Assembly (NCBI RefSeq): GCF_002909235.1
Contig: NZ_PHQQ01000009.1
Location: 1-64,000, forward strand
DNA from: Arenibacter catalasegens
GTDB taxonomy: Bacteria; Bacteroidota; Bacteroidia; Flavobacteriales; Flavobacteriaceae
Direction: 5' to 3'
DNA length: 64,000 nucleotides
Under the pieces are notes generated by a model. It saw nothing but the letters and a program-made list of their open reading frames with translations. It did no database searches and was not told the origin of the DNA. The stretch's first letter is position 1, and each line of letters opens with the position of its first letter. The translations under genes and the position numbers were made by a program. Of the stretch, positions 1 to 64,000 are shown piece by piece.

Positions 1-181
1 TTTATTGCTAATTGTTCACTGTAAATTGTTTCAGCAACTGTTCACTGACTACTGCCCACTGAAAACTGTTCACTGATTACTTCGATTTCGACTACGCTCA
101 ATCTCCGTAAAGACCTTGAACATTGAACATTAAACTTTGAACTTTAAATTGTTTATTGCTAATTGTTCATTGTTTACTGTA
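1..181. repeat. low-complexity intergenic repeat region
   Basis: Non-coding stretch downstream of the first gene, built from short reiterated words. A block beginning TTTATTGCTAATTGTTCA occurs at 1-18 and again near 150-167. CTGTTCACTGA recurs around 39-49 and 67-77, and GAACATTGAACATTAAAC with variants follows near 118-145. Between them lies a segment (about 79-106) containing TTCGACTACGCTCAATCTCC. Similar TTCGACTACGCTCA words are, from memory, scattered in many flavobacterial intergenic regions, so this is probably part of an interspersed repeat family. No ORF or terminator was identified. Confidence 0.5.
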
Positions 182-886
182 TCATTTATACCCCCTTACA
201 TCGCCCATATTTAAGGTTATTGGTCCAATGATGTGCTGACTGGGCAAAAACGCACCACTTTCCGCTACTTGCCATTCGTCCCAACTAGCTTCCACGCCAC
301 CTATGGGGATAATACTCACCCACATCTTAAAACTGATTGGGAAACCATTGGGCTGCAGTTTCCATAAATAGGAATCGCCCGGGGTGTTTCCACCTGCGGT
401 ATAAGTGACCAAAAGTCCTTGGGTATCGTCTTCTAGAAGAACAATACTCCGTTCCGTACCTGGATCAAAAATTTTAAATGGGGCTACCAACCAGAAGGAA
501 TCATTGTTAAAGTAGGAGGAGGCCTTATTAACGAGCTTCTGTTTTTCAGCACCGCTAATGCTAATAGTATTTTTTGAAACCGAACTTCTTTCGGATTCTT
601 TTAAATCTAGCATCACACGATAGTCGCTCCAAGTTACCACTACGGTGTCTGATTTCTTATCCCAATGGTAATGGTGTTTTCCATTGGCAAAGGACCATTC
701 CAAGAAACGGGTTTGTATAAAGGCGTCGTTATTGAGGGCAGCCAACATTTTTAAGGCCAAGTCATCGGCTTTTTCGCTTTTAATGCCCACAGGTTGCGCT
801 TCATTATAGATAGCGTAGAGGATACCGGCCAGGATAAACAATAGCACTAATGTTCCAAGTAATATTTTGCCTATTTTTCTTAGCAC
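182..886 (-). CDS. conserved membrane-anchored hypothetical protein
   Basis: A 234-residue protein with one N-terminal hydrophobic segment (about residues 7-27) after a short basic start (MLRKIGK), so it is probably anchored in the inner membrane with a periplasmic domain of about 200 residues. The soluble part is rich in aromatic residues and in alternating beta-type stretches, with no catalytic motif I recognise. It looks like the uncharacterised single-copy proteins common in Flavobacteriaceae; I cannot assign a function. The next gene on the same strand, gamma-glutamyltransferase, lies upstream with a 71-base gap, so the two could be co-transcribed. The start is the first ATG and gives a proper membrane segment. 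Confidence 0.7.
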   Translation of the reverse strand: MLRKIGKILLGTLVLLFILAGILYAIYNEAQPVGIKSEKADDLALKMLAALNNDAFIQTRFLEWSFANGKHHYHWDKKSDTVVVTWSDYRVMLDLKESERSSVSKNTISISGAEKQKLVNKASSYFNNDSFWLVAPFKIFDPGTERSIVLLEDDTQGLLVTYTAGGNTPGDSYLWKLQPNGFPISFKMWVSIIPIGGVEASWDEWQVAESGAFLPSQHIIGPITLNMGDVRGYK

Positions 887-957
887 GTATTGTTTTTTTT
901 GTGGAGATAGTTTATTTACTGGTTTAGGGTATTAGCGATCTTAGAATATTCTTCATA

Positions 958-2643
958 TTAAAATCCCACTGCAGTATCATCCCCTCGTTTATCTGCGCCG
1001 CCTTCCAATTTTCCGTTAGGCAGAACCATAATGGCGTCTACCTTACCAATAACTGGGGTGTTTTCCTCATTGATGATGTATCCTTTGTTTTTTAAGTCGG
1101 TCATTAAACTGGTAGGGAATCCGTCCGGTTCAAAAATTATGGCATCGGGCAGCCATTGATGGTGAAAACGGGGAGCGTTGACAGCCTCTTGCATACTCAT
1201 ATTAAATTCATAACAATTGAGAATGGTCTGTGCCACCGCTGTAATTATAGTGGAACCTCCCGGGGAGCCAACTACCATCCATAGTTTGCCGTCTTTTTCA
1301 ACAATGGTCGGTGTCATACTGCTTAACATCCTCTTTTCTGCCGCAATGCTATTGGCTTCTGCGCCAACAAGTCCGAACATATTGGGAACCCCAGGTTTGG
1401 CACTAAAATCGTCCATTTCGTTGTTAAGGAAAAAGCCGAGTTCATCCGAATACAGTTTGGAACCAAAGCCGGCATTAATAGTGGTTGTAGCCGCAATGGC
1501 ATTTCCAAAGGAATCTACGATAGAGTAGTGGGTTGTTTGATCACTCTCTACAATCTGAACAGCTCCATGGGATACGTCCGCGGATTTGGTGGCCTTATCA
1601 AAAGAGAAATTTTGCATTCTTTCTTTAAGATATTGATCGGATAAGAGTTCGTTTATAGGGACTTCCACAAAATCCGGATCTCCCAGAAAATAATTTCTAT
1701 CTGCATAGGCCCTACGCGCGGCTTCGCTAAATAATTGAACGGATTTTACGGAATTATGTCCAAAGGACGAAACGTCATAGGGTTCCATCATTTTAAAAAT
1801 TTGATTGATCGTAAATCCGCCACTGCTGGGAGGGCTCATGGATATAATTTTCAGGTCCCTATAATTAAAGGTAATGGGAGACCTCCATTTGGCTTCATAC
1901 TTTTCAAGGTCCTCAATAGTGACATAGCCTCCCTTAGCCTGGATAAAACTCGCTAGTTTTTCGGCAACTTCACCTTTATAAAATCCATCCTTGCCCTGTT
2001 CTGAAATTTTTCCTAGGGTTTTGGCCAATGCGGGGTATTTTATATAATCACCTTCTTTATATACCGTGGCAAAAAAGGTAGAATCGCCATTCACTTTAAT
2101 AAAAATTTCTCTGTAGTCGGCCAATCGCTTGGCTTGTTTTTGAGTTACTATAACTCCCTTTTCGGCTAGCTGTATTACCGGGGCCAATATCTCCTTAAGG
2201 GGTAGCGATCCAAATTTTTCGTGTACTGCTATGACCCCTGCAACTGTGCCAGGAACCCCTACGGCCGTTGCCCCTACAGTACTTTTGTCTGGGATAACAT
2301 TTCCCAAGGAATCCAAATACATATCCTTATTTGCCGCCATAGGTGCCTTTTCGCGGTAGTCCAACGCTCCTATTTCCCCATCCGCTTTTCGGTAAACCAT
2401 AAATCCCCCACCGCCAATATTTCCGGCATAGGGATATGCTACGGCAAGCGCCAATTCCGTGGCTATCATGGCATCGAAGACGTTACCTCCTTTTTGGATG
2501 ATGTCCGATCCAATTTTGGAAGCTTCCACACGCGCAGATACTACCATGGCCTTTTCGGTCACGAGTCCAGTTGGTAAGGCCGATTGTTTTTTGCAGTTGA
2601 CTAAGAGTAGGAGGGTAAGGGCCAAAAGGAAATAGTTCTTCAT
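958..2643 (-). CDS. ggt: gamma-glutamyltransferase (lipoprotein)
   Basis: Transfers or hydrolyses gamma-glutamyl groups, chiefly from glutathione, in the periplasm. The 561-residue length fits the family. The N-terminus is a lipoprotein signal with lipobox LLVNC, Cys17 being the predicted lipidated residue. The autoprocessing site is seen as DQTTHYS, where Thr370 would become the N-terminal nucleophile of the small subunit. The glycine-rich GNIGGGGF stretch near residue 75 and PSSGG near 272 are typical of the large subunit, and a GSPGGS segment near 460 of the small one. Because the maturation Thr and its context are intact, the enzyme is probably active. No amino-acid transporter or peptidase is adjacent. 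Confidence 0.93.
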
Positions 2644-2816
2644 TTTTACATCTTTACAATACGCAAAAGATAAACATTTCTATAGAATCTTCTAATCACC
2701 CATACCATTTTATATATCATTCCATCCCATGCCATGTCACGGGTATGCAGCCAATCTTCTTTTCATGGGCTGATTTCATAAGAAAATAAATGTAGATAAT
2801 TGAAAAAGTTGCAAAA

Positions 2817-2846
2817 AAAAAGGGTTGTACTATGACAACCCTTTTT
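2817..2846 (-). terminator. intrinsic terminator after the DUF5602-type gene
   Basis: A 12-base stem (AAAAAGGGTTGT pairing with ACAACCCTTTTT) around a 6-base loop, directly after the stop codon of the gene at 2854. Read on the minus strand, the stem runs straight into nine T residues. Confidence 0.85.
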
Positions 2847-2853
2847 ATAGTGT

Positions 2854-3669
2854 CTATTCGGCTTCTCGATGCACGAATTCGCTTAAAGAGATAATTTGCT
2901 TTTGATCTTTTGAATTTTGATAAACATTATAGACTGTTGGATAATTGGAGGTTTTTGCGAATTTTGTAGGTTGCAAATAAGCTTCGCTGAAAGGAATCCC
3001 ACTTTCTATATATGCCACTGTATTCATAGGTTCTATAAAGGTTAGCTCCCCATCGTAAGTTCCGTAAAGTAAGACATTGGAAAATGGCGGTATAAAGCTA
3101 ATTGGGACCCAATGGGTACCCATCATAGGCACTTCCGTTCCACCAGGAGCTTTATAATCATCAGGTAAATAGCCTGGTGGCGGATAGTTATCAAACTGGG
3201 CCATTGCTTCGGGGTAGATTGGAATTGCCTCCCGGGCGGCCACTGAAGTCAAATAAAAATGAACATCAAAATGAGGAACATCAAATACGCCTGGAGGTTC
3301 ATGGCCGTGAGGATTCCAATCAAAAAGGACGTGATTGAACGGGGTCACTTCCATTGCCTTTTTGTGCAATGGGAGTACCAATTGTACAGGATCATCACCA
3401 ACAGGCAGTTGGTGTAGTAAATTTTTGGACATTTCCACACCCAATTCTTCTGGCGTGCCATCTTTTGCAATCCTTATCCATGACCGTACATGGCCTTTCC
3501 CCAAGGATATTTGGGGACCGTAGAAGGTGTTGGTTTTTGTGGCTTTTAATATAGCCTTACCATTGACAGGTTCCAGGGCATCTTCGACTGTAGATTCCTT
3601 ACTACAGCCCAGACTCAGAAGGAGTAGCATTAATCCCACTCCTTGGTAATTCAAAAGTTTAAATCTCAT
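2854..3669 (-). CDS. DUF5602/TTHB210-like lipoprotein
   Basis: Secreted lipoprotein of 271 residues from the preferred start at 3669 (MRFKLLNYQ). An upstream ATG at 3708 would add 13 residues before the signal peptide and is less likely. The lipobox is LLSLGC. The mature protein contains a His-rich centre (NPHGHEPPGVFDVPHFDVHFY) and a later MGTHWVP segment. This pattern recalls the DUF5602/TTHB210-like family, whose role is unknown; the conserved histidines suggest metal or ligand binding, but that is inference. It stands alone between convergent or distant neighbours and has its own terminator. Confidence 0.7.
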   Translation of the reverse strand: MRFKLLNYQGVGLMLLLLSLGCSKESTVEDALEPVNGKAILKATKTNTFYGPQISLGKGHVRSWIRIAKDGTPEELGVEMSKNLLHQLPVGDDPVQLVLPLHKKAMEVTPFNHVLFDWNPHGHEPPGVFDVPHFDVHFYLTSVAAREAIPIYPEAMAQFDNYPPPGYLPDDYKAPGGTEVPMMGTHWVPISFIPPFSNVLLYGTYDGELTFIEPMNTVAYIESGIPFSEAYLQPTKFAKTSNYPTVYNVYQNSKDQKQIISLSEFVHREAE

Positions 3670-3863
3670 AGTTAAAGTTTTAAGTGTAATGTTGTAGAAA
3701 AAAAACACACCATTGTTTGCACAATGTAAAGAGGACGTAACTATGGGGGAATTACAATTAAAAAGGAATTTGTAAAAACTAGGGGGAGTTTTTTATAAAA
3801 TTTGAAAGGATATTAAAGATACTTATTAATTGTATTTCAAAACCAATTTATAAAAAAAAATAA

Positions 3864-4478
3864 TTATTGGTGTCCCTTTTCAATGAAAGGGTTGGAATTC
3901 TCAATTTCTATGTTTTTAACATAGGTAATCAAGTCATTAAAAAATATACTGAATTCTTCTTCAAAAAGCGAATAATGTTCCTCTAAATCCAAGATGGCAA
4001 AATTCATTTTGGATTTATTTTTGGTTCTTCTGTTTATGCCATGCAAAACCCTAGAAATACCAGAAATTTTAGAATAATTGTAAATCCAATTATCCGCAAT
4101 CATATGAGGCATCATGCGCTTAACACCCATGGGGAGTAATTCGTAATTTTCATCCAATAAAAGGTAAAAATCATTTACATACTTTTTTAAGGGGACTTCA
4201 GAATACATATTCCAATTCTTCGCAAGAAAATGGTCGTAAAAAATATCTACGATTACCCCACTATAGTGACTATAATTCTCATGTAATCGTTTGGTGCTCT
4301 GTCTCACTGTAGGGTGCTTGTCCGTGTAGGTGTCAATAGCACGGTGCAGCATAATTCCTTTTTGTATTTTTTCTGGAAGGTGTTTGTATTTATTACCGCG
4401 AATACTATCTGCTATGAAATTTCCAATGGTGAGTTCGTTGTCCCCGAACGAGAGGTATATGTGCGCTAAATAATTCAT
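3864..4478 (-). CDS. acyl carrier protein phosphodiesterase-like protein (AcpH/DUF479)
   Basis: Starts MNYLAHIYLSFGDNELTIGNF, the characteristic opening of AcpH/DUF479 proteins, which hydrolyse the phosphopantetheine arm from acyl carrier protein. The protein is 204 residues from ATG 4478, close to the family's usual size of about 195. HRAIDTYTDKHP (about 60-71) and DIFYDHFLA match the family's acidic and His positions, which lie in an HD-like helical metal site. The longer reading frame from 4526 would place 16 extra residues before the conserved N-terminus and is rejected. It is divergent from glmM. ACP hydrolase activity is inferred from the family; physiological roles outside E. coli are poorly known. 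Confidence 0.85.
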   Translation of the reverse strand: MNYLAHIYLSFGDNELTIGNFIADSIRGNKYKHLPEKIQKGIMLHRAIDTYTDKHPTVRQSTKRLHENYSHYSGVIVDIFYDHFLAKNWNMYSEVPLKKYVNDFYLLLDENYELLPMGVKRMMPHMIADNWIYNYSKISGISRVLHGINRRTKNKSKMNFAILDLEEHYSLFEEEFSIFFNDLITYVKNIEIENSNPFIEKGHQ

Positions 4479-4546
4479 TGACCTCGGTTGAAGTTTATTA
4501 ATCCCGAATTTACAACTTAGCAGCATAGGATTTAAACCTAACCTTT

Positions 4547-4554
4547 TATATTTG
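4547..4554 (+). promoter_or_regulatory. glmM promoter, -7 element TATATTTG
   Basis: TATATTTG fits the Bacteroidota -7 consensus TAnnTTTG and ends 20 bases before the glmM ATG at 4575. No clear TTG -33 element was seen at the usual spacing. Confidence 0.6.
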
Positions 4555-4574
4555 TAAAAATTTATAAATACAAT

Positions 4575-5963
4575 ATGACATTAATAAAATCTATTTCGGG
4601 AATACGTGGTACCATTGGGGGCAAGCCTGGAGACAATTTAACGCCTATAGATGCGGTTAAATTTGCCGCTGCCTACGGTGTTTGGTTAAAGGAATACTCT
4701 AAAAAAGAAAAATTAACCGTGGTCATTGGACGTGATGCGCGCATATCCGGAGAAATGATCCAGAATTTGGTAGTGTCCACCCTAGTAGGACTGGGAATAG
4801 ATGTAATTGATCTAGACTTATCCACCACCCCCACGGTAGAAATCGCGGTTCCTATGGAAAAGGCCGATGGCGGTATTATTCTTACCGCAAGTCATAATCC
4901 GAAACAATGGAACGCCTTAAAACTCCTAAATGAGAAAGGGGAGTTCTTAGATGCTGCCCAAGGTGCCAAGATATTGGAAATAGCGGAAAAAGAGGCTTTT
5001 AATTTCTCTGAAGTAGACTTTTTGGGTACCATTACAAAGAATGATTCTTATATAGATATCCATATAGATGAGGTTTTGGACCTATCCTTGGTGGATGCCG
5101 ATGTTATTAGAGCGGCCAAGTTTAAAGTTGTGGTAGACGGCGTAAACTCTACTGGCGGTATCGCCATACCAAAACTCTTAAAGGAATTGGGGGTTGAGGT
5201 AGTTGAGCTGTACTGTAATCCAACGGGGCATTTTCCCCATAACCCAGAACCACTAAAGGAACATTTGGGGGATATATGCGAATTGGTAATTAAGGAAAAG
5301 GCAGACTTTGGGATTGTAGTAGACCCGGACGTGGATCGTTTGGCATTTATCACCAATGAAGGGGAAATGTTCGGCGAAGAATATACCTTGGTGGCCTGTG
5401 CCGATTATGTATTGGGGAAAACAAAAGGAAATACCGTTTCCAATTTATCGTCTTCCAGAGCTTTAAGGGATATTTCTGAAAGACATGGAGGTACTTATGA
5501 GGCAGCAGCTGTGGGGGAAGTAAACGTGGTAACAAAAATGAAGGCCAATAAGGCCATCATTGGAGGAGAGGGCAATGGAGGTATTATTTATCCTGAAAGT
5601 CATTATGGTAGGGATTCCTTGGTAGGAACGGCCCTATTCTTAATGTTGATGGCCGAAAGGGGAGGTACCGTTAGCGAGCTAAGGGCCGGTTACCCAAGTT
5701 ATTTTATGAGCAAAAAGAAAATTGAACTTACTCCTGGCTTGGATGTGGATGGTATTCTTGTGGCCATGGCGGAGAAATATAAAAATGAGGAAATATCTAC
5801 CATTGATGGTGTAAAAATAGATTTTCCTGAGAATTGGGTTCACTTACGTAAATCTAATACGGAGCCAATTATTAGGATCTACACTGAAGCCAAAAGTCAG
5901 GCCGAAGCGGATGGTTTGGCCGATCGTATTATAGGGGAGATAAAGACGGTAGCCGGAATTTAA
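4575..5963 (+). CDS. glmM: phosphoglucosamine mutase
   Basis: Interconverts glucosamine-6-phosphate and glucosamine-1-phosphate on the route to UDP-GlcNAc, for peptidoglycan and lipid A. The 462 residues show the alpha-D-phosphohexomutase layout: the opening SGIRGTIGG, the phosphoserine loop TASHNP (Ser106), the Mg-binding DPDVDR, the sugar-binding GEGNGG loop, and the C-terminal phosphate-binding RKSNTEPIIRIY. Many Bacteroidota annotations call this family phosphoglucosamine mutase, although a phosphomannomutase or phosphoglucomutase specificity cannot be excluded from sequence alone. A -7 promoter element lies 20 bases upstream. Confidence 0.88.
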   Translation: MTLIKSISGIRGTIGGKPGDNLTPIDAVKFAAAYGVWLKEYSKKEKLTVVIGRDARISGEMIQNLVVSTLVGLGIDVIDLDLSTTPTVEIAVPMEKADGGIILTASHNPKQWNALKLLNEKGEFLDAAQGAKILEIAEKEAFNFSEVDFLGTITKNDSYIDIHIDEVLDLSLVDADVIRAAKFKVVVDGVNSTGGIAIPKLLKELGVEVVELYCNPTGHFPHNPEPLKEHLGDICELVIKEKADFGIVVDPDVDRLAFITNEGEMFGEEYTLVACADYVLGKTKGNTVSNLSSSRALRDISERHGGTYEAAAVGEVNVVTKMKANKAIIGGEGNGGIIYPESHYGRDSLVGTALFLMLMAERGGTVSELRAGYPSYFMSKKKIELTPGLDVDGILVAMAEKYKNEEISTIDGVKIDFPENWVHLRKSNTEPIIRIYTEAKSQAEADGLADRIIGEIKTVAGI

Positions 5964-5978
5964 GATAATAGTTGAATA

Positions 5979-6012
5979 TGGGTCGGAATATTAAATTTCG
6001 GCCCTAAATTTT
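5979..6012 (+). terminator. possible weak terminator after glmM
   Basis: GGGTCG pairs with CGGCCC (one G-T pair) around a loop of about 12 bases, followed by TAAATTTTATTT. The T tract is broken, so this may only attenuate transcription into the next gene 58 bases downstream. Confidence 0.4.
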
Positions 6013-6021
6013 ATTTGGAAT

Positions 6022-6810
6022 ATGAATTGGTTGAGCTCGAAATTATTTCTTTTTGTTTTATGCGCAAGTACTGCCTTTTTTAGCCTTGCACAGGCCGATA
6101 CACTGCGAGTGATGAGTTTTAATATTCTACATGGGGCTACGACCAAGAACGATTTTAACTTGGATACCCTTGCGGGAGTTATCAATCATTACCAACCAGA
6201 TTTGGTGGCCTTGCAGGAGGTTGACTTTAAGACCAAAAGGGCGAAAAATTACGATTTGCCAACTGAATTGGGTATACGGACAAAAATGGCATCATTATTT
6301 GCCCGTGCCATGTATTATGACGGAGGGGAGTATGGAGAGGCAGTGCTATCCAAATTTACTTTTATTGCCAGTGAAAATCTATCCTTGCCCCATTTACCGA
6401 ACTCGGAACCAAGGGCGGCTTTGGTAACCCGTGTTAAAACCAAAAACGGGAATACCATTCAGTTTGTTGGCACCCATTTAGATCACTTAAAGGATGAGAC
6501 TGATAAAGTAATGCAGGCCAATGCTATAGTGAAAAGCCTAGAAGATACGGAATATCCCACTTTATTGGTAGGCGATCTAAACGCCGTCCCCAATAGTGCT
6601 CCAATAACCATCCTTTCAGAAAAATTCACGAAGCCCCAGCATAGTAATGCCTGGAAAGGCACTTTTCCTGCAACCGGTCCAAATATTTGCATTGATCATA
6701 TCATGTATAATCAACCTAACAAATGGAAGGTATTGGATTATGAGGTGTTTTGTGAAAATTACGCTAGCGATCATTGTATTGTGATTGCTACCTTGGTATT
6801 TACTCCTTAG
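6022..6810 (+). CDS. secreted endonuclease/exonuclease/phosphatase-family protein
   Basis: A 262-residue exported protein; the signal peptide covers about residues 1-25 and ends SLAQA. The rest is a complete EEP (DNase I-like) fold: MSFNIL, then PDLVALQEVD with the metal-binding Glu, GTHLDHL with the catalytic His, GDLNAVP, and the terminal ASDHCIV with the last catalytic Asp-His pair. Family members cleave phosphodiesters or phosphomonoesters in nucleic acids, inositol phosphates or sphingomyelin; the substrate here cannot be read from sequence. The 3' end overlaps the convergent hydroxylase gene by 11 bases. Confidence 0.88.
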   Translation: MNWLSSKLFLFVLCASTAFFSLAQADTLRVMSFNILHGATTKNDFNLDTLAGVINHYQPDLVALQEVDFKTKRAKNYDLPTELGIRTKMASLFARAMYYDGGEYGEAVLSKFTFIASENLSLPHLPNSEPRAALVTRVKTKNGNTIQFVGTHLDHLKDETDKVMQANAIVKSLEDTEYPTLLVGDLNAVPNSAPITILSEKFTKPQHSNAWKGTFPATGPNICIDHIMYNQPNKWKVLDYEVFCENYASDHCIVIATLVFTP

Positions 6811-7795
6811 CCAGTTGTTCTTTTAAATAGGCTCCTCGTACTAACTTTGAAGTTTGATGTTCACCTGTATGGCTCCAACCTGGAGGCATTACAATGTAAA
6901 GGAGTTTGTTTTTTAAACCAGGCGCTTTGGCTACATCCTTGAACAGCGCTACAAATTCTCCAAAATAGACATCCAAAAAATTGCCGCTGTTCATTTTGCG
7001 GGTAATACCATATTCGATATCAATATTGTGTTGTTCATCCTGGTAGGTTCCAAATACCTTGTCCCAAATATTTAAAAGATTACAGAAATTGGTGTCCATG
7101 TATAACGGATTCTTTGCATGATGCACCCTATGGTGGGAAGGGGTTAAAATAATTTTGTTCAAAAATCCCATTCTACCATCTTTCATCATATTCTCGCCAA
7201 CGTGTATGAAGGCACCATAGGTACCATCTATAAACATGATTAAAAAGAGCAACACCGGTTCTACCCCTAATAGGATACAGACGGTGGTTCTGATGGCATC
7301 GGCATATGGGGCCTCTAGGAAAAAATGGGCATGGGTTACGGAAAGGTTCATTTGTTCCGGAGCGTGGTGGGTTGAGTGTAAACACCAAAAAAGTCGGACT
7401 TTATGCCCCCAATAGTGGTATAAAAAATGCCCAAATTCCCAAACAATGTAACCATAAATAAACCAATACCAGGTCATTTTGGTCTGGAATAGGGCGTAGG
7501 GCTGTAGCCAGCCAATTATAAAGGTAACCATGGCAATGGCTATAAATCGGCCAATAAACCTATTAAAGATATAAATGAGGAAGTTTACCTTGTACACTTT
7601 GGTATTGGGCTTTTTGTATACCAGTCCAAGAATAAATTCTAGGATTAATAATAAGGGAATAAGTGGGTATATTAGGGAAACAACACCATCATAGGTGGCA
7701 AAAACACTGTAATCGCCAGATTGCAATAGCTCAAATGCCTGTCGTATTCCCAAAAATCCAATTAGTTCATCATATAGGGTGCTAAAAATATCCAT
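6800..7795 (-). CDS. sterol desaturase/fatty-acid hydroxylase family membrane protein (copy 1)
   Basis: A 331-residue membrane protein with several transmembrane segments and the di-iron histidine motifs of the superfamily: HFLYHYWGH, HSTHH and HHRVHH, in that order. These enzymes use O2 to hydroxylate or desaturate lipid chains at the membrane face. The C-terminal MPPGWSHTG motif recurs as FGPPGWSPDG in the second family member at 38245, and both carry a long tail after the last His box, so the two are paralogues. The lipid substrate is unknown. It overlaps tail-to-tail with the EEP gene by 11 bases. Confidence 0.88.
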   Translation of the reverse strand: MDIFSTLYDELIGFLGIRQAFELLQSGDYSVFATYDGVVSLIYPLIPLLLILEFILGLVYKKPNTKVYKVNFLIYIFNRFIGRFIAIAMVTFIIGWLQPYALFQTKMTWYWFIYGYIVWEFGHFLYHYWGHKVRLFWCLHSTHHAPEQMNLSVTHAHFFLEAPYADAIRTTVCILLGVEPVLLFLIMFIDGTYGAFIHVGENMMKDGRMGFLNKIILTPSHHRVHHAKNPLYMDTNFCNLLNIWDKVFGTYQDEQHNIDIEYGITRKMNSGNFLDVYFGEFVALFKDVAKAPGLKNKLLYIVMPPGWSHTGEHQTSKLVRGAYLKEQLAKE

Positions 7796-7964
7796 AAGCG
7801 GGTTGACTTATTATAATTATGGCTTTAATATAATCATAAAAGTTAAAACATAAAGAAATTTTAGACCAACATCAATTTTAGGCCTAGGTATGTTTAAATT
7901 ATGTTGGGTATCCGTGACACAAATTGAATCTCCTAGACTATAAAATGCAGCAATTATTTTTACT

Positions 7965-9887
7965 TTATTTACCAATAATTATAAAATCGCAACGTCTATT
8001 GGCCAAATGATCTTCATTGCTGCAGGGAACTCCGTTAGCACAATTATTGATCAAACGGGACTCACCATAGCCAATGGCACTCTCAATTCTTGAAGAATCG
8101 ATTCCCATATAAACGAGATAGTCTTGGGTAGATTTGGCCCTATCATTGGAAAGTGACAAATTAAACGCATCGGATGCCCTAGAATCGGTATGGGCCTCTA
8201 TCTTTATTTTAACATTGGGGAAGTCATTCATAAAGCTAACTATCTTGTCCAGCTCTGCCGCAGCTTTATATGTGATATTAAAGCGGCTCAGATTAAAAAA
8301 TATAGGATTCACCTTAACTTTTTCTACTCCGCCTTCGGTGACCACGAAACTTGAAAATGGGATTAGGGTAGTGCTATTTAGGTCTTTAAATAGGTTTGGT
8401 GAATCAGCATTGTCCACCGCCTTAATTTCTTGTTTGTATTCTAACTTTAAAAAAGCAAAAATATGATTGGTACTAGAGGATAACGCTACTTCAAAATTAC
8501 CTTGTTCATCGGTGCTAACTTCTGTAACCAGCTGTTTGTTATCGTCGTATACTTTTACAGTAACCCCCGGAACGGGCGCCTGGGTCATGTCATCTACAAT
8601 ATTGCCCTTATAAATCATCATTTCGGCCGATTCGTTAAAGGAATAAATATCGTCGTCCCCTATGCCATTGGCCCTGTTGGAAGAGAGGTAGCCAGTGTTT
8701 ACCGAGTCATTAATAATTAAGGCAAAATCGTCCATATTGGTATTTATGGGCATTCCCATGTTTTTAGGAATCCCAAAGTCATTGGTCGGCTCAATTTTAG
8801 ATTTAAAAATATCCAATCCTCCCAGTCCAAAATGACTGTCCGATGCAAAATAGAGGAATTGGCCTGTAGCAAAAGGAAACATTTCCCTACCCGGAGTATT
8901 AATGGTAGGTCCAAGATTTTTGGTAGGACCCAAGTCTCCATCTTCATCAATATCCACATAATAAATATCCGTCTCCCCAAAACCTCCGTACATGTTGGAG
9001 ACAAAGTATAATCGCTTCCCATCCTTAGTTAAAAAAGGATGCCCGAAAGAGTATTTGGGATTGTTGAATTTCAAGGAAACTACCCGAACAATGGAATCCC
9101 CCTCTACGTCTCCCCGTAAAATCTGCATATTGGAGAATCCTTTTGGGTTAAGCTGTAGCTTATTGCCCTTAAGATAATTTTGAGTGAAATAAACGGTTTT
9201 ATAATCGGAGGAATAGGTTAGGGTTCCTTCGTGAAAAGATGATTGAATGTTCTTATGGAATTTTTGTGCCTCGCCAAGCTTTCCGGTAGTTTTGTTCATA
9301 TCGGCTATTAAAATGGAAAGATAAGGTTGTTGGTTCCATGAATAATCGGCATCCTCGGAAAACTCCGAAGCGCGACTTGAGGAAAACACTATGGCGTCTT
9401 TGTAATACATTGGGGCAAAGTCGGACAGGGGCGAGTTAATTTCGGAATTGGAAATATTGAATTTGGGCGTGTCTGCCATAAGGCTATCCAAATATCTTTC
9501 CTGCTCCAAAATGGTGGCTAATTTCTGTTCATTGTAGCTGTAGTAGTCCTTTAAAACACTGTTGGCAACATCGTATTCTTTGCAGGCTTTGAGGCTTTGC
9601 ACATATTTGATAAGGGTTACTTCATCTACTCTTTTTTCCTTAATGGTATAAAATTTTTCGAACCAAATCTTGGCATTTTCATAATCATTTATACTGAAAT
9701 AACTTTCTGCCAACCGTTCTACAAATAGGGGTTTTGATTTTTTCTTTTTCGATTCTAGTTGTTGGTATAGCGGTATTGCCGCTTTAAAGTTTAAATTTTG
9801 AAAATGCTCATTGGCATCCGTTCTGGAATTTTGTCCCAAAAGGATATTATATAGTAATAATGTGAATATGGAAAATATAATTTTCAT
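7965..9887 (-). CDS. PorE-like T9SS OmpA-family protein (TPR-PD40-CRD-OmpA)
   Basis: A 640-residue protein from ATG 9887 (MKIIFSIFTLLLYN, signal peptide to about residue 20). Using the upstream ATG at 9923 would bury the signal. Domain order: TPR-like helices (about 25-130); PD40/WD40-like propeller blades (about 150-410) with repeats such as GKRLYFVSNMYGGFGETDIY and the paralogous YFASDSHFGLGGLDIF; a carboxypeptidase-regulatory-like beta domain (about 420-505); and a C-terminal OmpA peptidoglycan-binding domain with AHTDSRA and LSNDRA. This is the architecture of PorE of the type IX secretion system, which tethers PorP-type proteins to the cell wall. It lies 10 bases after the porP gene, in one operon with the type-B sorted protein. 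Confidence 0.9.
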   Translation of the reverse strand: MKIIFSIFTLLLYNILLGQNSRTDANEHFQNLNFKAAIPLYQQLESKKKKSKPLFVERLAESYFSINDYENAKIWFEKFYTIKEKRVDEVTLIKYVQSLKACKEYDVANSVLKDYYSYNEQKLATILEQERYLDSLMADTPKFNISNSEINSPLSDFAPMYYKDAIVFSSSRASEFSEDADYSWNQQPYLSILIADMNKTTGKLGEAQKFHKNIQSSFHEGTLTYSSDYKTVYFTQNYLKGNKLQLNPKGFSNMQILRGDVEGDSIVRVVSLKFNNPKYSFGHPFLTKDGKRLYFVSNMYGGFGETDIYYVDIDEDGDLGPTKNLGPTINTPGREMFPFATGQFLYFASDSHFGLGGLDIFKSKIEPTNDFGIPKNMGMPINTNMDDFALIINDSVNTGYLSSNRANGIGDDDIYSFNESAEMMIYKGNIVDDMTQAPVPGVTVKVYDDNKQLVTEVSTDEQGNFEVALSSSTNHIFAFLKLEYKQEIKAVDNADSPNLFKDLNSTTLIPFSSFVVTEGGVEKVKVNPIFFNLSRFNITYKAAAELDKIVSFMNDFPNVKIKIEAHTDSRASDAFNLSLSNDRAKSTQDYLVYMGIDSSRIESAIGYGESRLINNCANGVPCSNEDHLANRRCDFIIIGK

Positions 9888-9897
9888 AGGTCTTTGC

Positions 9898-10827
9898 TTA
9901 GAAAAATCTGGGTGAGCGGGCATTTGGCCCCCATCTTGGCATTAAATATTTGAGTATAATTTCGTGCGAACCCTGATTGTAATTACCAATATCGGATATA
10001 CTGTAATCATAAGAATAGCCCATGAAAAAGTTTTTAGAAATCTGAAACCCTGCCAAGGCACTGTAACTGTCCTTAAGTCTATGTGATGCTCCCAATGTAA
10101 ATGTTTGCAGGAAAAGTACATTAAGGGAGGCATCTATTGTTGGAGGTGCATTATCTATGGTCTTGACCAAAATAGACGGTTTTAGCTTTAATGAGGCAGA
10201 AAGGTCTATAACATACCCACCCATAAAATACACATGGTTGTCCCGGTGTATCAAGTTTTTATCGCTTTCTACATTGGATTGGTTTATGAGCATGTTGGGA
10301 ACTGAGAATCCGACATACCAGTTGTCGCTAAAAATATATATTCCGGCTCCTACGGCAGGTAGTGCATTGTAGTAATTGTCATAACTGAAAAGAATATCAT
10401 CTTGATCGTAATAACTACCCTTGGAATAGTCGACCTCAAAAAAATCGATTCCTGCATTTAAACCTAGTGACATTTTTACTTTCTTGCTGAGGTTTAGATA
10501 GTAGGAGAAAACGGCGTTGGAACTAAATTCGGTAGAAGGTCCAATATTATCTTTAAAGATATTAATGCCCAATCCAATTTTGTTATTGATGATACCAGAA
10601 ACGGTAAGTGCTTTAGTCTCTGGGGCACCATCGATTCCGATCCATTGGGCCCTATAGCTTAGAGTGGCATCCATACGGTTGTTTTCATTGACGTATGCCG
10701 GGTTTATAGTAGCAGTATTATACATATACTGGGTATATTGCGGCAGTTGTTGCGCCATAATTTCACCTAGGTTGATTAGGAGAAACAGTATAAGGAGCTT
10801 TAAGCTGATTTTTTGGGGGATCTTCAT
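9898..10827 (-). CDS. PorP/SprF family T9SS outer-membrane protein
   Basis: A 309-residue outer-membrane beta-barrel protein. Signal peptide about residues 1-25, followed by the diagnostic opening QLPQYTQYMYNTATINPAYV. Alternating amphipathic strands continue to the C-terminus, and a GYSYDYSISDIGNYNQGSHE segment is typical of the last strands. PorP/SprF proteins help carry particular type-B sorted adhesins to the cell surface and pair with PorE-like OmpA proteins. Here the adhesin-type gene is just upstream (25-base gap) and the PorE-like gene just downstream (10-base gap), which fits a dedicated secretion cassette. Confidence 0.92.
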   Translation of the reverse strand: MKIPQKISLKLLILFLLINLGEIMAQQLPQYTQYMYNTATINPAYVNENNRMDATLSYRAQWIGIDGAPETKALTVSGIINNKIGLGINIFKDNIGPSTEFSSNAVFSYYLNLSKKVKMSLGLNAGIDFFEVDYSKGSYYDQDDILFSYDNYYNALPAVGAGIYIFSDNWYVGFSVPNMLINQSNVESDKNLIHRDNHVYFMGGYVIDLSASLKLKPSILVKTIDNAPPTIDASLNVLFLQTFTLGASHRLKDSYSALAGFQISKNFFMGYSYDYSISDIGNYNQGSHEIILKYLMPRWGPNARSPRFF

Positions 10828-10852
10828 GTATTGGTTTAAAATGTATTGCTCA

Positions 10853-12148
10853 TTATTCTTTTCTTAAAAATAACCAACCAGTTTTGTTTTCGCTCAAAGT
10901 ATCGGTTTTTAGGATATAGAAGTAAGTGCCTGTTGGCAATGGCTCTCCTTTGCCGGCCAGACCGTTTACATTGGCTAACCCCCGCCAATCATTTTGATAC
11001 GCTTTTTTCTGATAAACTAGCGCACCATATCTGTTGAAGACTTGCAGGTCCGACTCTGGAAAAGTCTCAATACAATCTATTCTAAAATAGTCATTATCCC
11101 CGTCATCATTAGGTGTAAATTCATTGTAAATAGTTATGCAAGAGGGTTCCAAGGTAATTTCCACGCTGTTGTTCTGTGAATTTTTATCCCGAGGTATAGA
11201 ATTTTCGAGCGCTGAAATACTGTTATGATTTCCGTATGCTGTTGCCTCAACTTCTAGATTCAATACCGCTGTGGCCTTTGCCGGCAGTGAAGTAAGCGTC
11301 CAAACTTTGTTCGATGAATCGAAGCTACCGTTCGATACTTGAGCATTTACATAATTAAAGCCTCTATCCAGATGTTCACTGATGACCACATTGTTAAATT
11401 CGGAAAAACCATCATTTTCTACGGTGATAGTCAAAACTATTTTTTCCCCAATCATAGGGTGTTTATTGTTGACTGTTGTGCTCATCTTTATGTCCGATGG
11501 CTCGTTGATTTCTGCCTTGACCATTAGTCGAGTAACACTTTCGCAGATTGAAGTCAGTTGGGCAGCATAATAACTTTTTCCATTTTGCAAAGGCGTATCA
11601 AAATCAAGTAGATTGCCAGCCAGAGGGTCATCATACCATACAATATATGTTTCCTCCACATCCAAATCTGCCATAGTAGGGTTTTCAGTTGAAGAAAAAA
11701 CCTGTAATTCATTGTCAGTTGTTGGGGTGGAAGGGGCTATTAAAGTAACGGATATGGCCAATCGTTGGGAACTTTCCTCGCTTCCTATCAATTGAGTGGC
11801 ATAGTAGGTTGCATTATCCATGATTAGGCTGTTTGGAGCCACTGGCTTGCCATTGGAAACCTTATCGTACCAAATAATATTGGATTCATTAATTTGAATG
11901 GATTTTAAAGTAGGCCGGTCTGCCTTACAAAATTCCTGATGGGTATCTTTGGTGGTAGGAGGTGATACTTCCACTTTGTTGCCCATTGCATTTTTTGGGG
12001 CAAAAAGAGGAGGTTGATTCCCCTTATTTAGATTAGAAATGGTATTGGAAATTGTGAAGTAACTACCTTGCCCAGTAATACTACTTAGAAGGCAAAAAAG
12101 TAAAACTAAATTACCTCTCCAAAAATTATTTCTACTATCAAATCTCAT
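10853..12148 (-). CDS. short T9SS type-B sorted protein with two Ig-like repeats and DUF11
   Basis: A 431-residue exported protein. After the signal peptide (about 1-27) come two Ig-like repeats (about 72-137 and 149-214), each with an I(I/V)WYD core and a YYA-QL turn. A DUF11 domain follows (about 218-332), and then a C-terminal gliding-motility-type sorting domain (about 337-431) recognisable from YNEFTPNDDGDNDYF, VFNRYG and PTGTYFYIL. Type-B domains direct export through the T9SS with a PorP/SprF partner. Known cargoes of such cassettes are often giant adhesins, so this one is notably small. It is the first gene of the three-gene operon. Confidence 0.88.
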   Translation of the reverse strand: MRFDSRNNFWRGNLVLLFCLLSSITGQGSYFTISNTISNLNKGNQPPLFAPKNAMGNKVEVSPPTTKDTHQEFCKADRPTLKSIQINESNIIWYDKVSNGKPVAPNSLIMDNATYYATQLIGSEESSQRLAISVTLIAPSTPTTDNELQVFSSTENPTMADLDVEETYIVWYDDPLAGNLLDFDTPLQNGKSYYAAQLTSICESVTRLMVKAEINEPSDIKMSTTVNNKHPMIGEKIVLTITVENDGFSEFNNVVISEHLDRGFNYVNAQVSNGSFDSSNKVWTLTSLPAKATAVLNLEVEATAYGNHNSISALENSIPRDKNSQNNSVEITLEPSCITIYNEFTPNDDGDNDYFRIDCIETFPESDLQVFNRYGALVYQKKAYQNDWRGLANVNGLAGKGEPLPTGTYFYILKTDTLSENKTGWLFLRKE

Positions 12149-12298
12149 TTATAGGTTGTAATTTTTAGTTTATAACGCAAAATATTATAAAATATTTAGA
12201 TTTCACGGTATATTCCGATATGGTAAGATCCTAATTTTATGGATTTTAAGTAAATTTTAAATGGATAATAATAGAATAATTAAAATTCTAAAATTGGT

Positions 12299-13186
12299 TT
12301 ATTGAAATTCGCTAGGTACTTTATTTCTGTGTTTCCAACGCTTATGGGTCCAAAGGTAGTATTCCGGTTGTTCCAAAATTTGCTGTTCGGTCAACCTTAG
12401 GAATCGGTCCGTGATTTCATGTTTGTTGGTTTGTTTAGCTGTGGTGGTAATAGTAATGAATTCTGCCTTATAATATCCTCTTTTTACTTTGGATACTTTT
12501 AAGAAAACTACCGCCAGGTCCAATTTTCTGGCCATACTTTCTGGTCCGTTAAAAATAGGCACCTTGACCCCCATAAATTCGCTCCAATATTGAGCCCTTT
12601 TTACTTGTGGGGATTGATCACTAACCATACCATAAGCAGAAATAATCTCATTTTGGACATTCCTATAAACGGTTTTAACCGTTTCTTGTTGGGTTATTAA
12701 GGTAGTGTTCCACTTGGCCCTTATTTTTTTTATAAGATCGTCAAAATACGAATTCCCAATTTTTTGATAAACGGCATATCCTTTGGCATTCACATAATTA
12801 TTAATGCTCACATTCCACTCCCAATTAGCATAATGTGAGCACACAATGAGAACGCTTTTGTCTTTTACTATTTCTTGGAGGACCTCAATATTCACAATCT
12901 TATACCGCTCTTTCAGTTCCTCTTTGGACAGGTTCAGGGTCTTGACCATTTCAAGGAACATATCGCACATATGGTGGTAGAAATCTTTCCGTATTTTATG
13001 TATTTCTTCTTTTGTTTTAAGGGGGAAAGCACGAGTAAGATTTTCTTTCACCACTTTTTTGCGGTAACCCACAACATGATAAATAATAATAAAAACAAAA
13101 TCCGAAAAAAAGTAAAAAAGTCTAAAGGGTAATATGGAAATGAGCCATAGTAAGGGGTAAACTAGTATATAGACAAGAAACTGCAT
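12299..13186 (-). CDS. LpxL/HtrB-type lysophospholipid or lipid A acyltransferase
   Basis: A 295-residue inner-membrane enzyme with an N-terminal hydrophobic anchor (about 1-40) and the HX4D/E acyltransferase motif seen as SHYANWEW (His118, Glu123). A conserved GMVSDQSP region follows near residue 186 and YYLWTHKRWKHR near the end, both typical of late acyltransferases of lipid A. The probable reaction is transfer of a fatty acyl chain from acyl-ACP to a lipid A precursor; ornithine or other lipid acylation cannot be excluded. It is expressed from a -7 element shared, on opposite strands, with the rhomboid gene. Confidence 0.9.
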   Translation of the reverse strand: MQFLVYILVYPLLWLISILPFRLFYFFSDFVFIIIYHVVGYRKKVVKENLTRAFPLKTKEEIHKIRKDFYHHMCDMFLEMVKTLNLSKEELKERYKIVNIEVLQEIVKDKSVLIVCSHYANWEWNVSINNYVNAKGYAVYQKIGNSYFDDLIKKIRAKWNTTLITQQETVKTVYRNVQNEIISAYGMVSDQSPQVKRAQYWSEFMGVKVPIFNGPESMARKLDLAVVFLKVSKVKRGYYKAEFITITTTAKQTNKHEITDRFLRLTEQQILEQPEYYLWTHKRWKHRNKVPSEFQ

Positions 13187-13202
13187 GCATATTTAATTAG
13201 GG

Positions 13203-13220
13203 CAAATATAGCTATATTTG
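13203..13220. promoter_or_regulatory. palindromic divergent promoter
   Basis: CAAATATAGCTATATTTG is a perfect 18-base palindrome midway between two divergent genes. Each half is a complete Bacteroidota -7 element, TATATTTG, facing outwards: toward the acyltransferase (start 13186, 16 bases away) and toward the rhomboid gene (start 13245, 24 bases away). The apparent TTG start for rhomboid at 13218 lies inside this element. No TTG -33 box was seen on either side. Confidence 0.65.
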
Positions 13221-13244
13221 GGCCTAAAATTAATAGTTTTCTTC

Positions 13245-13895
13245 ATGAATAATATTCATATTGCTACCATTGCCATTATGGCCGTGAACATCTTGGTTTC
13301 CTTAAAAGGTTTTAACGATAATATATTTTTTGACCGCTATAAGTTTGGTGTTGGTGCCATACAGGCAGGGCAAAAGGAAAGGATGCTCACCTCTGGATTT
13401 TTACATGTAGACCTTTCCCATCTTTTTTTTAATATGTTTACCCTCTACTTTTTTGCCGATGTGGTCATCGATTGGTTTGGTCCTGGTAAATTTGTTATTC
13501 TTTATTTTATAAGTCTCGTTGCCGGCAGCCTGTTGGCATTATATTTTCATAAAAGTGAACCCTATTATACTGCTGTAGGTGCTAGTGGTGCCGTTACTGG
13601 TATATTGTATTCTGCAATCCTATTGGAGCCCGGAATGCGTTTGGGAATTATGTTCATTCCAATTCCGTTACCTGCATATGTTTTGGGAATTCTATATTTA
13701 TTCTATTCCATCTACGGAATGAAAAAAAGGTTAGGAAATATTGGTCACACTGCCCACTTTGGAGGAGCAATAGGGGGATATGTCGTCACCTTATTATTCA
13801 GGCCCGAGCTACTTTATACAGATACCTTAGTGGTGTTGTTATTGGCCTTGCCCATTGTGCTTCTTTTTATTCTAGGTAAAATGGGTAAGATTTAG
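13245..13895 (+). CDS. rhomboid family intramembrane serine protease
   Basis: A 216-residue polytopic membrane protease from ATG 13245. The dyad is visible: Ser114 in GASGAVTG and His171 in HTAHFGG; the oxyanion-side motif HLFFNM lies near residue 59. Six or so hydrophobic helices fit the minimal rhomboid core. It would cut transmembrane substrates within the membrane; substrates are unknown. A longer frame from TTG 13218 is rejected because that codon is part of a -7 promoter box. It ends at a shared bidirectional terminator. Confidence 0.93.
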   Translation: MNNIHIATIAIMAVNILVSLKGFNDNIFFDRYKFGVGAIQAGQKERMLTSGFLHVDLSHLFFNMFTLYFFADVVIDWFGPGKFVILYFISLVAGSLLALYFHKSEPYYTAVGASGAVTGILYSAILLEPGMRLGIMFIPIPLPAYVLGILYLFYSIYGMKKRLGNIGHTAHFGGAIGGYVVTLLFRPELLYTDTLVVLLLALPIVLLFILGKMGKI

Positions 13896-14009
13896 TTAGG
13901 TTTCCAGAATATCTTAATGTGGATACCCATTGAACAGTTTGGAGATGTGTTGTTCAAAATAGAAATCTGGTCTAAGGGCAGTGTAATAAAGGTAAATTTT
14001 TTGACCAAA

Positions 14010-14044
14010 TAATAAAGGCCCGTAAAACTTACGGGCCTTTATTA
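14010..14044. terminator. bidirectional intrinsic terminator
   Basis: A perfect 16-base stem (TAATAAAGGCCCGTAA and its complement) with a 3-base loop, flanked by A- and T-rich ends. It sits between the convergent rhomboid and TlpA-type genes and can end both transcripts. Confidence 0.85.
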
Positions 14045-14061
14045 TATTATGAAGTATTGTT

Positions 14062-15192
14062 TTACTTCAAAAGTTCTGATATTTTTGATTCCAACTCTGG
14101 ACCTCTTAAGTTTTTGGCAATGATAACCCCATTTTCATCTAGAATAAAGGTAGCTGGAATAGCCTCCACATTATAAAGCTTGGCTATGGCATCATTGAAA
14201 TAATCCAAACTGGAAATATGGTTCCATGTAAGTTTGTCATCAGCAATGGCTTTTTTCCAATCCTCTTCCTTACGGTCTAAAGAAACACCTATAATATTAA
14301 GGCCTTTGGAGTGGTATTTATTATAAACGTTTACCACATTAGGATTTTCAACCCTACATGGTTTGCACCATGCAGCCCAAAAATCGATTATCGTTACTTT
14401 TCCCATGGCTTCTTTTAGGGACAATTCCTTTCCGTCTGGTGTAGGTCCTGAGAAATCTGGAGCTGTAGCTCCTATAGAAGTACTCTTCCCTTTTTCTTCC
14501 CTTTCCTTAGCTGCTTCCAAGCTTTTTAAGATGCTCTTGGCTGGCAAGGTTTCCTTTATTTCTGGAGTTAGGCCATCGTACATTTTTTGGGCCTCTTCGC
14601 TCTCTACCATTCTCGAATTAAGTCCTTTTTCGATCAATAGTGCGGAAATAAGACCATTTGGATTGTTTTTGATGAATTCCAATTCAAAATTTTTGTACTC
14701 TTCCTGCAGTTCGGTAAACTCGTCGTTTAGGGAGTTTACTGTAGCTTCATTGCCGCCCATTTTGGCATTTTGCATATCCTTTTGAATAGACATGGCTTGA
14801 TCGGATAAAGTTCTGGATTCATTAAGGTATTTAAAAAAGATGTCGTTCTGAACGGTTCCCTTCACCTTTGCGAAATTTAAACTGTCTTTTTGTGCGGTAA
14901 GTTCAATTTCACCTTTTTCGGCAACAACTGGAGTATAGCCTTGAATTTTATCAATAAAAACATAGATTAATTCTGGTGAATCCGCTGGACCGCTTACAGT
15001 GAACTTACCATTTTCAACCGTGGTGGTATCAATATCATAGGGCTGATTGGTTTCATTGATCTTTCTAATAAATATTTGAGTGCCATTTTCAACATCACCT
15101 GTTAAAGTTCCGTTCAAAACGTAACCCTCAGGTTTGCTGTTACACGCCAATACTCCTACAATCACTGCAAGGGACAATACTATTTTTTTCAT
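14062..15192 (-). CDS. TlpA-type thioredoxin lipoprotein with DUF4369
   Basis: A 376-residue lipoprotein from ATG 15192 (MKKIVLSLAVIVGVLAC). The upstream ATG at 15267 is rejected because it hides the signal. An N-terminal beta-rich DUF4369 domain (about 25-125) is followed by a helical linker and a C-terminal thioredoxin fold (about 245-376) with the redox motif WCKPC and a cis-Pro in EAIPATF. Such periplasmic proteins reduce disulfides, for example during cytochrome c maturation, or act in stress repair. A -7 element TACATTTG (15215-15222 on the minus strand) lies 22 bases upstream of the start. Confidence 0.88.
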   Translation of the reverse strand: MKKIVLSLAVIVGVLACNSKPEGYVLNGTLTGDVENGTQIFIRKINETNQPYDIDTTTVENGKFTVSGPADSPELIYVFIDKIQGYTPVVAEKGEIELTAQKDSLNFAKVKGTVQNDIFFKYLNESRTLSDQAMSIQKDMQNAKMGGNEATVNSLNDEFTELQEEYKNFELEFIKNNPNGLISALLIEKGLNSRMVESEEAQKMYDGLTPEIKETLPAKSILKSLEAAKEREEKGKSTSIGATAPDFSGPTPDGKELSLKEAMGKVTIIDFWAAWCKPCRVENPNVVNVYNKYHSKGLNIIGVSLDRKEEDWKKAIADDKLTWNHISSLDYFNDAIAKLYNVEAIPATFILDENGVIIAKNLRGPELESKISELLK

Positions 15193-15214
15193 TGTTATTT
15201 TCTTTTGATTGCCG

Positions 15215-15222
15215 CAAATGTA
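15215..15222 (-). promoter_or_regulatory. -7 element TACATTTG for the TlpA-type gene
   Basis: The plus strand reads CAAATGTA, that is TACATTTG on the minus strand, matching TAnnTTTG. It lies 22 bases upstream of the ATG at 15192 and supports that start over the longer frame. Confidence 0.55.
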
Positions 15223-15302
15223 CTTATATATGGGTAATAAAAAAAGCCATAAATGTTTCAAGAACATTCATGGCCTAATAAAATAGTAATTAGCTGTTTA
15301 TG

Positions 15303-15812
15303 TTAAAACTGATAGCGTATCCCCAAGGCGATATCAAAATCAAAATTATCCGAAAAATTTTTATAGCCTGCAACTCCAATTTCTGGTCTAAAATCAAGTG
15401 AAAGCAATAAAGGAATATCAAAATTATATTCTATACCAATATCTCCGGCAGCCAAAACAAATAAGCCGCCATCAGGGGTGTAGTAGTCATTTTGATTATT
15501 GGGCCTGGAGGCAAAATCAACACTTCCAAGTCCACCACCTACACCGTAATACCAATTAAAGTTCCCATCCAAGGGCCTAACCCATTGGTAAAGAGCCGTT
15601 AATTTAAAGGCATCAAAATACCTGCTGTCCCGCCATCCAAGGTTGGCTTCCAACCTGTTATCGCGATCCAAGGATTTTTGATAGGAAATTTCGGCACCAA
15701 AGCCGTCACTATCCCCCAAACGTAGCCCAATGGCGTGATCGGAGATTTCCTGAGCACTCATTGAGAACCAGGAGCAAAACATAAATAGGGTAAACAATTT
15801 TAAAATTTTCAT
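15303..15812 (-). CDS. small outer-membrane beta-barrel protein
   Basis: A 169-residue protein from ATG 15812 (MKILKLFTLFMFC), with a signal peptide ending MSAQ near residue 21. The mature part alternates Gly- and aromatic-rich strands (GLRLGDSDGFGAEISYQK, YGVGGGLGS) and ends in GIRYQF, a terminal aromatic as expected for a Bam-inserted eight-strand barrel. The function is unknown; similar porin-like or OmpW/OmpX-sized barrels are common in this phylum. An upstream ATG at 15869 is unlikely because it precedes the signal peptide by 19 residues. Confidence 0.8.
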   Translation of the reverse strand: MKILKLFTLFMFCSWFSMSAQEISDHAIGLRLGDSDGFGAEISYQKSLDRDNRLEANLGWRDSRYFDAFKLTALYQWVRPLDGNFNWYYGVGGGLGSVDFASRPNNQNDYYTPDGGLFVLAAGDIGIEYNFDIPLLLSLDFRPEIGVAGYKNFSDNFDFDIALGIRYQF

Positions 15813-15876
15813 AAGCGTTCTAAAGTTAATTAATGTAAAAATTAAAAATTCATTCTTAATCTGAAACAATAAAACT

Positions 15877-15884
15877 TAATTTTG
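15877..15884 (+). promoter_or_regulatory. -7 element TAATTTTG for the fused oxidoreductase gene
   Basis: TAATTTTG fits TAnnTTTG and ends 31 bases before ATG 15916. It lies between the divergent small OMP gene and the FAD/Fe-S oxidoreductase gene. Confidence 0.5.
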
Positions 15885-15915
15885 TGCCCAAAATTGTTTC
15901 GAGTTGGATAAAAAT

Positions 15916-18816
15916 ATGCTAAATATATTAAAGGATGATTTAGAGGGCGATTTGTTCGTAGACAAATTAATGACCACCCTTTATGCTACCGATGCTTCCG
16001 TATATAGAAAAATGCCAATGGCAGTAGCCTACCCAAAAACGGAGGAGGATATTAAAAGACTAATTCTTTTTGCCGGAGAGCACAAAATTGGTTTAATACC
16101 GAGAACGGCAGGAACGTCTCTTGCCGGACAATGTGTTGGTGATGGGATCGTAGTGGATGTCTCCAAAAACTTTACCAAGATACTATCTGTTGATGTTGAT
16201 AAAAAGCAGGTTACCGTTCAGCCAGGTGTAATCCGGGACGAGTTGAACCTTTATTTGGAACCATATGGCCTGTTTTTTGGCCCCAACACTTCTACCTCCA
16301 ACCGTTGTATGATCGGGGGTATGGTCGGTAATAATTCCTCAGGCACTACTTCGATACAATACGGTGTCACCCGTGATCATGTGGTGTCCCTAAAGACATT
16401 TTTATCCGATGGCAATAAGGTAGAATTCAGGACTTTGTCCATGAACGAATTTCTGGGAAAGATGTCGTTGGATAGTTTTGAAGGTACAATTTACAACAAC
16501 ATTCATAAGGAGTTAAGTAATAAGGAGATACAGGCGGAAATTGTAAAGGAATTTCCCAAGCCCCAAATCCACAGACGCAATACAGGCTATGCGGTAGATG
16601 AATTGCTGCAGAATAATATTTTCGGAGAAGTAGAGGAGGGGATAAACCTATGTAAATTGTTGAGCGGGAGTGAGGGTACCTTGGCATTTACTACGGAAAT
16701 TGTGCTTCAATTAACAGAAATGCCTCCCAAACTTTCAGCTATGGTGGTAACCCATTACAAATCTCTGGAAGATTGTTTATTGGATGTGGCGCCCGTTATG
16801 ACCCATAGTCTACATACCTGTGAAATGATGGATAAGGTGATTTTGGATTGCACCAAAAATAACCGTACACAGTTGGAGAATAGATATTTTGTGGAAGGGG
16901 ATCCTGCAGCCTTATTGATGTTGGAAGTTAAGTCCGATACCGAAGCGGATTTAGTTCAGCAAATTGAACGCTTATTGGAGACCGTTAAAATGTCTGGATT
17001 AAGCTATGCCAGTCCCATTTTAAAACATGCGGATGTCAATAAGGCTATTGAGCTGAGAAAGGCAGGATTGGGACTTCTGGGGAATATTGTTGGAGACCGA
17101 AAAGCAGTTGCTTGTATAGAGGATACCGCGGTGGCCTTGGAGGATCTAAAGGATTTTATAGGCGAGTTCTCCGGGATTATGAAGGATTATAAGCAAGATG
17201 CAGTCTATTATGCCCATGCTGGAGCAGGAGAGTTGCATTTAAGACCTATTTTAAACCTGAAGAAATCTACGGATGTGGCGTTGTTCAGATCCATCACTAC
17301 GGACGTGGCCAAACTCACCAAAAAATATAAGGGATCTTTTAGTGGGGAACATGGCGATGGAATAGTAAGGGCAGAATTTATTCCTTTAATGATAGGAGAG
17401 AAGAACTATGAGCTACTAAAGCGCATAAAAAGTTATTTTGATCCATACAATATTTTCAATCCAGGGAAAATTGTGGATGCCTATCCTATGGACGAATCCC
17501 TACGTTATGAAATTGACAGAAAGGAACCGGAGATAGCCACTTTAATGGATTTTTCCGATAGTGAAGGGATTTTAAAGGCGGCAGAAAAATGTAACGGGAG
17601 CGGGGATTGTAGAAAAACCCATTTGGTATCGGGCGCCATGTGTCCCAGTTACCACGCTACAAGAAATGAAAAAGATACGACACGTGGTCGTGCCAACGCT
17701 CTAAGGGAATTTTTAACTTCCTCGGAAAAGACGAATAAGTTCGATAATAAGGAGCTAAAGGAAGTATTTGATCTGTGTTTAAGTTGTAAGGCCTGCTCCA
17801 GTGAATGTCCGAGTAACGTGGATGTAGCCACTTTAAAAGCAGAATTTCTGTATCAGTACCAAGAAGAGAACGGCTATCCGCTAAGAGCGAAGCTATTTGC
17901 CTATAATACCAAGCTTAATAAATTGGGAAGTAAAATGGCAAGTATTACGAATGCCGTGTACGATTCCAAAATATTGGGAGGATTGCTTAAAAAGTCGGTC
18001 GGAGTTGCAGATCAAAGAAGTTTACCTAAAGTGTACAGCGTAGACTTTGACAAAGAGCTTCTGAAGGCCAAGGGTAAATCCAACACCACTAAGTCCAAAG
18101 TAGTATTATACATAGATGAATTCACCAACTATTTGGATGTTGAAATGGGGAAGGATGCCATTGAAGTGTTGACTCGATTGGGTTATGAAGTGGAACTTTT
18201 CTATGCCGAGAGTGGACGTACCTATATTTCAAAAGGATTTTTAAAACAGGCTAAAAAATTGGCTATTAAGAATCTGGAAAAGCTTTCTGAAATAACGGAT
18301 AAGGGACTTCCCATCTTAGGTCTGGAACCCTCTGCCATACTAACATTTAGAGATGAATATAAGCGCTTTGGGTTCGACAAGCAGAAGATCGAGGGCATTG
18401 GGTCCAATTCATTTTTAATAGAAGAATTTTTGGCCAAGGAAATACAGTCCGGAGTTTTGACCGCTGACCATTTTACCAAGGAAACCAAGACGGTTAAGAT
18501 CCATACGCATTGCCATCAAAAATCGATATCAAACCAAAAGGTAACCTTTGATATATTGAACCTTCCAGAAAATTACAGTGTTTCTATCATTAGCTCTGGA
18601 TGTTGCGGAATGGCAGGGTCCTTTGGTTATGAAAAGGAACATTATGAGGTGAGTATGCAGGTAGGTGAATTAAAGTTGTTTCCAGCGGTAAGAAAGGCAG
18701 CCGACGACGTTATCATTGCTGCTAATGGCACTAGTTGCAGGCATCAAATTTATGATGGCACCCAAAGAAAGGCCCTGCACCCTATTTCTATTTTAAAGGA
18801 AGCACTTATTGCTTAA
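15916..18816 (+). CDS. FAD-linked oxidase fused to Fe-S/CCG subunit (GlcD-GlcF type)
   Basis: A 966-residue flavoprotein. Residues about 35-470 form an FAD_binding_4 domain plus an FAD-oxidase C domain (PRTAGTSLAGQ, GGMVGNNSSGTTS, GEHGDGIVRAEF). A ferredoxin-type part follows with two Cys clusters, near CNGSGDCRKTH and CLSCKACSSECP. The C-terminal part carries CCG-type motifs (HTHCHQKS, SSGCCGMAGSFG). This is the single-chain form of glycolate oxidase or D-lactate dehydrogenase, oxidising a 2-hydroxy acid (D-lactate, glycolate or D-2-hydroxyglutarate) and passing electrons to quinone. The substrate cannot be fixed from sequence. ATG 15916 is preferred to a TTG four codons upstream. Confidence 0.9.
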   Translation: MLNILKDDLEGDLFVDKLMTTLYATDASVYRKMPMAVAYPKTEEDIKRLILFAGEHKIGLIPRTAGTSLAGQCVGDGIVVDVSKNFTKILSVDVDKKQVTVQPGVIRDELNLYLEPYGLFFGPNTSTSNRCMIGGMVGNNSSGTTSIQYGVTRDHVVSLKTFLSDGNKVEFRTLSMNEFLGKMSLDSFEGTIYNNIHKELSNKEIQAEIVKEFPKPQIHRRNTGYAVDELLQNNIFGEVEEGINLCKLLSGSEGTLAFTTEIVLQLTEMPPKLSAMVVTHYKSLEDCLLDVAPVMTHSLHTCEMMDKVILDCTKNNRTQLENRYFVEGDPAALLMLEVKSDTEADLVQQIERLLETVKMSGLSYASPILKHADVNKAIELRKAGLGLLGNIVGDRKAVACIEDTAVALEDLKDFIGEFSGIMKDYKQDAVYYAHAGAGELHLRPILNLKKSTDVALFRSITTDVAKLTKKYKGSFSGEHGDGIVRAEFIPLMIGEKNYELLKRIKSYFDPYNIFNPGKIVDAYPMDESLRYEIDRKEPEIATLMDFSDSEGILKAAEKCNGSGDCRKTHLVSGAMCPSYHATRNEKDTTRGRANALREFLTSSEKTNKFDNKELKEVFDLCLSCKACSSECPSNVDVATLKAEFLYQYQEENGYPLRAKLFAYNTKLNKLGSKMASITNAVYDSKILGGLLKKSVGVADQRSLPKVYSVDFDKELLKAKGKSNTTKSKVVLYIDEFTNYLDVEMGKDAIEVLTRLGYEVELFYAESGRTYISKGFLKQAKKLAIKNLEKLSEITDKGLPILGLEPSAILTFRDEYKRFGFDKQKIEGIGSNSFLIEEFLAKEIQSGVLTADHFTKETKTVKIHTHCHQKSISNQKVTFDILNLPENYSVSIISSGCCGMAGSFGYEKEHYEVSMQVGELKLFPAVRKAADDVIIAANGTSCRHQIYDGTQRKALHPISILKEALIA

Positions 18817-18872
18817 GAAGGGTTCTGATTAGTGTATGTGCTTTCGCTTTTCACTGTAAATCAAAGAATTTT

Positions 18873-18916
18873 AGCCCAGTCCGATATTTGGTATGTAATA
18901 TTGGACAGGGCTTTTT
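18873..18916 (+). terminator. intrinsic terminator after the fused oxidoreductase gene
   Basis: AGCCC, GTCC and ATATT pair with AATAT, GGAC and GGGCT, with two single mismatches, around a short loop, and five T residues follow. Confidence 0.7.
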
Positions 18917-18988
18917 CGTATACCTTATTTGGTAGCTGCCAGCTAAGGGAAAAAGTTTATCATAATTAAGCCTAGTACAGCGGTACTC

Positions 18989-19837
18989 CTAAAGTTTTGT
19001 TTTTTTTGGTGGTCTTATGTTAATGGATGTAGCAGCCAATAATTCATGAATATCCATGCCCTTAATTTCTTCATCTGCAAAGAAGGCGGAAAGCTTATCC
19101 GAGCTGTACCTATATAATTTCCAACGTTTAAAGGTATATTCCAAGGCAGTAAGATTTTCTATCCAATCCCCAGAATTTAAATAGGTACATTGCCCCTGTT
19201 CATTTTCATATACCTCCTTTTTGGGTTGATGGATGTGGCCACAGACCACATAGTCGTAGCCCTTATCGATGGCCAGTTCCTTGACCGTTCTTTCAAAATA
19301 TTCAATAAACCTGACAGCGCCCTTTACATTTCGCTTAATTTTTTTTGATAAGGAATATTTTTCCCGGCCTAATTTTACCAATGTCCAATTGATGCAGCGG
19401 TTGAGGAAAATCAGTAGATGATAACCATGTCGCCCAAGTTTGGCGGCCCATTTGGCATTATGAATGGAAATATCAAAAACATCACCATGAAAGAACCATG
19501 CCCGTTTCCCATCCAATTCAAGCGTTAATTTATCTACAAAGTGAATATTCCCTATAGTGGAGCCACTAAATTTTCGGAGCCTTTCATCATGATTTCCAAT
19601 AATATAGAACACTTCCGTACCGTTGGTGGCCATACCCATTATTTTTCTAAGCACCTTTAGGTGGGTAGCTGGGAAATACTTCTTCCTAAATTGCCAAATG
19701 TCCATGATATCCCCATTTAAAACGAGCTTTTTTGGATCAATGCTATTTAAATAGGCAAGTAGTTCATCTGCATGGCAACCGAAGGTTCCTAGATGTACAT
19801 CGGAAATAACTACTAATTCTATTTGTCGCTTTTTCAC
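18989..19837 (-). CDS. LpxH-like UDP-2,3-diacylglucosamine diphosphatase (metallophosphoesterase)
   Basis: A 282-residue calcineurin-like phosphoesterase with all metal-site motifs: ISDVHLG (Asp13, His15), LNGDIMD, IGNHDE, FHGDVFD and CGHIHQP. The spacing and the NGDIMDIWQF region match the LpxH/LpxH2 group that cleaves UDP-2,3-diacylglucosamine in lipid A synthesis, releasing UMP. Many Bacteroidota have two or more such paralogues, so it may act on another pyrophosphate or phosphodiester. It is about 40 residues longer than E. coli LpxH. Confidence 0.8.
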   Translation of the reverse strand: MKKRQIELVVISDVHLGTFGCHADELLAYLNSIDPKKLVLNGDIMDIWQFRKKYFPATHLKVLRKIMGMATNGTEVFYIIGNHDERLRKFSGSTIGNIHFVDKLTLELDGKRAWFFHGDVFDISIHNAKWAAKLGRHGYHLLIFLNRCINWTLVKLGREKYSLSKKIKRNVKGAVRFIEYFERTVKELAIDKGYDYVVCGHIHQPKKEVYENEQGQCTYLNSGDWIENLTALEYTFKRWKLYRYSSDKLSAFFADEEIKGMDIHELLAATSINIRPPKKTKL

Positions 19838-20165
19838 TGTTTATGGATTTTATCAAATTAAAGCTTTGATTTTAAATTTAAAGTGATGTTAAAATCAAAT
19901 TATAATAAGTAAATAGTTAAGTTTATATTAAGTTGGACCAATTTTGTTTTTATTCGTTAGGCCCGTATTTCAAAAGCTGCCGCCTTATTGAAATAAGATA
20001 GTAGAACGAACCCCACTTTTTGGGAGGAGTTTCTAATTAAATACTATTTATTTTGCAATAACCAAGGGTTCAATTTTCGTATCTCTGTTTTAAGATTTAC
20101 CTTTGGATCTTTAAGTGGAAAAGACCTAATAAACCATTTCATAACCACAACCTTTAACTACGATT
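19838..20165. other. intergenic region between lpxH-like gene and aroC
   Basis: 328 bases separating divergent genes. It carries a possible aroC -7 element, TACCTTTG, at 20098-20105 (60 bases upstream of the ATG). A CCC-AAAAAGT-GGG hairpin near 20010-20035 lacks a T tract and was not called. No ORF of note. Confidence 0.5.
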
Positions 20166-21230
20166 ATGGCAGGAAATACTTTTGGAACCCTTTTTAAATT
20201 ATCCACCTTTGGTGAATCGCACGGTGTTGCTATTGGCGGCGTATTGGATGGTTGTCCAGCGGGCATAGAATTGAATTTGGAAGCTATTCAGGAGGATTTG
20301 AACAGACGTAAACCTGGTCAATCGGCCATAGTTACCCAGCGCAAGGAACCGGATACCGTTGAGTTTTATTCCGGACTTTTTGAAGGGAAGACAACAGGGA
20401 CACCTATTGGTTTTGCCATTCACAATACCAATCAAAAATCTAACGATTATTCCCATATAAAGGACTCTTATAGGCCGTCACATGCAGATTATGTGTACGA
20501 CCAAAAATATGGTTTCCGGGATTATCGCGGGGGAGGTAGAAGTTCGGCCCGAGAAACTGCCAGTAGGGTAGTGGCAGGAGCCATTGCCAAACAATTTTTA
20601 GGGGACATGAAAATAAATGCCTATGTTTCCCAAGTAGGGGAGCTGGCATTGAAAAAAAGTTACCAAGAACTTGATTTTTCACTTATAGAGTCCAATCCGG
20701 TACGATGTCCGGATACTGCCACGGCAGCCAAAATGGAAGACTATATCAAAAAAATAAAAAAAGAAGGAGATACTATTGGGGGGGTTATAACCTGTGTTAT
20801 CCAAAATGTCCCTGTTGGTCTGGGGGAACCTGTTTTTGACAAGCTTCATGCCGAACTGGGAAAGGCCATGCTTTCCATTAATGCCGTAAAAGGCTTTGAG
20901 TATGGAAGTGGATTTGAAGGGGTGAAAATGAAAGGGAGCGACCATAATGACCAATTTAACACTGATGGCACCACTAAAACCAATCATAGTGGAGGTGTCC
21001 AAGGAGGTATAAGCAACGGAATGGATATTTATTTCAACATTGCTTTTAAGCCAGTAGCGACTGTTATTCAGGCCTATGACACTATAGACAAGGCGGGAAA
21101 CAAAGTAACAACTCAAGGCAAGGGCAGGCATGATCCCTGCGTAGTTCCCAGGGCAGTGCCAATAGTTGAGGCTATGGCCGCTTTGGTTATGGCAGATTAT
21201 AGCTTGCTGAATAGGACCATTAAATTATAA
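20166..21230 (+). CDS. aroC: chorismate synthase
   Basis: Converts 5-enolpyruvylshikimate-3-phosphate to chorismate using reduced FMN; chorismate then feeds aromatic amino acids and, in this window, menaquinone. The 354 residues contain the family signatures near the N-terminus ([19 protein letters not shown]), the FMN-binding [14 protein letters not shown], and the C-terminal [18 protein letters not shown]. The length is normal. It is followed after 63 bases by a symporter gene on the same strand. The start is the ATG that begins [12 protein letters not shown], as in homologues. Confidence 0.97.
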
Positions 21231-21293
21231 GCCTTTATTTTTTGGAGCTTTGTTTGGCAAAATAGTATCTTTCCATTCTAAATCATTGTTTTT

Positions 21294-22601
21294 ATGAGGA
21301 AGTTGGAATTGCATTGGCAAATTATTCTAGGAATGGTAGGCGGAGTTCTTTTTGCCTTGGCCATGGTTCAGTTTGAATGGGGGCCAAAAATAATTTCCGA
21401 TTGGGTAAAGCCTTTTGGGAATATTTTTATTAATTCCTTAAAACTCATCGCGGTTCCTTTAATTTTAGCTTCTTTGATCAAAGGGGTTTCCGATCTAAAA
21501 GATATTTCCAAACTTTCCAAAATGGGAGGGCGTACTATTGGAATATATATTATAACTACTGTTATTGCCGTTTCCATTGGGCTTACTTTGGTAAATATTA
21601 TTAAGCCAGGTGCCTCTATTTCAGAAGAAACCCGTAACGAATTGGTGGAGAGTTACAAAGGAGATGCCGATTCCAAAATTGCCCAGGCTAATGAGCAAAA
21701 GGAATCCGGACCACTGCAAGCCTTGGAAGATTTGGTACCCAGCAATATTTTTGCTGCAGCCAGTGATAATGGTAATATGTTGCAGGTCATCTTTTTTGCA
21801 ATTTTCTTTGGGATAGGACTTATTTTAATCCCAGAGGAGCAAGCTGCCCCGGTAAAGAAGTTTTTTGATGGTTTTAATGAGGTGATACTCAAGTTGATAG
21901 ATTTGATCATGTTGGCTGCTCCCTATGGTGTTTTCGCTTTATTGGCAGCTTTGGTGGTAGAATCTCCCAGTTTAGATCTCTTTAAAGCTTTGGGATGGTA
22001 TGCCGTCAGCGTGATAATAGGTTTGATTTTAATGATCGGTGTTTATATTTCCTTGGTATGGATCTTTACGAAGCGTAGTCCATCGTTTTTTATCAACGGA
22101 ATATCTCCTGCGCAATTACTGGCATTTTCTACCAGCTCTAGCGCCGCAACACTTCCAGTTACTATGGAACGAGTTGAGGAACATTTGGGGGTGGAAGAAG
22201 AGGTAACCAGTTTTGTACTGCCCATTGGTGCAACTATTAATATGGATGGCACCAGCCTTTATCAGGCAGTAGCTGCTGTGTTCATTGCTCAGGCATTTGG
22301 AATGGATCTTAGCTTTAGCGCCCAATTGGGAATTATTGTTACGGCAACCCTAGCCTCTATAGGTAGTGCGGCCGTGCCTGGTGCAGGGATGGTTATGCTG
22401 GTCATTGTTTTGGCCCAAGCGGGGATTCCGGAAGCGGGACTTGCCTTGATCTTTGCAGTAGACCGGCCTTTGGACATGTGCAGAACGGTAGTAAATGTTA
22501 CCGGGGATGCGGCCGTGTCCATGATGGTTGCAAAGTCTGTTGGTAAATTAGGGGAACCTAAAGTCAAGGAATGGGGTGATCATTATAAGAAGTCCAAATA
22601 A
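21294..22601 (+). CDS. dicarboxylate/amino acid:cation symporter (DAACS, GltP/DctA type)
   Basis: A 435-residue inner-membrane transporter of the SLC1-like family. Seen are the serine-rich re-entrant hairpin FSTSSSAATLPVT, the TM7 motif GATINMDGTSLYQ, and the substrate-coordinating Asp/Asn helix DRPLDMCRTVVNVTGD. It moves glutamate, aspartate or C4-dicarboxylates with Na+ or H+. The insertion around residues 110-145 (rich in Glu, Lys and Asp) is an extended hydrophilic loop. Substrate choice cannot be decided. It is probably transcribed with or just after aroC. Confidence 0.93.
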   Translation: MRKLELHWQIILGMVGGVLFALAMVQFEWGPKIISDWVKPFGNIFINSLKLIAVPLILASLIKGVSDLKDISKLSKMGGRTIGIYIITTVIAVSIGLTLVNIIKPGASISEETRNELVESYKGDADSKIAQANEQKESGPLQALEDLVPSNIFAAASDNGNMLQVIFFAIFFGIGLILIPEEQAAPVKKFFDGFNEVILKLIDLIMLAAPYGVFALLAALVVESPSLDLFKALGWYAVSVIIGLILMIGVYISLVWIFTKRSPSFFINGISPAQLLAFSTSSSAATLPVTMERVEEHLGVEEEVTSFVLPIGATINMDGTSLYQAVAAVFIAQAFGMDLSFSAQLGIIVTATLASIGSAAVPGAGMVMLVIVLAQAGIPEAGLALIFAVDRPLDMCRTVVNVTGDAAVSMMVAKSVGKLGEPKVKEWGDHYKKSK

Positions 22602-22715
22602 TCTGGTGTATATTAATTCTTGGAGCACTTTCACCTAATGGATAAAATAATTTATTGTTCATTGTATTTTCAAAAGATCTTTCCCTGGTTTTTGTAATTG
22701 GTAGATACGGTTTAT

Positions 22716-23888
22716 ATGATTAAAGAAAATGGCCTACAGGAAATTATTCAGCAGTTTCCCAATGTATTCGAAATAGATGCCAACCTGGACCGTTTGGTCA
22801 AAAAAATTGAATTGCTTACCTATTTAAATCCCCTGAATATTGAAAAGGAAAAGCATCGTTTTTTTACTTCCAAATATATAGATGAGCCCTTATTTAAATA
22901 TAAAAAGCTTCAATTTGATCCTTATAAATTACATCGGCTGATTTTTTCACAGCGACTGGAACGTATAAAGGATGAACAGATACGGAAATTTTATCAAGAG
23001 GTGATTTATTATTATGCCAAAATGATACAGTGTATAGAAACCATTGGTCAGGCTAAAAAGTTTTATTATAATTCCTTAAGTGTTTACGGTTCTCCTACTG
23101 AAAAAGATGTTCAGAATGCCAGGTTCATACTTCATGTAGGGGACGAACCCGACACAGGGGATATGGAAAAAACATTCACCCCTGAAGACGCAAAAGCCTA
23201 TTTTGAGGAGTTTTCACAGCAATATAATTTCCCCTTAAATATCGCCTTCTCCAACAGTATTGCGGCAGATGCCATGGTCAGCAACAATACCAAATCACTT
23301 TTAATTAAAAAAAATGCCATTTTTAGCCGGAACCAATTACTCACTCTGGCCAATCATGAGATAGGGGTCCATTTGGTAACAACCTACAACGGCGCCTTGC
23401 AACCTCTAAAAGTTTTTTCCAACGGATTTCCTAAGAATGTGGAAACTCAAGAGGGTTTGGCTGTTTTCAGTGAGTATATGAGCGGAGCACTTACCTTAAA
23501 AAGAGTAAAGGAACTGGCATATAGGGTCTTGGCTTCCGATAGTTTAATAAAAGGTTATAGTTTTTCTGACACCTTTGATATGCTCCACGGGCAGTACAAG
23601 TTGGATAGAAATAAAGCCTTTACCATAACTATGCGTGTCCATAGGGGTGGAGGTTTTACTAAAGACCGCTTGTATTTAAGTGGATTAAAAAAGATTTATA
23701 AGCGCCATAAAAATGGATTATCTATGGATACTTTGTTGACAGGGAAGGTTACTATGGAATCCGAAGCTACCATAAACCGTTTAAAAGATTTAGGCCTGGC
23801 CGTTGATTTGACCCACACCAATATAGCCTTTAGAGAAAATTTAAATAAGAATCGTACCCTGGATTTTATTTTGGACAACCTAAAATAA
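22716..23888 (+). CDS. DUF1704 / QEGLA-motif putative zinc metallopeptidase
   Basis: A 390-residue protein from ATG 22716; the TTG frame start at 22698 is not needed. The key motifs are HEIGVH (His214, Glu215, His219) and QEGLA (245-249, Glu246). Together they give an HExxxH-plus-Glu zinc site as in the DUF1704 family, whose mammalian members (MATCAP) are carboxypeptidases acting on tubulin. Bacterial annotation calls this family flavohemoglobin expression-modulating QEGLA motif protein, on thin evidence. No signal peptide was seen, so it is cytoplasmic. The peptidase role here is inference. Confidence 0.85.
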   Translation: MIKENGLQEIIQQFPNVFEIDANLDRLVKKIELLTYLNPLNIEKEKHRFFTSKYIDEPLFKYKKLQFDPYKLHRLIFSQRLERIKDEQIRKFYQEVIYYYAKMIQCIETIGQAKKFYYNSLSVYGSPTEKDVQNARFILHVGDEPDTGDMEKTFTPEDAKAYFEEFSQQYNFPLNIAFSNSIAADAMVSNNTKSLLIKKNAIFSRNQLLTLANHEIGVHLVTTYNGALQPLKVFSNGFPKNVETQEGLAVFSEYMSGALTLKRVKELAYRVLASDSLIKGYSFSDTFDMLHGQYKLDRNKAFTITMRVHRGGGFTKDRLYLSGLKKIYKRHKNGLSMDTLLTGKVTMESEATINRLKDLGLAVDLTHTNIAFRENLNKNRTLDFILDNLK

Positions 23889-23924
23889 ATCAATCAAAGG
23901 TATTGTTCTAGTGAATAGAGAGTT

Positions 23925-23998
23925 TGATAATCTTGGGGGAGTGACCTACCGCGAGGGCAGACAAGGAAAGTTTGTGCATTAATAGCACAAATTTTTTT
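23925..23998 (+). ncRNA. candidate small structured RNA ending at a terminator
   Basis: A GC-richer island in AT-rich intergenic DNA. TCTTG (about 23930) can pair with CAAGG, enclosing a CCT-ACCGCG-AGG hairpin, and this is followed by the terminator hairpin at 23971-23998. It matches no RNA family that I recognise, and it could equally be the 3' untranslated part of the DUF1704 gene. Confidence 0.25.
23971..23998 (+). terminator. intrinsic terminator
   Basis: TTTGTGC and GCACAAA form a 7-base stem around a 7-base loop, followed by seven or more T residues. It ends the DUF1704 transcript or the candidate small RNA. Confidence 0.85.
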
Positions 23999-24007
23999 AA
24001 ATACCCC

Positions 24008-24039
24008 TTGGAATAATAACTTAGATTTTGATATCTTTG
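24008..24039 (+). promoter_or_regulatory. promoter of the small membrane protein gene
   Basis: A TTG -33 element at 24008-24010 and TATCTTTG at 24032-24039, separated by 21 bases, match the Bacteroidota consensus TTG-N(about 19-21)-TAnnTTTG. The ATG lies 27 bases downstream. Confidence 0.7.
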
Positions 24040-24066
24040 TACCAGAATTAAAAAAACATACCAATC

Positions 24067-24240
24067 ATGTTCGATTTTGACCAATATCTAGGTTTTTTAG
24101 CATTTTTAACCATCTTGACCATCGGTTTTTGGTTAATGATTTTTCTGTTAACATTTGTGGTGCCTTATTGGATAGGTGGGGCGCTACTTGAGATTTTTAA
24201 GGAGAAACGCGCCGCTAAAAAGGCGAAACGTAACGAATAG
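24067..24240 (+). CDS. small membrane protein (57 residues)
   Basis: This reading frame runs from ATG 24067 to TAG 24238-24240. It begins MFDFDQYLGFLAF, has one long or two short hydrophobic helices (about residues 8-45, including LTIGFWLMIFLLTFVVPYW) and ends in a very basic tail (EKRAAKKAKRNE). By the positive-inside rule the tail is cytoplasmic. Its reality is supported by its own good promoter at 24008-24039 and a perfect 44-base terminator 12 bases after the stop. I do not recognise a family. It may be a membrane-complex accessory or regulatory microprotein, but no function can be read. Confidence 0.65.
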   Translation: MFDFDQYLGFLAFLTILTIGFWLMIFLLTFVVPYWIGGALLEIFKEKRAAKKAKRNE

Positions 24241-24251
24241 GATTACGATAT

Positions 24252-24295
24252 ATAAAACAAAAAAGGGAACCAATTGGTTCCCTTTTTTGTTTTAT
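24252..24295. terminator. bidirectional perfect-palindrome terminator
   Basis: A perfect 44-base palindrome (22-base arms, core AAAAAAGGGAACCAA and complement) between the small membrane protein gene and the convergent TonB receptor gene. A and T tracts flank the GC core on both sides, so it can end both transcripts. Confidence 0.92.
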
Positions 24296-24307
24296 GAGGT
24301 TTTAGTT

Positions 24308-26818
24308 TTATCCTTCAAAATCCATGTCTTCCCCTCCGCCATTGCGACCTCCGCCATTTCTTCCCTTTTGATTCTGAGGTTGATTAAAGCGATATTGAAA
24401 GTTTAAGGTAATTTGCCTTTGCCTAAATTGAAATTCACTATAGGTAGCTACATTTTCTGTTCTTGTATCGCTCCTACGCATTCTGGTATTAAATATATCG
24501 CTTACGTTCAAGGTTAGAGAACCCTTGTCCTTTAAGATATCCTTACTTAGGCCAAGATCGGAACTTAACATACCTTTATTGGTATTTTGGGCATCTTTGG
24601 ATGGCCCCATATAAAAGAAATTAGTTTGAAAGTCGATCTTTCCTGGCAAAGGTATTTTTGCACTAAAGCGCGTAAACCATGAAAAGTTATTAGCATCAAA
24701 ATTTTGAACTATTTCTTCATCTTGACTATTGGTATAGATGTAATCACCTTTTAAATCCCTTTGGAAAGCATTTACGTTCCAGGTTAATCTCCAGTTTCTT
24801 TTTGGGGTATAAGTAGTGGTAAACTCCATGCCATAACGATCTTCGGTGGCCAAATTTATAGGGCTGCGCACTTGTATAGGTACTACAATAGGATTTTGTG
24901 GATCGTCCGGATTTTCAATGGTAACAAAGTCGCCTGTCTCCCTGGAAACAAACTGGAACACTCCGGTGGATCTATTAAAGTATCCAGATGTGGTAAAAGT
25001 GAATTTATCCCATCTTTTTAAATAGCCCAAATCATAGGCATCGGTAAAAGTAGGGTCCAAATCTGCGTTTCCTTGAAAAAGGTTGGTGTTACTAGACCTG
25101 GAAGGAAATGGATTGATAAACCTAGATCGAGGTCTTCTAAGCCTTTTGCTGTAGCTTAAGGTAATTTGTTCTTTTTCGGTGAATTCATATCCCAAGAATA
25201 TTGATGGAAACCAATTAACGTAGTCCTTGTTTGTTATTTCGTTGGAGTTTAATAGTTCTATGCCAATATCGGAAGCCTCTACCCTTAAACCACCAAGTAT
25301 ACTGAATTTATTAAATTTAGACCCTAATTGTGTATAGGCTGCATTTACATATTCCTTATAATTAAGTTCATTGCTGAAGTTAGGGTCGCTGTTAAAGCTA
25401 CCATCCTGTTGCTCTATACCAAAATCAAAATCGGTATTGTTATTATTGAAGGTTCCTCGATAACCAATTTCAAATTGTGACTGGTCGTCCTTCCCAAAAG
25501 GGAGAACGTAATCCATTTGAAGCAATTGCGATATTTGTGTTTGGGCATCTATTGTCTTTTCGGTATCCAAAGCAATATTATCCCCCAAGATCACCTCCTT
25601 TATAATAGAATTTTCATCATCTATTCCTTTGGAATATTGATAGTCGAAGGTTAGGGTATGTCCTTCTTTTTCAAATTTCTTCTGATAATTTAAGGAGTAT
25701 TGTACCTCCTCCTCAAACTCGTCTTCAACAGTAAATCGGTTTCTTTGGATGGTTGGAGCCATATTGGCATCAAAATTGGAAAAATCTACATTGACTGTGT
25801 TGTCCCCATTGGATTTACTAAAAACAAGGGAATTGGTAATGCTACTGCTCTTGTCCAAAAACACTTCAAAACCAACATTGGTATTAAAGTTTTTGTCTTT
25901 TCTTTGGTAGTCCCTTATTTCGTTCTGAAAACTCAAGGTATTGCCATTGCTATCAAAATTTTCTTGATTGAATAATGCATTACCTGGTCCACTTCTGTAA
26001 CGATAGGTGGTGTTGGTGAAAATATTAAAATTATCACGTCTTAAATTTAGACTTACAGATCCCCCATATGTCTCAGGATGACCGGTATATACATTGACCG
26101 ATCCATTCAACCCAGCCGTCTTACTTTGTTTTAATATTATATTTAAGATACCTGCCGTTCCTTCGGCATCATATCTAGCAGATGGATTGGTTATTACTTC
26201 TACCTTTTCAATGGCATCCGCAGGCAATTGTTGAAGTGCCTCAGGACTTAATCCAGATAAGGCCGAGGGCTTACCGTTGATCAGGATTCTAACACTTTCA
26301 TTTCCTCTAAGACTAATATTGCCCTCCACATCTACGGAAACAGAAGGGACGTTGCTTAGAACATCGGTTACGGACCCTCCTTTAACGGTTAGATCGGAGC
26401 CAACGTTATATACTTTTTTATCCAGTCTTAGTTCTACCGTTGTCCGTTCACCAACAACTTCAACTTCGGATAACTGAGCCACATCCAACGAAAGATGTAT
26501 TACCCCAAGATCCGTGGCAGCCCTTAGGTTTTGATTATTTAATTTATAAGATTTATAGGAGATATATTCAACACTGATGTTATAATTGCCTGGCGAAGCC
26601 TCTACATCAAATTTCCCAGTTGCATCCGTGATGCCACCAGTTACTTTCTCGGGATTCCTTACACTTTGCAGTACCAAAGTGGCATATTCCAATGGTTGAC
26701 TTGTCTCTTGGTCCAAAACAGTTCCAGTTATTTTTATTGGTTCTTGTTGGCCCTGGGGCCCTTGTGCGTAACCTATTAATGTAAGTAACAATAATGTAAC
26801 TGGAAGTAATTTTTTCAT
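24308..26818 (-). CDS. TonB-dependent receptor, OMP_b-brl_3 type
   Basis: An 836-residue outer-membrane protein. Signal peptide (about 1-19, ending GYAQ), a carboxypeptidase-regulatory-like domain (about 28-115; GTVLDQETSQPLEYATLVL), a plug (about 120-235; VLSNVPSVSVDVEGNISLRG and NPSARYDAEGTAGILNI), then a large barrel with LSYSKRLRRPRSRFINPF. After the last strand comes an unusual Gly/Asn/Arg-rich tail (GRNGGGRNGGGED). This group is often uncoupled from a SusD partner, and the ligand is unknown. The gene is 3 bases after the upstream repeat protein gene, so the two are surely co-transcribed. Confidence 0.92.
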   Translation of the reverse strand: MKKLLPVTLLLLTLIGYAQGPQGQQEPIKITGTVLDQETSQPLEYATLVLQSVRNPEKVTGGITDATGKFDVEASPGNYNISVEYISYKSYKLNNQNLRAATDLGVIHLSLDVAQLSEVEVVGERTTVELRLDKKVYNVGSDLTVKGGSVTDVLSNVPSVSVDVEGNISLRGNESVRILINGKPSALSGLSPEALQQLPADAIEKVEVITNPSARYDAEGTAGILNIILKQSKTAGLNGSVNVYTGHPETYGGSVSLNLRRDNFNIFTNTTYRYRSGPGNALFNQENFDSNGNTLSFQNEIRDYQRKDKNFNTNVGFEVFLDKSSSITNSLVFSKSNGDNTVNVDFSNFDANMAPTIQRNRFTVEDEFEEEVQYSLNYQKKFEKEGHTLTFDYQYSKGIDDENSIIKEVILGDNIALDTEKTIDAQTQISQLLQMDYVLPFGKDDQSQFEIGYRGTFNNNNTDFDFGIEQQDGSFNSDPNFSNELNYKEYVNAAYTQLGSKFNKFSILGGLRVEASDIGIELLNSNEITNKDYVNWFPSIFLGYEFTEKEQITLSYSKRLRRPRSRFINPFPSRSSNTNLFQGNADLDPTFTDAYDLGYLKRWDKFTFTTSGYFNRSTGVFQFVSRETGDFVTIENPDDPQNPIVVPIQVRSPINLATEDRYGMEFTTTYTPKRNWRLTWNVNAFQRDLKGDYIYTNSQDEEIVQNFDANNFSWFTRFSAKIPLPGKIDFQTNFFYMGPSKDAQNTNKGMLSSDLGLSKDILKDKGSLTLNVSDIFNTRMRRSDTRTENVATYSEFQFRQRQITLNFQYRFNQPQNQKGRNGGGRNGGGEDMDFEG

Positions 26819-26821
26819 TTG

Positions 26822-27325
26822 CTATGTTTTGGATCTATTCTTTTTTCTTTTTTTCTTTTTTTCCTTAACTTTTTTAAAGCCATTTTTCTGAAGCTCTACA
26901 AAGGCCTCGTATTTATCTGCAGGTAGTCCTGCCATAAGTTCTTCATCCTGCTTTTGGGTAATTTTCTCATAACTTTCCCTCATCTTGTCAGCAGGTAGCT
27001 CTAGTATCTGCAACTCTATTCTTTCTTGCAGGTATTTTTTTAAGGTTGTGCTCAAAACCGCTTCTTCAAAAGGGTTTAAGCCCAATTTTTCTGTAATGCT
27101 TGGCATTTCCTGGTCTACAATTTGAGCGGCCGTTAATTTTTCGGGTTCCTTGGGCGTTTCCTGTGCTTGTGGAATGCTATTGCGTTGTCTACCATATCCT
27201 CCGTATCCATATCCATTTCCATACCCATTTCCGTATCCATTACCGTATCCGTATTGGGCACTTAAAAATGGAAATGATAATACGATCAATAAAACACTAA
27301 AAAATAATTTCTTGTTCGTTTTCAT
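26822..27325 (-). CDS. secreted Tyr/Gly-repeat protein, partner of the TonB receptor
   Basis: A 167-residue exported protein with a signal peptide to about residue 23 (ending LSAQ), then a tandem YGNG repeat (about 24-45) encoded by near-identical 12-base units, a helical middle with Glu/Lys-rich segments (about 62-150), and a strongly basic end (KKVKEKKKKRKKNRSKT). The helical part recalls periplasmic Spy-like or DUF4168-like helical proteins, but I do not claim that identity. It is the first gene of an operon with the TonB receptor (3-base gap), with a -7 element at 27349-27356 upstream. Its function is unknown. Confidence 0.7.
   Translation of the reverse strand: MKTNKKLFFSVLLIVLSFPFLSAQYGYGNGYGNGYGNGYGYGGYGRQRNSIPQAQETPKEPEKLTAAQIVDQEMPSITEKLGLNPFEEAVLSTTLKKYLQERIELQILELPADKMRESYEKITQKQDEELMAGLPADKYEAFVELQKNGFKKVKEKKKKRKKNRSKT
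27193..27258. repeat. short in-frame tandem repeat (YGNG-coding)
   Basis: On the plus strand, variants of the 12-base unit CCATATCCATTT / CCGTATCCATTA follow one another about five times, encoding Tyr-Gly-Asn-Gly units of the secreted protein. The near-identical units could vary in number by slippage. Confidence 0.7.
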
Positions 27326-27348
27326 ATTGCAACTGGTTTATGGGATTC

Positions 27349-27356
27349 CAAAATTA
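27349..27356 (-). promoter_or_regulatory. -7 element TAATTTTG for the repeat protein/TonB receptor operon
   Basis: The plus strand reads CAAAATTA, giving TAATTTTG on the minus strand, 23 bases upstream of the ATG at 27325. Confidence 0.5.
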
Positions 27357-27505
27357 ATAGATGGTTTAACCGTGAAGGGTTAAATGTTTGTTAAATTGAA
27401 TATTTCAAGAATTGTGCCGTTGTGTAGCCACAATTGCTTTGATCTGTTGGAAAGTGCTTAATATAACAATAAATGTTTCTTTTTCAAATCATTTTAACTT
27501 AGATG

Positions 27506-27850
27506 CTAAGCTAAAAGATCTTTAATCTTTTCCGGAGGACGTCCAATAACCCCATGTTTGTTTTGAATTACGATCGGACGCTCAATTAATTTAGGGTTCT
27601 CTATCATGGCAACCACTATCTCGTCATCTGTCAAGGATTTTCCTCTGTATTTTTCCTTCCAAATGGCTTCGTTAGTGCGTACCAATTCCAATGGCGATAT
27701 GCCTAAAATTTTTAAAATAGCTTCTAGTTCCTTTTTGGTGGGTACTTCCTCTAGATATTTTATAATTTCATATTCTTTTCCAGAATTCTCCAAAATGGCC
27801 AATCCTTCCCTCGACTTTCCACATCTGGGGTTGTGATATATTTTAATCAT
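27506..27850 (-). CDS. ArsC-family arsenate reductase (glutaredoxin type)
   Basis: A 114-residue cytoplasmic protein starting MIKIYHNPRCGKSREGL; Cys10 in the HNPRCGKSR motif is the expected catalytic cysteine. The later LIERPIVIQ contains the conserved Arg-Pro and GRPPEKI the second conserved Arg region. ArsC reduces arsenate with glutaredoxin/glutathione, but family members next to no ars genes, as here, may have other thiol-redox roles (YffB/Spx-like). The length is normal for the family. It stands alone between the TonB operon and prfB. Confidence 0.88.
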   Translation of the reverse strand: MIKIYHNPRCGKSREGLAILENSGKEYEIIKYLEEVPTKKELEAILKILGISPLELVRTNEAIWKEKYRGKSLTDDEIVVAMIENPKLIERPIVIQNKHGVIGRPPEKIKDLLA

Positions 27851-27990
27851 AATTTTTGGTTTTAAGTTCCGTAACTATTAATCTCAGGCCTACTCTTTCA
27901 TTTAAATCAAAACATTGAAATCAAGAAAGTTGAAACTCCCCTGCCAGAGCCCAATAACAATTTAATTTTGTTCAAGGGAGCAATATTTTC

Positions 27991-29089
27991 CTAACTTTCT
28001 TCTTTTTGTCCCATCATCATTAAGTATGCCTTTAAGAAATTGTCGATATGGCCGTCCATTACAGCATCAACATTTCCCGTTTCTTCACCTGTACGCACGT
28101 CTTTCGCCAATTTATATGGGTGCATAACATAATTCCTAATCTGGGAACCCCATTCTATTTTCATTTTGGAGGACTCAATCTCCTGTCGGGCTTCCATTTT
28201 CTTGCGCAATTCTATTTCGTACAACTGGGACTTAAGCATTTTTAAGGCCGTAGCCCTATTGTCATGCTGCGATCTAGAATCCGAACAAGAAATTTGAATC
28301 CCAGAGGGTTTATGGGTCAGCTGAACTTTGGTTTCCACCTTATTTACATTCTGCCCGCCGGCACCACTAGATCTCGCAGTTGTAATTTCTACATCAGCAG
28401 GATTTATGTCAATTTCAATACTGTCATCCACCAATGGATATACGTAAACTGAAGCAAAAGAGGTATGGCGCTTGGCGTTACTGTCGAAAGGGGAAATACG
28501 TACCAGCCGGTGTACACCATTCTCGCCCTTGAGCCAGCCAAAGCTAAAATCGCCTTCAATTTCCAAGGTCACGGTTTTTATTCCTGCAACGTCACCTTCC
28601 TGATAATTGAGTTCTTTTATTTTATAACCATTTTTTTCGCTCCACATCATATACATTCGCATCAACATGGAGGCCCAATCACAACTTTCTGTGCCTCCTG
28701 CACCAGCAGTAATTTGAATTATGGCCGTAAGTTCATCTCCCTCGGCAGAGAGCATATTCTTGAATTCCAATTTTTCCAAGGCTTCTACGATCTTGTCGTA
28801 ATGGTTTTCAACATCGGCCTCGGGCATTTCACCCTCTTTCTGAAATTCCAAAAAAATCTCCAGATCGGCCGCTAAATTTTGAGCGCTATTGAAATCATCA
28901 ACCCATTGTTTCTTGGATTGTATTAACTTCATCTGCTCTTGTGCTTCCTGGGGATGGTTCCAAAAATCCGGAGCCAGGGTTTTCTCTTCTTCGTTTTCTA
29001 TTTCTACAAGCTTGGCATCAATGTCAAAGATACCTCCTTAACGCACCAAGGCGATCTATGAGACTCTTATAATGGTCTGTTGTTATCAT
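27991..29089 (-). CDS. prfB: peptide chain release factor 2, with programmed +1 frameshift
   Basis: RF2 ends translation at UGA and UAA. The continuous downstream frame begins at about 29025, and a plain ORF search from ATG 28932 finds only 313 residues. Upstream, ATG 29089 opens a 21-codon frame that ends LRRYL-UGA (stop at 29026-29024). Skipping one base at CTT-T-GAC joins the frames and gives 365 residues, the length of E. coli RF2. The slip site AGGAGGTATCTTTGAC has an internal Shine-Dalgarno-like AGGAGG three bases before CTT, as in E. coli. The protein carries the SPF stop-codon recognition tripeptide (RISPFDS) and the GGQ catalytic motif (SGAGGQNVN). A -7 element lies at 29108-29115. 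Confidence 0.95.
29023..29038 (-). promoter_or_regulatory. prfB: prfB programmed +1 frameshift site
   Basis: AGGAGGTATCTTTGAC on the minus strand: the Shine-Dalgarno-like AGGAGG, the slippery CTT and the in-frame UGA followed by C. This is the autoregulatory arrangement known from RF2 genes, in which scarce RF2 allows slippage past its own UGA. Confidence 0.93.
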
Positions 29090-29107
29090 ATCCTAATTAT
29101 TTTCAGC

Positions 29108-29115
29108 CAAAAATA
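29108..29115 (-). promoter_or_regulatory. -7 element TATTTTTG for prfB
   Basis: The plus strand reads CAAAAATA, giving TATTTTTG on the minus strand, ending 18 bases upstream of the prfB ATG at 29089. It fits the reconstructed upstream start rather than 28932. Confidence 0.55.
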
Positions 29116-29222
29116 GTACTTAAGTATGGTTGTGCAATCTATTTTATATAATTTTAAAACTTTAATTCTATATAAGTGGAAATTCTCTATAGGAGTTTTT
29201 TTACTTCTAATTTCTGGCATTT

Positions 29223-30245
29223 ATGCTTATAAATCTGATTAGTGATACCGTTACAAAACCAACCCCTGGAATGTTGCAGGCCATGATGACTGCAGAGGTG
29301 GGGGATGACGTTTTTAAAAATGACCCTTCGGTCAACAAATTGGAAGAAATGATGGCCAAATTATTTGGAATGGAAGCAGCTTTGTTTTTTCCAAGCGGCA
29401 CTATGGCGAATCAAACAGCCATAAAATTGCATACCCAACCAGGGGAACAATTAATTTGTGATAAATACGCCCATGTGTATAATTACGAAGGGGGAGGGGT
29501 GAGTTTTAACAGTGGTGTCTCCTGTAGATTGGTAGATGGCAATAGAGGATTGATGACAGCAAGACAGGTAGAAGAAGCTATTAACCCACCAGACTTTTAT
29601 CACAGCCCATTAACTTCACTAGTCTGTATTGAAAATACAACGAATAAGGGCGGGGGAGCCTGTTGGGATTTGGGAGAGTTAAGCGCCATAAGAAATGTAT
29701 GTGACCAACATCAATTAAAATATCACCTAGACGGTGCACGTCTTTGGAATGCCCTGGTGTCCAAAAATGAATCTCCAAAGGATTATGGAGCCTTGTTCCA
29801 TACCATAAGTGTATGTTTAAGTAAAGGACTGGGATGTCCTGTAGGTTCCGTTTTATTAGGAGACAAGGAGCTTATTAACAAAGCATTAAGGGTAAGAAAG
29901 GTGCTTGGTGGAGGCATGAGACAAGCAGGTTATCTTGCGGCAGCAGGAATATATGCCTTGGAAAATCACAGAGAAAGATTGGTGGAGGACCATTTGAAAG
30001 CCAAGGAAATTAGCTTGGCACTAAAAGGGTTGCCATACATTAAAAAGGTGGAGCCTACGGAAACTAATATTGTTATTTTTGAAATTGATGAAAATCAGAT
30101 GACTACTGATCGGTTTCTGGATAAGTTGAAAGAAAAGAATATTCACATTATTGGAATGGGGCAAAGTAAGCTGCGTATTGTTACCCATATGGATTATACG
30201 GACGAAATGCATGGAGCTTTTTTGGAAATACTAACTAGATTATAG
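29223..30245 (+). CDS. ltaE: low-specificity L-threonine aldolase
   Basis: A 340-residue PLP enzyme that cleaves threonine or allo-threonine to glycine and acetaldehyde. Typical features are the opening ISDTVTKPTPGML, the DDVFKNDPSVNKLEE segment, FFPSGTMANQTAI, YHLDGARLWNA with the PLP-contacting Asp, and CLSKGLGCPVGS with the Schiff-base Lys. The length is normal. It is divergent from prfB; its end overlaps the convergent YegP-like gene by 6 bases. Related beta-eliminating lyases are less likely given these motifs. Confidence 0.92.
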   Translation: MLINLISDTVTKPTPGMLQAMMTAEVGDDVFKNDPSVNKLEEMMAKLFGMEAALFFPSGTMANQTAIKLHTQPGEQLICDKYAHVYNYEGGGVSFNSGVSCRLVDGNRGLMTARQVEEAINPPDFYHSPLTSLVCIENTTNKGGGACWDLGELSAIRNVCDQHQLKYHLDGARLWNALVSKNESPKDYGALFHTISVCLSKGLGCPVGSVLLGDKELINKALRVRKVLGGGMRQAGYLAAAGIYALENHRERLVEDHLKAKEISLALKGLPYIKKVEPTETNIVIFEIDENQMTTDRFLDKLKEKNIHIIGMGQSKLRIVTHMDYTDEMHGAFLEILTRL

Positions 30246-30563
30246 ACCAATGGTGTCTGGCAGTATGGATATGCTAGTCTTAAGATTTTTAATGCCATTC
30301 TCCATTCCTGCCTCAGAACTATATAGCATGGAGTTTCCAATAATTTTCCCTTGATTATCTTTCATGATAAAAAGAAATTTTCCAGTATAGTCGGTCTTAC
30401 GTTCAAAAACAGAAGATTGGCCAATGAGAATCTTAAGATTGGCAATTGTTTTGTCGATCTCCGCCCTTTTGCTAAATGGGATACTCGTAAGCAGCGTTTG
30501 TCCACTTTCAGATTGCAGACTAAAGGTATATGTGGTATCCGATTCCTTTTTTATTTCTAGCAT
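30240..30563 (-). CDS. YegP-like DUF1508 protein
   Basis: A 107-residue cytoplasmic protein made of two similar halves of about 48 residues, each with a beta hairpin and a helix: first half YTFSLQSESGQTLLTS..IDKTIANLK, second half FLFIMKDNQGKIIGNS..MENGIKNLK. This duplicated DUF1508 layout is that of YegP, whose role is not known. It overlaps the 3' end of the threonine aldolase gene by 6 bases (convergent). Confidence 0.82.
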   Translation of the reverse strand: MLEIKKESDTTYTFSLQSESGQTLLTSIPFSKRAEIDKTIANLKILIGQSSVFERKTDYTGKFLFIMKDNQGKIIGNSMLYSSEAGMENGIKNLKTSISILPDTIGL

Positions 30564-30985
30564 GGCCTACGGCAACTTTTTTTAAAGTTACACAAAAAAC
30601 GTGAATCTTTAATTTTTAAAATCTTATCTAATTAATTACCTGGGCTGACTTTAATTGGACTTTATGACAATGACCGATTTTGTTATTAGTAGCCACTTTT
30701 GGGAGGTAGAAATTGTTGTTTTGAACGGTTTAGGACCATATGTGAGTCGTTAACCTTAAGTTGGATTTTAACGGAAAAGCCAGTGAGATTTAATGATATC
30801 CAAAGGGCTATGCCTTAATGGGAATGCATTGGAGTCCCTATCCGGTATTGTAGCTCTGATGTTATCCTCCCTAAAATTAGCTAGTATGGAAAACGCAACC
30901 AGCTTATAAAAAAGAAACTTCAGGGTAAAAAAGGGAGTCTAAATAGCTGTAAATTTTAGACTCCCTTTTTATTGGTTTTCTTAAG
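30564..30985. other. intergenic region upstream of the YegP-like gene
   Basis: 422 bases with no convincing gene. Short frames of under 30 codons occur. The only clear feature is the trpB terminator at 30928-30970. Confidence 0.6.
30928..30970 (-). terminator. intrinsic terminator after trpB
   Basis: A 16-base stem (AAAAAGGGAGTCTAAA and complement) around an 11-base loop, with A and T runs on both flanks. It lies 15 bases after the trpB stop codon. Confidence 0.85.
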
Positions 30986-32197
30986 TTATTTCTCTACCTC
31001 AGGTAGCCCGAAGGTATCTACAACATAGTCTATATCCTTATCGCCCCTGCCGCTTAGATTAACTAAAATGGAGGATTGTGGATTTTGCTGTGCCAATTTA
31101 ATCGCATAGGCTACGGCGTGTGCGCTTTCCAAGGCAGGTATAATACCTTCCAAGCGACTTAATTCGTAAAAGGCATCTATTGTTTCCTGATCAGAGACTA
31201 CGTCATAGGTAACTTTCTCAAGATCTTTCAACATACTGTGCTCTGGACCTACACCAGGGTAATCCAAACCACTGGCTACGGAATGAACCGCCCCTGGTTC
31301 TCCCTTTTCATCTTTCAGCATATAACATTTAAATCCATGTATAACCCCTGGAGAGCCCAAGGTCATAGTGGCAGCATGTTCGCCATATTCTAAAGAGCGG
31401 CCACCTGGTTCAATGCCATAAAGCGTACATTCGGGTTCGTCCAAAAAAGAGGAGAATATTCCCATGGCATTACTGCCGCCACCAACACAGGCAACCACAT
31501 TGTCCGGCAATTCCCCGGTCATTTCAAAAAATTGTTCTTTTGCTTCGATACCCACAACACGCTGAAAATCGCGTACTATCATCGGAAATGGGTGTGGACC
31601 TACCACGGATCCTATACAATAAATTGTAGTAATGGGATCTTTTAGATACGCCTCAAAGGCAGAATCTACAGCCTCTTTTAAGGTTTTTAGGCCATGGGAA
31701 ACGGGTACTACCTTTGCACCTAGGATTTTCATCCGAACCACATTGGGATGTTCTTTGGCCATATCTACCTCTCCCATATGGATTTCGCATTCCAATCCAA
31801 AATAAGCCGCTGCGGTTGCCAAGGCTACACCGTGCTGTCCAGCGCCAGTTTCCGCAATTAGTTTCTTTTTCCCCAAGTGTTTTGCCAACAAGGCCTCTCC
31901 CATACAATGGTTAAGCTTATGCGCACCTGTATGATTAAGGTCTTCTCGTTTAAGATATATTCTTCCTCCGTATTTTTCTGACAGCCTGTTGCAATAATAA
32001 ACAGGTGTTGGACGACCTTGGTAGTGTTTGCGAATGCTTCGCAGTTCCGAAATAAAGTTATGAGATTTGCTGATGGAATAATAGGCGTCCGTGATTTTTT
32101 TCATTTCAGCTTCAAGAACTGGAGGAATAAAGGCACCACCGTATTCTTTAAAAAAACCATTTTTATCTGGATAGGTTTTAAAATAATTTTCCGTCAT
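30986..32197 (-). CDS. trpB: tryptophan synthase beta chain, stand-alone form
   Basis: A 403-residue PLP enzyme. The Schiff-base Lys is Lys94 in HTGAHKLNH; the catalytic Glu is Glu116 in AETGAGQHG; the phosphate loop GGGSNAMG and [16 protein letters not shown] are intact. TrpB condenses indole and serine to tryptophan. No trpA or other trp gene is adjacent. [14 protein letters not shown] replaces the HKINNxxGQ usual in operon-borne TrpB, and a loop with [13 protein letters not shown] is present. It therefore looks like the second, stand-alone TrpB isoform of many Bacteroidota, possibly salvaging indole. Confidence 0.9.
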
Positions 32198-32441
32198 AAT
32201 AAATGTGCAGTTTGTAATTGATAAATGAGTTAAAGGCAGAAAAGTAATTGCCTATACAATTATAATGAATTCTAAAATAAATTTATACTTTTCCCCTAGG
32301 GAATAAGGAGTTTGTACCCGTTTTTATTTAGCCAGTAACAATAGTTAAATAAATAAGGTTCGTTTTATAAAAGAAGGATTGGATTATAGTAAAAATACAA
32401 TCTGGGTTAACTACTAAGAAGGGAATTACTTTGTGCCCATA

Positions 32442-32900
32442 TTACATTTTTATGTTGCGTCTAAGAAAGTCCATATATTTTTCCACATCCCCTTTAGTAC
32501 CATAACCAGAAAGTGTGGCTACTTCTTTTTCTTCGGTACTTACCAAACTTATAAGAGGAAAAATGCCCTTTTTGTTCCATTGTGTTAGCAATTCCTTGTT
32601 TTGTTTCATTTCATCGGCACTGAGGCTTTCTTTTTTTCTGGGTAGATCTACATATAAAAGTACATAGTCCTTGGCCACTTCCTTAAATTGTTCGGTCTCG
32701 AATAAATCTTTCTTTAAGGCCTTACATGGGGAGCACCAATCACTTCCAGTAAAATACATCAGAATGTTGGAATTGGTTTTTTTTGCAATTTTCTGAGCAC
32801 TGTTGTAGTCGGTCAGCCATGTTGTTTCTTGGTCATTGGCACTTTTATTTTGTGCTTGCACAAGAATAGGGAACAAGAGTAATAAGAAAAAATTCTTCAT
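32442..32900 (-). CDS. periplasmic thioredoxin-family protein
   Basis: A 152-residue exported protein: signal peptide to about residue 16 (ending VQAQ), then a single thioredoxin fold with redox motif WCSPC and conserved KKDLFETEQF and a cis-Pro region (IFPLISLV). The sequence is of the thioredoxin_7/DUF255-like kind in which a Lys-rich loop precedes the GYG turn. It probably reduces or isomerises disulfides in the periplasm. It sits 44 bases upstream of the convergent-oriented ybaB end, on the same strand. Confidence 0.85.
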   Translation of the reverse strand: MKNFFLLLLFPILVQAQNKSANDQETTWLTDYNSAQKIAKKTNSNILMYFTGSDWCSPCKALKKDLFETEQFKEVAKDYVLLYVDLPRKKESLSADEMKQNKELLTQWNKKGIFPLISLVSTEEKEVATLSGYGTKGDVEKYMDFLRRNIKM

Positions 32901-32944
32901 TATTAACAGTTTTGATTAAATGGCAGTGATAAACATAATGAAAT

Positions 32945-33271
32945 TTATTTTAAAAGCGAATCCATCCCTGGTATGTTGGGCATACCTTCTTTGGCAACAG
33001 CGGCCAATTCGTTTTCATTTATGGTGGTGGCTTTTTCAATGGCCTTGTTAAGGGTCAGGATCAGATAATCCTCCAATTGATCTTTGTCGCTTAAAAGACT
33101 ATCATCAATGGAAATGGACTTAATGGTCCTATTGGCAGTAATACTTACTTTAAGCAAACTGTCCGGAGATTGCTCATCCACTATTACAGTATTCATTCTT
33201 TCCTTGGTAACTTTTACTTTCTCCTGGGTTTCCTTCAATTTCCCCAACATGCCCATCATATCTCCAAACAT
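32945..33271 (-). CDS. YbaB/EbfC-family nucleoid-associated protein
   Basis: A 108-residue protein from ATG 33271 ([12 protein letters not shown]), matching the start of the family. The TTG at 33301 would add residues but is part of the -7 element TAATTTTG. Helical arms with KVKVTKERM and a central beta hairpin ([18 protein letters not shown]) fit the YbaB dimer fold, which binds DNA with little sequence preference. The Met/Pro-rich end ([14 protein letters not shown]) is typical of Bacteroidota members. Unlike many genomes, recR and dnaX are not next to it. Confidence 0.87.
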
Positions 33272-33298
33272 AATTATAGTTTTAATAAGTTCTACCCC

Positions 33299-33306
33299 CA
33301 AAATTA
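33299..33306 (-). promoter_or_regulatory. -7 element TAATTTTG for the ybaB-type gene
   Basis: The plus strand reads CAAAATTA. It overlaps the false TTG start at 33301 and ends 27 bases upstream of ATG 33271. Confidence 0.55.
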
Positions 33307-33427
33307 CTAAAATGGTTGGTATTTATATAAATATTAGCTTATCGTTATAAATTTAGTTCTTTTTTAAGATAGTTAAGTTTATTCTGGATAAAGGTCTTAT
33401 TTAATCAGGCCGGTCACATTTAAATAT

Positions 33428-33435
33428 TATTTTTG
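33428..33435 (+). promoter_or_regulatory. -7 element TATTTTTG for oligopeptidase B gene
   Basis: It matches TAnnTTTG, ends 27 bases before ATG 33463, and contains the TTG at 33433 that a simple ORF search takes as a start. Confidence 0.6.
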
Positions 33436-33462
33436 CGCTTTCTTATTAAACAGAATATATAC

Positions 33463-35523
33463 ATGCAACGGGAATTGAAAGCGCCAAGTGCGAAAAAAAT
33501 TGCAAAACAATTAATAAAGCACGGTGATGTTAGGGTCGACAATTATTATTGGTTGAACCAAAGGGAAGATCCGGAGGTTATCGCTTTTTTGGAACAGGAG
33601 AATGCCTACTACGAAGCCATGACGGAACATTCCAATGACTTCAAGGAAAGATTGTTCCAAGAGATGAAATCCAGGATCAAGGAAGATGATTCTTCCGTGC
33701 CCTATAAGTTTAATGGATATTGGTATGCTACACGATATGAAGTGGGAAAGGAGTATCCAATTTTTGCGAGACGGTTTGAAAAGGAGGATGCCGAGGAGGA
33801 AATAATGTTCAATTGCAACATTATGGCAGAAGGATCCGATTATTTTAGCCTTGGAGGCTTGTCTATAAGTCCCAACAACGAACTTGGGGCTTTTGGGGTG
33901 GACACGGTTTCCCGACGGCAATACACCTTACAAATAAAGAATTTGCTCACAGAGGAAATTTATGATGATAAAATTGAAAATACAACAGGTAGTGCGGTAT
34001 GGGCGAATGATAATAAAACCTTGTTCTATACCAAAAAAGACCCTAAGACCTTAAGGTCCAATAATATCTACAAGCATATTTTAGGGACATCCTCCACAGA
34101 GGACGAATTGGTTTTTCATGAAGAGGACGAAACCTTTACCACCTTTGTTTATAAAACTAAATCCAAGGAATTTATTGTAATTGGTTCTTCCAGTACCTTG
34201 ACATCTGAATTTCAAATACTAAGGGCCGATGAACCCAATGGAAAATTTCATGTTTTTTCAAAAAGGGTTAGAGGTCAGGAGTATTCTTTATCCCACTACA
34301 AAGACAATTTTTATATTCTGACCAATATGGACGGGGCAACCAATTTTAAATTGATGACAACCCCTGAAGACAAAACGGAATCTAAAAACTGGGTAGATTT
34401 TATTCCACATAGGGAAGAAGTCTTGCTTGAGGATATTGAGATGTTTAATGATTACTATGTTTTGTCCGAGCGTGAAAATGGTTTGAATCAGTTGAAAATT
34501 GTGCGATGGGATACTGAAGAAAGTTATTATTTGCCATTTGATAATGAAACCTATACAGCCTATGTGGGCACCAATCCGGATTTTGATACGGAAATTCTCC
34601 GATATGGCTATAACTCCATGACCACCCCGAGTTCCATTATCGATTTTAATATGAGGACCAAGGGAAAAGTAGTAAAAAAGGAGCAAGAGGTATTGGGCGG
34701 AAAATTTAATAAGGAAAATTATATTTCCGAACGGATTTGGGCAAACGCTAAAGACGGTAAAAAAGTTCCGATCTCCTTGGTATATCATAAAAACACTAAG
34801 TTGGATGGTTCCAGCCCGTTGTTACAATACGCCTACGGTTCTTATGGGCATACCATTGATCCTTATTTTTCTACAGTAAGGTTAAGTTTGTTGGATAGAG
34901 GTTTTATTTATGCTATAGCCCATGTTAGGGGAGGGGAATATTTAGGTCGGAATTGGTATGATGAAGGGAGACTGCTCAAGAAGATAAATACATTTACCGA
35001 TTTTATAGATTGTTCTAAATTTCTGATAGAAAAGAAGTATACCAGTCCTGAACATCTTTACGCTTCCGGTGGTTCGGCAGGGGGGCTTTTAATGGGGGCA
35101 ATAGTCAATCTATGCCCACAAATATATAACGGGGTAATTGCTGCCGTTCCCTTTGTGGATGTGTTGACCACTATGTTGGACGACACTATTCCCTTGACCA
35201 CTGGGGAATATGATGAATGGGGCAATCCCAACGAAAAAGAATATTATGATTATATGAAATCATATTCGCCCTATGACAATGTATCGCGGCAAATTCAGCC
35301 AAATATGTTGGTTATTACCGGATTGCACGATTCCCAAGTGCAATACTTTGAACCGGCAAAATGGATTGCCAAACTAAGGGAGTATAAAACGGACAATAAT
35401 TTGTTGCTGTTCAATATTAATATGGATGCAGGTCATGGCGGTGCTTCAGGCCGCTTTGAGTCCCTAAAAGAGGTGGCTAAAGAATATGCATTTTTATTAG
35501 ATTTGGAGCATAAAATTCGTTAA
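33463..35523 (+). CDS. oligopeptidase B / S9-family prolyl oligopeptidase
   Basis: A 686-residue cytoplasmic serine peptidase from ATG 33463 (MQRELKAPSAKK). An N-terminal seven-blade propeller (about 70-410) precedes the alpha/beta hydrolase domain, where YASGGSAGGLLMG holds the nucleophile Ser, TGLHDSQV the Asp region and DAGHGGASG the catalytic His. IAHVRGGEYLGRNWYDEGRLLKK is characteristic of the PtrB/S9A group. The expected activity is cleavage of oligopeptides after Arg or Lys (oligopeptidase B); a Pro-specific activity cannot be excluded. No signal peptide. Confidence 0.9.
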   Translation: MQRELKAPSAKKIAKQLIKHGDVRVDNYYWLNQREDPEVIAFLEQENAYYEAMTEHSNDFKERLFQEMKSRIKEDDSSVPYKFNGYWYATRYEVGKEYPIFARRFEKEDAEEEIMFNCNIMAEGSDYFSLGGLSISPNNELGAFGVDTVSRRQYTLQIKNLLTEEIYDDKIENTTGSAVWANDNKTLFYTKKDPKTLRSNNIYKHILGTSSTEDELVFHEEDETFTTFVYKTKSKEFIVIGSSSTLTSEFQILRADEPNGKFHVFSKRVRGQEYSLSHYKDNFYILTNMDGATNFKLMTTPEDKTESKNWVDFIPHREEVLLEDIEMFNDYYVLSERENGLNQLKIVRWDTEESYYLPFDNETYTAYVGTNPDFDTEILRYGYNSMTTPSSIIDFNMRTKGKVVKKEQEVLGGKFNKENYISERIWANAKDGKKVPISLVYHKNTKLDGSSPLLQYAYGSYGHTIDPYFSTVRLSLLDRGFIYAIAHVRGGEYLGRNWYDEGRLLKKINTFTDFIDCSKFLIEKKYTSPEHLYASGGSAGGLLMGAIVNLCPQIYNGVIAAVPFVDVLTTMLDDTIPLTTGEYDEWGNPNEKEYYDYMKSYSPYDNVSRQIQPNMLVITGLHDSQVQYFEPAKWIAKLREYKTDNNLLLFNINMDAGHGGASGRFESLKEVAKEYAFLLDLEHKIR

Positions 35524-35537
35524 TCCAAAAAAAAGAC

Positions 35538-35545
35538 TAATTTTG
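35538..35545 (+). promoter_or_regulatory. -7 element TAATTTTG for the cysteate synthase-like gene
   Basis: It matches TAnnTTTG and lies 59 bases upstream of ATG 35605, in the short gap after the peptidase gene. Confidence 0.45.
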
Positions 35546-35604
35546 TCCTATCAATATTGACATAAATCAAAAATGTCGATATGTTCTAAACCTAGAAATT
35601 GTTT

Positions 35605-36645
35605 ATGGAACAAAAGATAAACGCTTGTAATAACCTACTAGAACTCGTAGGAAACACCCCATTAATCAAACTAAATAAAATAGCTGCCAACCTTGAAGGT
35701 AATTTTTACGCTAAAGTTGAAGGCTTTAATCCAGGACATTCTTCCAAAGATCGTGTTGCCCTTTATATAATTGAGGAGGCGGAGCGTAGGGGATTGCTGA
35801 AGAAAGGGGATACTATTATAGAAACCACTTCAGGGAATACAGGTTTTAGTATCGCTATGATCAGTATCATAAAGGGATACGGCTGTATATTGGCGGTTAG
35901 TTCAAAATCTTCCAAAGATAAAATAGACATGTTACGGTCCATGGGGGCAAAGGTTTATGTTTGTCCTGCCCACGTAAGTGCAGATGATCCGAGGTCCTAT
36001 TATGAAGTGGCCAAAAGATTGCACGAGGAAACAGAGGGGTCTATATATATCAATCAGTATTTTAATGAATTAAATGCTGAAGCCCATTACAGAAGTACTG
36101 GGCCGGAAATCTGGAAACAGACCAATGGACATATTACCCATTTGATAGCATGTAGTGGCACAGGAGGCACCATTTCTGGGACTGCCAAATATCTAAAAGA
36201 GCAAAATCCGAATATTCGTGTTATAGGCGTGGATGCTTTTGGTTCCGTTCTTAAAAAGTACCATGAGACGGGAGAATTGGATACTAAGGAAATTTATCCG
36301 TATAGAATTGAAGGCTTAGGTAAAAATTTGATACCTACAGCAACCGATTTCAGGGTTATAGATGAATTTATTAAAGTTACAGATGAGGAAAGCGCACATA
36401 CTGCAAGGGAGATAGCCAGGACCGAGGGACTTTTTGTTGGTTATACAAGTGGAGCTGTAATGCAAGCGGTGAGGCAATTGGAAGAAATGGGAGAGTTTAA
36501 CGAGAATAGTAATGTAGTCGTTATTTTCCCTGATCACGGTTCCAGGTATATGAGTAAGATATACAGTGACCAATGGATGGCCGACCAAGGCTTCTTCGAT
36601 AGTAAAAATGTTGAAGAGCCACAAAAAATAGAATTCATAAAGTAA
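35605..36645 (+). CDS. putative cysteate synthase (cysteine synthase/CBS-family PLP enzyme)
   Basis: A 346-residue fold-type II PLP enzyme from ATG 35605. The Schiff-base Lys is Lys48 in [19 protein letters not shown] is the substrate loop and [10 protein letters not shown] the phosphate loop, and there are no CBS domains. In ordinary cysteine synthases the first motif is NPGGSVKDR; here it is GHSSK, a departure that may reflect a different substrate. The next gene, 124 bases on, resembles the capnine-pathway acyltransferase, so cysteate formation from phosphoserine and sulfite is the best guess. Ordinary cysteine or cystathionine synthesis is the alternative. The neighbour-based call is inference. 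Confidence 0.65.
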
Positions 36646-36670
36646 AAGTGATGTAAAATTTAAGATATTT

Positions 36671-36700
36671 AAAGCAACGGTTCATAAGTCGTTGCTTTTT
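36671..36700 (+). terminator. intrinsic terminator between the two capnine-pathway genes
   Basis: AAAGCAACG and CGTTGCTTT form a 9-base stem around a 10-base loop, then T residues follow. It makes the two neighbouring genes separate transcription units. Confidence 0.8.
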
Positions 36701-36714
36701 ATGTATTAAATAAG

Positions 36715-36746
36715 TTGCATATGCAGTTTAAAAATCTATACTTTTG
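36715..36746 (+). promoter_or_regulatory. promoter of the putative cysteate acyltransferase gene
   Basis: TTG at 36715-36717 and TACTTTTG at 36739-36746, with a 21-base spacer, fit the Bacteroidota consensus. The ATG is 23 bases downstream at 36770. Confidence 0.7.
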
Positions 36747-36769
36747 CAGTAATAATCAATGTAGGCTAG

Positions 36770-38029
36770 ATGAGAGATTTATTTGAAAGAATTATCGAGA
36801 ATAAAGGTCCTTTAGGGAAATGGGCTTCCCAAGCAGAGGGCTATTTTGTATTTCCAAAATTAGAGGGTCCTATATCCAATAGGATGAAGTTTCGAGGGAA
36901 GGAGGTAATCACTTGGAGTATTAATGATTACTTGGGATTGGCCAATTTACCGGAAGTAAAAAAGGTTGATGGCGAAGCAGCAATGGAGTACGGTGCCGCT
37001 TTTCCTATGGGAGCTAGAATGATGAGTGGTCATACGGATTTCCACGAACAGTTGGAGCAAGAATTGGCTGCTTTTGTTAATAAGAAGTCTGCTTATTTAT
37101 TGAACTTTGGCTATCAAGGAATGGTTTCTGCTATTGATGCCCTGGTTTCCAAAGATGATATTATCGTATATGATGTTGATGCGCACGCATGTATTATAGA
37201 CGGTGTTCGCTTGCATATGGGTAAGCGATTTACTTTTAAGCATAACGACATTGAAAGTCTTGAGAAAAATTTAGATCGTGCCGTTAAAATGGCAGACCAG
37301 ACCGGAGGAGGTATTTTGGTTATATCCGAAGGGGTTTTTGGCATGCGTGGAGAGCAGGGTAAGCTGAAGGAAATTGTGGCCCTTAAGAAGAAGTATAATT
37401 TTAGATTGTTTGTAGATGATGCACACGGATTTGGGACTTTGGGTAAAACTGGGGCCGGGGCCGGTGAGGAGCAGGGAGTACAAGATGATATAGATGTCTA
37501 TTTTGCAACTTTTGCAAAATCTATGGCGGGTATCGGTGCCTTTTTGGCTGCGGATAAAGAAATCATAGATTATCTGAAATATAACCTAAGATCTCAAATG
37601 TTTGCCAAATCATTGCCGATGATTTATGTGAAAGGAGCTTTAAAGAGGCTGGATATGTTGCGTACCCAACCAGAACTTAAGGCCAAACTTTGGGAAAATG
37701 TAAATGCTTTGCAAAATGGCCTTAAGGAAAGAGGCTTTGATATAGGTACCACAACTAGTTGTGTTACGCCTGTTTATCTCAATGGTAGTATTCCGGAAGC
37801 CATGGCATTGGTAAGGGATTTAAGAGAGAATTTTGGAATCTTCTGTTCTATTGTGGTTTACCCTGTAATTCCTAAGGGCTTAATTTTATTGAGAATGATT
37901 CCTACAGCTACTCATACCTTGCAGGATGTTTCCGAAACCTTGGAGGCCTTCTCTGTAATTCGTGACCGCTTGGAGAATGGGACATATAAAAGGTTGTCTG
38001 CCGCAGTAGCAGCAGCTATGGGAGAATAA
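36770..38029 (+). CDS. putative cysteate fatty-acyltransferase (capnine synthesis; SPT/KBL family)
   Basis: A 419-residue alpha-oxoamine synthase. The PLP site is intact: His139 in DVDAHACI stacks on the ring, DDAHG (216-220) binds it, and Lys250 in FATFAKSMAG forms the Schiff base. Family reactions are decarboxylative condensations of an amino acid with an acyl thioester (serine palmitoyltransferase, AONS, KBL). Flavobacterial and Alistipes homologues that use cysteate and acyl-CoA/ACP make 3-keto-capnine, the sulfonolipid base needed for efficient gliding in Flavobacterium. The adjacent cysteate synthase-like gene supports that choice. Sphingolipid-type serine palmitoyltransferase is the alternative. 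Confidence 0.75.
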   Translation: MRDLFERIIENKGPLGKWASQAEGYFVFPKLEGPISNRMKFRGKEVITWSINDYLGLANLPEVKKVDGEAAMEYGAAFPMGARMMSGHTDFHEQLEQELAAFVNKKSAYLLNFGYQGMVSAIDALVSKDDIIVYDVDAHACIIDGVRLHMGKRFTFKHNDIESLEKNLDRAVKMADQTGGGILVISEGVFGMRGEQGKLKEIVALKKKYNFRLFVDDAHGFGTLGKTGAGAGEEQGVQDDIDVYFATFAKSMAGIGAFLAADKEIIDYLKYNLRSQMFAKSLPMIYVKGALKRLDMLRTQPELKAKLWENVNALQNGLKERGFDIGTTTSCVTPVYLNGSIPEAMALVRDLRENFGIFCSIVVYPVIPKGLILLRMIPTATHTLQDVSETLEAFSVIRDRLENGTYKRLSAAVAAAMGE

Positions 38030-38046
38030 TACTTTTTCAACACAAA

Positions 38047-38086
38047 TAACAAAAGCCAACTTATTAATTTAAGTTGGCTTTTGTTA
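38047..38086. terminator. bidirectional intrinsic terminator
   Basis: A perfect 17-base stem (TAACAAAAGCCAACTTA and complement) with a 6-base loop, between convergent genes. Confidence 0.88.
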
Positions 38087-38244
38087 TATGTATAAAAGGT
38101 AGCCCTGGGGGAGTCTACGATGACTTTTGAGGCCATATCCCTATAATGTTAATATCTTGGTCTAAGGGCTAAAATAAATGAATACAAGGCCTTAGTGCAA
38201 TTGCTTTATGAGAAAAGTAGTTTTTTTTAGAATGCTACCTATCC

Positions 38245-39201
38245 TTAATTGGGTCTACTAAACGCTACTTTGGGATTGGAAGTCTTTTGTTCCTTAAACA
38301 ATCGCTGTTGCTGTTTCACGGTAAGTGTGCTACCGTCCGGACTCCATCCTGGAGGGCCGAAAATATACATGAGGGCATGTGAAAGTTTTTTGGATTTCTT
38401 TACATCATTGTAAATATCCTTAAATTCATGTGTTAGGATAACTATTGGATTATTGGAATTAGGGGCATGGATAACTCCATATTTTACGTCGATATCATTA
38501 TCCAACTCTTTCCATGTCCCAAATATTTTATCAAAAATATTTAAGAAACCACCGTGATTTTTATCTAAATATTCTACATTTTGAGCATGATGTACCTGGT
38601 GCATGGTATGGGTGTTGAATATCTTTTCAATGAATCCCATTTTTGGTACATAAACGGAATGTAATTGAAATTGCCACAAAGCTTCTATTCCCAAACATAC
38701 TACAACCATTTCTGGCGGGAATCCCACAGCCGGCATCCACATATAAAATAAAGGTTTATATAGTATAGTGAACCATCCATTACGTACCGCTGTGCCTAAA
38801 TTAAAATTATCTGAAGAATGATGTACTATGTGGGCAGCCCATAAAATCCGGACCTCATGATTGGCTCTGTGAAACCAATAGTAAGTAAAATCGTCCGCTA
38901 GCTGACAAAGAAGCCATATATACCAGGCGTATCCAAAAGAGCTATAACCAAGAATGTTGCTTCTGATCCCATCTGTCACCGGGTTAAATAACTCATAAGT
39001 GAATTCGAATATTACAATCGCGGATACCACCTTGATCAATGGGGCGATAATAGCCGAACCCACGCCCATAAAACCACTGGCCGCCAAATCTTTCCAATCA
39101 TATAATTGATCATCCCCGTGCGTCTTGCTGTAAGTAAGTTCTAAGAGGATGAAAGCAATAAAACAGGGCACACCATATACCAGGGGGTTGGTAAAATCCA
39201 T
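38245..39201 (-). CDS. sterol desaturase/fatty-acid hydroxylase family membrane protein (copy 2)
   Basis: A 318-residue membrane protein with several transmembrane helices and the di-iron His motifs HRANH, HIVHH and HQVHH. The C-terminal FGPPGWSPDG motif matches that of the copy at 6800, so they are paralogues. It would oxidise a membrane lipid, but the substrate is unknown. It is convergent with the capnine-type acyltransferase, which makes lipid-chain hydroxylation in that pathway an attractive but unproven idea. Its own -7 element TATATTTG (39219-39226, minus strand) lies 17 bases upstream of the start. Confidence 0.87.
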   Translation of the reverse strand: MDFTNPLVYGVPCFIAFILLELTYSKTHGDDQLYDWKDLAASGFMGVGSAIIAPLIKVVSAIVIFEFTYELFNPVTDGIRSNILGYSSFGYAWYIWLLCQLADDFTYYWFHRANHEVRILWAAHIVHHSSDNFNLGTAVRNGWFTILYKPLFYMWMPAVGFPPEMVVVCLGIEALWQFQLHSVYVPKMGFIEKIFNTHTMHQVHHAQNVEYLDKNHGGFLNIFDKIFGTWKELDNDIDVKYGVIHAPNSNNPIVILTHEFKDIYNDVKKSKKLSHALMYIFGPPGWSPDGSTLTVKQQQRLFKEQKTSNPKVAFSRPN

Positions 39202-39218
39202 ATAAAAATCAGTTTTCG

Positions 39219-39226
39219 CAAATATA
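39219..39226 (-). promoter_or_regulatory. -7 element TATATTTG for hydroxylase copy 2
   Basis: The plus strand reads CAAATATA, 17 bases upstream of the ATG at 39201. Confidence 0.6.
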
Positions 39227-39334
39227 GGTTATTATTGAAGGAATTCTCAGCTAATTATCTCAATTAACCTTTTATCCATAAAAAATAGGGTAATAAAATG
39301 GCGTTGGCCAATCCTATAATTATTTAGGAATGCC

Positions 39335-42013
39335 TTAAAACAGTGTTATTTGGCCCTCATCATCATCCTCTTCGGACGGATTTTCTGATTTTTTTGGTTT
39401 TTCATCAGTAGTCTTGTCCGTGTTGGATTTAGGGCTCTCTGTTGATGCTACATTCTCTTCGTCTACTACCTCAATTTCACTTGTTTTACTTTCTTCAGGC
39501 TCGTCATAAGGGAGTGATTCCAGGGCATTCATGTTTTTAACCTTATCCGACGTTAGTTGATTGCCTAAAGCTTTTATTCCCTTTATGGATATAAACTCTT
39601 CTAAATCAACTATTTGATTCGGTCTTACCTCTTTGCCTCTTGGTTTGGCGTATTCAATTTCTACCACTGGTCTCCAATCAGTAGAAACGAGTTCCAGGAA
39701 CGATTTAGGATGTTCTGATATAAACAGTTCCTCTTTGTTTTCGTTCTCGATCAAAAAGCGTTTTACATAATAACGGTCCTTTTCCCCTTCAAAGTAAATT
39801 GCCGATAAAGGTTTGTTGGGGTTCCATTTTTCCAAAACCACCATATCTTCATCAAAATGAGTGGATAGATTGGGGATAAATGTTTTTGCCACGCCTTTTT
39901 GGGTGACCACCAGTAGCATATCATCGCCTTTAAATTCACCAAGTAATTCCCCTCTACCGTCCACATTTAATCTACGGACAATTTCATCGAACCATATTTT
40001 TCTCGGTTTCAGGGTAGAAACCCCTTTCTCTTTTAATTCAATGCGCTTCACGGAGTATTTGGTGACAATATTGCCCTTGGAGGCCCTGCCTTTAATCAAT
40101 ACATCTGCAAAATCAATATCCCATTTTAATTTTTTAATACTTCCTACCTGTCTTAGCAGAACGGTTATGACTTCAGCCTCTCCGTTGGGATTGGCGGAAA
40201 AGTACAATACTTCAGATTGTGGCTTTCCGGCTGAAAGGTCATAGGGTTTGTCTCTGGTAACCCCAGTGACGTTGAATCTTTTAATGTAACTGGGACCGCC
40301 CTTTCCATCTTTGTAAATCATGTTGTAGATGGTTCGTTTGTCTTTTTTCTTGAAGACGGCAACATGAATAATATTTTTACCCACAAATATCTTGGAATCC
40401 ACTTTGGCAATCATCATTTTGCCATCCTGTGTAAAAACGATGATATCATCTATGTCGCTACAATCGGTTACATATTCATCCCGTTTCAAGGAAGTTCCGA
40501 CAAAACCTTCCTCTCGATTTACATATAATTTAGTGTTTCTGATAACCACCTTGGTGGCTTCTATATCGTCAAATACTCGTATTTCCGATTTTCGCTCACG
40601 ACCCTTGCCGTATTTTTCCTTTAAAGATTTGAAATAGTTGATAGCGAACTCAATAAGGTTTGCCAAATGATGTTTTACTTCAGCAATTCTATCCTCTAAA
40701 CTATCCAAATATTGTTGCGCTTTGTCCAGATCGAACTTAGAGATTCTTTTGATCCTTATTTCCGTAAGCCGAACAATATCATCTTCGGTGACCTTTCTTT
40801 TTAAGTGTTTGGTGTATGGCGCAAGACCTTTGTCTATAGCTGCAATAACCCCTTCCCATGTTTCTTCATCTTCAATATCCCGATAGATCCTATTCTCTAT
40901 AAAAATACGCTCGAGGGAGGCAAAATGCCACTGCTCTTCCAGCTCTCTCAATTGTATTTCCAATTCCGCCTTAAGCAATTCCACTGTATAATCTGTGGAT
41001 CGCTGCAACATTTCCGTAACCCCTATAAATAGCGGTTTGTTATCCTCGATAATACAGCCCAAGGGGGATATGGAAGATTCACAAGATGTAAATGCGTATA
41101 GGGCATCTATGGTCTTATCTGGTGAAAGACCCGGCGGTAGATGTACTAATATTTCTACTTCCGCGGCAGTATTATCCTCTATTTTCTTTATTTTTATTTT
41201 CCCTTTGTCATTTGCTTTAAGGATAGAGTCTATTAAAGAAGAGGTGTTAGTACCGTATGGTATTTCTTTGATTACTAGGGTGTTTTTGTCCAATTGCTGT
41301 ATCTTGGCGCGCACCCTAATTTTTCCACCTCGTAGGCCATCACCATAGTTGCTGATGTCTATTATTCCGGATGTTGGGAAGTCTGGAAATATGGTAAATT
41401 TTTGCCCTTTCAGGTGTTTTATAGAGGCGTCTATAAGCTCTATAAAGTTATGTGGAAGCACTTTAGTGGAGAGTCCAACAGCAATACCCTCTGCACCTTG
41501 TGCCAGCAAGAGCGGGAATTTTACAGGAAGATTTACCGGCTCCTTTTTTCTACCGTCATAAGATTGTTGCCATTCAGTGATTTTTGGGCTAAAGACCACT
41601 TCCAGGGCAAACTTGGTCAATCTGGCTTCAATGTAACGAGAGGCTGCCGCACTATCCCCGGTTAAAATATTCCCCCAGTTACCTTGGGTGTCTATCAATA
41701 AGTCCTTTTGTCCTATTTGGACCATCGCATCTGCGATACTGGCGTCACCGTGTGGGTGGTATTGCATGGTATGGCCTACAACATTGGCTACTTTGTTGTA
41801 TCTGCCGTCGTCCAGCTCCTTCAGTGCATGCATAATCCTTCGCTGAACAGGTTTAAATCCGTCCTCGATTGCAGGTACTGCACGTTCTAAAATTACATAG
41901 GAAGCATAATCTAAAAACCAGTCTTTATACATCCCTGTAACTTTCGTAAGGGCGTCATTGGATTCTTCTTGATTTTCTTGTGGTACTTCGTTCAGTTCTT
42001 CATTCTCTTCCAT
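39335..42013 (-). CDS. parC: DNA topoisomerase IV subunit A
   Basis: An 892-residue type IIA topoisomerase subunit that cuts and rejoins DNA to separate linked chromosomes. The catalytic Tyr is in AAASRYIEARL; the gate region includes PAIEDGFKPVQRRIMHAL. At the quinolone-determining position the sequence is HPHGDASIADAMV: Ala stands where E. coli ParC has Ser80, and Asp at position 84. This is, to my memory, usual in Bacteroidota ParC. The C-terminus is acidic (about 830-892) and ends in DDDEGQITLF. It lies 25 bases after parE in one operon. Confidence 0.93.
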   Translation of the reverse strand: MEENEELNEVPQENQEESNDALTKVTGMYKDWFLDYASYVILERAVPAIEDGFKPVQRRIMHALKELDDGRYNKVANVVGHTMQYHPHGDASIADAMVQIGQKDLLIDTQGNWGNILTGDSAAASRYIEARLTKFALEVVFSPKITEWQQSYDGRKKEPVNLPVKFPLLLAQGAEGIAVGLSTKVLPHNFIELIDASIKHLKGQKFTIFPDFPTSGIIDISNYGDGLRGGKIRVRAKIQQLDKNTLVIKEIPYGTNTSSLIDSILKANDKGKIKIKKIEDNTAAEVEILVHLPPGLSPDKTIDALYAFTSCESSISPLGCIIEDNKPLFIGVTEMLQRSTDYTVELLKAELEIQLRELEEQWHFASLERIFIENRIYRDIEDEETWEGVIAAIDKGLAPYTKHLKRKVTEDDIVRLTEIRIKRISKFDLDKAQQYLDSLEDRIAEVKHHLANLIEFAINYFKSLKEKYGKGRERKSEIRVFDDIEATKVVIRNTKLYVNREEGFVGTSLKRDEYVTDCSDIDDIIVFTQDGKMMIAKVDSKIFVGKNIIHVAVFKKKDKRTIYNMIYKDGKGGPSYIKRFNVTGVTRDKPYDLSAGKPQSEVLYFSANPNGEAEVITVLLRQVGSIKKLKWDIDFADVLIKGRASKGNIVTKYSVKRIELKEKGVSTLKPRKIWFDEIVRRLNVDGRGELLGEFKGDDMLLVVTQKGVAKTFIPNLSTHFDEDMVVLEKWNPNKPLSAIYFEGEKDRYYVKRFLIENENKEELFISEHPKSFLELVSTDWRPVVEIEYAKPRGKEVRPNQIVDLEEFISIKGIKALGNQLTSDKVKNMNALESLPYDEPEESKTSEIEVVDEENVASTESPKSNTDKTTDEKPKKSENPSEEDDDEGQITLF

Positions 42014-42038
42014 AAAGAAAGATTCGTATTAGTTTGGT

Positions 42039-43901
42039 TTATAATTGGTTTTCCTCAATTAGGTCTACCTCTACTTTAAGGTTTTTTATGATAAATTCTT
42101 GCCGGTCAGGGGTGTTTTTGCCCATATAAAACTCTAACATGGTTTCAATAGGCACAGATTTGTCTAGCATCACTGGCTCCAATCTTATGTCTTCACCAAT
42201 GAAATGTTGAAACTCATCCGGCGATATTTCACCCAATCCCTTAAATCGGGTTAATTCTGGCTTTCCTGTTAACTTTTCAATGGCCTGTAATTTTTCTTCA
42301 TGACTATAGCAGTAATAAGTGTCTTTTTTGTTACGGACCCTAAACAAGGGCGTCTGTAGTATATATAAGTGATTTTCTTTAATTAGTTCCGGAAAAAATT
42401 GAAGAAAGAATGTAATTAGTAATAAGCGAATGTGCATTCCGTCTACATCAGCATCTGTTGCAATCACTATTTTGTTATATCTCAGGTCCTCCATGGATTC
42501 CTCTATATTCAATGCGGCCTGGAGTAGGTTGAACTCTTCGTTTTCGTATACGATTTTTTTGGACATGCCGTATGAGTTCAAGGGTTTCCCCCTTAAACTA
42601 AACACAGCTTGGGTATTTACGTCCCTAGACTTGGTTATAGATCCGGAAGCTGAATCGCCCTCAGTAATGAATAAGGTGCTTTCCAAACAGCGATTATTTT
42701 TTGAATCCGCTAAATGAACTCTACAATCCCTTAATTTCTTGTTGTGAAGGTTGGATTTTTTGGCCCTGTCCTTCGCCAGTTTTCTAATACCAGAGAGCTC
42801 TTTCCGCTCCCGCTCTGCCTGCATTATTTTACGCTGGAGCTTTTCCGCCGTGTCAGGATTCTTATGAAGGTAGTTGTTGAGCTGGGTGCCAACAAAATCA
42901 TTGATATAGGTTCTTACGGTTGGTAAATCGCCACCCATATCGGTAGACCCCAATTTGGTCTTTGTCTGACTCTCAAAAACAGGTTCCATAACTTTTATGG
43001 CTATGGCCGAAATAATGGATTTTCTTATATCGGAAGGCTCATAATTTTTACCATAAAAATCCCTTATCGTTTTTACTATTGCTTCCCGAAATGCCGTTTG
43101 ATGTGTTCCGCCCTGAGTAGTGTTCTGGCCGTTTACAAACGAATGGTATTCCTCACTGTATTGGGTCTTGCTATGGGTGATGGCAATCTCAATATCGTTA
43201 CCCTTTAAATGAATTATAGGGTAGGTCATATCCTCTAAACTATTGTTGTCCTCCAAGAGATCTTTGAGTCCATTTTCAGAGAAAAATTTCTCACCGTTGA
43301 AAATGATCGTTAAGCCCGGATTTAGATAAACATAGTTCTTGAGCATACGCTCCACATACTCGTTCCTGTACTTATATTTTTTAAAGATAATTTCATCAGG
43401 GGTAAAGGATACTTTTGTTCCCTTGCGTTTTGAGGTGTCTTCAGGGCCTATTTCCCCAACAAGGTTTCCTTGCTGAAATTCAGCGGTTTTTAACATATTG
43501 TCCCTTGAGGACTCTACTTTGAAAAAGCTGGACAAAGCGTTTACTGCCTTGGTACCAACCCCATTAAGACCTACCGATTTTTTAAATGCCCTTGAATCGT
43601 ACTTACCGCCAGTGTTCATTTTGGAAACTACGTCCACTACTTTGCCCAAGGGTATTCCACGGCCATAATCGCGTACATTCACGACATTATCCTTTATTGC
43701 GATATCAATGGTCTTGCCTGCACCCATTACAAATTCATCGATACAGTTATCTATAACCTCCTTTAGGAGGATGTAAATGCCATCATCTGCCGAGGATCCA
43801 TCACCCAATTTACCAATGTACATGCCCGGACGCATCCGGATATGTTCTTTCCAGTCTAATGAGCGAATGTTGTCTTCTGTGTATTGGGTGTTATCTGACA
43901 T
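42039..43901 (-). CDS. parE: DNA topoisomerase IV subunit B
   Basis: A 620-residue ATPase subunit. GHKL motifs are visible: the Mg-binding Asn in [20 protein letters not shown], and the [10 protein letters not shown] lid. The TOPRIM domain carries ITEGDSASG and [13 protein letters not shown]. The size matches ParE/short GyrB forms. It forms an operon with parC, 25 bases downstream. No clear TAnnTTTG box was seen in the first 100 bases upstream. Confidence 0.94.
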
Positions 43902-44188
43902 GGTCTAGGGCGTTTTCCAAAGTGTTGCTAATATAGCAAGTGTTACAAAAAGATGAAACCCCTACGCGTTAAAGTAATTAACAAAGGAAACTAATGATTT
44001 GTTGATAGTATTGCGGACTTAAGTGAAATAAAAGTCCTTGATCCTAAACTTATGAACCAAATTTTAGACGTGAAGTTGGTTAAAGCTACACCAGGGAGTT
44101 GTTGTTCACGTTGAATATTTTGTATTCAAAACTAGGTCTATGCCATTGGAAATAGTAATTATACTACATCACCAACTTTTAATACAGA

Positions 44189-44208
44189 AATACTATCCCG
44201 ATAGTATT
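44189..44208. repeat. 20-base inverted repeat AATACTATC-CC-GATAGTATT
   Basis: Two perfect 9-base arms with a 2-base spacer. The compact symmetry looks more like an operator or recombination site than a terminator, because no T tract follows. Confidence 0.5.
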
Positions 44209-44236
44209 AATGGCAGCGTCATTATAAATTGAGCAA

Positions 44237-44291
44237 TTACTTGGGTAACATCCCATAAATTTAATAATAAAAGGAAAGTTACCCAAGTAAT
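44237..44291. repeat. inverted repeat with 14-base arms
   Basis: ATTACTTGGGTAAC (44237-44250) and GTTACCCAAGTAAT (44278-44291) are perfect complements around a loop of about 27 bases. Similarity extends outward imperfectly (AAATTGAGC and AAACAATAATTT). No T tract follows on either strand. Confidence 0.5.
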
Positions 44292-44420
44292 AAACAATAA
44301 TTTAGGAAACATTGGTAGATAGGTGGGCAATTTTTTTATAGAACAGAATTATAACACAGAGGCGCCTTGGAATTACTCGAGAAAACCATTGATGTGCACC
44401 TAGCCATTAATTTGGACAAG

Positions 44421-44933
44421 TTATAAAATCTTGCCATCGGCATCAACTTTTAGTTTCTTTTTTACATTGCCTTTCCTTAGTTTTAATTGATAAATTTTGG
44501 TCGGCCTTTTGCCTTTATAGTAGGTAACCATATAGCGGTTTTTATCCATTGTCCAATTAGGGTATTTTACATATACACTATTTCGAACGGGTTGGGGAGG
44601 TGTTACATCTTTAAACCTCTCCAAAGTAGATATAACTCTGCCATAAGGGTCATAAGTAGCAATAATACTTCCGTTGGTTTGGGCGAAATAAACTACGTAT
44701 GGGGATGGGCTTTTATAGTATTCCGGGTCTTTACGGACATCATAGGCTGCTGCTTCAGTCTGTAAGTTTTTCACAAAATCAGGAGTGGCTTCCACATATA
44801 CCACATTGCGATAGGAATGGTTCAAAATAGGAGAGATGGTTACTTCTTCCAGATTAACGGCTTTAATGAGCTTTTGGGAATACCCCATATACGTAGAGCA
44901 TAAAATGCCGAGTACAATGAGCGAATTTTTCAT
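44421..44933 (-). CDS. secreted hypothetical protein
   Basis: A 170-residue exported protein with a signal peptide to about residue 19 (ending MGYSQ). The mature part is beta-rich with many Tyr and basic residues (YRNVVYVEATPDF, YVVYFAQTNGSIIATYD, NRYMVTYYKG) and ends in a Lys-rich strand. The strands recall PepSY-like or beta-lactamase-inhibitor-like folds, but I do not recognise a family. It follows the Crp/Fnr gene by 120 bases, with a large perfect hairpin in the gap. Confidence 0.7.
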   Translation of the reverse strand: MKNSLIVLGILCSTYMGYSQKLIKAVNLEEVTISPILNHSYRNVVYVEATPDFVKNLQTEAAAYDVRKDPEYYKSPSPYVVYFAQTNGSIIATYDPYGRVISTLERFKDVTPPQPVRNSVYVKYPNWTMDKNRYMVTYYKGKRPTKIYQLKLRKGNVKKKLKVDADGKIL

Positions 44934-44975
44934 GATAGATAGATTTTACAGTTGTATCCTAAAATTACCTTATCT

Positions 44976-45017
44976 AAATGTCCTTAGCTGCTACCTAAGT
45001 AGCAGCTAAGGACATTT
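44976..45017 (-). other. perfect 19-base hairpin between the Crp/Fnr gene and the secreted protein gene
   Basis: Arms AAATGTCCTTAGCTGCTAC and its exact complement, with a 4-base loop. It lies 36 bases after the Crp/Fnr stop codon and 42 bases before the next start. No T run of five or more follows, so a simple intrinsic terminator is uncertain; a leader structure or regulator site is possible. Confidence 0.6.
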
Positions 45018-45053
45018 AACATAGTGTTGTGATAAAATTGAAAACGTGGCTCT

Positions 45054-45773
45054 TTAGGAATTTTGCTGCTTCGGAACGACCTGAAGTTTTTGAACTAAAA
45101 GAGGTAAGTTGATTATTTCTAAATCCCCACCATTAATTTGCAGTATACCAATTTCTTTAAATTCTTGTAGGTGACGATTAAGTACGGCCCTTGTAGTACC
45201 AATTAAGCCTGCTAGTATGGTATTGGAAAGCCCATTGATCAATTCAATTTTATTGGTCTCCTTGTTTAAATGGGCAATCAATAATTTTGCCAAGCGGGTG
45301 GAGGTGTCCAAAGAACAAAGGTCAAATACTTTGTCTTCTAATTTCTCGGTTTTGCTTACCAAATAGTTCATGATTGGGTCAATAATTCTTGGATTTTCCC
45401 TAATCCATAGCCGCATTAAATCCATAGGAATCCAAATTAATTCAGCGGTGGACAATACTTCATAGTAAAGTTTGCTAGCATGACCATTCATTAGGGTGCA
45501 CACATTAAAAAAATCATTTTTTGTCAATATTGCATGGATGATCTCCCTATTTACACTATTCTCATAATTGTACTCCTTTATTTTGCCTGAAATTAAAATG
45601 TAAAATTTATGCAGTGAATGATCTGTGTTCAGAACACATGTTTTTTTTGGCCATAATTGATTACTTGCAATTTCAAGGAGTGTTTTTAGGGAGTCGTTTT
45701 GAATTTCGGAGAATAGACTATTTTGCCTTAAAGTTTCGTAATAGTATCCATATTGCTTTAGTCCACTGTTCAT
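45054..45773 (-). CDS. Crp/Fnr-family transcriptional regulator
   Basis: A 239-residue regulator. An N-terminal cyclic-nucleotide-type beta-roll (about 20-135) is followed by a dimerisation helix and a C-terminal winged helix (about 160-232) with recognition helix around TTRAVLNRHLQEF. The cAMP-contacting Arg-Ser/Thr pair of CRP is not evident, and there is no N-terminal Cys cluster for an FNR-type Fe-S centre, so the effector is unknown. The target genes are not apparent from position. It is flanked by a 19-base hairpin downstream. Confidence 0.85.
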   Translation of the reverse strand: MNSGLKQYGYYYETLRQNSLFSEIQNDSLKTLLEIASNQLWPKKTCVLNTDHSLHKFYILISGKIKEYNYENSVNREIIHAILTKNDFFNVCTLMNGHASKLYYEVLSTAELIWIPMDLMRLWIRENPRIIDPIMNYLVSKTEKLEDKVFDLCSLDTSTRLAKLLIAHLNKETNKIELINGLSNTILAGLIGTTRAVLNRHLQEFKEIGILQINGGDLEIINLPLLVQKLQVVPKQQNS

Positions 45774-45972
45774 AAACCTAGATTCAAACTGATATGATTT
45801 GGCAGGGAGGTCTCTAATTGGTCAAATACACCTGAAAAGCGGTGTGCTTTTATAGCTTCTATATTATTGAAGAGGGGAATTAAAAGTACGATAAAAAAAC
45901 TTTAATTTTTTTTAATTGTGATTTGGCCGACAAATAATTATATGCCAATTCCCCAGATTCTAAATCTTTTTA

Positions 45973-46521
45973 TCAGTTCCATTCATCTTTTAAAATACCG
46001 TAGCAACAGGTATTCCTTTTATAACCATCCATTAGGTAAACATTTTTGCGTAAGATACCTTCCAATTTTGCACCTAACTTTTCAACGGCCTTTCGGGAGG
46101 GGACATTACGCTCGTCAATTCTAAATTCGACTTTTTCGAAGTGCATTTCATTAAAAGCATAATTGAGCATAAGTAATTTTACCTGTCCATTTAGTCCTGT
46201 TCCGTGAAATTCGCGGCCTATCCAAGTAGCGCCTATTTCAAGAACTTTATTTTTGTAGGCTATGTTCATGAATCGGGTACTACCGGCGTAGGTTGCCATT
46301 TTTTTGTCATAAATAATAAACGGCATTGCCGCAAAGCTTTTTTCCTTTTCAACAGCCTCTTCCACATATTTTTTTAATGCTCCGGCGGACGCTATATCCG
46401 AAGGAGAGTATTGCACAAGTTTTTCTTGACAGGCAATGGGCGACAGCAAATGGTAATTGCTTAAAGTTAAAGGGGCTAGTTTAACAAAATCATTTTCCAG
46501 GGTAGGGCTAGGGCTTCTCAT
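45973..46521 (-). CDS. GNAT-family N-acetyltransferase (RimJ/RimL type)
   Basis: A 182-residue acetyltransferase. The RimJ/RimL pattern shows in FVKLAPLTLSNY, EIGATWIGREFHGTGLNGQVK (the acetyl-CoA loop, here G-TGLN-G) and FRIDERNVPSRKAVEKLGAKLEGILRK. It may acetylate a small molecule, an antibiotic or a protein N-terminus; the substrate is unknown. It overlaps the upstream hydrolase gene by 4 bases (ATGA), so the two are translationally coupled. Confidence 0.88.
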   Translation of the reverse strand: MRSPSPTLENDFVKLAPLTLSNYHLLSPIACQEKLVQYSPSDIASAGALKKYVEEAVEKEKSFAAMPFIIYDKKMATYAGSTRFMNIAYKNKVLEIGATWIGREFHGTGLNGQVKLLMLNYAFNEMHFEKVEFRIDERNVPSRKAVEKLGAKLEGILRKNVYLMDGYKRNTCCYGILKDEWN

Positions 46522-47165
46522 TTGATCAGATTATTAATTATGTCCTTTTTAATTTCGTGTCCACCCTCGAATTTAATTAATTCTGCCCTTCCGCTAAACA
46601 GGGAACTAGCTTTTTCCTGTTCCCTTTTTAGACGGACTTCGGTGATATATTCGTCCTTGTTGCCGATCACTAATTTTATCTGGGCATTTTTGGATTCTGA
46701 AAATTTAAAATCTTCGGGGGTAAGTTCTTCCGGAATTCCCCCAGCATATAATATTAATTGGTCAAAGCTGATTTTACTATTCGCTATCCAACGTGTGGCA
46801 ATAGATACCCCTTGGGAAAATCCCAGTATAATGAGCTGGCAATGGTCTGGAATTTTTTCTGAAGCATACAGATTGTCCATATAGCTTAGGACATTTTTCG
46901 TTTCGGTAAGTCTATTCTCTTTGGTAAGCCAACTGGCGCCAACATGTTTGTATTCTGTATTCAAATAATATTTCGCGGGAGCTTGGGGTGCAATAATGTA
47001 ATTTTCATCTTTGGCTAACCCAATAAAATATTTAAGAAAGTATTTGCTTAAAAACCCTATACCGTGAAAAACTATCCAAACGTTTTTGGTATTGTTACCT
47101 AGTGTATTCAAGGTGTTATACGTATTTGTAGTCGTATATGAGATTTGCTTTTCTTGAAGTTCCAT
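46518..47165 (-). CDS. alpha/beta hydrolase (phospholipase/carboxylesterase-like)
   Basis: A 215-residue cytoplasmic esterase from ATG 47165 (MELQEKQISY); the ATG at 47195 is less likely. The triad is visible: Ser in LGFSQG, Asp in IGNKDEYI and His in EGGHEI. It resembles the acyl-protein thioesterase/YpfH group. It is divergent from the menaquinone thioesterase gene and coupled to the GNAT gene by a 4-base overlap. The substrate is unknown. Confidence 0.87.
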   Translation of the reverse strand: MELQEKQISYTTTNTYNTLNTLGNNTKNVWIVFHGIGFLSKYFLKYFIGLAKDENYIIAPQAPAKYYLNTEYKHVGASWLTKENRLTETKNVLSYMDNLYASEKIPDHCQLIILGFSQGVSIATRWIANSKISFDQLILYAGGIPEELTPEDFKFSESKNAQIKLVIGNKDEYITEVRLKREQEKASSLFSGRAELIKFEGGHEIKKDIINNLIK

Positions 47166-47236
47166 GATTTTCAGATAAGGGATAAAGTAACACAAAAGTT
47201 GAATTTCTAATGCTTAATTTTACAAAAAATTAATAC

Positions 47237-47659
47237 ATGAACGATTACAAAGAAAAAATACTCAGAATTTGTAACGAGTCCAGCAAGGGAACTTTAATGG
47301 AAACCTTGGAAATCGAGTATATAGATGTTGGAGAAAATTTTTTGTTGGCCAAAATGCCCGTTACTTCTAAAGTTCATCAACCGGACGGTGTTTTACATGG
47401 GGGGGCAACAGTAGCTTTGGCGGAAAGTGTAGCAAGTGCTGGATGTTTTATTTTTTTGGATACAAAGGAATTTTTTATTCGTGGATTGGAAATTTCAGCC
47501 AACCATGTTAAGAGTATTCGTGAGGGTGATGTTTTTGCTAAGGCGGTTATTCTGCACAAGGGGCGTACAACACAAATTTGGGATATTAAGGTAACGGATG
47601 TGGATGGAAACCTAATTTCAGTTTGTAAATTAACTACAGTATCATTACCTAAGAAATAG
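47237..47659 (+). CDS. menI: hotdog-fold thioesterase, probable DHNA-CoA thioesterase
   Basis: A 140-residue PaaI/4HBT-type enzyme. The active-site loop HQPDGVLHGGATVALAESVAS has the His-Gly-Gly and the catalytic Glu. PaaI-type enzymes hydrolyse aryl or acyl-CoA esters. Because it is directly followed, one base after its stop codon, by menF and then menD, the likely substrate is 1,4-dihydroxy-2-naphthoyl-CoA, the menaquinone intermediate. That assignment rests on context; a general thioesterase is the alternative. Confidence 0.8.
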   Translation: MNDYKEKILRICNESSKGTLMETLEIEYIDVGENFLLAKMPVTSKVHQPDGVLHGGATVALAESVASAGCFIFLDTKEFFIRGLEISANHVKSIREGDVFAKAVILHKGRTTQIWDIKVTDVDGNLISVCKLTTVSLPKK

Positions 47660-47660
47660 T

Positions 47661-48770
47661 ATGTCTTTAAGTTTTTTGGATCAAATTAGTACACAGTTCC
47701 ACAAAGATCTTCCTTTTGTTGCCTATAGGAAACCGAATGAAGTTGAAGTAAAGGTGATATTTCAAAAGGACCAGGAATTGCATTATGTGAACGACTTTTC
47801 AGAAAGTGGCTTTGTTTTTGCCCCTTTCGATGGGCAAAGTCCAACGATTTTAATTGAAAACGATGAAGCTTATGTTGAAGCTTTTGAATCAAACCCTAGT
47901 TTTTCTACTAATTCTGTAATCTCTATACTAGAACAGGACTTGGATAAGGATTTTTATCTCAAATTAATTAAAAAGGCGATTGTCAAAATTGATTCGGGCG
48001 AAATCAATAAAGTGGTTCTTTCCAGAAGTATTGATTTGAAAACAACCAAGACTCCTTTTGTTTTGTTCAGTGAACTGTTGCACCAATATGCAAAGGCTTT
48101 TTGTTACATCTGGTTTCACCCGAAAATTGGAATGTGGTTGGGGGCTACTCCAGAAATATTTCTAGAAACCAGGAACAATCAATTCAAAACTATGTCCCTA
48201 GCGGGGACTCAATTACATCACGGAGAGGAAACCCCAAAATGGGAGGAAAAGGAGCTAGAGGAACAAGAAATGGTAACCCAATTTATCCACGATTCCTTGA
48301 AGGGAAAGGTTACCTCACTTTTGGTGTCCGAGGCTAATTCGACAAGGGCGGGAAATCTTTGGCATATAAAAACATCCGTTTCTGGCAACATGAGTACTTC
48401 GGGTCTCGAAGACATTATTAAGGCATTACATCCAACACCCGCTGTTTGCGGAGTGCCGAAAATGGGAGCAAAGGAGTTTATCCTAAAGAATGAGGGTTAT
48501 GAACGACAGTTCTATACCGGCTTTTTGGGCGAACTAAATTTTAAAGAAGATGTAACAAGGCCGTCATCTAGGAAAAATCAAGAAAATAGAGCCTATAGGA
48601 CCATAAAGAACAGAACCTCCTTGTATGTAAATTTAAGATGTATGCAAATATTGGGAAATAGCGTTAAGATATATGTAGGGGGTGGAATAACTAAGAGATC
48701 GGTGCCAGAAAAGGAATGGCAAGAGACAAAGGATAAAAGTAGTACCATGTTGAATATAGTTTTAAAGTAA
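47661..48770 (+). CDS. menF: isochorismate synthase
   Basis: Converts chorismate to isochorismate, the entry step of menaquinone synthesis. The 369 residues hold the chorismate-binding domain: KAIVKIDSGEINKVVLSRS, WLGATPEIFLE, MSLAGT, HPTPAVCGVPK and YTGFLGE, with the terminal GGGI turn. The length fits MenF/EntC rather than anthranilate synthase. It begins one base after the upstream thioesterase gene ends. EntC-type isochorismate synthase for siderophores is unlikely because menD follows. Confidence 0.92.
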   Translation: MSLSFLDQISTQFHKDLPFVAYRKPNEVEVKVIFQKDQELHYVNDFSESGFVFAPFDGQSPTILIENDEAYVEAFESNPSFSTNSVISILEQDLDKDFYLKLIKKAIVKIDSGEINKVVLSRSIDLKTTKTPFVLFSELLHQYAKAFCYIWFHPKIGMWLGATPEIFLETRNNQFKTMSLAGTQLHHGEETPKWEEKELEEQEMVTQFIHDSLKGKVTSLLVSEANSTRAGNLWHIKTSVSGNMSTSGLEDIIKALHPTPAVCGVPKMGAKEFILKNEGYERQFYTGFLGELNFKEDVTRPSSRKNQENRAYRTIKNRTSLYVNLRCMQILGNSVKIYVGGGITKRSVPEKEWQETKDKSSTMLNIVLK

Positions 48771-48789
48771 ACTAAAAAGAGAAATTGAA

Positions 48790-48821
48790 TTGGTTTTAGA
48801 ATTAGCTGCGTTGTATTTTTG
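48790..48821 (+). promoter_or_regulatory. menD promoter, implying a leaderless transcript
   Basis: TTG at 48790-48792 and TATTTTTG at 48814-48821 with a 21-base spacer. The G is only 5 bases before the menD ATG at 48827, so transcription would start at or next to the start codon. Confidence 0.65.
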
Positions 48822-48826
48822 CTGTA

Positions 48827-50578
48827 ATGAAATATTCTAGTATTCCCTCCGCAAGGTCAGTTGTCCATCATTGCAAAGCAAGGGGCATAAAAAATATAAT
48901 TATTTCTCCGGGATCAAGAAATGCGCCCTTGACCATTAGTTTTTATGAAGACCCATTTTTTAAATGCTTTAGTATTGTAGACGAGAGATCTGCGGCATTT
49001 TTTGCATTGGGCATAGCACAACAGTTGATGGAACCAACCGTGGTTTTATGTACTTCCGGTAGTGCGCTTTTAAACTATTATCCCGCTATTGCAGAGGCAT
49101 TTTATAGTGACATCCCCTTAATAGTCTTATCGGCCGATAGGCCACGTTATAAAGTGGATATTGGGGACGGACAGACCATTAGGCAAGAGAATGTTTTTGA
49201 TAACCACATTGGGTATTCTGCAAACCTAATGCTGGATATTTGTCATGCTACCGATAAAATACGAAAATACGACCCAAATCGATTAGGGCCGGACGAAACT
49301 AAATCCCAGGCACAGGTTCAAAAGTTTAATGATGCAGAACTTGAAAAGGCAATGCAGATAGCCATCTCGAATAGTACGCCAGTACATATAAATATTCCTT
49401 TCGAGGAGCCCTTGTATCAGACTATAGACATGTCCGATCCTTTACCACAGGTTAATTATACACCGGTCCAAGAAGAAAGTGGTATAGTGGAATGGCAGGA
49501 ATATCTTAAAACATGGCAAAGTTCTTCTCGAAAAATGGTTCTTGTTGGCGTAAATCCACCGAATGCAGTAGAGCGGCAGTATTTGGACATATTGGCAAAA
49601 GATCCATCGGTTATAGTATTGACAGAAAGTACATCCAATTTATTTCACCCCAACTTTTTTCCCAATATAGACAGTATCATAGCTCCAATTGAGAAATCTG
49701 GGAACAGGGAGCAATTGTTCAAAATGTTACAACCGGAAATTGTGCTAACTTTTGGGGGGCTAATTGTTTCAAAGAAAATTAAAGCATTTTTAAGGGGTTA
49801 TTCCCCTGTACTGCACTGGCATGTTGATACCAAAAAAGCGAATAACACCTTTTTTTGCCTGAAAAAGCATTTTAAGACAAGTCCCAATGATTTTTTTAAA
49901 TATGTTTTAGAAGGAAGTCCCGCCAGGGAAAGTGGCTATTATGCGTATTGGGCAGCTAAAAAGGTTCATTATAAGTCAAAAAGAAAAGAGTATTTAAGCA
50001 CATTGGCATTTTCTGACATGTTGGTGTTCCATGAGGTTTTGGACAGCCTCCCCAAGAATTATCAATTACAATTGTCCAATAGTTCTACGGTTAGATATGC
50101 ACAATTGTTCGATTTAGACCCCTCTATCCGCGTTTTTTGCAATCGTGGCACCAGTGGTATTGATGGTAGCACTTCTACTGCAGTAGGTGCTTCAATATAT
50201 GATACAAACCCAACATTATTGGTTACTGGCGATTTAAGCTTTCTATATGATAGCAACGGCTTGTGGAATAATTATATTAAGCCAAATTTCAGGATTATTG
50301 TCATCAACAATGACGGGGGAGGTATTTTTAGGATTTTACCAGGAAAAGAGGAAAGCAGTAACTTTAATACCTTCTTTGAGACAACTCATAATATTGAGAT
50401 TCGGCACCTTGCTGAAATGTATAAGTTTGGATTTGAATCAGTTTCGAATAAAATCGACTTAAAAAAGGCCTTAGACAATCTTTATAAAGAGTCCAAAAAA
50501 CCTAAGATATTGGAAATTAAAACCCCGAGATTATTAAATGACAAAATTTTGCTTAGTTATTTTGATTTTATATCTTAG
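48827..50578 (+). CDS. menD: 2-succinyl-5-enolpyruvyl-6-hydroxy-3-cyclohexene-1-carboxylate synthase
   Basis: A 583-residue thiamine-diphosphate enzyme that joins isochorismate and 2-oxoglutarate. Seen are ISPGSRNAPLTISF at the N-terminus, DERSAAFFALGIA with the catalytic Glu, CTSGSALLNYYPAIAEA, and the C-terminal ThDP-binding GDLSFLYDSNGL (GDx23-26N pattern) and FNNDGG-like VINNDGGGIF. The length is normal. It is downstream of menF, but with its own promoter close to the ATG. Confidence 0.96.
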   Translation: MKYSSIPSARSVVHHCKARGIKNIIISPGSRNAPLTISFYEDPFFKCFSIVDERSAAFFALGIAQQLMEPTVVLCTSGSALLNYYPAIAEAFYSDIPLIVLSADRPRYKVDIGDGQTIRQENVFDNHIGYSANLMLDICHATDKIRKYDPNRLGPDETKSQAQVQKFNDAELEKAMQIAISNSTPVHINIPFEEPLYQTIDMSDPLPQVNYTPVQEESGIVEWQEYLKTWQSSSRKMVLVGVNPPNAVERQYLDILAKDPSVIVLTESTSNLFHPNFFPNIDSIIAPIEKSGNREQLFKMLQPEIVLTFGGLIVSKKIKAFLRGYSPVLHWHVDTKKANNTFFCLKKHFKTSPNDFFKYVLEGSPARESGYYAYWAAKKVHYKSKRKEYLSTLAFSDMLVFHEVLDSLPKNYQLQLSNSSTVRYAQLFDLDPSIRVFCNRGTSGIDGSTSTAVGASIYDTNPTLLVTGDLSFLYDSNGLWNNYIKPNFRIIVINNDGGGIFRILPGKEESSNFNTFFETTHNIEIRHLAEMYKFGFESVSNKIDLKKALDNLYKESKKPKILEIKTPRLLNDKILLSYFDFIS

Positions 50579-50617
50579 AAGAATATAAATCTAATCATTA
50601 TAAGAATATTAACTATT

Positions 50618-50962
50618 ATGAGCAAAAGAGACGAATTGATCGAAAAATATGCTGCAGACATCAAAGACAAATTTGGTGAAACGCCGAATATGGATTTATT
50701 GACCAAGGTCACCATCGGATTAGGGCCATCTATTTATAATATGGATGCCTCAAAAGTTTCCGGATCGGATGACAAAGAATTGCAAACGGTCAAAAATAAC
50801 TTCTTAATTAAAAAACTTGGGTTAAATGATAGCCCACAATTGATGGATGCTATAAAAAGCGTTACAGACAAGTATGGTAGTTCTGTGAAGAGTAAACACC
50901 GAGCAGTGGTTTATTATATGCTGGCAAAACACTTCAAGAAGGAAGCCGTTTATAAGAAATAA
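50618..50962 (+). CDS. DUF2853 family protein
   Basis: A 114-residue, mostly helical cytoplasmic protein with a Lys-rich composition. MSKRDELIEKYAADIK and the YNMDASKVSGSDDKELQTVK segment agree with DUF2853, a family of unknown role found mainly in Bacteroidota and Alphaproteobacteria. It lies 39 bases after menD. In related genomes it keeps this position beside menaquinone genes, which hints at nothing more than operon inheritance. A strong terminator follows. Confidence 0.82.
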   Translation: MSKRDELIEKYAADIKDKFGETPNMDLLTKVTIGLGPSIYNMDASKVSGSDDKELQTVKNNFLIKKLGLNDSPQLMDAIKSVTDKYGSSVKSKHRAVVYYMLAKHFKKEAVYKK

Positions 50963-50983
50963 TATTCGTATAGAATTATATGT

Positions 50984-51018
50984 AAAAGCCGTTCCTTTAA
51001 AAAGAGCGGCTTTTTTTT
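50984..51018 (+). terminator. intrinsic terminator after the DUF2853 gene
   Basis: An 11-base stem with one G-T pair (AAAAGCCGTTC and GAGCGGCTTTT), a 9-base loop, then eight T residues. Confidence 0.88.
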
Positions 51019-51038
51019 ATAGAGATTCTTTTTAAACG

Positions 51039-51046
51039 TATTTTTG
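51039..51046 (+). promoter_or_regulatory. -7 element TATTTTTG, implying a leaderless cvfB-type transcript
   Basis: The G at 51046 is 4 bases before ATG 51051, which is too close for a leader or Shine-Dalgarno site. No TTG -33 element is evident. Confidence 0.6.
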
Positions 51047-51050
51047 CCGC

Positions 51051-51881
51051 ATGATAGCACTTGGGAAATATAACAATTTAGAAATACTAAGGGATACTAC
51101 AGTAGGTCTCTTTTTGGGCGATGACGAGGATAATGATGTTTTGCTGCCCAATAAATATGTGCCGGAAGAGTTTGAGATCGGAGATAACATAGAAGTTTTT
51201 TGCTATTTGGATCACGAAGAGAGAATTGTGGCAACTACATTAATACCATTTGTCACCGTTAATCAGTTTCAATTGCTTCAAGTAGCCGAAGTAAACGAAT
51301 ACGGAGCTTTTATGGATTGGGGATTGGAAAAGCATTTATTGGTTCCTTTTCGGGAACAACGTAATAAAATGATGGATGGTCAATGGTATGTTGTTTACTG
51401 CTATTTGGATGAAAAAACGGATAGATTAGTGGCTTCGAATAAACTGGATAAGTTTTTATCCAATGATGAATTGACCGTAGACGCACTGGACAAGGTAGAT
51501 CTAGTGGTTACTAGGCTTACAGATTTGGGATGGGAAGTTATTATCAACCATAAGCACAAAGGTTTGGTCTATTCCAACGAAATATTTAAAAAGGTAGCCG
51601 TAGGGGATAAATTAGAAGGGTATATCAAGAATATTAGACCCGACAATAAGATTGATGTTAGTTTGCAGCCCATAGGATACCAAAGTTTGGAGCCGGCCGC
51701 TAATCTAATTTATGAAAAACTTGTAGCCAATGGAGGGGTCTTAAATTTACATGACAAATCTGACCCTGAGGATATTAAGAAAATAATGCAGATGAGCAAG
51801 AAGACATTTAAAAAGGGGGTAGGGGCATTGTATAAAGAGCGTAAAATAGAAATCAAAGCCGATAGCATTCGCTTAATATAA
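51051..51881 (+). CDS. CvfB-type S1-domain RNA-binding protein
   Basis: A 276-residue cytoplasmic protein made of OB/S1-like modules and a winged-helix end, the CvfB layout. NEYGAFMDWGLEKHLLVPFREQ is the clearest S1 module; DKLEGYIKNIRPDNKIDVSLQP is another; the C-terminal SKKTFKKGVGALYKERKI is the winged-helix part. CvfB-family proteins bind RNA and affect gene expression in Staphylococcus. Here it is between menaquinone genes but has its own terminator before it and -7 element. Confidence 0.88.
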   Translation: MIALGKYNNLEILRDTTVGLFLGDDEDNDVLLPNKYVPEEFEIGDNIEVFCYLDHEERIVATTLIPFVTVNQFQLLQVAEVNEYGAFMDWGLEKHLLVPFREQRNKMMDGQWYVVYCYLDEKTDRLVASNKLDKFLSNDELTVDALDKVDLVVTRLTDLGWEVIINHKHKGLVYSNEIFKKVAVGDKLEGYIKNIRPDNKIDVSLQPIGYQSLEPAANLIYEKLVANGGVLNLHDKSDPEDIKKIMQMSKKTFKKGVGALYKERKIEIKADSIRLI

Positions 51882-52062
51882 AATGGCTTTGTTTAATTAA
51901 TCGGTTTTAAATAAATGGAGTTCAATATTTTATAGATTTTTGACCTTGATTTGTTGTCGTTTTACTACAAAAACTATTACTTTTACAACATCGAAGTTTA
52001 AAAATATAAATAGTCGATTTATTTTTATTACTTTTAGAATTCACCCCTTAAATAATTAGCCT

Positions 52063-52674
52063 ATGCCATTCATAGAGGAAAGTGATTTATTAGAATTGCA
52101 TAAAGACATTGACAAGGCTCAAATTATAAATGAGCGTCTATTGGATCAAATTAAATACAAGAACAAGGAATTAAAGCGAAGTAAGATACAGCGAAATCTT
52201 TTTGGCAGTGTTACGGTGCTTTTTTTAATAGGTACTTTGGCCGTTTTCTCCTATAACGCCGGTTTTATTAGGTCATCCAATTTTGAAAACAGGAATAACC
52301 TTAGAAATAATCTCCTGGTATCTATAGATAGCTTGGATGTCATAAAAGCTAGAATTGATAATCTTAAAGAGCAGAATGAAGAACTTAGCTTGGTAAAGGA
52401 ATTTTATTTGGCCAAAAAGTTTTTGGATAAAGAAAAAATTTACTCTGTACAGGTTAAATCCTTTGTAGACAACAATATAACCCTTGCTTCAGAATCGCTT
52501 AGCAATACAATATTTGCAAAAGCAAATCCTTTTTATTCTTATTCCTTGGGTAATTTTGAAACCTTGGAAGAAGCTAGGTCTTTTAGGTTTCAATTGGTGA
52601 AAATGGGCTTTGAGGATGCCTTCGTAGCTTCATACAAAGAAGGAAAGCGTGTAGAAATAGAAGACCCGTATTAA
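52063..52674 (+). CDS. membrane-anchored SPOR-like protein
   Basis: A 203-residue protein: a cytoplasmic helical N-terminus (1-44), one transmembrane segment (about 45-65, FGSVTVLFLIGTLAVFSY), a periplasmic coiled coil (about 75-130), and a C-terminal SPOR-type unit of about 70 residues (YSVQVKSFVDNN ... YSLGNFETLEEARSFRFQLVKMGFEDAFVASY). SPOR domains bind denuded peptidoglycan at division sites. The SPOR unit here looks divergent. Its stop is one base before menA, so they are co-translated. Confidence 0.75.
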   Translation: MPFIEESDLLELHKDIDKAQIINERLLDQIKYKNKELKRSKIQRNLFGSVTVLFLIGTLAVFSYNAGFIRSSNFENRNNLRNNLLVSIDSLDVIKARIDNLKEQNEELSLVKEFYLAKKFLDKEKIYSVQVKSFVDNNITLASESLSNTIFAKANPFYSYSLGNFETLEEARSFRFQLVKMGFEDAFVASYKEGKRVEIEDPY

Positions 52675-52675
52675 A

Positions 52676-53584
52676 TTGCTTAAATTAAAAGCGTGGATAA
52701 GTGCGGCCAGATTGAGGACACTTCCTCTTTCGTTGTCAGGAATAGTGGTGGGTACAGCTCTAGGAAGTATGTATGGCCAATTTCAATGGGATATTTTTGT
52801 ATTTGCTATGTTCACTACCGTAGCATTTCAGGTTACCTCTAATTTTGCCAATGACTATGGCGATGGTGTTAAAGGCACTGATAATGAAAATAGGGTAGGA
52901 CCTAAGCGTGCCCTTCAAAGTGGGCAATTATCCCGAACAGAACTTAAGAATGGTATTTTATTTTCGATTGCTGTTTGTGTTATTTTAGTTATTTCCCTTT
53001 TATACAGCTCATTTGGTACTAAAAATTTGTTGTTCAGTATTATTTTTGGTGCCTTGGGAATTTTAAGTATATGGGCGGCCATAAAATATACTATTGGATC
53101 CTCGGCCTACGGATATAAAGGTTTGGGCGATTTATTTGTATTTCTGTTTTTTGGATTGCTAGGGGTATTGGGGTCCATGTTTCTTTATACAAAAGCACTA
53201 TACGCGACCCCTGTTTTACCGGCAATAACTATTGGACTATTGAGTACCGGAGTACTGAATCTTAATAATTTAAGGGACTATCAGTCCGATAAGCTTTCCA
53301 ATAAAAATACCTTGATTGTTAAGATGGGTGTGCTAAACGGTAAAAAATATCATGTTTTACTTATTATATTGAGTTTTATAAGCATTTTAGCCTTTACTAT
53401 AGTAAATTACCAGAATTGGAAAAATACTATTCATTTATTGGCATTTGTACCTATCTTTATACATCTAAATAAAATGTGGAAGCTTAAAAATACAATTCTA
53501 CTTGATCCTGAATTGAAGAAATTGGCACTTAGTACATTTCTATTGGCAATTCTGTTTTATTTTAGTTATAATAATTTTTTGTAG
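52676..53584 (+). CDS. menA: 1,4-dihydroxy-2-naphthoate polyprenyltransferase
   Basis: A 302-residue UbiA-type membrane enzyme that attaches the isoprenoid chain to dihydroxynaphthoate. The first Asp-rich motif NFANDYGDGVKGTDN and the second NNLRDYQSDKLSNKNT are clear, with eight or nine transmembrane helices. The start is TTG 52676, one base after the preceding stop codon; the next ATG would remove the conserved AARLRTLPLSLSGI region. The upstream DNA is coding and carries no promoter box, so the TTG start is real here. Confidence 0.93.
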   Translation: MLKLKAWISAARLRTLPLSLSGIVVGTALGSMYGQFQWDIFVFAMFTTVAFQVTSNFANDYGDGVKGTDNENRVGPKRALQSGQLSRTELKNGILFSIAVCVILVISLLYSSFGTKNLLFSIIFGALGILSIWAAIKYTIGSSAYGYKGLGDLFVFLFFGLLGVLGSMFLYTKALYATPVLPAITIGLLSTGVLNLNNLRDYQSDKLSNKNTLIVKMGVLNGKKYHVLLIILSFISILAFTIVNYQNWKNTIHLLAFVPIFIHLNKMWKLKNTILLDPELKKLALSTFLLAILFYFSYNNFL

Positions 53585-53617
53585 TTTTGAGTAAATAACC
53601 AATCAAATAAATACACT

Positions 53618-54373
53618 TTGGAACAACCAATTAGAATTCTTATTGTAGAGGACAACGTGATTATTGCAGATGACATGCAATCTATGTTGGAGGAGATTGG
53701 ATACGAAATCGTAGACAATGTTATTGTGTACGAACAGGCAGTTGAGGTATTAAAAAATAAGGAAGTTGATCTTGTGCTGATCGACATAATTTTGGCCTCG
53801 GATAAAACTGGTATCGACTTGGGCAAGCACATCCGAGAAAACTATAATATTCCCTTTATTTTTGTGACATCCAATTCCGATCGGGCAACTGTGGAAAATG
53901 CTAAGACCGTAAAGCCAAATGGGTATTTGGTTAAGCCTTTTGAGCAACAGGATTTGTATACTTCCATCGAAATTGCACTTTCTAACTTTATTTCCGTTAA
54001 AAATAATGGGGCAGGAGTAAGTCAAGAAGAGGAAGATGACAGGTTAATGTCCAACAAAGTTTTGAAGGATTCCATTTTTGTTAAAAAACAACATTTGTAT
54101 TATCGAATCCAGTTTGGAGATATACAGTTCATAAAGGCGGATAACGTTTATCTGGAAGTAAATACGGTAGATAAAAAGTTTTTGGTACGTTCCCCGTTGA
54201 AGGATTATTTAGAGAAATTACCACAACAGAAATTTTATAGGGCACATAAATCCTATATCGTTAATGTGGATCATATAGATGCCATTAACTCCAAGGATAT
54301 TTTAATAAACAATACCCTGATTCCTATTTCAAAAGAATTTAAGGAATTTATAATATCGGCTATGAATTCTTAA
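53618..54373 (+). CDS. LytTR-family response regulator
   Basis: A 251-residue two-component regulator: a receiver (about 5-125) with IVEDN, the phosphoacceptor Asp56 in LVLIDIIL, and the Lys in LVKPF, then a LytTR DNA-binding domain (about 145-248) with FIKADNVYLEV and FYRAHKSYIVN. Start TTG 53618 is needed to include the first receiver strand; no ATG or GTG fits better. No histidine kinase is adjacent. It lies 33 bases after menA. Confidence 0.88.
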   Translation: MEQPIRILIVEDNVIIADDMQSMLEEIGYEIVDNVIVYEQAVEVLKNKEVDLVLIDIILASDKTGIDLGKHIRENYNIPFIFVTSNSDRATVENAKTVKPNGYLVKPFEQQDLYTSIEIALSNFISVKNNGAGVSQEEEDDRLMSNKVLKDSIFVKKQHLYYRIQFGDIQFIKADNVYLEVNTVDKKFLVRSPLKDYLEKLPQQKFYRAHKSYIVNVDHIDAINSKDILINNTLIPISKEFKEFIISAMNS

Positions 54374-54387
54374 GTAATAGCCTGGTA

Positions 54388-54429
54388 AAAACAGAAAAAA
54401 GGTGCTTTAGGGCGCCTTTTTTCTGTTTT
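54388..54429. terminator. bidirectional intrinsic terminator
   Basis: An 18-base stem with one G-T pair (AAAACAGAAAAAAGGTGC and its partner) and a 6-base loop, between the LytTR gene and the convergent NarL-type regulator gene. Confidence 0.88.
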
Positions 54430-54616
54430 ATGGGTGGGGTTGGATAGGTAAAATCTTTAAGTGATTATGTAAAGTGCTGGTAGAACACATTTATAATTTT
54501 AACCTGTATATCCTTTTCTTTGGAACCGTTATTTAGGAATGTTTTTATTTTTAGCTCCGTAAAAAAAAATCTAATAAAATTAAGCGTAGTTATATAACCA
54601 TACAATGTCGATTCAT

Positions 54617-55258
54617 TTAAATTAGACTTGTAGAACGTTCCATTTCCCTCAATTTAGTCAAGGCCTCCGATTTTGAGTTCACATTCAATTTTAAGTATAT
54701 ATTTTGAATGTGAAAATTTATAGTGCTTGGGGTAACATATAAATTATCAGCAATTGTTTTATAGGTTGCTCCCTGGCTTAAATGATCAATAATTTCGTTT
54801 TCCCTTTCTGAAAATGCGGCATATGATTTTCTTTGGAACATAGAAATTATTTTCTTTGCAATATCATTGCTTATGGTTGCCCCTTCGTATTTTATGGCAT
54901 TCAAGGCATGGTATAGACTGTTTATGTTTACTGGTTTTGTGAGATAGCCATTAGCCATATTTTTAAAGGCTTTTTTTACAGTCTCGAAATCACTTTCGGC
55001 ACTTATCATGATAATTTTAACCTTGGAATCCTTTTTCCGAAAGTGTCCAATTCCTTCAATACCACAACCTTCCGGCATAGAAACTTCGGAAACAATAATA
55101 TCAGGCAGGACATTGTCGTAATCCAGTAGAGCGTCCTTGACAGAAGCGTACACTCCTACAAGCGAATATTCTTTGTATGTTTCAAAATAATAGCTGTAAG
55201 CCTCGTGAAATGATAGATGGTTGTCTATTACAATAATTTTCAGAACATTGGATTTCAT
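54617..55258 (-). CDS. orphan NarL/LuxR-type response regulator with atypical receiver
   Basis: A 213-residue regulator: a receiver (about 5-122) and a LuxR-type HTH (about 145-208, SERENEIIDHLSQGATYKTIAD). In the receiver the phosphoacceptor position is Glu58 (IIVSEVSMP) where Asp is normal, and the acidic pair is Asp12-Asn13. The switch Ser86 and Lys108 (GYLTKP) are kept. It thus cannot be phosphorylated in the usual way and may be constitutively active, since Glu often mimics phospho-Asp. No kinase is nearby. The T9SS-like pair lies upstream on the same strand. Confidence 0.88.
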   Translation of the reverse strand: MKSNVLKIIVIDNHLSFHEAYSYYFETYKEYSLVGVYASVKDALLDYDNVLPDIIVSEVSMPEGCGIEGIGHFRKKDSKVKIIMISAESDFETVKKAFKNMANGYLTKPVNINSLYHALNAIKYEGATISNDIAKKIISMFQRKSYAAFSERENEIIDHLSQGATYKTIADNLYVTPSTINFHIQNIYLKLNVNSKSEALTKLREMERSTSLI

Positions 55259-56034
55259 ATATTTTGGGATTTGGGGAATTCTTTAATGCTTATCTTAATT
55301 TTGAATGGCCATGGATTACATGTGGAAACGTACGATACATATTCAAGTTGGTATGGAAAGTTTATTCTAAGGATATTCGGCGTAATTCAATTAAACTAAT
55401 AACTGATACTCCAAAGGGTCACTCTACTTATACCGATGCCATAACCTAGAAAGTCATTGATCCATATTTATAAAGGGGGGTAAGACGTAAATCGCCCTTG
55501 CTTTTTTGTAGGGATGATGTTATTTTCATGATTTGGGATTATGATTATTATTTCTGCTCTTACTCTTTTTGTTTTTTTAATTTTTTAAAATCTAAAATAA
55601 GTAGGTGGCATATTATAAGAGTGTAGGTACTATCTTAAATGTTTTGAGCCAGTTTCTGATTTTGATTATAAAACTTAAAATTTTGTTAATAAAAGTTAAA
55701 TATAGAATTTAATTTTATAAAATCAATATAAAAACGATGTATTTTCCTACAAAATAAAATTGACATGGTTATTATGAATTATTATTAAAAAAATACATGT
55801 TTTGCTGATATATTCTTATTCCATTTTTAATGGATTGAATATGAGTTATCTAGGGTAAATCGGTCATTTCATAATTATAGTGCTTCCCAAATGTTTTATA
55901 AAGCAAGTAAGGAAAGTAGGTGAAATCGGAATACTGTGGGCGGACAAAGGGTTGAGTAAATCCTTTTTGGCTCGGTCACTATTAGTAGTCCACTGTATAT
56001 ATCAATATCTAGACTGTTCGAATAGCGTTTTTAG
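55259..56034. other. long AT-rich intergenic region between regulator and PorP-SPOR gene
   Basis: 776 bases with no supported gene; the short plus-strand frames have no family likeness. It is very AT-rich at 55540-55860. A short inverted repeat (TTCGAATA / TATTCGAA, about 56016-56043) overlaps the stop codon of the next gene. No terminator or TAnnTTTG box I would stand behind. Confidence 0.5.
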
Positions 56035-57996
56035 TTATTCGAAGCGGTTATTTAGTTCATCCGCGTCTTCGTACAGATTCTCGGCTGTGACGGTATTGCT
56101 ATAAACTTGCATGATCCATTTGTCTTTTTGATACTTTCCATCCAAATCTGAAGTATATGCCATTTCGGCGTCATTTTTCTTATTGTAATCAGCTAAATAT
56201 ACATAGTATAGTCCATTTTCTTTATTGAAAAATTGCTTGGCACTTACGCCCTGTTGGCCTAAATCTTTTATAAATGAATCCACATTTTCTTTATTCTTAT
56301 AAACATTGGCTATCAAATAATAGCCCGATTTTACTCCAGCTATATCTGACTGTTGTTCCATTCTAATGGGCAATTTTGAGTATTCTTTGCGTTCGGGGTT
56401 ATTTATACGGTAGATTGTCTTTTCTTGAATATCGGCCACAGCGGTTTCATATTGTTCATTGTTTAATTTTTGCAGTTCCGGTTTCATGTTTTGTTTTATT
56501 TCGTCCTTTATGATGTGTACCAACATATTGAACCTTTTGTCAATCTCCCTCTTGTTCGCTGTCTCTAAAGAGTCCTGCCTTAAAATCAATCCATCCAATA
56601 TTAAGCGATTTTCATTAGCAAGGGTATTTTGACATATATCACTTTTTTCAGTCAAACCGCCATTACCAGTATTGCCAGTATTACCCGTATTAACAGTTAG
56701 ATTGATAATATGGTCATCTACGGTTTTATTTTTGACCAGTTCTTTTAATAGTAAATGATTTTCATATGCCAAGGAATTTTGACAATCACAATCATTATTT
56801 TCACTGGATAACCTAAGCATTTGGTTACCAGAACCATTTTTTTGAGGTACATCAACCGATGCCTGTTGGTTCTGGGAGGGAAGGCTTCTTTGTTCTGTTT
56901 CGCTCTTTTTTATTTTAGCGTTTAACTTGGCAATTTGCCCCTCATATCTCCTGGTTTGAACCTCCATTTTGTCATACTTGGGTTTTGAGGGCTTTTTGGA
57001 ACGGGAATTTCTGCGGTTTTTAGTATTGGCAATATAATTTCCTGGATAGGAAGTGTTGTTTTTGAAGGTATAAGCGAGCGTTATTTCATGATTCCAGCCA
57101 AGGCTAGCTCCATAATCCAAAAACTTCTTTTCAAATACATACCCGATAGATATCTTTTTGCTAAGATTAAAACCAAGACCTAGAGACAATCCATATCTGT
57201 TGTCCAAAGTGGTTTGCAACCAACCATATTCCGGGAGATCTAACAATACAGATCCTATAAAGGAAAAATTAGCCTCCTCCTTGCTGTGTACTTGTAAAAG
57301 TGGCATAATTCTGGCTTCGGAAAATAAACCTCCTCTAGCGTTCACTATATAGGTATATTGGAGGGAAGCTTTTATGGTTTTTTCGCTAAATTCTGTGACT
57401 ATACTATTGGTCGTTTGATTGTAGCTGAGTAGATTTTCCGCATATAAACCAAAATCAATTTGGCCTAATGATAGGGCAAGCCCAGGTTGAACGGTCAACT
57501 TGGTTTCTTTTCTGGCATCCAATATTTTAGGGTCATTCTCGAGGGCTATAACCCTGTTTTTATCTATCCCTTGGTTTATGTAGGTGATATTTACCCCAAA
57601 AGTCAATTTATTTTTCTTGCTTAGCTGTGTAGCGTTGGCGTAGTTGGCATTTAAACCAAATTCTTGCATAACCCCGTCCAAATGGGTATAGATCCCAAGG
57701 CCAACCGCCGCATTGTCATTGAGTTTGTTGCTATAACCTAAAAAATAATTTTGATTGTTATCAGCGAAGGTCGCATACTGGTTCCTGTGTAAGATATTAA
57801 GGTAAGATTTATTTTCCCTGACCAGTGAGAAGGCCGGATGAATTAAAAATCTATTGAAGACTAATTGGTTGTGATAGGATGTGGTTGAACTAAAGTCTGA
57901 ATTGGCTTCTTGACAATATATAGTGGTTTCGCAAAGCAGAATGCAAACAAATATAAGGAAGTATACCTTCTTAAAAGTGGCAACTCTGCAGTTCAT
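56035..57996 (-). CDS. PorP/SprF protein fused to a C-terminal SPOR-like domain
   Basis: A 653-residue exported protein (signal to about residue 28, ending TTIYCQ). Residues about 40-320 form a PorP/SprF-type barrel, with VFNRFLIHPAFSL near the start and GYVFEKKFLDYG and HEITLAYTF at the end. A long basic and Gln/Ser-rich linker follows, with two CQN(S/T)LA(Y/N)EN repeats (about 405 and 455) and a NTG tandem. A helical part and a SPOR-like unit (about 560-640, SGYYLIANVYKNKENVDSF ... YYVYLADYNKK) complete it. The fusion puts a cell-wall-binding domain onto the PorP protein itself. The SPOR call is by pattern only. Confidence 0.8.
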   Translation of the reverse strand: MNCRVATFKKVYFLIFVCILLCETTIYCQEANSDFSSTTSYHNQLVFNRFLIHPAFSLVRENKSYLNILHRNQYATFADNNQNYFLGYSNKLNDNAAVGLGIYTHLDGVMQEFGLNANYANATQLSKKNKLTFGVNITYINQGIDKNRVIALENDPKILDARKETKLTVQPGLALSLGQIDFGLYAENLLSYNQTTNSIVTEFSEKTIKASLQYTYIVNARGGLFSEARIMPLLQVHSKEEANFSFIGSVLLDLPEYGWLQTTLDNRYGLSLGLGFNLSKKISIGYVFEKKFLDYGASLGWNHEITLAYTFKNNTSYPGNYIANTKNRRNSRSKKPSKPKYDKMEVQTRRYEGQIAKLNAKIKKSETEQRSLPSQNQQASVDVPQKNGSGNQMLRLSSENNDCDCQNSLAYENHLLLKELVKNKTVDDHIINLTVNTGNTGNTGNGGLTEKSDICQNTLANENRLILDGLILRQDSLETANKREIDKRFNMLVHIIKDEIKQNMKPELQKLNNEQYETAVADIQEKTIYRINNPERKEYSKLPIRMEQQSDIAGVKSGYYLIANVYKNKENVDSFIKDLGQQGVSAKQFFNKENGLYYVYLADYNKKNDAEMAYTSDLDGKYQKDKWIMQVYSNTVTAENLYEDADELNNRFE

Positions 57997-58254
57997 CCAA
58001 GGGGAAATTTATGTTATGCCGATCATAATGTGTTCTTTATAATCATATATCGGGTATCTCTCTGTTAACTTGGATTATTCATTTAAAATTGACCACTAAC
58101 CTGGTCGGGGCTTCGGAAAATTAAACTTGATATAGTCCAAAAATAACAGAGGACCAAATTACAATTTTGTAGGTAAATTCCTACTGTTAATTTATCATAG
58201 GTTTGTGGTTCAAAAGGTGGCCTATTAATTTAAAGCCTACAATTGATGTTGGCA

Positions 58255-59535
58255 TTACTCTTCAAAGACTGTGTTTGAATAATTAATTTGTGAATTATCA
58301 TTGATAGATTCCAAAATATTTAATGGTCTTTTATCCAATAACCTTTCCTTTTTATCCTTGGAATAAGTGAAAGCTACCCGTTGAGGATTACTTTTACTGG
58401 CACCTCGATTAGACATAACGTACCCCATTCCGTTTTGTCCGGTTAGTAAAATTGAAAAGTCATCTTCAATACTATTAATGTTATTTCCTAGGTTGACAGA
58501 GGTTCCTACTTTTTTATGATCAACTTGCACCATGTACACATCAAGTCCACCAAAACCTTTTCGTCCTTCAGATGCAAAAACTAGGGAAGACCCCTCTATT
58601 ATCTTTGGATATAGGTCATTGTCGTCCGTGTTTACTTTTTGACCTAGATTTTTAGCTGTTCCAAATGAACCGTCTCTTTGAATGTCTGCCACGTATATGT
58701 CATACTTTCCAAAAGTTCCGGGCATATTAGAAGCAAAGAACAATCTTTTTCCGTCAGGTGAAACTGTTGGGTGAATGGCCGAGTAATGTTTGGGTACCAA
58801 TGCAACTTCTTTTATGTTTTCCCATTTCCCATTTACTTTATTAGCCTTGTAAATTCTGTGTACCAATTCCTTTTTGGAAAGGACCCCATATAGTGGTTTT
58901 GTATAAACGGCCTTGCTAAAATAAGCCGTACGGCCATCGTCAGTAATTGCAATTGGCGCATTGTAGGCAAACTTGAAATTTTCCCTAATCTCAATACTGG
59001 ATGCCGAATCATTTCCTAGACCCAAATCTTCTATTGTAAGTTCTTGTGTTGCTACAGCTTCTTGGCTCTGTTGAAAATTAAAATCTCGATATTTGCTTTC
59101 CTTACTATTTGTAGTGGTATTTGCCACAGGATTACCGTTTATTTGATAATCCACTTTAATTTGGGCAAGCCAATCTTTATCTTCGGAAGGACTTTCCAAG
59201 TTGGTAGATCTAATACTTTTAAGGGCAAAAAGATAACGTTCATAATAACTTGAACTTACCGTGGTATTAGCGGTTGCGTCAATTAATTTTTTATACCAAA
59301 ATGTAGCTTCTTGATAATTTTCTACCAAAAAGTTAGCATTGCCCAAGTCCTCAAATATTTCATTTTCTTTATATCCTAATTTAAGGAGTTGTTGATACTT
59401 ATCAGCTCTGTTGCTGTTTTCGTAACTATTAGGGTTGTCACGGCCCAAAGTCTTAGCTTCTTGTGCCGACATTGAACAGAAGAATAAGGTAATAATGCAG
59501 CCAATGACTCCTCTGAAATTAATGTATCGGTTCAT
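58255..59535 (-). CDS. TPR-PD40 exported protein lacking an OmpA domain
   Basis: A 426-residue exported protein (signal to about residue 24, ending MSAQ). TPR-like helices (about 40-115) precede PD40 propeller blades (about 190-400), including HPTVSPDGKRLFFASNM, GKYDIYVADIQRDGSFGTAKNLG and FASEGRKGFGGLDVYMVQ. These are close in style to the PorE-like protein at 7965, but there is no regulatory-like domain and no OmpA module. It precedes the PorP-SPOR gene by 258 bases on the same strand. Together they look like a PorE/PorP pair with the wall-binding domain moved to PorP. Confidence 0.85.
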   Translation of the reverse strand: MNRYINFRGVIGCIITLFFCSMSAQEAKTLGRDNPNSYENSNRADKYQQLLKLGYKENEIFEDLGNANFLVENYQEATFWYKKLIDATANTTVSSSYYERYLFALKSIRSTNLESPSEDKDWLAQIKVDYQINGNPVANTTTNSKESKYRDFNFQQSQEAVATQELTIEDLGLGNDSASSIEIRENFKFAYNAPIAITDDGRTAYFSKAVYTKPLYGVLSKKELVHRIYKANKVNGKWENIKEVALVPKHYSAIHPTVSPDGKRLFFASNMPGTFGKYDIYVADIQRDGSFGTAKNLGQKVNTDDNDLYPKIIEGSSLVFASEGRKGFGGLDVYMVQVDHKKVGTSVNLGNNINSIEDDFSILLTGQNGMGYVMSNRGASKSNPQRVAFTYSKDKKERLLDKRPLNILESINDNSQINYSNTVFEE

Positions 59536-59692
59536 ATTATTGGATATTGGGGTGTTATACGAAGCAAAGGTCTTGAAATTTGTAGGAATAGTTATTAGTA
59601 ATATTTCATAGGTTTTTATATTTCGAGGCTGATTTCTACCTAATTAGGATATGATTGGGTTTACTTTATGCACTTGATTTTCTAGTATTTCA

Positions 59693-59727
59693 TAAAAAAA
59701 TGGTCCCGAGAATTCTCGGGACCATTT
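59693..59727 (-). terminator. intrinsic terminator after the cytochrome lipoprotein gene
   Basis: A perfect 30-base palindrome (AAATGGTCCCGAGAA and complement, 59698-59727), followed on the minus strand by a T run. It separates the 59779 gene from the TPR-PD40 gene. Confidence 0.88.
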
Positions 59728-59778
59728 AAGAATATGAATACAGCAGTCTGTGGTGGATATTCTGCCTTAGTTCTGTAA

Positions 59779-62334
59779 TTACTTAAGTTCGGATTTCCTT
59801 GCCTGTGATTTTAAGAAAGAAAACAGGTCAATAACTTCCTGCTCATTCAATCTATTTAATAGTGAAGGCATCATTGCCGATCTTTTGGAAACTACCTGCG
59901 TCTTAATATTAGCCTTGGCCAACTTTGTTAGTTGTTCCGCGTTTAAAGGGTTTTCGTTGATAATAATAGTATCATTGGTTTCATTAATAATACGTCCCCA
60001 GTGTCCTTTATCGTCGTTCATGGTAATTTCTACGGCCTCATATTGGTCAGAAATGGTCTTATTGGGATTAACGATCGCTTCGGCTATATCCTTCGTAGAA
60101 AACCGCGAAGTTACCTGAGTTAAGTCAGGACCTATGCTGGCCCCATTTCCCTGCAAGGCATGGCAAGAGCTGCACAGTACTGCTTTGAACATATCTTCAC
60201 CATTTTTCAAATCCCCATTATCACCTGCAGAATCGTACAGCGCAACAATTTCTGCTACAGACCAGTTTTTACCAGGTCCTTTTGGGTGAGGAAGATTGGC
60301 CAAATCCGTGCTGTTCAACTGAATTAGTTCCTCGCCTGATAAAGTCAATAGATTTTCCTTTTCGGCTTGTGGTACGTGTACCAATGCATTTTCTCTTATT
60401 TTTAATAAGAACTTGGAGTAACTTTCACCACCGTTGGCTGCGAAAAGTCTTGAATAATACGTGAAATATTTTTCTCTCAATGCTTTGGTCCAACCATTAG
60501 GGGCATAACTTAATGCCTTTACATAGTGTATCAGTTCAGCAGGAGGAGTATTGGATTTCATTCGCTCAATGGTTCCTCCATATTGCTCACTACGCCCGGT
60601 CACATCTTTTTCTATTATCGTCGTAATTTTTTTGGTTTGGGCCAAAGTGTCCAATAACTTCATTGTTTTTGCTACAACCGAAGGATTTTCTACATATGCC
60701 AATAACTGAACTAATTCCCTATTAACCTGGTTGTTCAGAGTTGGGTAGGCGGGATCTAATTTTTTAGAGACTGCGGATTTAACATTTTTGTTAAAATCAC
60801 CTCTTATAAATAGTAGATCACATGCCCTAATAAAATCTGTTTTTAAATTTGTTGTTAGATCAGGGAAGGAAATGGACATTAATTTATTCATGGCGTTTTC
60901 CCTATTTTCCTGATTCCCGATCCTAGCTAGGGCAATACCACTTTGAATTAAAATGGATGGATCGCTTTCGGAAACTAGTCTTTCTTGAATTGTTTGCACA
61001 TCTTGGTATTCCAAAGCTACCCTGGCCGCATATCTAATTCGTCTGTCTTGGTGTTGTAAGGAAGACCAAATAAGATCTATATCCCCTTTCTTTCCCGATG
61101 CAAATGACTCCAGCTTTCTTCGAAGCTGTTGTTCCTCCGTAACAGCAGTATTTTCTACTTCCTTGCCCTTATCCTCTCCATTATAAAATACTCGGTACAT
61201 TCCGGACTCCAATCTTCTGCCACCAGTAAGGAAATACATGGCGCCATCATCCCCGGCAACTCCATCTGTCAAAGGGAGGGAGGCCCCTGATAAAAATTCT
61301 TCCTTGGTGCCTTTATAAGTGGCTCCATCCGGTGTCATTGAAATAAAATACATGGTTCCAAAACTCCAGTCGAACACAAAGAGCCCTTTTTTATAATATT
61401 CCGGAAAATCCAAAGTGTTTCCTGCTAATACTCCAGTAGGAGACCCTTGTCCTATGTCTACTACACTTGGCACATTATCGGGGTAATAGGCTGGCCATTT
61501 ACCAGATCCAGTTCTCCAACCAAATTCGGATCCATTGGTTATATGGCATACTCTAATGGGTCTGTACCAAGGAGACCCCATGTCCCATTCCATGTCAGAA
61601 TCAAATGTAAAAAGCTCCCCATCTGTATTAAAGGCGAGGTCATAGGCATTTCTAAATCCAGTAGCAATAACGGTTAATTCTTTACCGTCCTTATCGGTTC
61701 TTGCCACCCAGCCACCAGGTGCCACCACATCATTTGCATGGCCTCTAGGATCCTTAATGGCATCGAAGAGTTGATCTTCGTCCCAAATGGGTTTTTGAAT
61801 TGAATTAAAGGTTTTTGGCAAAAGGGTATGATTTCCCCCAGACATGTAAATATATCCATCAGGACCTAAAATGATTCCATGTGGGCCATGTTCGCCCCTT
61901 CCAACGAATTGGAATAAGAAATCAACCTTGTCCAAGGCTCCATCGGCATCAGAGTCCGTTATTTTATATAAACCGCTTTCCTCTTGGTTATCTGAATTGG
62001 ACATGACGTAAAGGCTATTGTATGCCCATAAAAGTCCATGTGCATTACCTATTTTTAAAGGAATGGAATCAACTTTAATTTTTTCTTTCGAACCAATTTC
62101 GGGTACCTCTACATAATATAAAGCACCATATTGGTCAGATGTAATAAAGCGTCCCTTATCATCTTTGGTAATAGATACCCAAGATCCTTGGTCCATATCA
62201 CTTGGACTATATAATTTTTCTACCACGAAACCATCTTTGACTAAAATGTTCGGGTCAGATTCAACTGGGGCCGGGGACTTACAGCCCAAAATCATAATAA
62301 AACACACCAATAAGGATGTACTAATTCTACTCAT
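59779..62334 (-). CDS. lipoprotein with beta-propeller, HEAT-like repeats and cytochrome c domain
   Basis: An 851-residue lipoprotein (lipobox MILGCKSP). Residues about 30-390 form a glucose/sorbosone-dehydrogenase-like propeller (GEHGPHGIILGPDGYIYMSGGN, DGAMYFLTGGR), about 400-590 are helical HEAT-type repeats, and the C-terminal part (about 700-845) is a single c-type haem domain with CSSCH and SAMMPSLLNRL, where a Met may be the distal ligand. Such proteins, often labelled PVC-type haem-binding proteins, are thought to oxidise sugars or other substrates in the periplasm. The substrate is unknown. Confidence 0.85.
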   Translation of the reverse strand: MSRISTSLLVCFIMILGCKSPAPVESDPNILVKDGFVVEKLYSPSDMDQGSWVSITKDDKGRFITSDQYGALYYVEVPEIGSKEKIKVDSIPLKIGNAHGLLWAYNSLYVMSNSDNQEESGLYKITDSDADGALDKVDFLFQFVGRGEHGPHGIILGPDGYIYMSGGNHTLLPKTFNSIQKPIWDEDQLFDAIKDPRGHANDVVAPGGWVARTDKDGKELTVIATGFRNAYDLAFNTDGELFTFDSDMEWDMGSPWYRPIRVCHITNGSEFGWRTGSGKWPAYYPDNVPSVVDIGQGSPTGVLAGNTLDFPEYYKKGLFVFDWSFGTMYFISMTPDGATYKGTKEEFLSGASLPLTDGVAGDDGAMYFLTGGRRLESGMYRVFYNGEDKGKEVENTAVTEEQQLRRKLESFASGKKGDIDLIWSSLQHQDRRIRYAARVALEYQDVQTIQERLVSESDPSILIQSGIALARIGNQENRENAMNKLMSISFPDLTTNLKTDFIRACDLLFIRGDFNKNVKSAVSKKLDPAYPTLNNQVNRELVQLLAYVENPSVVAKTMKLLDTLAQTKKITTIIEKDVTGRSEQYGGTIERMKSNTPPAELIHYVKALSYAPNGWTKALREKYFTYYSRLFAANGGESYSKFLLKIRENALVHVPQAEKENLLTLSGEELIQLNSTDLANLPHPKGPGKNWSVAEIVALYDSAGDNGDLKNGEDMFKAVLCSSCHALQGNGASIGPDLTQVTSRFSTKDIAEAIVNPNKTISDQYEAVEITMNDDKGHWGRIINETNDTIIINENPLNAEQLTKLAKANIKTQVVSKRSAMMPSLLNRLNEQEVIDLFSFLKSQARKSELK

Positions 62335-62603
62335 ACCTGAATTTATTTAAATGTTTAAGCAATTATTTTTCAAATCATTGATAGTTGGTTGGTTATCGAC
62401 TGCGAAATGAACAATAATAACACTATCCTAAGCATCTAATATAGGTAAAAGTTTAAAACCTTTAATAACTGAAATCTATTTCTATAGTGTCATCGGTGTT
62501 TTTACTGATTATACTGAAAATTGACACTAAATTTGGCTGTAATGTTAAATAAATATAAAAGCACTATTCGTTGAAACTGGTCGTTATTTGACGGAATGTC
62601 TGC

Positions 62604-62978
62604 TTAAAGACGGATGACTCCGCCTTTAAGCGAGTATAGGATTGCCAATACATCTTTCTTGTCTTCATCCCCAAAATTATTTTTATCCATAGCTTCCAAA
62701 ATATCATCTACAGCAGCCAAAAATTCTTGTTCCGATATATTCATGCCTTTGTGGGTTGAAACCATATCCCTGCCTTTGTATTCTTGGGGTCCACCGGCAC
62801 CGGCACAAAAAAAATGGACCGTATGTTGTTTAATGGCCATTAGGCGTTCTGGTTGATCTTTATAAGGTATAAATCTTGGACTTACATGTGGATTGACCAT
62901 ATGGAGATTTACTACATCATCTACTAATTTGGTAATTCCTTTTAGTTCACCTAATCTGTTATAAAGTGTCCGTGTCAT
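62604..62978 (-). CDS. truncated haemoglobin (group I type)
   Basis: A 124-residue haem protein with the 2-on-2 globin pattern: RLGELKGITKLVDDVV at the N-terminus and the proximal His76 in MVSTHKGMNISEQEF. The EYKGRDM segment precedes the F helix as in trHbN proteins. It may bind O2 or NO for detoxification or redox sensing. It is encoded upstream of, but 270 bases from, the cytochrome lipoprotein gene on the same strand. Confidence 0.88.
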   Translation of the reverse strand: MTRTLYNRLGELKGITKLVDDVVNLHMVNPHVSPRFIPYKDQPERLMAIKQHTVHFFCAGAGGPQEYKGRDMVSTHKGMNISEQEFLAAVDDILEAMDKNNFGDEDKKDVLAILYSLKGGVIRL

Positions 62979-63339
62979 AATATTATTCTTTAGTGGTTTA
63001 TTTCCTTATCAAGATTAGGCTCTTTTTCGGAAAAGCAATGATGTAATTCATTCAAATAATTACATTTTTAATGCATTGGTAACTTATTTGGTCAATTTTA
63101 GCTTGCCAAAGCTGTTGTCCTTTTAGTAAAGAGGATACAATGTATTTTTATTGAATAAAATTTAAACAACAGGATGGGTATTGGAGGGCAATGCCTTAAA
63201 AATTATATAGTTAACAGCTATTTTATTAGTGGAACAATTGTAAGATTATGGCAACATTTTTTAAATATAAAAAGGGTTTGCAGCAGAATATTCCGCTACA
63301 ACCCTTTTTATTTGTATTGTGGTTAACTTGCCTAATTTT
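62979..63339. other. intergenic region upstream of the truncated haemoglobin gene
   Basis: 361 bases with no supported gene; it holds the terminator of the anti-sigma factor gene at 63269-63310. No promoter was called. Confidence 0.6.
63269..63310 (-). terminator. intrinsic terminator after the anti-sigma factor gene
   Basis: AAAAAGGGTT and AACCCTTTTT form the main stem, with further TGCAGC/GCTAC pairing and one bulge; a T run follows on the minus strand. It lies 30 bases after the stop codon. Confidence 0.8.
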
Positions 63340-64000
63340 TTAAGAAGTGGCCACCCCTAATGTATATAATTGTTCCAAATTGGGTGATGTACTACCACCA
63401 GCAGGTTCCAACGTTATACCAAATGCTTCCGACTCATTGGGATTGGCAAGGGCAAATACTTTATTGTCATCCTCAATAAAGTCCGCTAACAGTCCCATGC
63501 TGGTAGGCGTTAATGGATTCAGTTTTAAGGACCACACCTGGTAAACAAATCCATCCGGGGGATCAGGTAATCCTTGGGCATCTATAAATACTTTCTTTTC
63601 ATGCTTGTTCCAATAAGCTTTGGCGTATGAGGTAGGGGAGACCGTTTGTCCTCCCAAGGCTACTACCGTAATATTTTTATCGCGAATAGTGTTTAATAAA
63701 TCTTCTGTCTTTTCCAAGGAATTTTCAGAATCGGCAATCTGCTGTTCCATGGCACTATTTTCTTGTGAAACCACTTCTATATCCGACAAAAGCTGATTGT
63801 TCTGTTGGTACAGCCAAATTAACCCTCCCATAAATATCAAGGATACTGCCCAGCCCAAATAAGCAGTCCAACCAACGCTATTTCGGGTTTCCACAGTTGG
63901 GGAAGTACCTTCCTTGGCCATTCTATTGCGGATATCACCAAAACCCAATGTTCCGGGGGAAACTGTTTTGGTCAAAGTAAGGACAGATGTTTCAATGGCC
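63340..64000 (-). CDS. anti-sigma factor (RskA-type C-terminal domain), cut by the window edge
   Basis: The visible part covers a cytoplasmic end, one transmembrane helix (AYLGWAVSLIFMGGLIWLY), a coiled coil and a periplasmic RskA-like domain (SYAKAYWNKHEKKVFIDAQGLPDPPDG ... FGITLEPAGGS). The apparent start at 63975 is a TTG; the frame stays open to the edge (…ETSVLTLTKTV), so the N-terminal part, including any sigma-binding zinc-type domain, lies outside. It would hold an ECF sigma factor inactive at the membrane; the sigma gene is probably just beyond the edge. Confidence 0.8.
   Translation of the reverse strand, partial: AIETSVLTLTKTVSPGTLGFGDIRNRMAKEGTSPTVETRNSVGWTAYLGWAVSLIFMGGLIWLYQQNNQLLSDIEVVSQENSAMEQQIADSENSLEKTEDLLNTIRDKNITVVALGGQTVSPTSYAKAYWNKHEKKVFIDAQGLPDPPDGFVYQVWSLKLNPLTPTSMGLLADFIEDDNKVFALANPNESEAFGITLEPAGGSTSPNLEQLYTLGVATS

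Follow-up and report, generated by a model that had tools for sequence, protein, structure and literature searches.

The locus analysed here lies in a window of 64,000 nucleotides (the whole stretch of DNA examined) from the marine Arenibacter catalasegens and comprises a trio of genes, which encode a PD40 protein lacking OmpA, a PorP/SprF barrel protein with a SPOR-like end (PorP-SPOR) and a NarL/LuxR-type response regulator (Table 1).

Table 1 Genes and candidate regulatory features of the trio locus, in window positions
Feature	Position	Strand	Details	Basis
NarL/LuxR-type response regulator, 213 aa	54617..55258	-	receiver and GerE HTH; Glu58 at the phospho-acceptor position	ORF; Pfam and alignment
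Long intergenic stretch ahead of the regulator gene	55259..56034	-		
PorP/SprF barrel with SPOR-like end, 653 aa	56035..57996	-	barrel 39-311; helical linker (low confidence) carrying C403-x-C405 and C455; SPOR-like domain ~557-632	ORF; Pfam and AlphaFold2
Second, weaker operator-like site CTATGATAAATTAACAG	58184..58200	-	204 nt ahead of the PorP-SPOR start	
PorE-like PD40 protein without OmpA, 426 aa	58255..59535	-	hydrophobic signal-like N-terminus (by eye); TPR-type helices ~35-130; disordered 132-193; TolB-like beta-propeller ~203-390; short tail	ORF; Pfam, model
TTTG of putative Bacteroidota-type -7 promoter box	59565..59568	-		spacing from operator-like site
Operator-like site ACCTATGAAATATTACTAA	59595..59613	-	upstream of the PD40 gene	conserved 19-base pattern

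The 653-aa protein matched PorP_SprF (PF11751) over residues 39-309 with 179.7 bits (cut-off 22.3) and TIGR03519 of NCBIfam with 147.2 bits (cut-off 90.55), and its residues 557-613 matched SPOR (PF05036) with 28.0 bits against a cut-off of 21 (30.4 bits in a genome-wide search). The AlphaFold2 model, of middling overall confidence (mean pLDDT 60.7), contained a barrel, a helical linker modelled with low confidence and a β-α-β-β-α-β arrangement over residues ~558-632, with pLDDT of 71-87 for ten-residue blocks between 551 and 630. A sequence-only reading of this DNA had proposed a PorP/SprF barrel joined through a linker to a SPOR-like end, with structure prediction over residues 560-640 as the check; both domains exceeded their Pfam cut-offs, and the predicted fold was present. 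Fold matches of the barrel model in the PDB included chain F of the T9SS translocon (8gl6_F at rank 4 and 6h3i_F at rank 11). Searching solved structures by sequence gave no match to the 653-aa protein, and a profile built from 12 PorP-SPOR segments recovered no SPOR structure by sequence.

The 426-aa protein matched PD40 with 40.5 bits (cut-off 20.9), and neither an OmpA nor a carboxypeptidase-regulatory domain was matched in Pfam at E<=1. Its best NCBIfam stretch was to the CHU_0125_OmpA model, covering positions 61-405 out of 639, and the protein therefore stops short of the C-terminal part of that model. It aligns with the regions ahead of the OmpA domain in CHU_0125-type and PorE-type OmpA proteins (NF053607 and NF052230) but lacks OmpA itself, its scores of 142.4 and 132.6 bits being below the respective cut-offs (620 and 600). 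The predicted model, again of middling confidence (mean pLDDT 62.0), contained the helices and a propeller assigned to TolB by fold match, and a sequence search of solved structures gave weak TPR, All3320 and TolB matches. The TPR and PD40 parts without OmpA, as claimed earlier, are thus borne out by Pfam and the model. Among 66 aligned copies, 61 were 375-440 aa long and two (273 and 282 aa) lacked the TPR part, and none reached more than 3 residues beyond the C-terminus of the window protein. A truncated or decaying PorE, or a chance or broken gene, was rejected because the OmpA-less form is conserved in 56/397 genomes of the family.

Genes of the PorP/SprF kind are usually, though not invariably, clustered with a gene for their cognate type-B cargo. 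No type-B domain was found beside the 653-aa gene, in agreement with the sequence-only reading. In the genome as a whole, a type-B domain adjoins nine of the 12 PorP places, in two cases by a sub-cut-off match, and six of the 15 type-B places have no adjoining PorP; none lies at the trio locus. The usual split pair noted earlier in the same window (7965-10827) was confirmed by Pfam, with PorP only at 9898-10827 and PD40 plus OmpA at 7965-9923, and a type-B domain adjoins this pair (C82:10862-11131, TIGR04131, 60.1 bits).

The spread of the trio was surveyed in 397 Flavobacteriaceae genomes. The OmpA-less PD40 family was present in 56 of them and the regulator in 59, including all 56 with the PD40 protein; together with 10 more Arenibacter loci, the 56 survey loci formed a set of 66. 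In this set, PorP-SPOR lay directly downstream of the PD40 gene at 58 loci and was absent there at 8, and the regulator was encoded on the same strand as the PD40 gene at 64. Of the two other loci, one meets the contig start just downstream and the other has its regulator on another contig. No other neighbour family (ORFs of at least 100 aa) exceeded 14/54 non-Arenibacter loci; an 851-aa gene upstream of the trio was seen at 3/14 loci, one of the remaining loci (L089) ending too near to judge. The pairing of PorP-SPOR with the OmpA-less PD40 gene and the guess that the atypical regulator belongs with them therefore both hold, but the regulator is not a mere loose neighbour: the constant part is the PD40 gene plus the regulator, and PorP-SPOR is the part sometimes missing. 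Because PD40 and the regulator persist without PorP-SPOR, the core of the unit may not be a carrier. In the tree, the PorP-SPORs of the trio formed a single clade (58 rows, SH-aLRT 100). The tree also took eight unlinked-type copies and six of the eight sprD-type copies from the 8 genomes lacking a linked PorP-SPOR, weaker hits being left out; all these placed copies fell outside the trio clade, so no orthologue elsewhere was found among them.

The regulator shares its receiver and GerE HTH with NarL/LuxR-type response regulators but departs from them at the acceptor site, where 61/63 copies have Glu and 2/63 have Asp. No kinase family was conserved beside it in the neighbourhood survey, although a kinase encoded elsewhere may act on it. 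Three regulators outside the trio unit keep Asp, and two of these adjoin kinase-like genes as judged by eye. The DNA-binding half is nearly invariant across copies.

Ahead of the PD40 promoter, a palindromic operator-like site occurs at near-fixed spacing. Its 19-base pattern was found exactly within 300 nt upstream of the PD40 gene at 47/66 loci (mean 0 in 20 shuffles), and near the PD40 start at 42 of the 56 survey loci, with no exact site there in the remaining 14. A TTTG, taken as part of a Bacteroidota-type -7 promoter box, lay at equal spacing from the site in 49/53 full-length sites. In the Arenibacter genome the pattern has one exact match, the site upstream of the PD40 gene, so control looks local. 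Loose 19-mers were present in 6/58 PorP-SPOR upstream regions, among the second-site matches, and the palindrome stood ahead of the regulator gene in only 1/64 cases. The gap before that gene measured 441-1033 nt at the 56 loci with both genes found, and a search of this long gap for structured RNA gave nothing beyond a single sub-gathering hit to a microRNA family. An inverted repeat picked out by eye in the spacer of the first two genes, GTARG...CYTAC, gave way to the CTATGA palindrome, which could be counted.

It is somewhat doubtful that the palindrome serves some other regulator, with the linked one acting on genes elsewhere. Palindrome and regulator are tied only by co-occurrence, and 11 of the 338 regulator-less genomes carry a site somewhere, which fits such a separation. 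However, the exact site is unique in its own genome and 42/56 module genomes have it at the PD40 gene, whereas a control pattern read backward occurred anywhere in only 2/56 module genomes and, at 24/338 regulator-less genomes by hand count, exceeded the 11/338 of the true pattern.

For the SPOR-like end, binding to septal, denuded peptidoglycan had been suggested, with the cell-wall anchor moved from the PorE partner to PorP. The Pfam score and the agreeing predicted fold favour a SPOR end that anchors the carrier in this way. RlpA contacts denuded glycan via a Gln and three Arg residues (PMC6895207). When the profile was mapped onto RlpA by position and by eye, which placed two of the three Arg positions, the Gln position corresponded to Ile562 and the two Arg positions to Tyr598 and Tyr600 in all 58 trio copies; the 12 aligned PorP-SPOR segments all had Ile or Val and Tyr or Phe there. 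In contrast, YRIQV and YRVRI are retained by L223, a canonical SPOR protein encoded in the same genome. Septal anchoring is weakened by these replacements and appears very unlikely to be the role of this end. The Gln is likewise missing from a further SPOR protein encoded there (L224), so the glycan-contact residues may be dispensable in the phylum.

The fusion is also not peculiar to this locus. The idea of a unique fusion was dropped after searches of the genome and its relatives gave other PorP-SPORs: PorP and SPOR both exceeded Pfam cut-offs in the genome's sprD-position gene and in a single protein from a different family within the order (L009, L053), and two further families had PorP-SPOR by our own profile (L052, L116). 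The genome-wide Pfam search for SPOR gave only 4 places, not including the sprD-position gene on C8, whose protein when scanned singly passed narrowly (23.8 against 21); the C14 protein fell below the cut-off. The proposed transfer of the anchor is thus unsupported, and as PorP-SPORs exist elsewhere, the SPOR end is, judging from these sequences, probably part of an older PorP-SPOR lineage and not moved from the PorE partner.

The closest known relative in the genome is found in its sprCDBF-like operon, where the sprD position is occupied by a PorP-SPOR gene (C8:83674, 696 aa). Like the trio protein, it joins a PorP/SprF barrel to SPOR; unlike it, it adjoins type-B genes and has two SPOR-like repeats by our own profile, and neither a PorE-like partner nor a regulator was seen alongside. 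The 653-aa gene does not stand in the sprCDBF operon place and has no type-B neighbour. The PorP-PorE-PG1035 complex of Porphyromonas gingivalis, an example of PorE, PorP and cargo together, likewise pairs a barrel of the PorP type with a periplasmic TPR/propeller protein (PMC9143113). In that complex the peptidoglycan-binding OmpA is on PorE, whereas the trio has a PorE-like protein without OmpA and a SPOR-like end on the barrel, has no linked cargo and has an attached regulator.

A further likeness is to SprF, whose twin-cysteine tail is bound to GldK Cys343 (PMC12635249). The linker of the 653-aa protein contains C403-D-C405 and a third Cys at 455, and the C-x-C motif was present in 12/12 Arenibacter copies and 0/46 others; one non-Arenibacter copy has tail cysteines without C-x-C. 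Both proteins thus place a C-x-C in the periplasmic C-terminal part of a PorP/SprF barrel protein, but the trio motif is inside a long linker, with the extra Cys455, whereas that of SprF is near the end of a short tail (PMC12635249). The genome's GldK has Cys278 and Cys334, the latter being judged from spacing to be the equivalent of Cys343.

Taken together, the trio has the appearance of an offshoot of the gliding and type 9 secretion machinery under separate control. We give about an even chance to its being a separately regulated, SprD-class outer-membrane carrier of the PorP/SprF kind for unlinked cargo. The 653-aa protein would be a PorV/PorP-like barrel that accepts and displays type-B T9SS cargo encoded elsewhere, with its linker and SPOR-like end projecting on the periplasmic side to serve as a tether or docking arm, a layout common to the sprD-position gene. 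The 426-aa protein would dock on the periplasmic face of the barrel, as PorE does on PorP, and without carboxypeptidase-regulatory and OmpA parts it could not hold the cell wall through OmpA. The Glu-for-Asp regulator, probably phosphorylation-independent, would turn on the unit by binding the palindromic operator near -45. The C-x-C of the linker, confined to Arenibacter among the copies read, may disulfide-link the carrier there to the moving GldK track in the manner of SprF. The fullest version, in which a Glu-locked, kinase-less regulator is dedicated through a local operator to one carrier and its OmpA-less partner, and C-x-C wires the Arenibacter carrier to the gliding track, so that a SPOR-type arm and a link to the track are combined in one barrel, is unlikely to be right in all its parts.

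An ordinary second SprD-type accessory, aiding the gliding adhesin in trans with a regulator that only times expression, is improbable to a similar degree. The neighbouring tree branch of the trio clade holds sprD-position genes and a related unlinked type; the operon order sprC-sprD-sprB-sprF is published (PMC9723704), and gliding is listed as requiring SprD (PMC11885536), although spr mutants retain limited gliding on some surfaces (PMC9870892). However, the trio copies form a separate clade with a PorE-like partner of their own, and 6/17 same-genus genomes have the sprD-type gene and no trio. Slightly less probable still is an envelope-status signalling unit, with PD40 and the kinase-less regulator as core and PorP-SPOR optional, in which barrel or propeller folding or occupancy is relayed inward and the regulator adjusts its own operon. 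The presence of both core genes together in 56/56 genomes, the eight loci missing PorP-SPOR, the near-invariant DNA-binding half and the single exact 19-mer would suit it, but neither an inner-membrane component nor a kinase family is conserved alongside, and nothing is known to connect the regulator, apparently cytoplasmic, with the apparently periplasmic PD40 protein.

No description of the trio arrangement was found in the literature searched, which left out most subscription papers; only the CHU_0125 paper bears on it. The trio offers a natural test of whether SPOR-like ends on PorP carriers show any binding to the cell wall. Because its orthologues occur both with and without C-x-C, it also offers one of whether this motif alone suffices to put a carrier on the GldK track. 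As read here, it would be a T9SS/gliding-family carrier unit under a regulator of its own that probably works independently of phosphorylation, with the genes for PD40 and the regulator present in about one-seventh of the sampled family genomes (56/397).

Open reading frame analysis confirmed the three genes at 54617-59535, which encode proteins of 653, 426 and 213 residues. The largest contains PorP_SprF (39-309) and SPOR (557-613) domains, both meeting the Pfam cut-offs, while the 426-aa protein has a Pfam PD40 match, with no OmpA found in the Pfam scan, and the 213-aa protein is a receiver-GerE regulator. The scan also bore out the contrast pair, which a type-B domain adjoins. An AlphaFold2 model of the 653-aa protein, built with 21 aligned relatives, showed a barrel followed by a helical linker of low confidence; the C-terminal part is b-a-b-b-a-b, consistent with the proposed SPOR-like fold. 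Foldseek matches of the whole model were outer-membrane barrels, including chain F of the T9SS translocon, presumably PorV. The 426-aa model runs from helices through a disordered stretch to a propeller, with TolB nearest by fold.

Coordinates of the trio and related features (C, contig of the same genome; L, locus read out of this or a related genome)
Feature	Location	Strand	Remarks
PD40 protein, 426 aa	window 58255-59535	-	PorE-like
PorP-SPOR, 653 aa	window 56035-57996	-	
Regulator, 213 aa	window 54617-55258	-	
19-base site	window 59595-59613	-	operator-like
PorP-SPOR/regulator gap	window 55259-56034		441-1033 nt in 56/56 loci having both genes; little common sequence among 15 aligned
Contrast pair	window 7965-10827		PorP alone; PorE with OmpA
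203-aa protein	window 52063-52674		SPOR match below cut-off (18.2 vs 21); 94-99% identity in ten other Arenibacter loci
PorP, CKC tail	L016 (C21) 9697-10689		no type-B domain adjoining
Regulator in two overlapping pieces	L088 (one Arenibacter genome) 11770-12409		probably a frameshift
904-aa PorE-type protein	L106 (C5) 9170-11884		SPOR (37.4 bits), PD40 and OmpA; both modules
672-aa OstA-like/LptD_N protein	L107 (C67) 10170-12188		terminal SPOR-like repeat, seen with the trio profile, not with Pfam

Among 60 relatives, 17 of which were Arenibacter, the PD40 and PorP-SPOR orthologue pair occurred in 11 of the 17 and in three other genera. Across 397 family genomes, the PD40 protein was found in 56, spread over 34 of 237 genera; every one of these also has the regulator, which was found in 59. 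An order-wide sample partly overlapping this survey gave 10 positives among 395 genomes, all from the same family. We read 66 loci (the 56 survey loci and 10 further Arenibacter), and the pairing suggested by the sequence-only reading held, with PorP-SPOR adjoining the PD40 gene in 58. The regulator lies on the PD40 gene's strand in 64; one of the other two loci meets the contig start just downstream of PorP-SPOR, and the regulator of the other is on another contig. In 8 loci the PD40 gene is directly followed by the regulator, and those other PorP-SPORs of these genomes that were included in a tree (14 rows) group outside the trio clade. The tree that recovers this single clade (58 rows, SH-aLRT 100) was a quick one, and some branches elsewhere in it are long. 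No further widely shared neighbour family was found, the maximum being 14 of 54 loci.

The acceptor-site residue, present in 63 of 64 aligned regulators, is Glu in 61 and Asp in 2, and Glu at this position can mimic phosphorylation. Lys108 is invariant across the alignment, as is much of the HTH. Three regulators found outside the trio unit carry Asp at this site, and two of them adjoin genes judged kinase-like by eye. The exact 19-base site occurs within 300 nt upstream of the PD40 gene in 47/66 loci, against a mean of 0 in 20 shuffles, and in most loci lies ~78 nt before the start. In the 397-genome survey, verified on fetched loci, it was found at the PD40 gene in 42 of 56 module genomes; 38 of these sites precede the called start by 20-150 nt, and 4 fall at or just past a start whose called position is probably too far up- or downstream. 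The site was found anywhere in 11 of 338 regulator-less genomes, and a backward control pattern in 27 of 397 genomes (by hand counts, 2/56 with and 24/338 without the module). The A. catalasegens genome has one exact match, at this locus, and one with a mismatch, and two control matches at up to one mismatch. The palindrome CTATGA-N5-TCATAG was found at up to two mismatches in 28/66 loci (shuffle mean 0.8), and it precedes PorP-SPOR in 13/58 (0.6), 11 of these Arenibacter, and the regulator in 1/64 (0.2). Of 53 full-length sites, 49 have a TTTG box at a constant distance. If transcription begins some 7 nt past this box, the centre of the site would lie near -45.

The domain fusion as such is no novelty. 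Among 12 PorP places found genome-wide, two others (C8 and C14) end in SPOR-like repeats according to a profile built from trio copies; against the Pfam SPOR cut-off, the C8 protein passes by a small margin and the C14 protein falls short, and neither gene was among the matches of the genome-wide SPOR search. A further protein joining PorP to a SPOR match above cut-off comes from a different family of the order (L053). The C8 gene has on one side the gene of a 755-aa protein whose type-B domain scores below cut-off, and on the other that of a giant type-B protein with an open frame of 5127 aa, after which comes a PorP with a C-x-C tail. This order matches the sprC-sprD-sprB-sprF order reported in PMC9723704, with the C8 PorP-SPOR in the sprD place.

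PMC12635249 shows a bond between GldK Cys343 and the C-x-C of the SprF tail. The 653-aa protein has C403-D-C405 and C455, and the C-x-C pair is present in 12/12 Arenibacter copies versus 0/46 others, suggesting that it was gained in this lineage. GldK is present in this genome, with Cys278 and Cys334. Three further PorPs of the genome have a C-x-C tail, two of them adjoining giant type-B proteins. The tail NCRCTY is common to the SprF-like PorPs at L006 (C8) and L007 (C15); the open frames adjoining them, 5127 and 3393 aa long, have type-B domains and may represent two giant adhesin systems.

The proposed anchoring to denuded peptidoglycan was weakened. RlpA contacts denuded glycan through Gln270 and three Arg (PMC6895207). 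Judged by profile position, the counterpart of this Gln is Ile562; where a canonical SPOR from the same genome has YRVRI, the 653-aa protein, compared by eye, has YYVYL. Ile562, Tyr598 and Tyr600 are unchanged throughout the 58 trio copies. These changes make cell-wall binding by the SPOR-like end less likely. The Gln is also missing from another SPOR protein encoded in the genome.

PMC9143113 describes complexes of PorE, PorP and cargo, with the proposal that PorE holds immobile adhesin carriers and is missing from mobile ones. Compared with both kinds as described there, the trio mixes mobile and immobile features: the partner is PorE-like but has no wall-binding part, the barrel brings a periplasmic arm of its own, and Arenibacter copies additionally have a possible track link. 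According to PMC10202324, PorP genes usually stand in a cluster with type-B cargo genes; in contrast, the gene of the 653-aa protein has no such neighbour, as had been noted. Elsewhere in the genome (C1, C12, C23, C25 and C59), six type-B domain places have no adjoining PorP among the listed genes, and their proteins are possible cargo of unlinked carriers. The trio is real and conserved, and is a variant within an already known kind of system; what is surprising is less the domain fusion than the constant association with a kinase-less regulator that has a local operator-like site.
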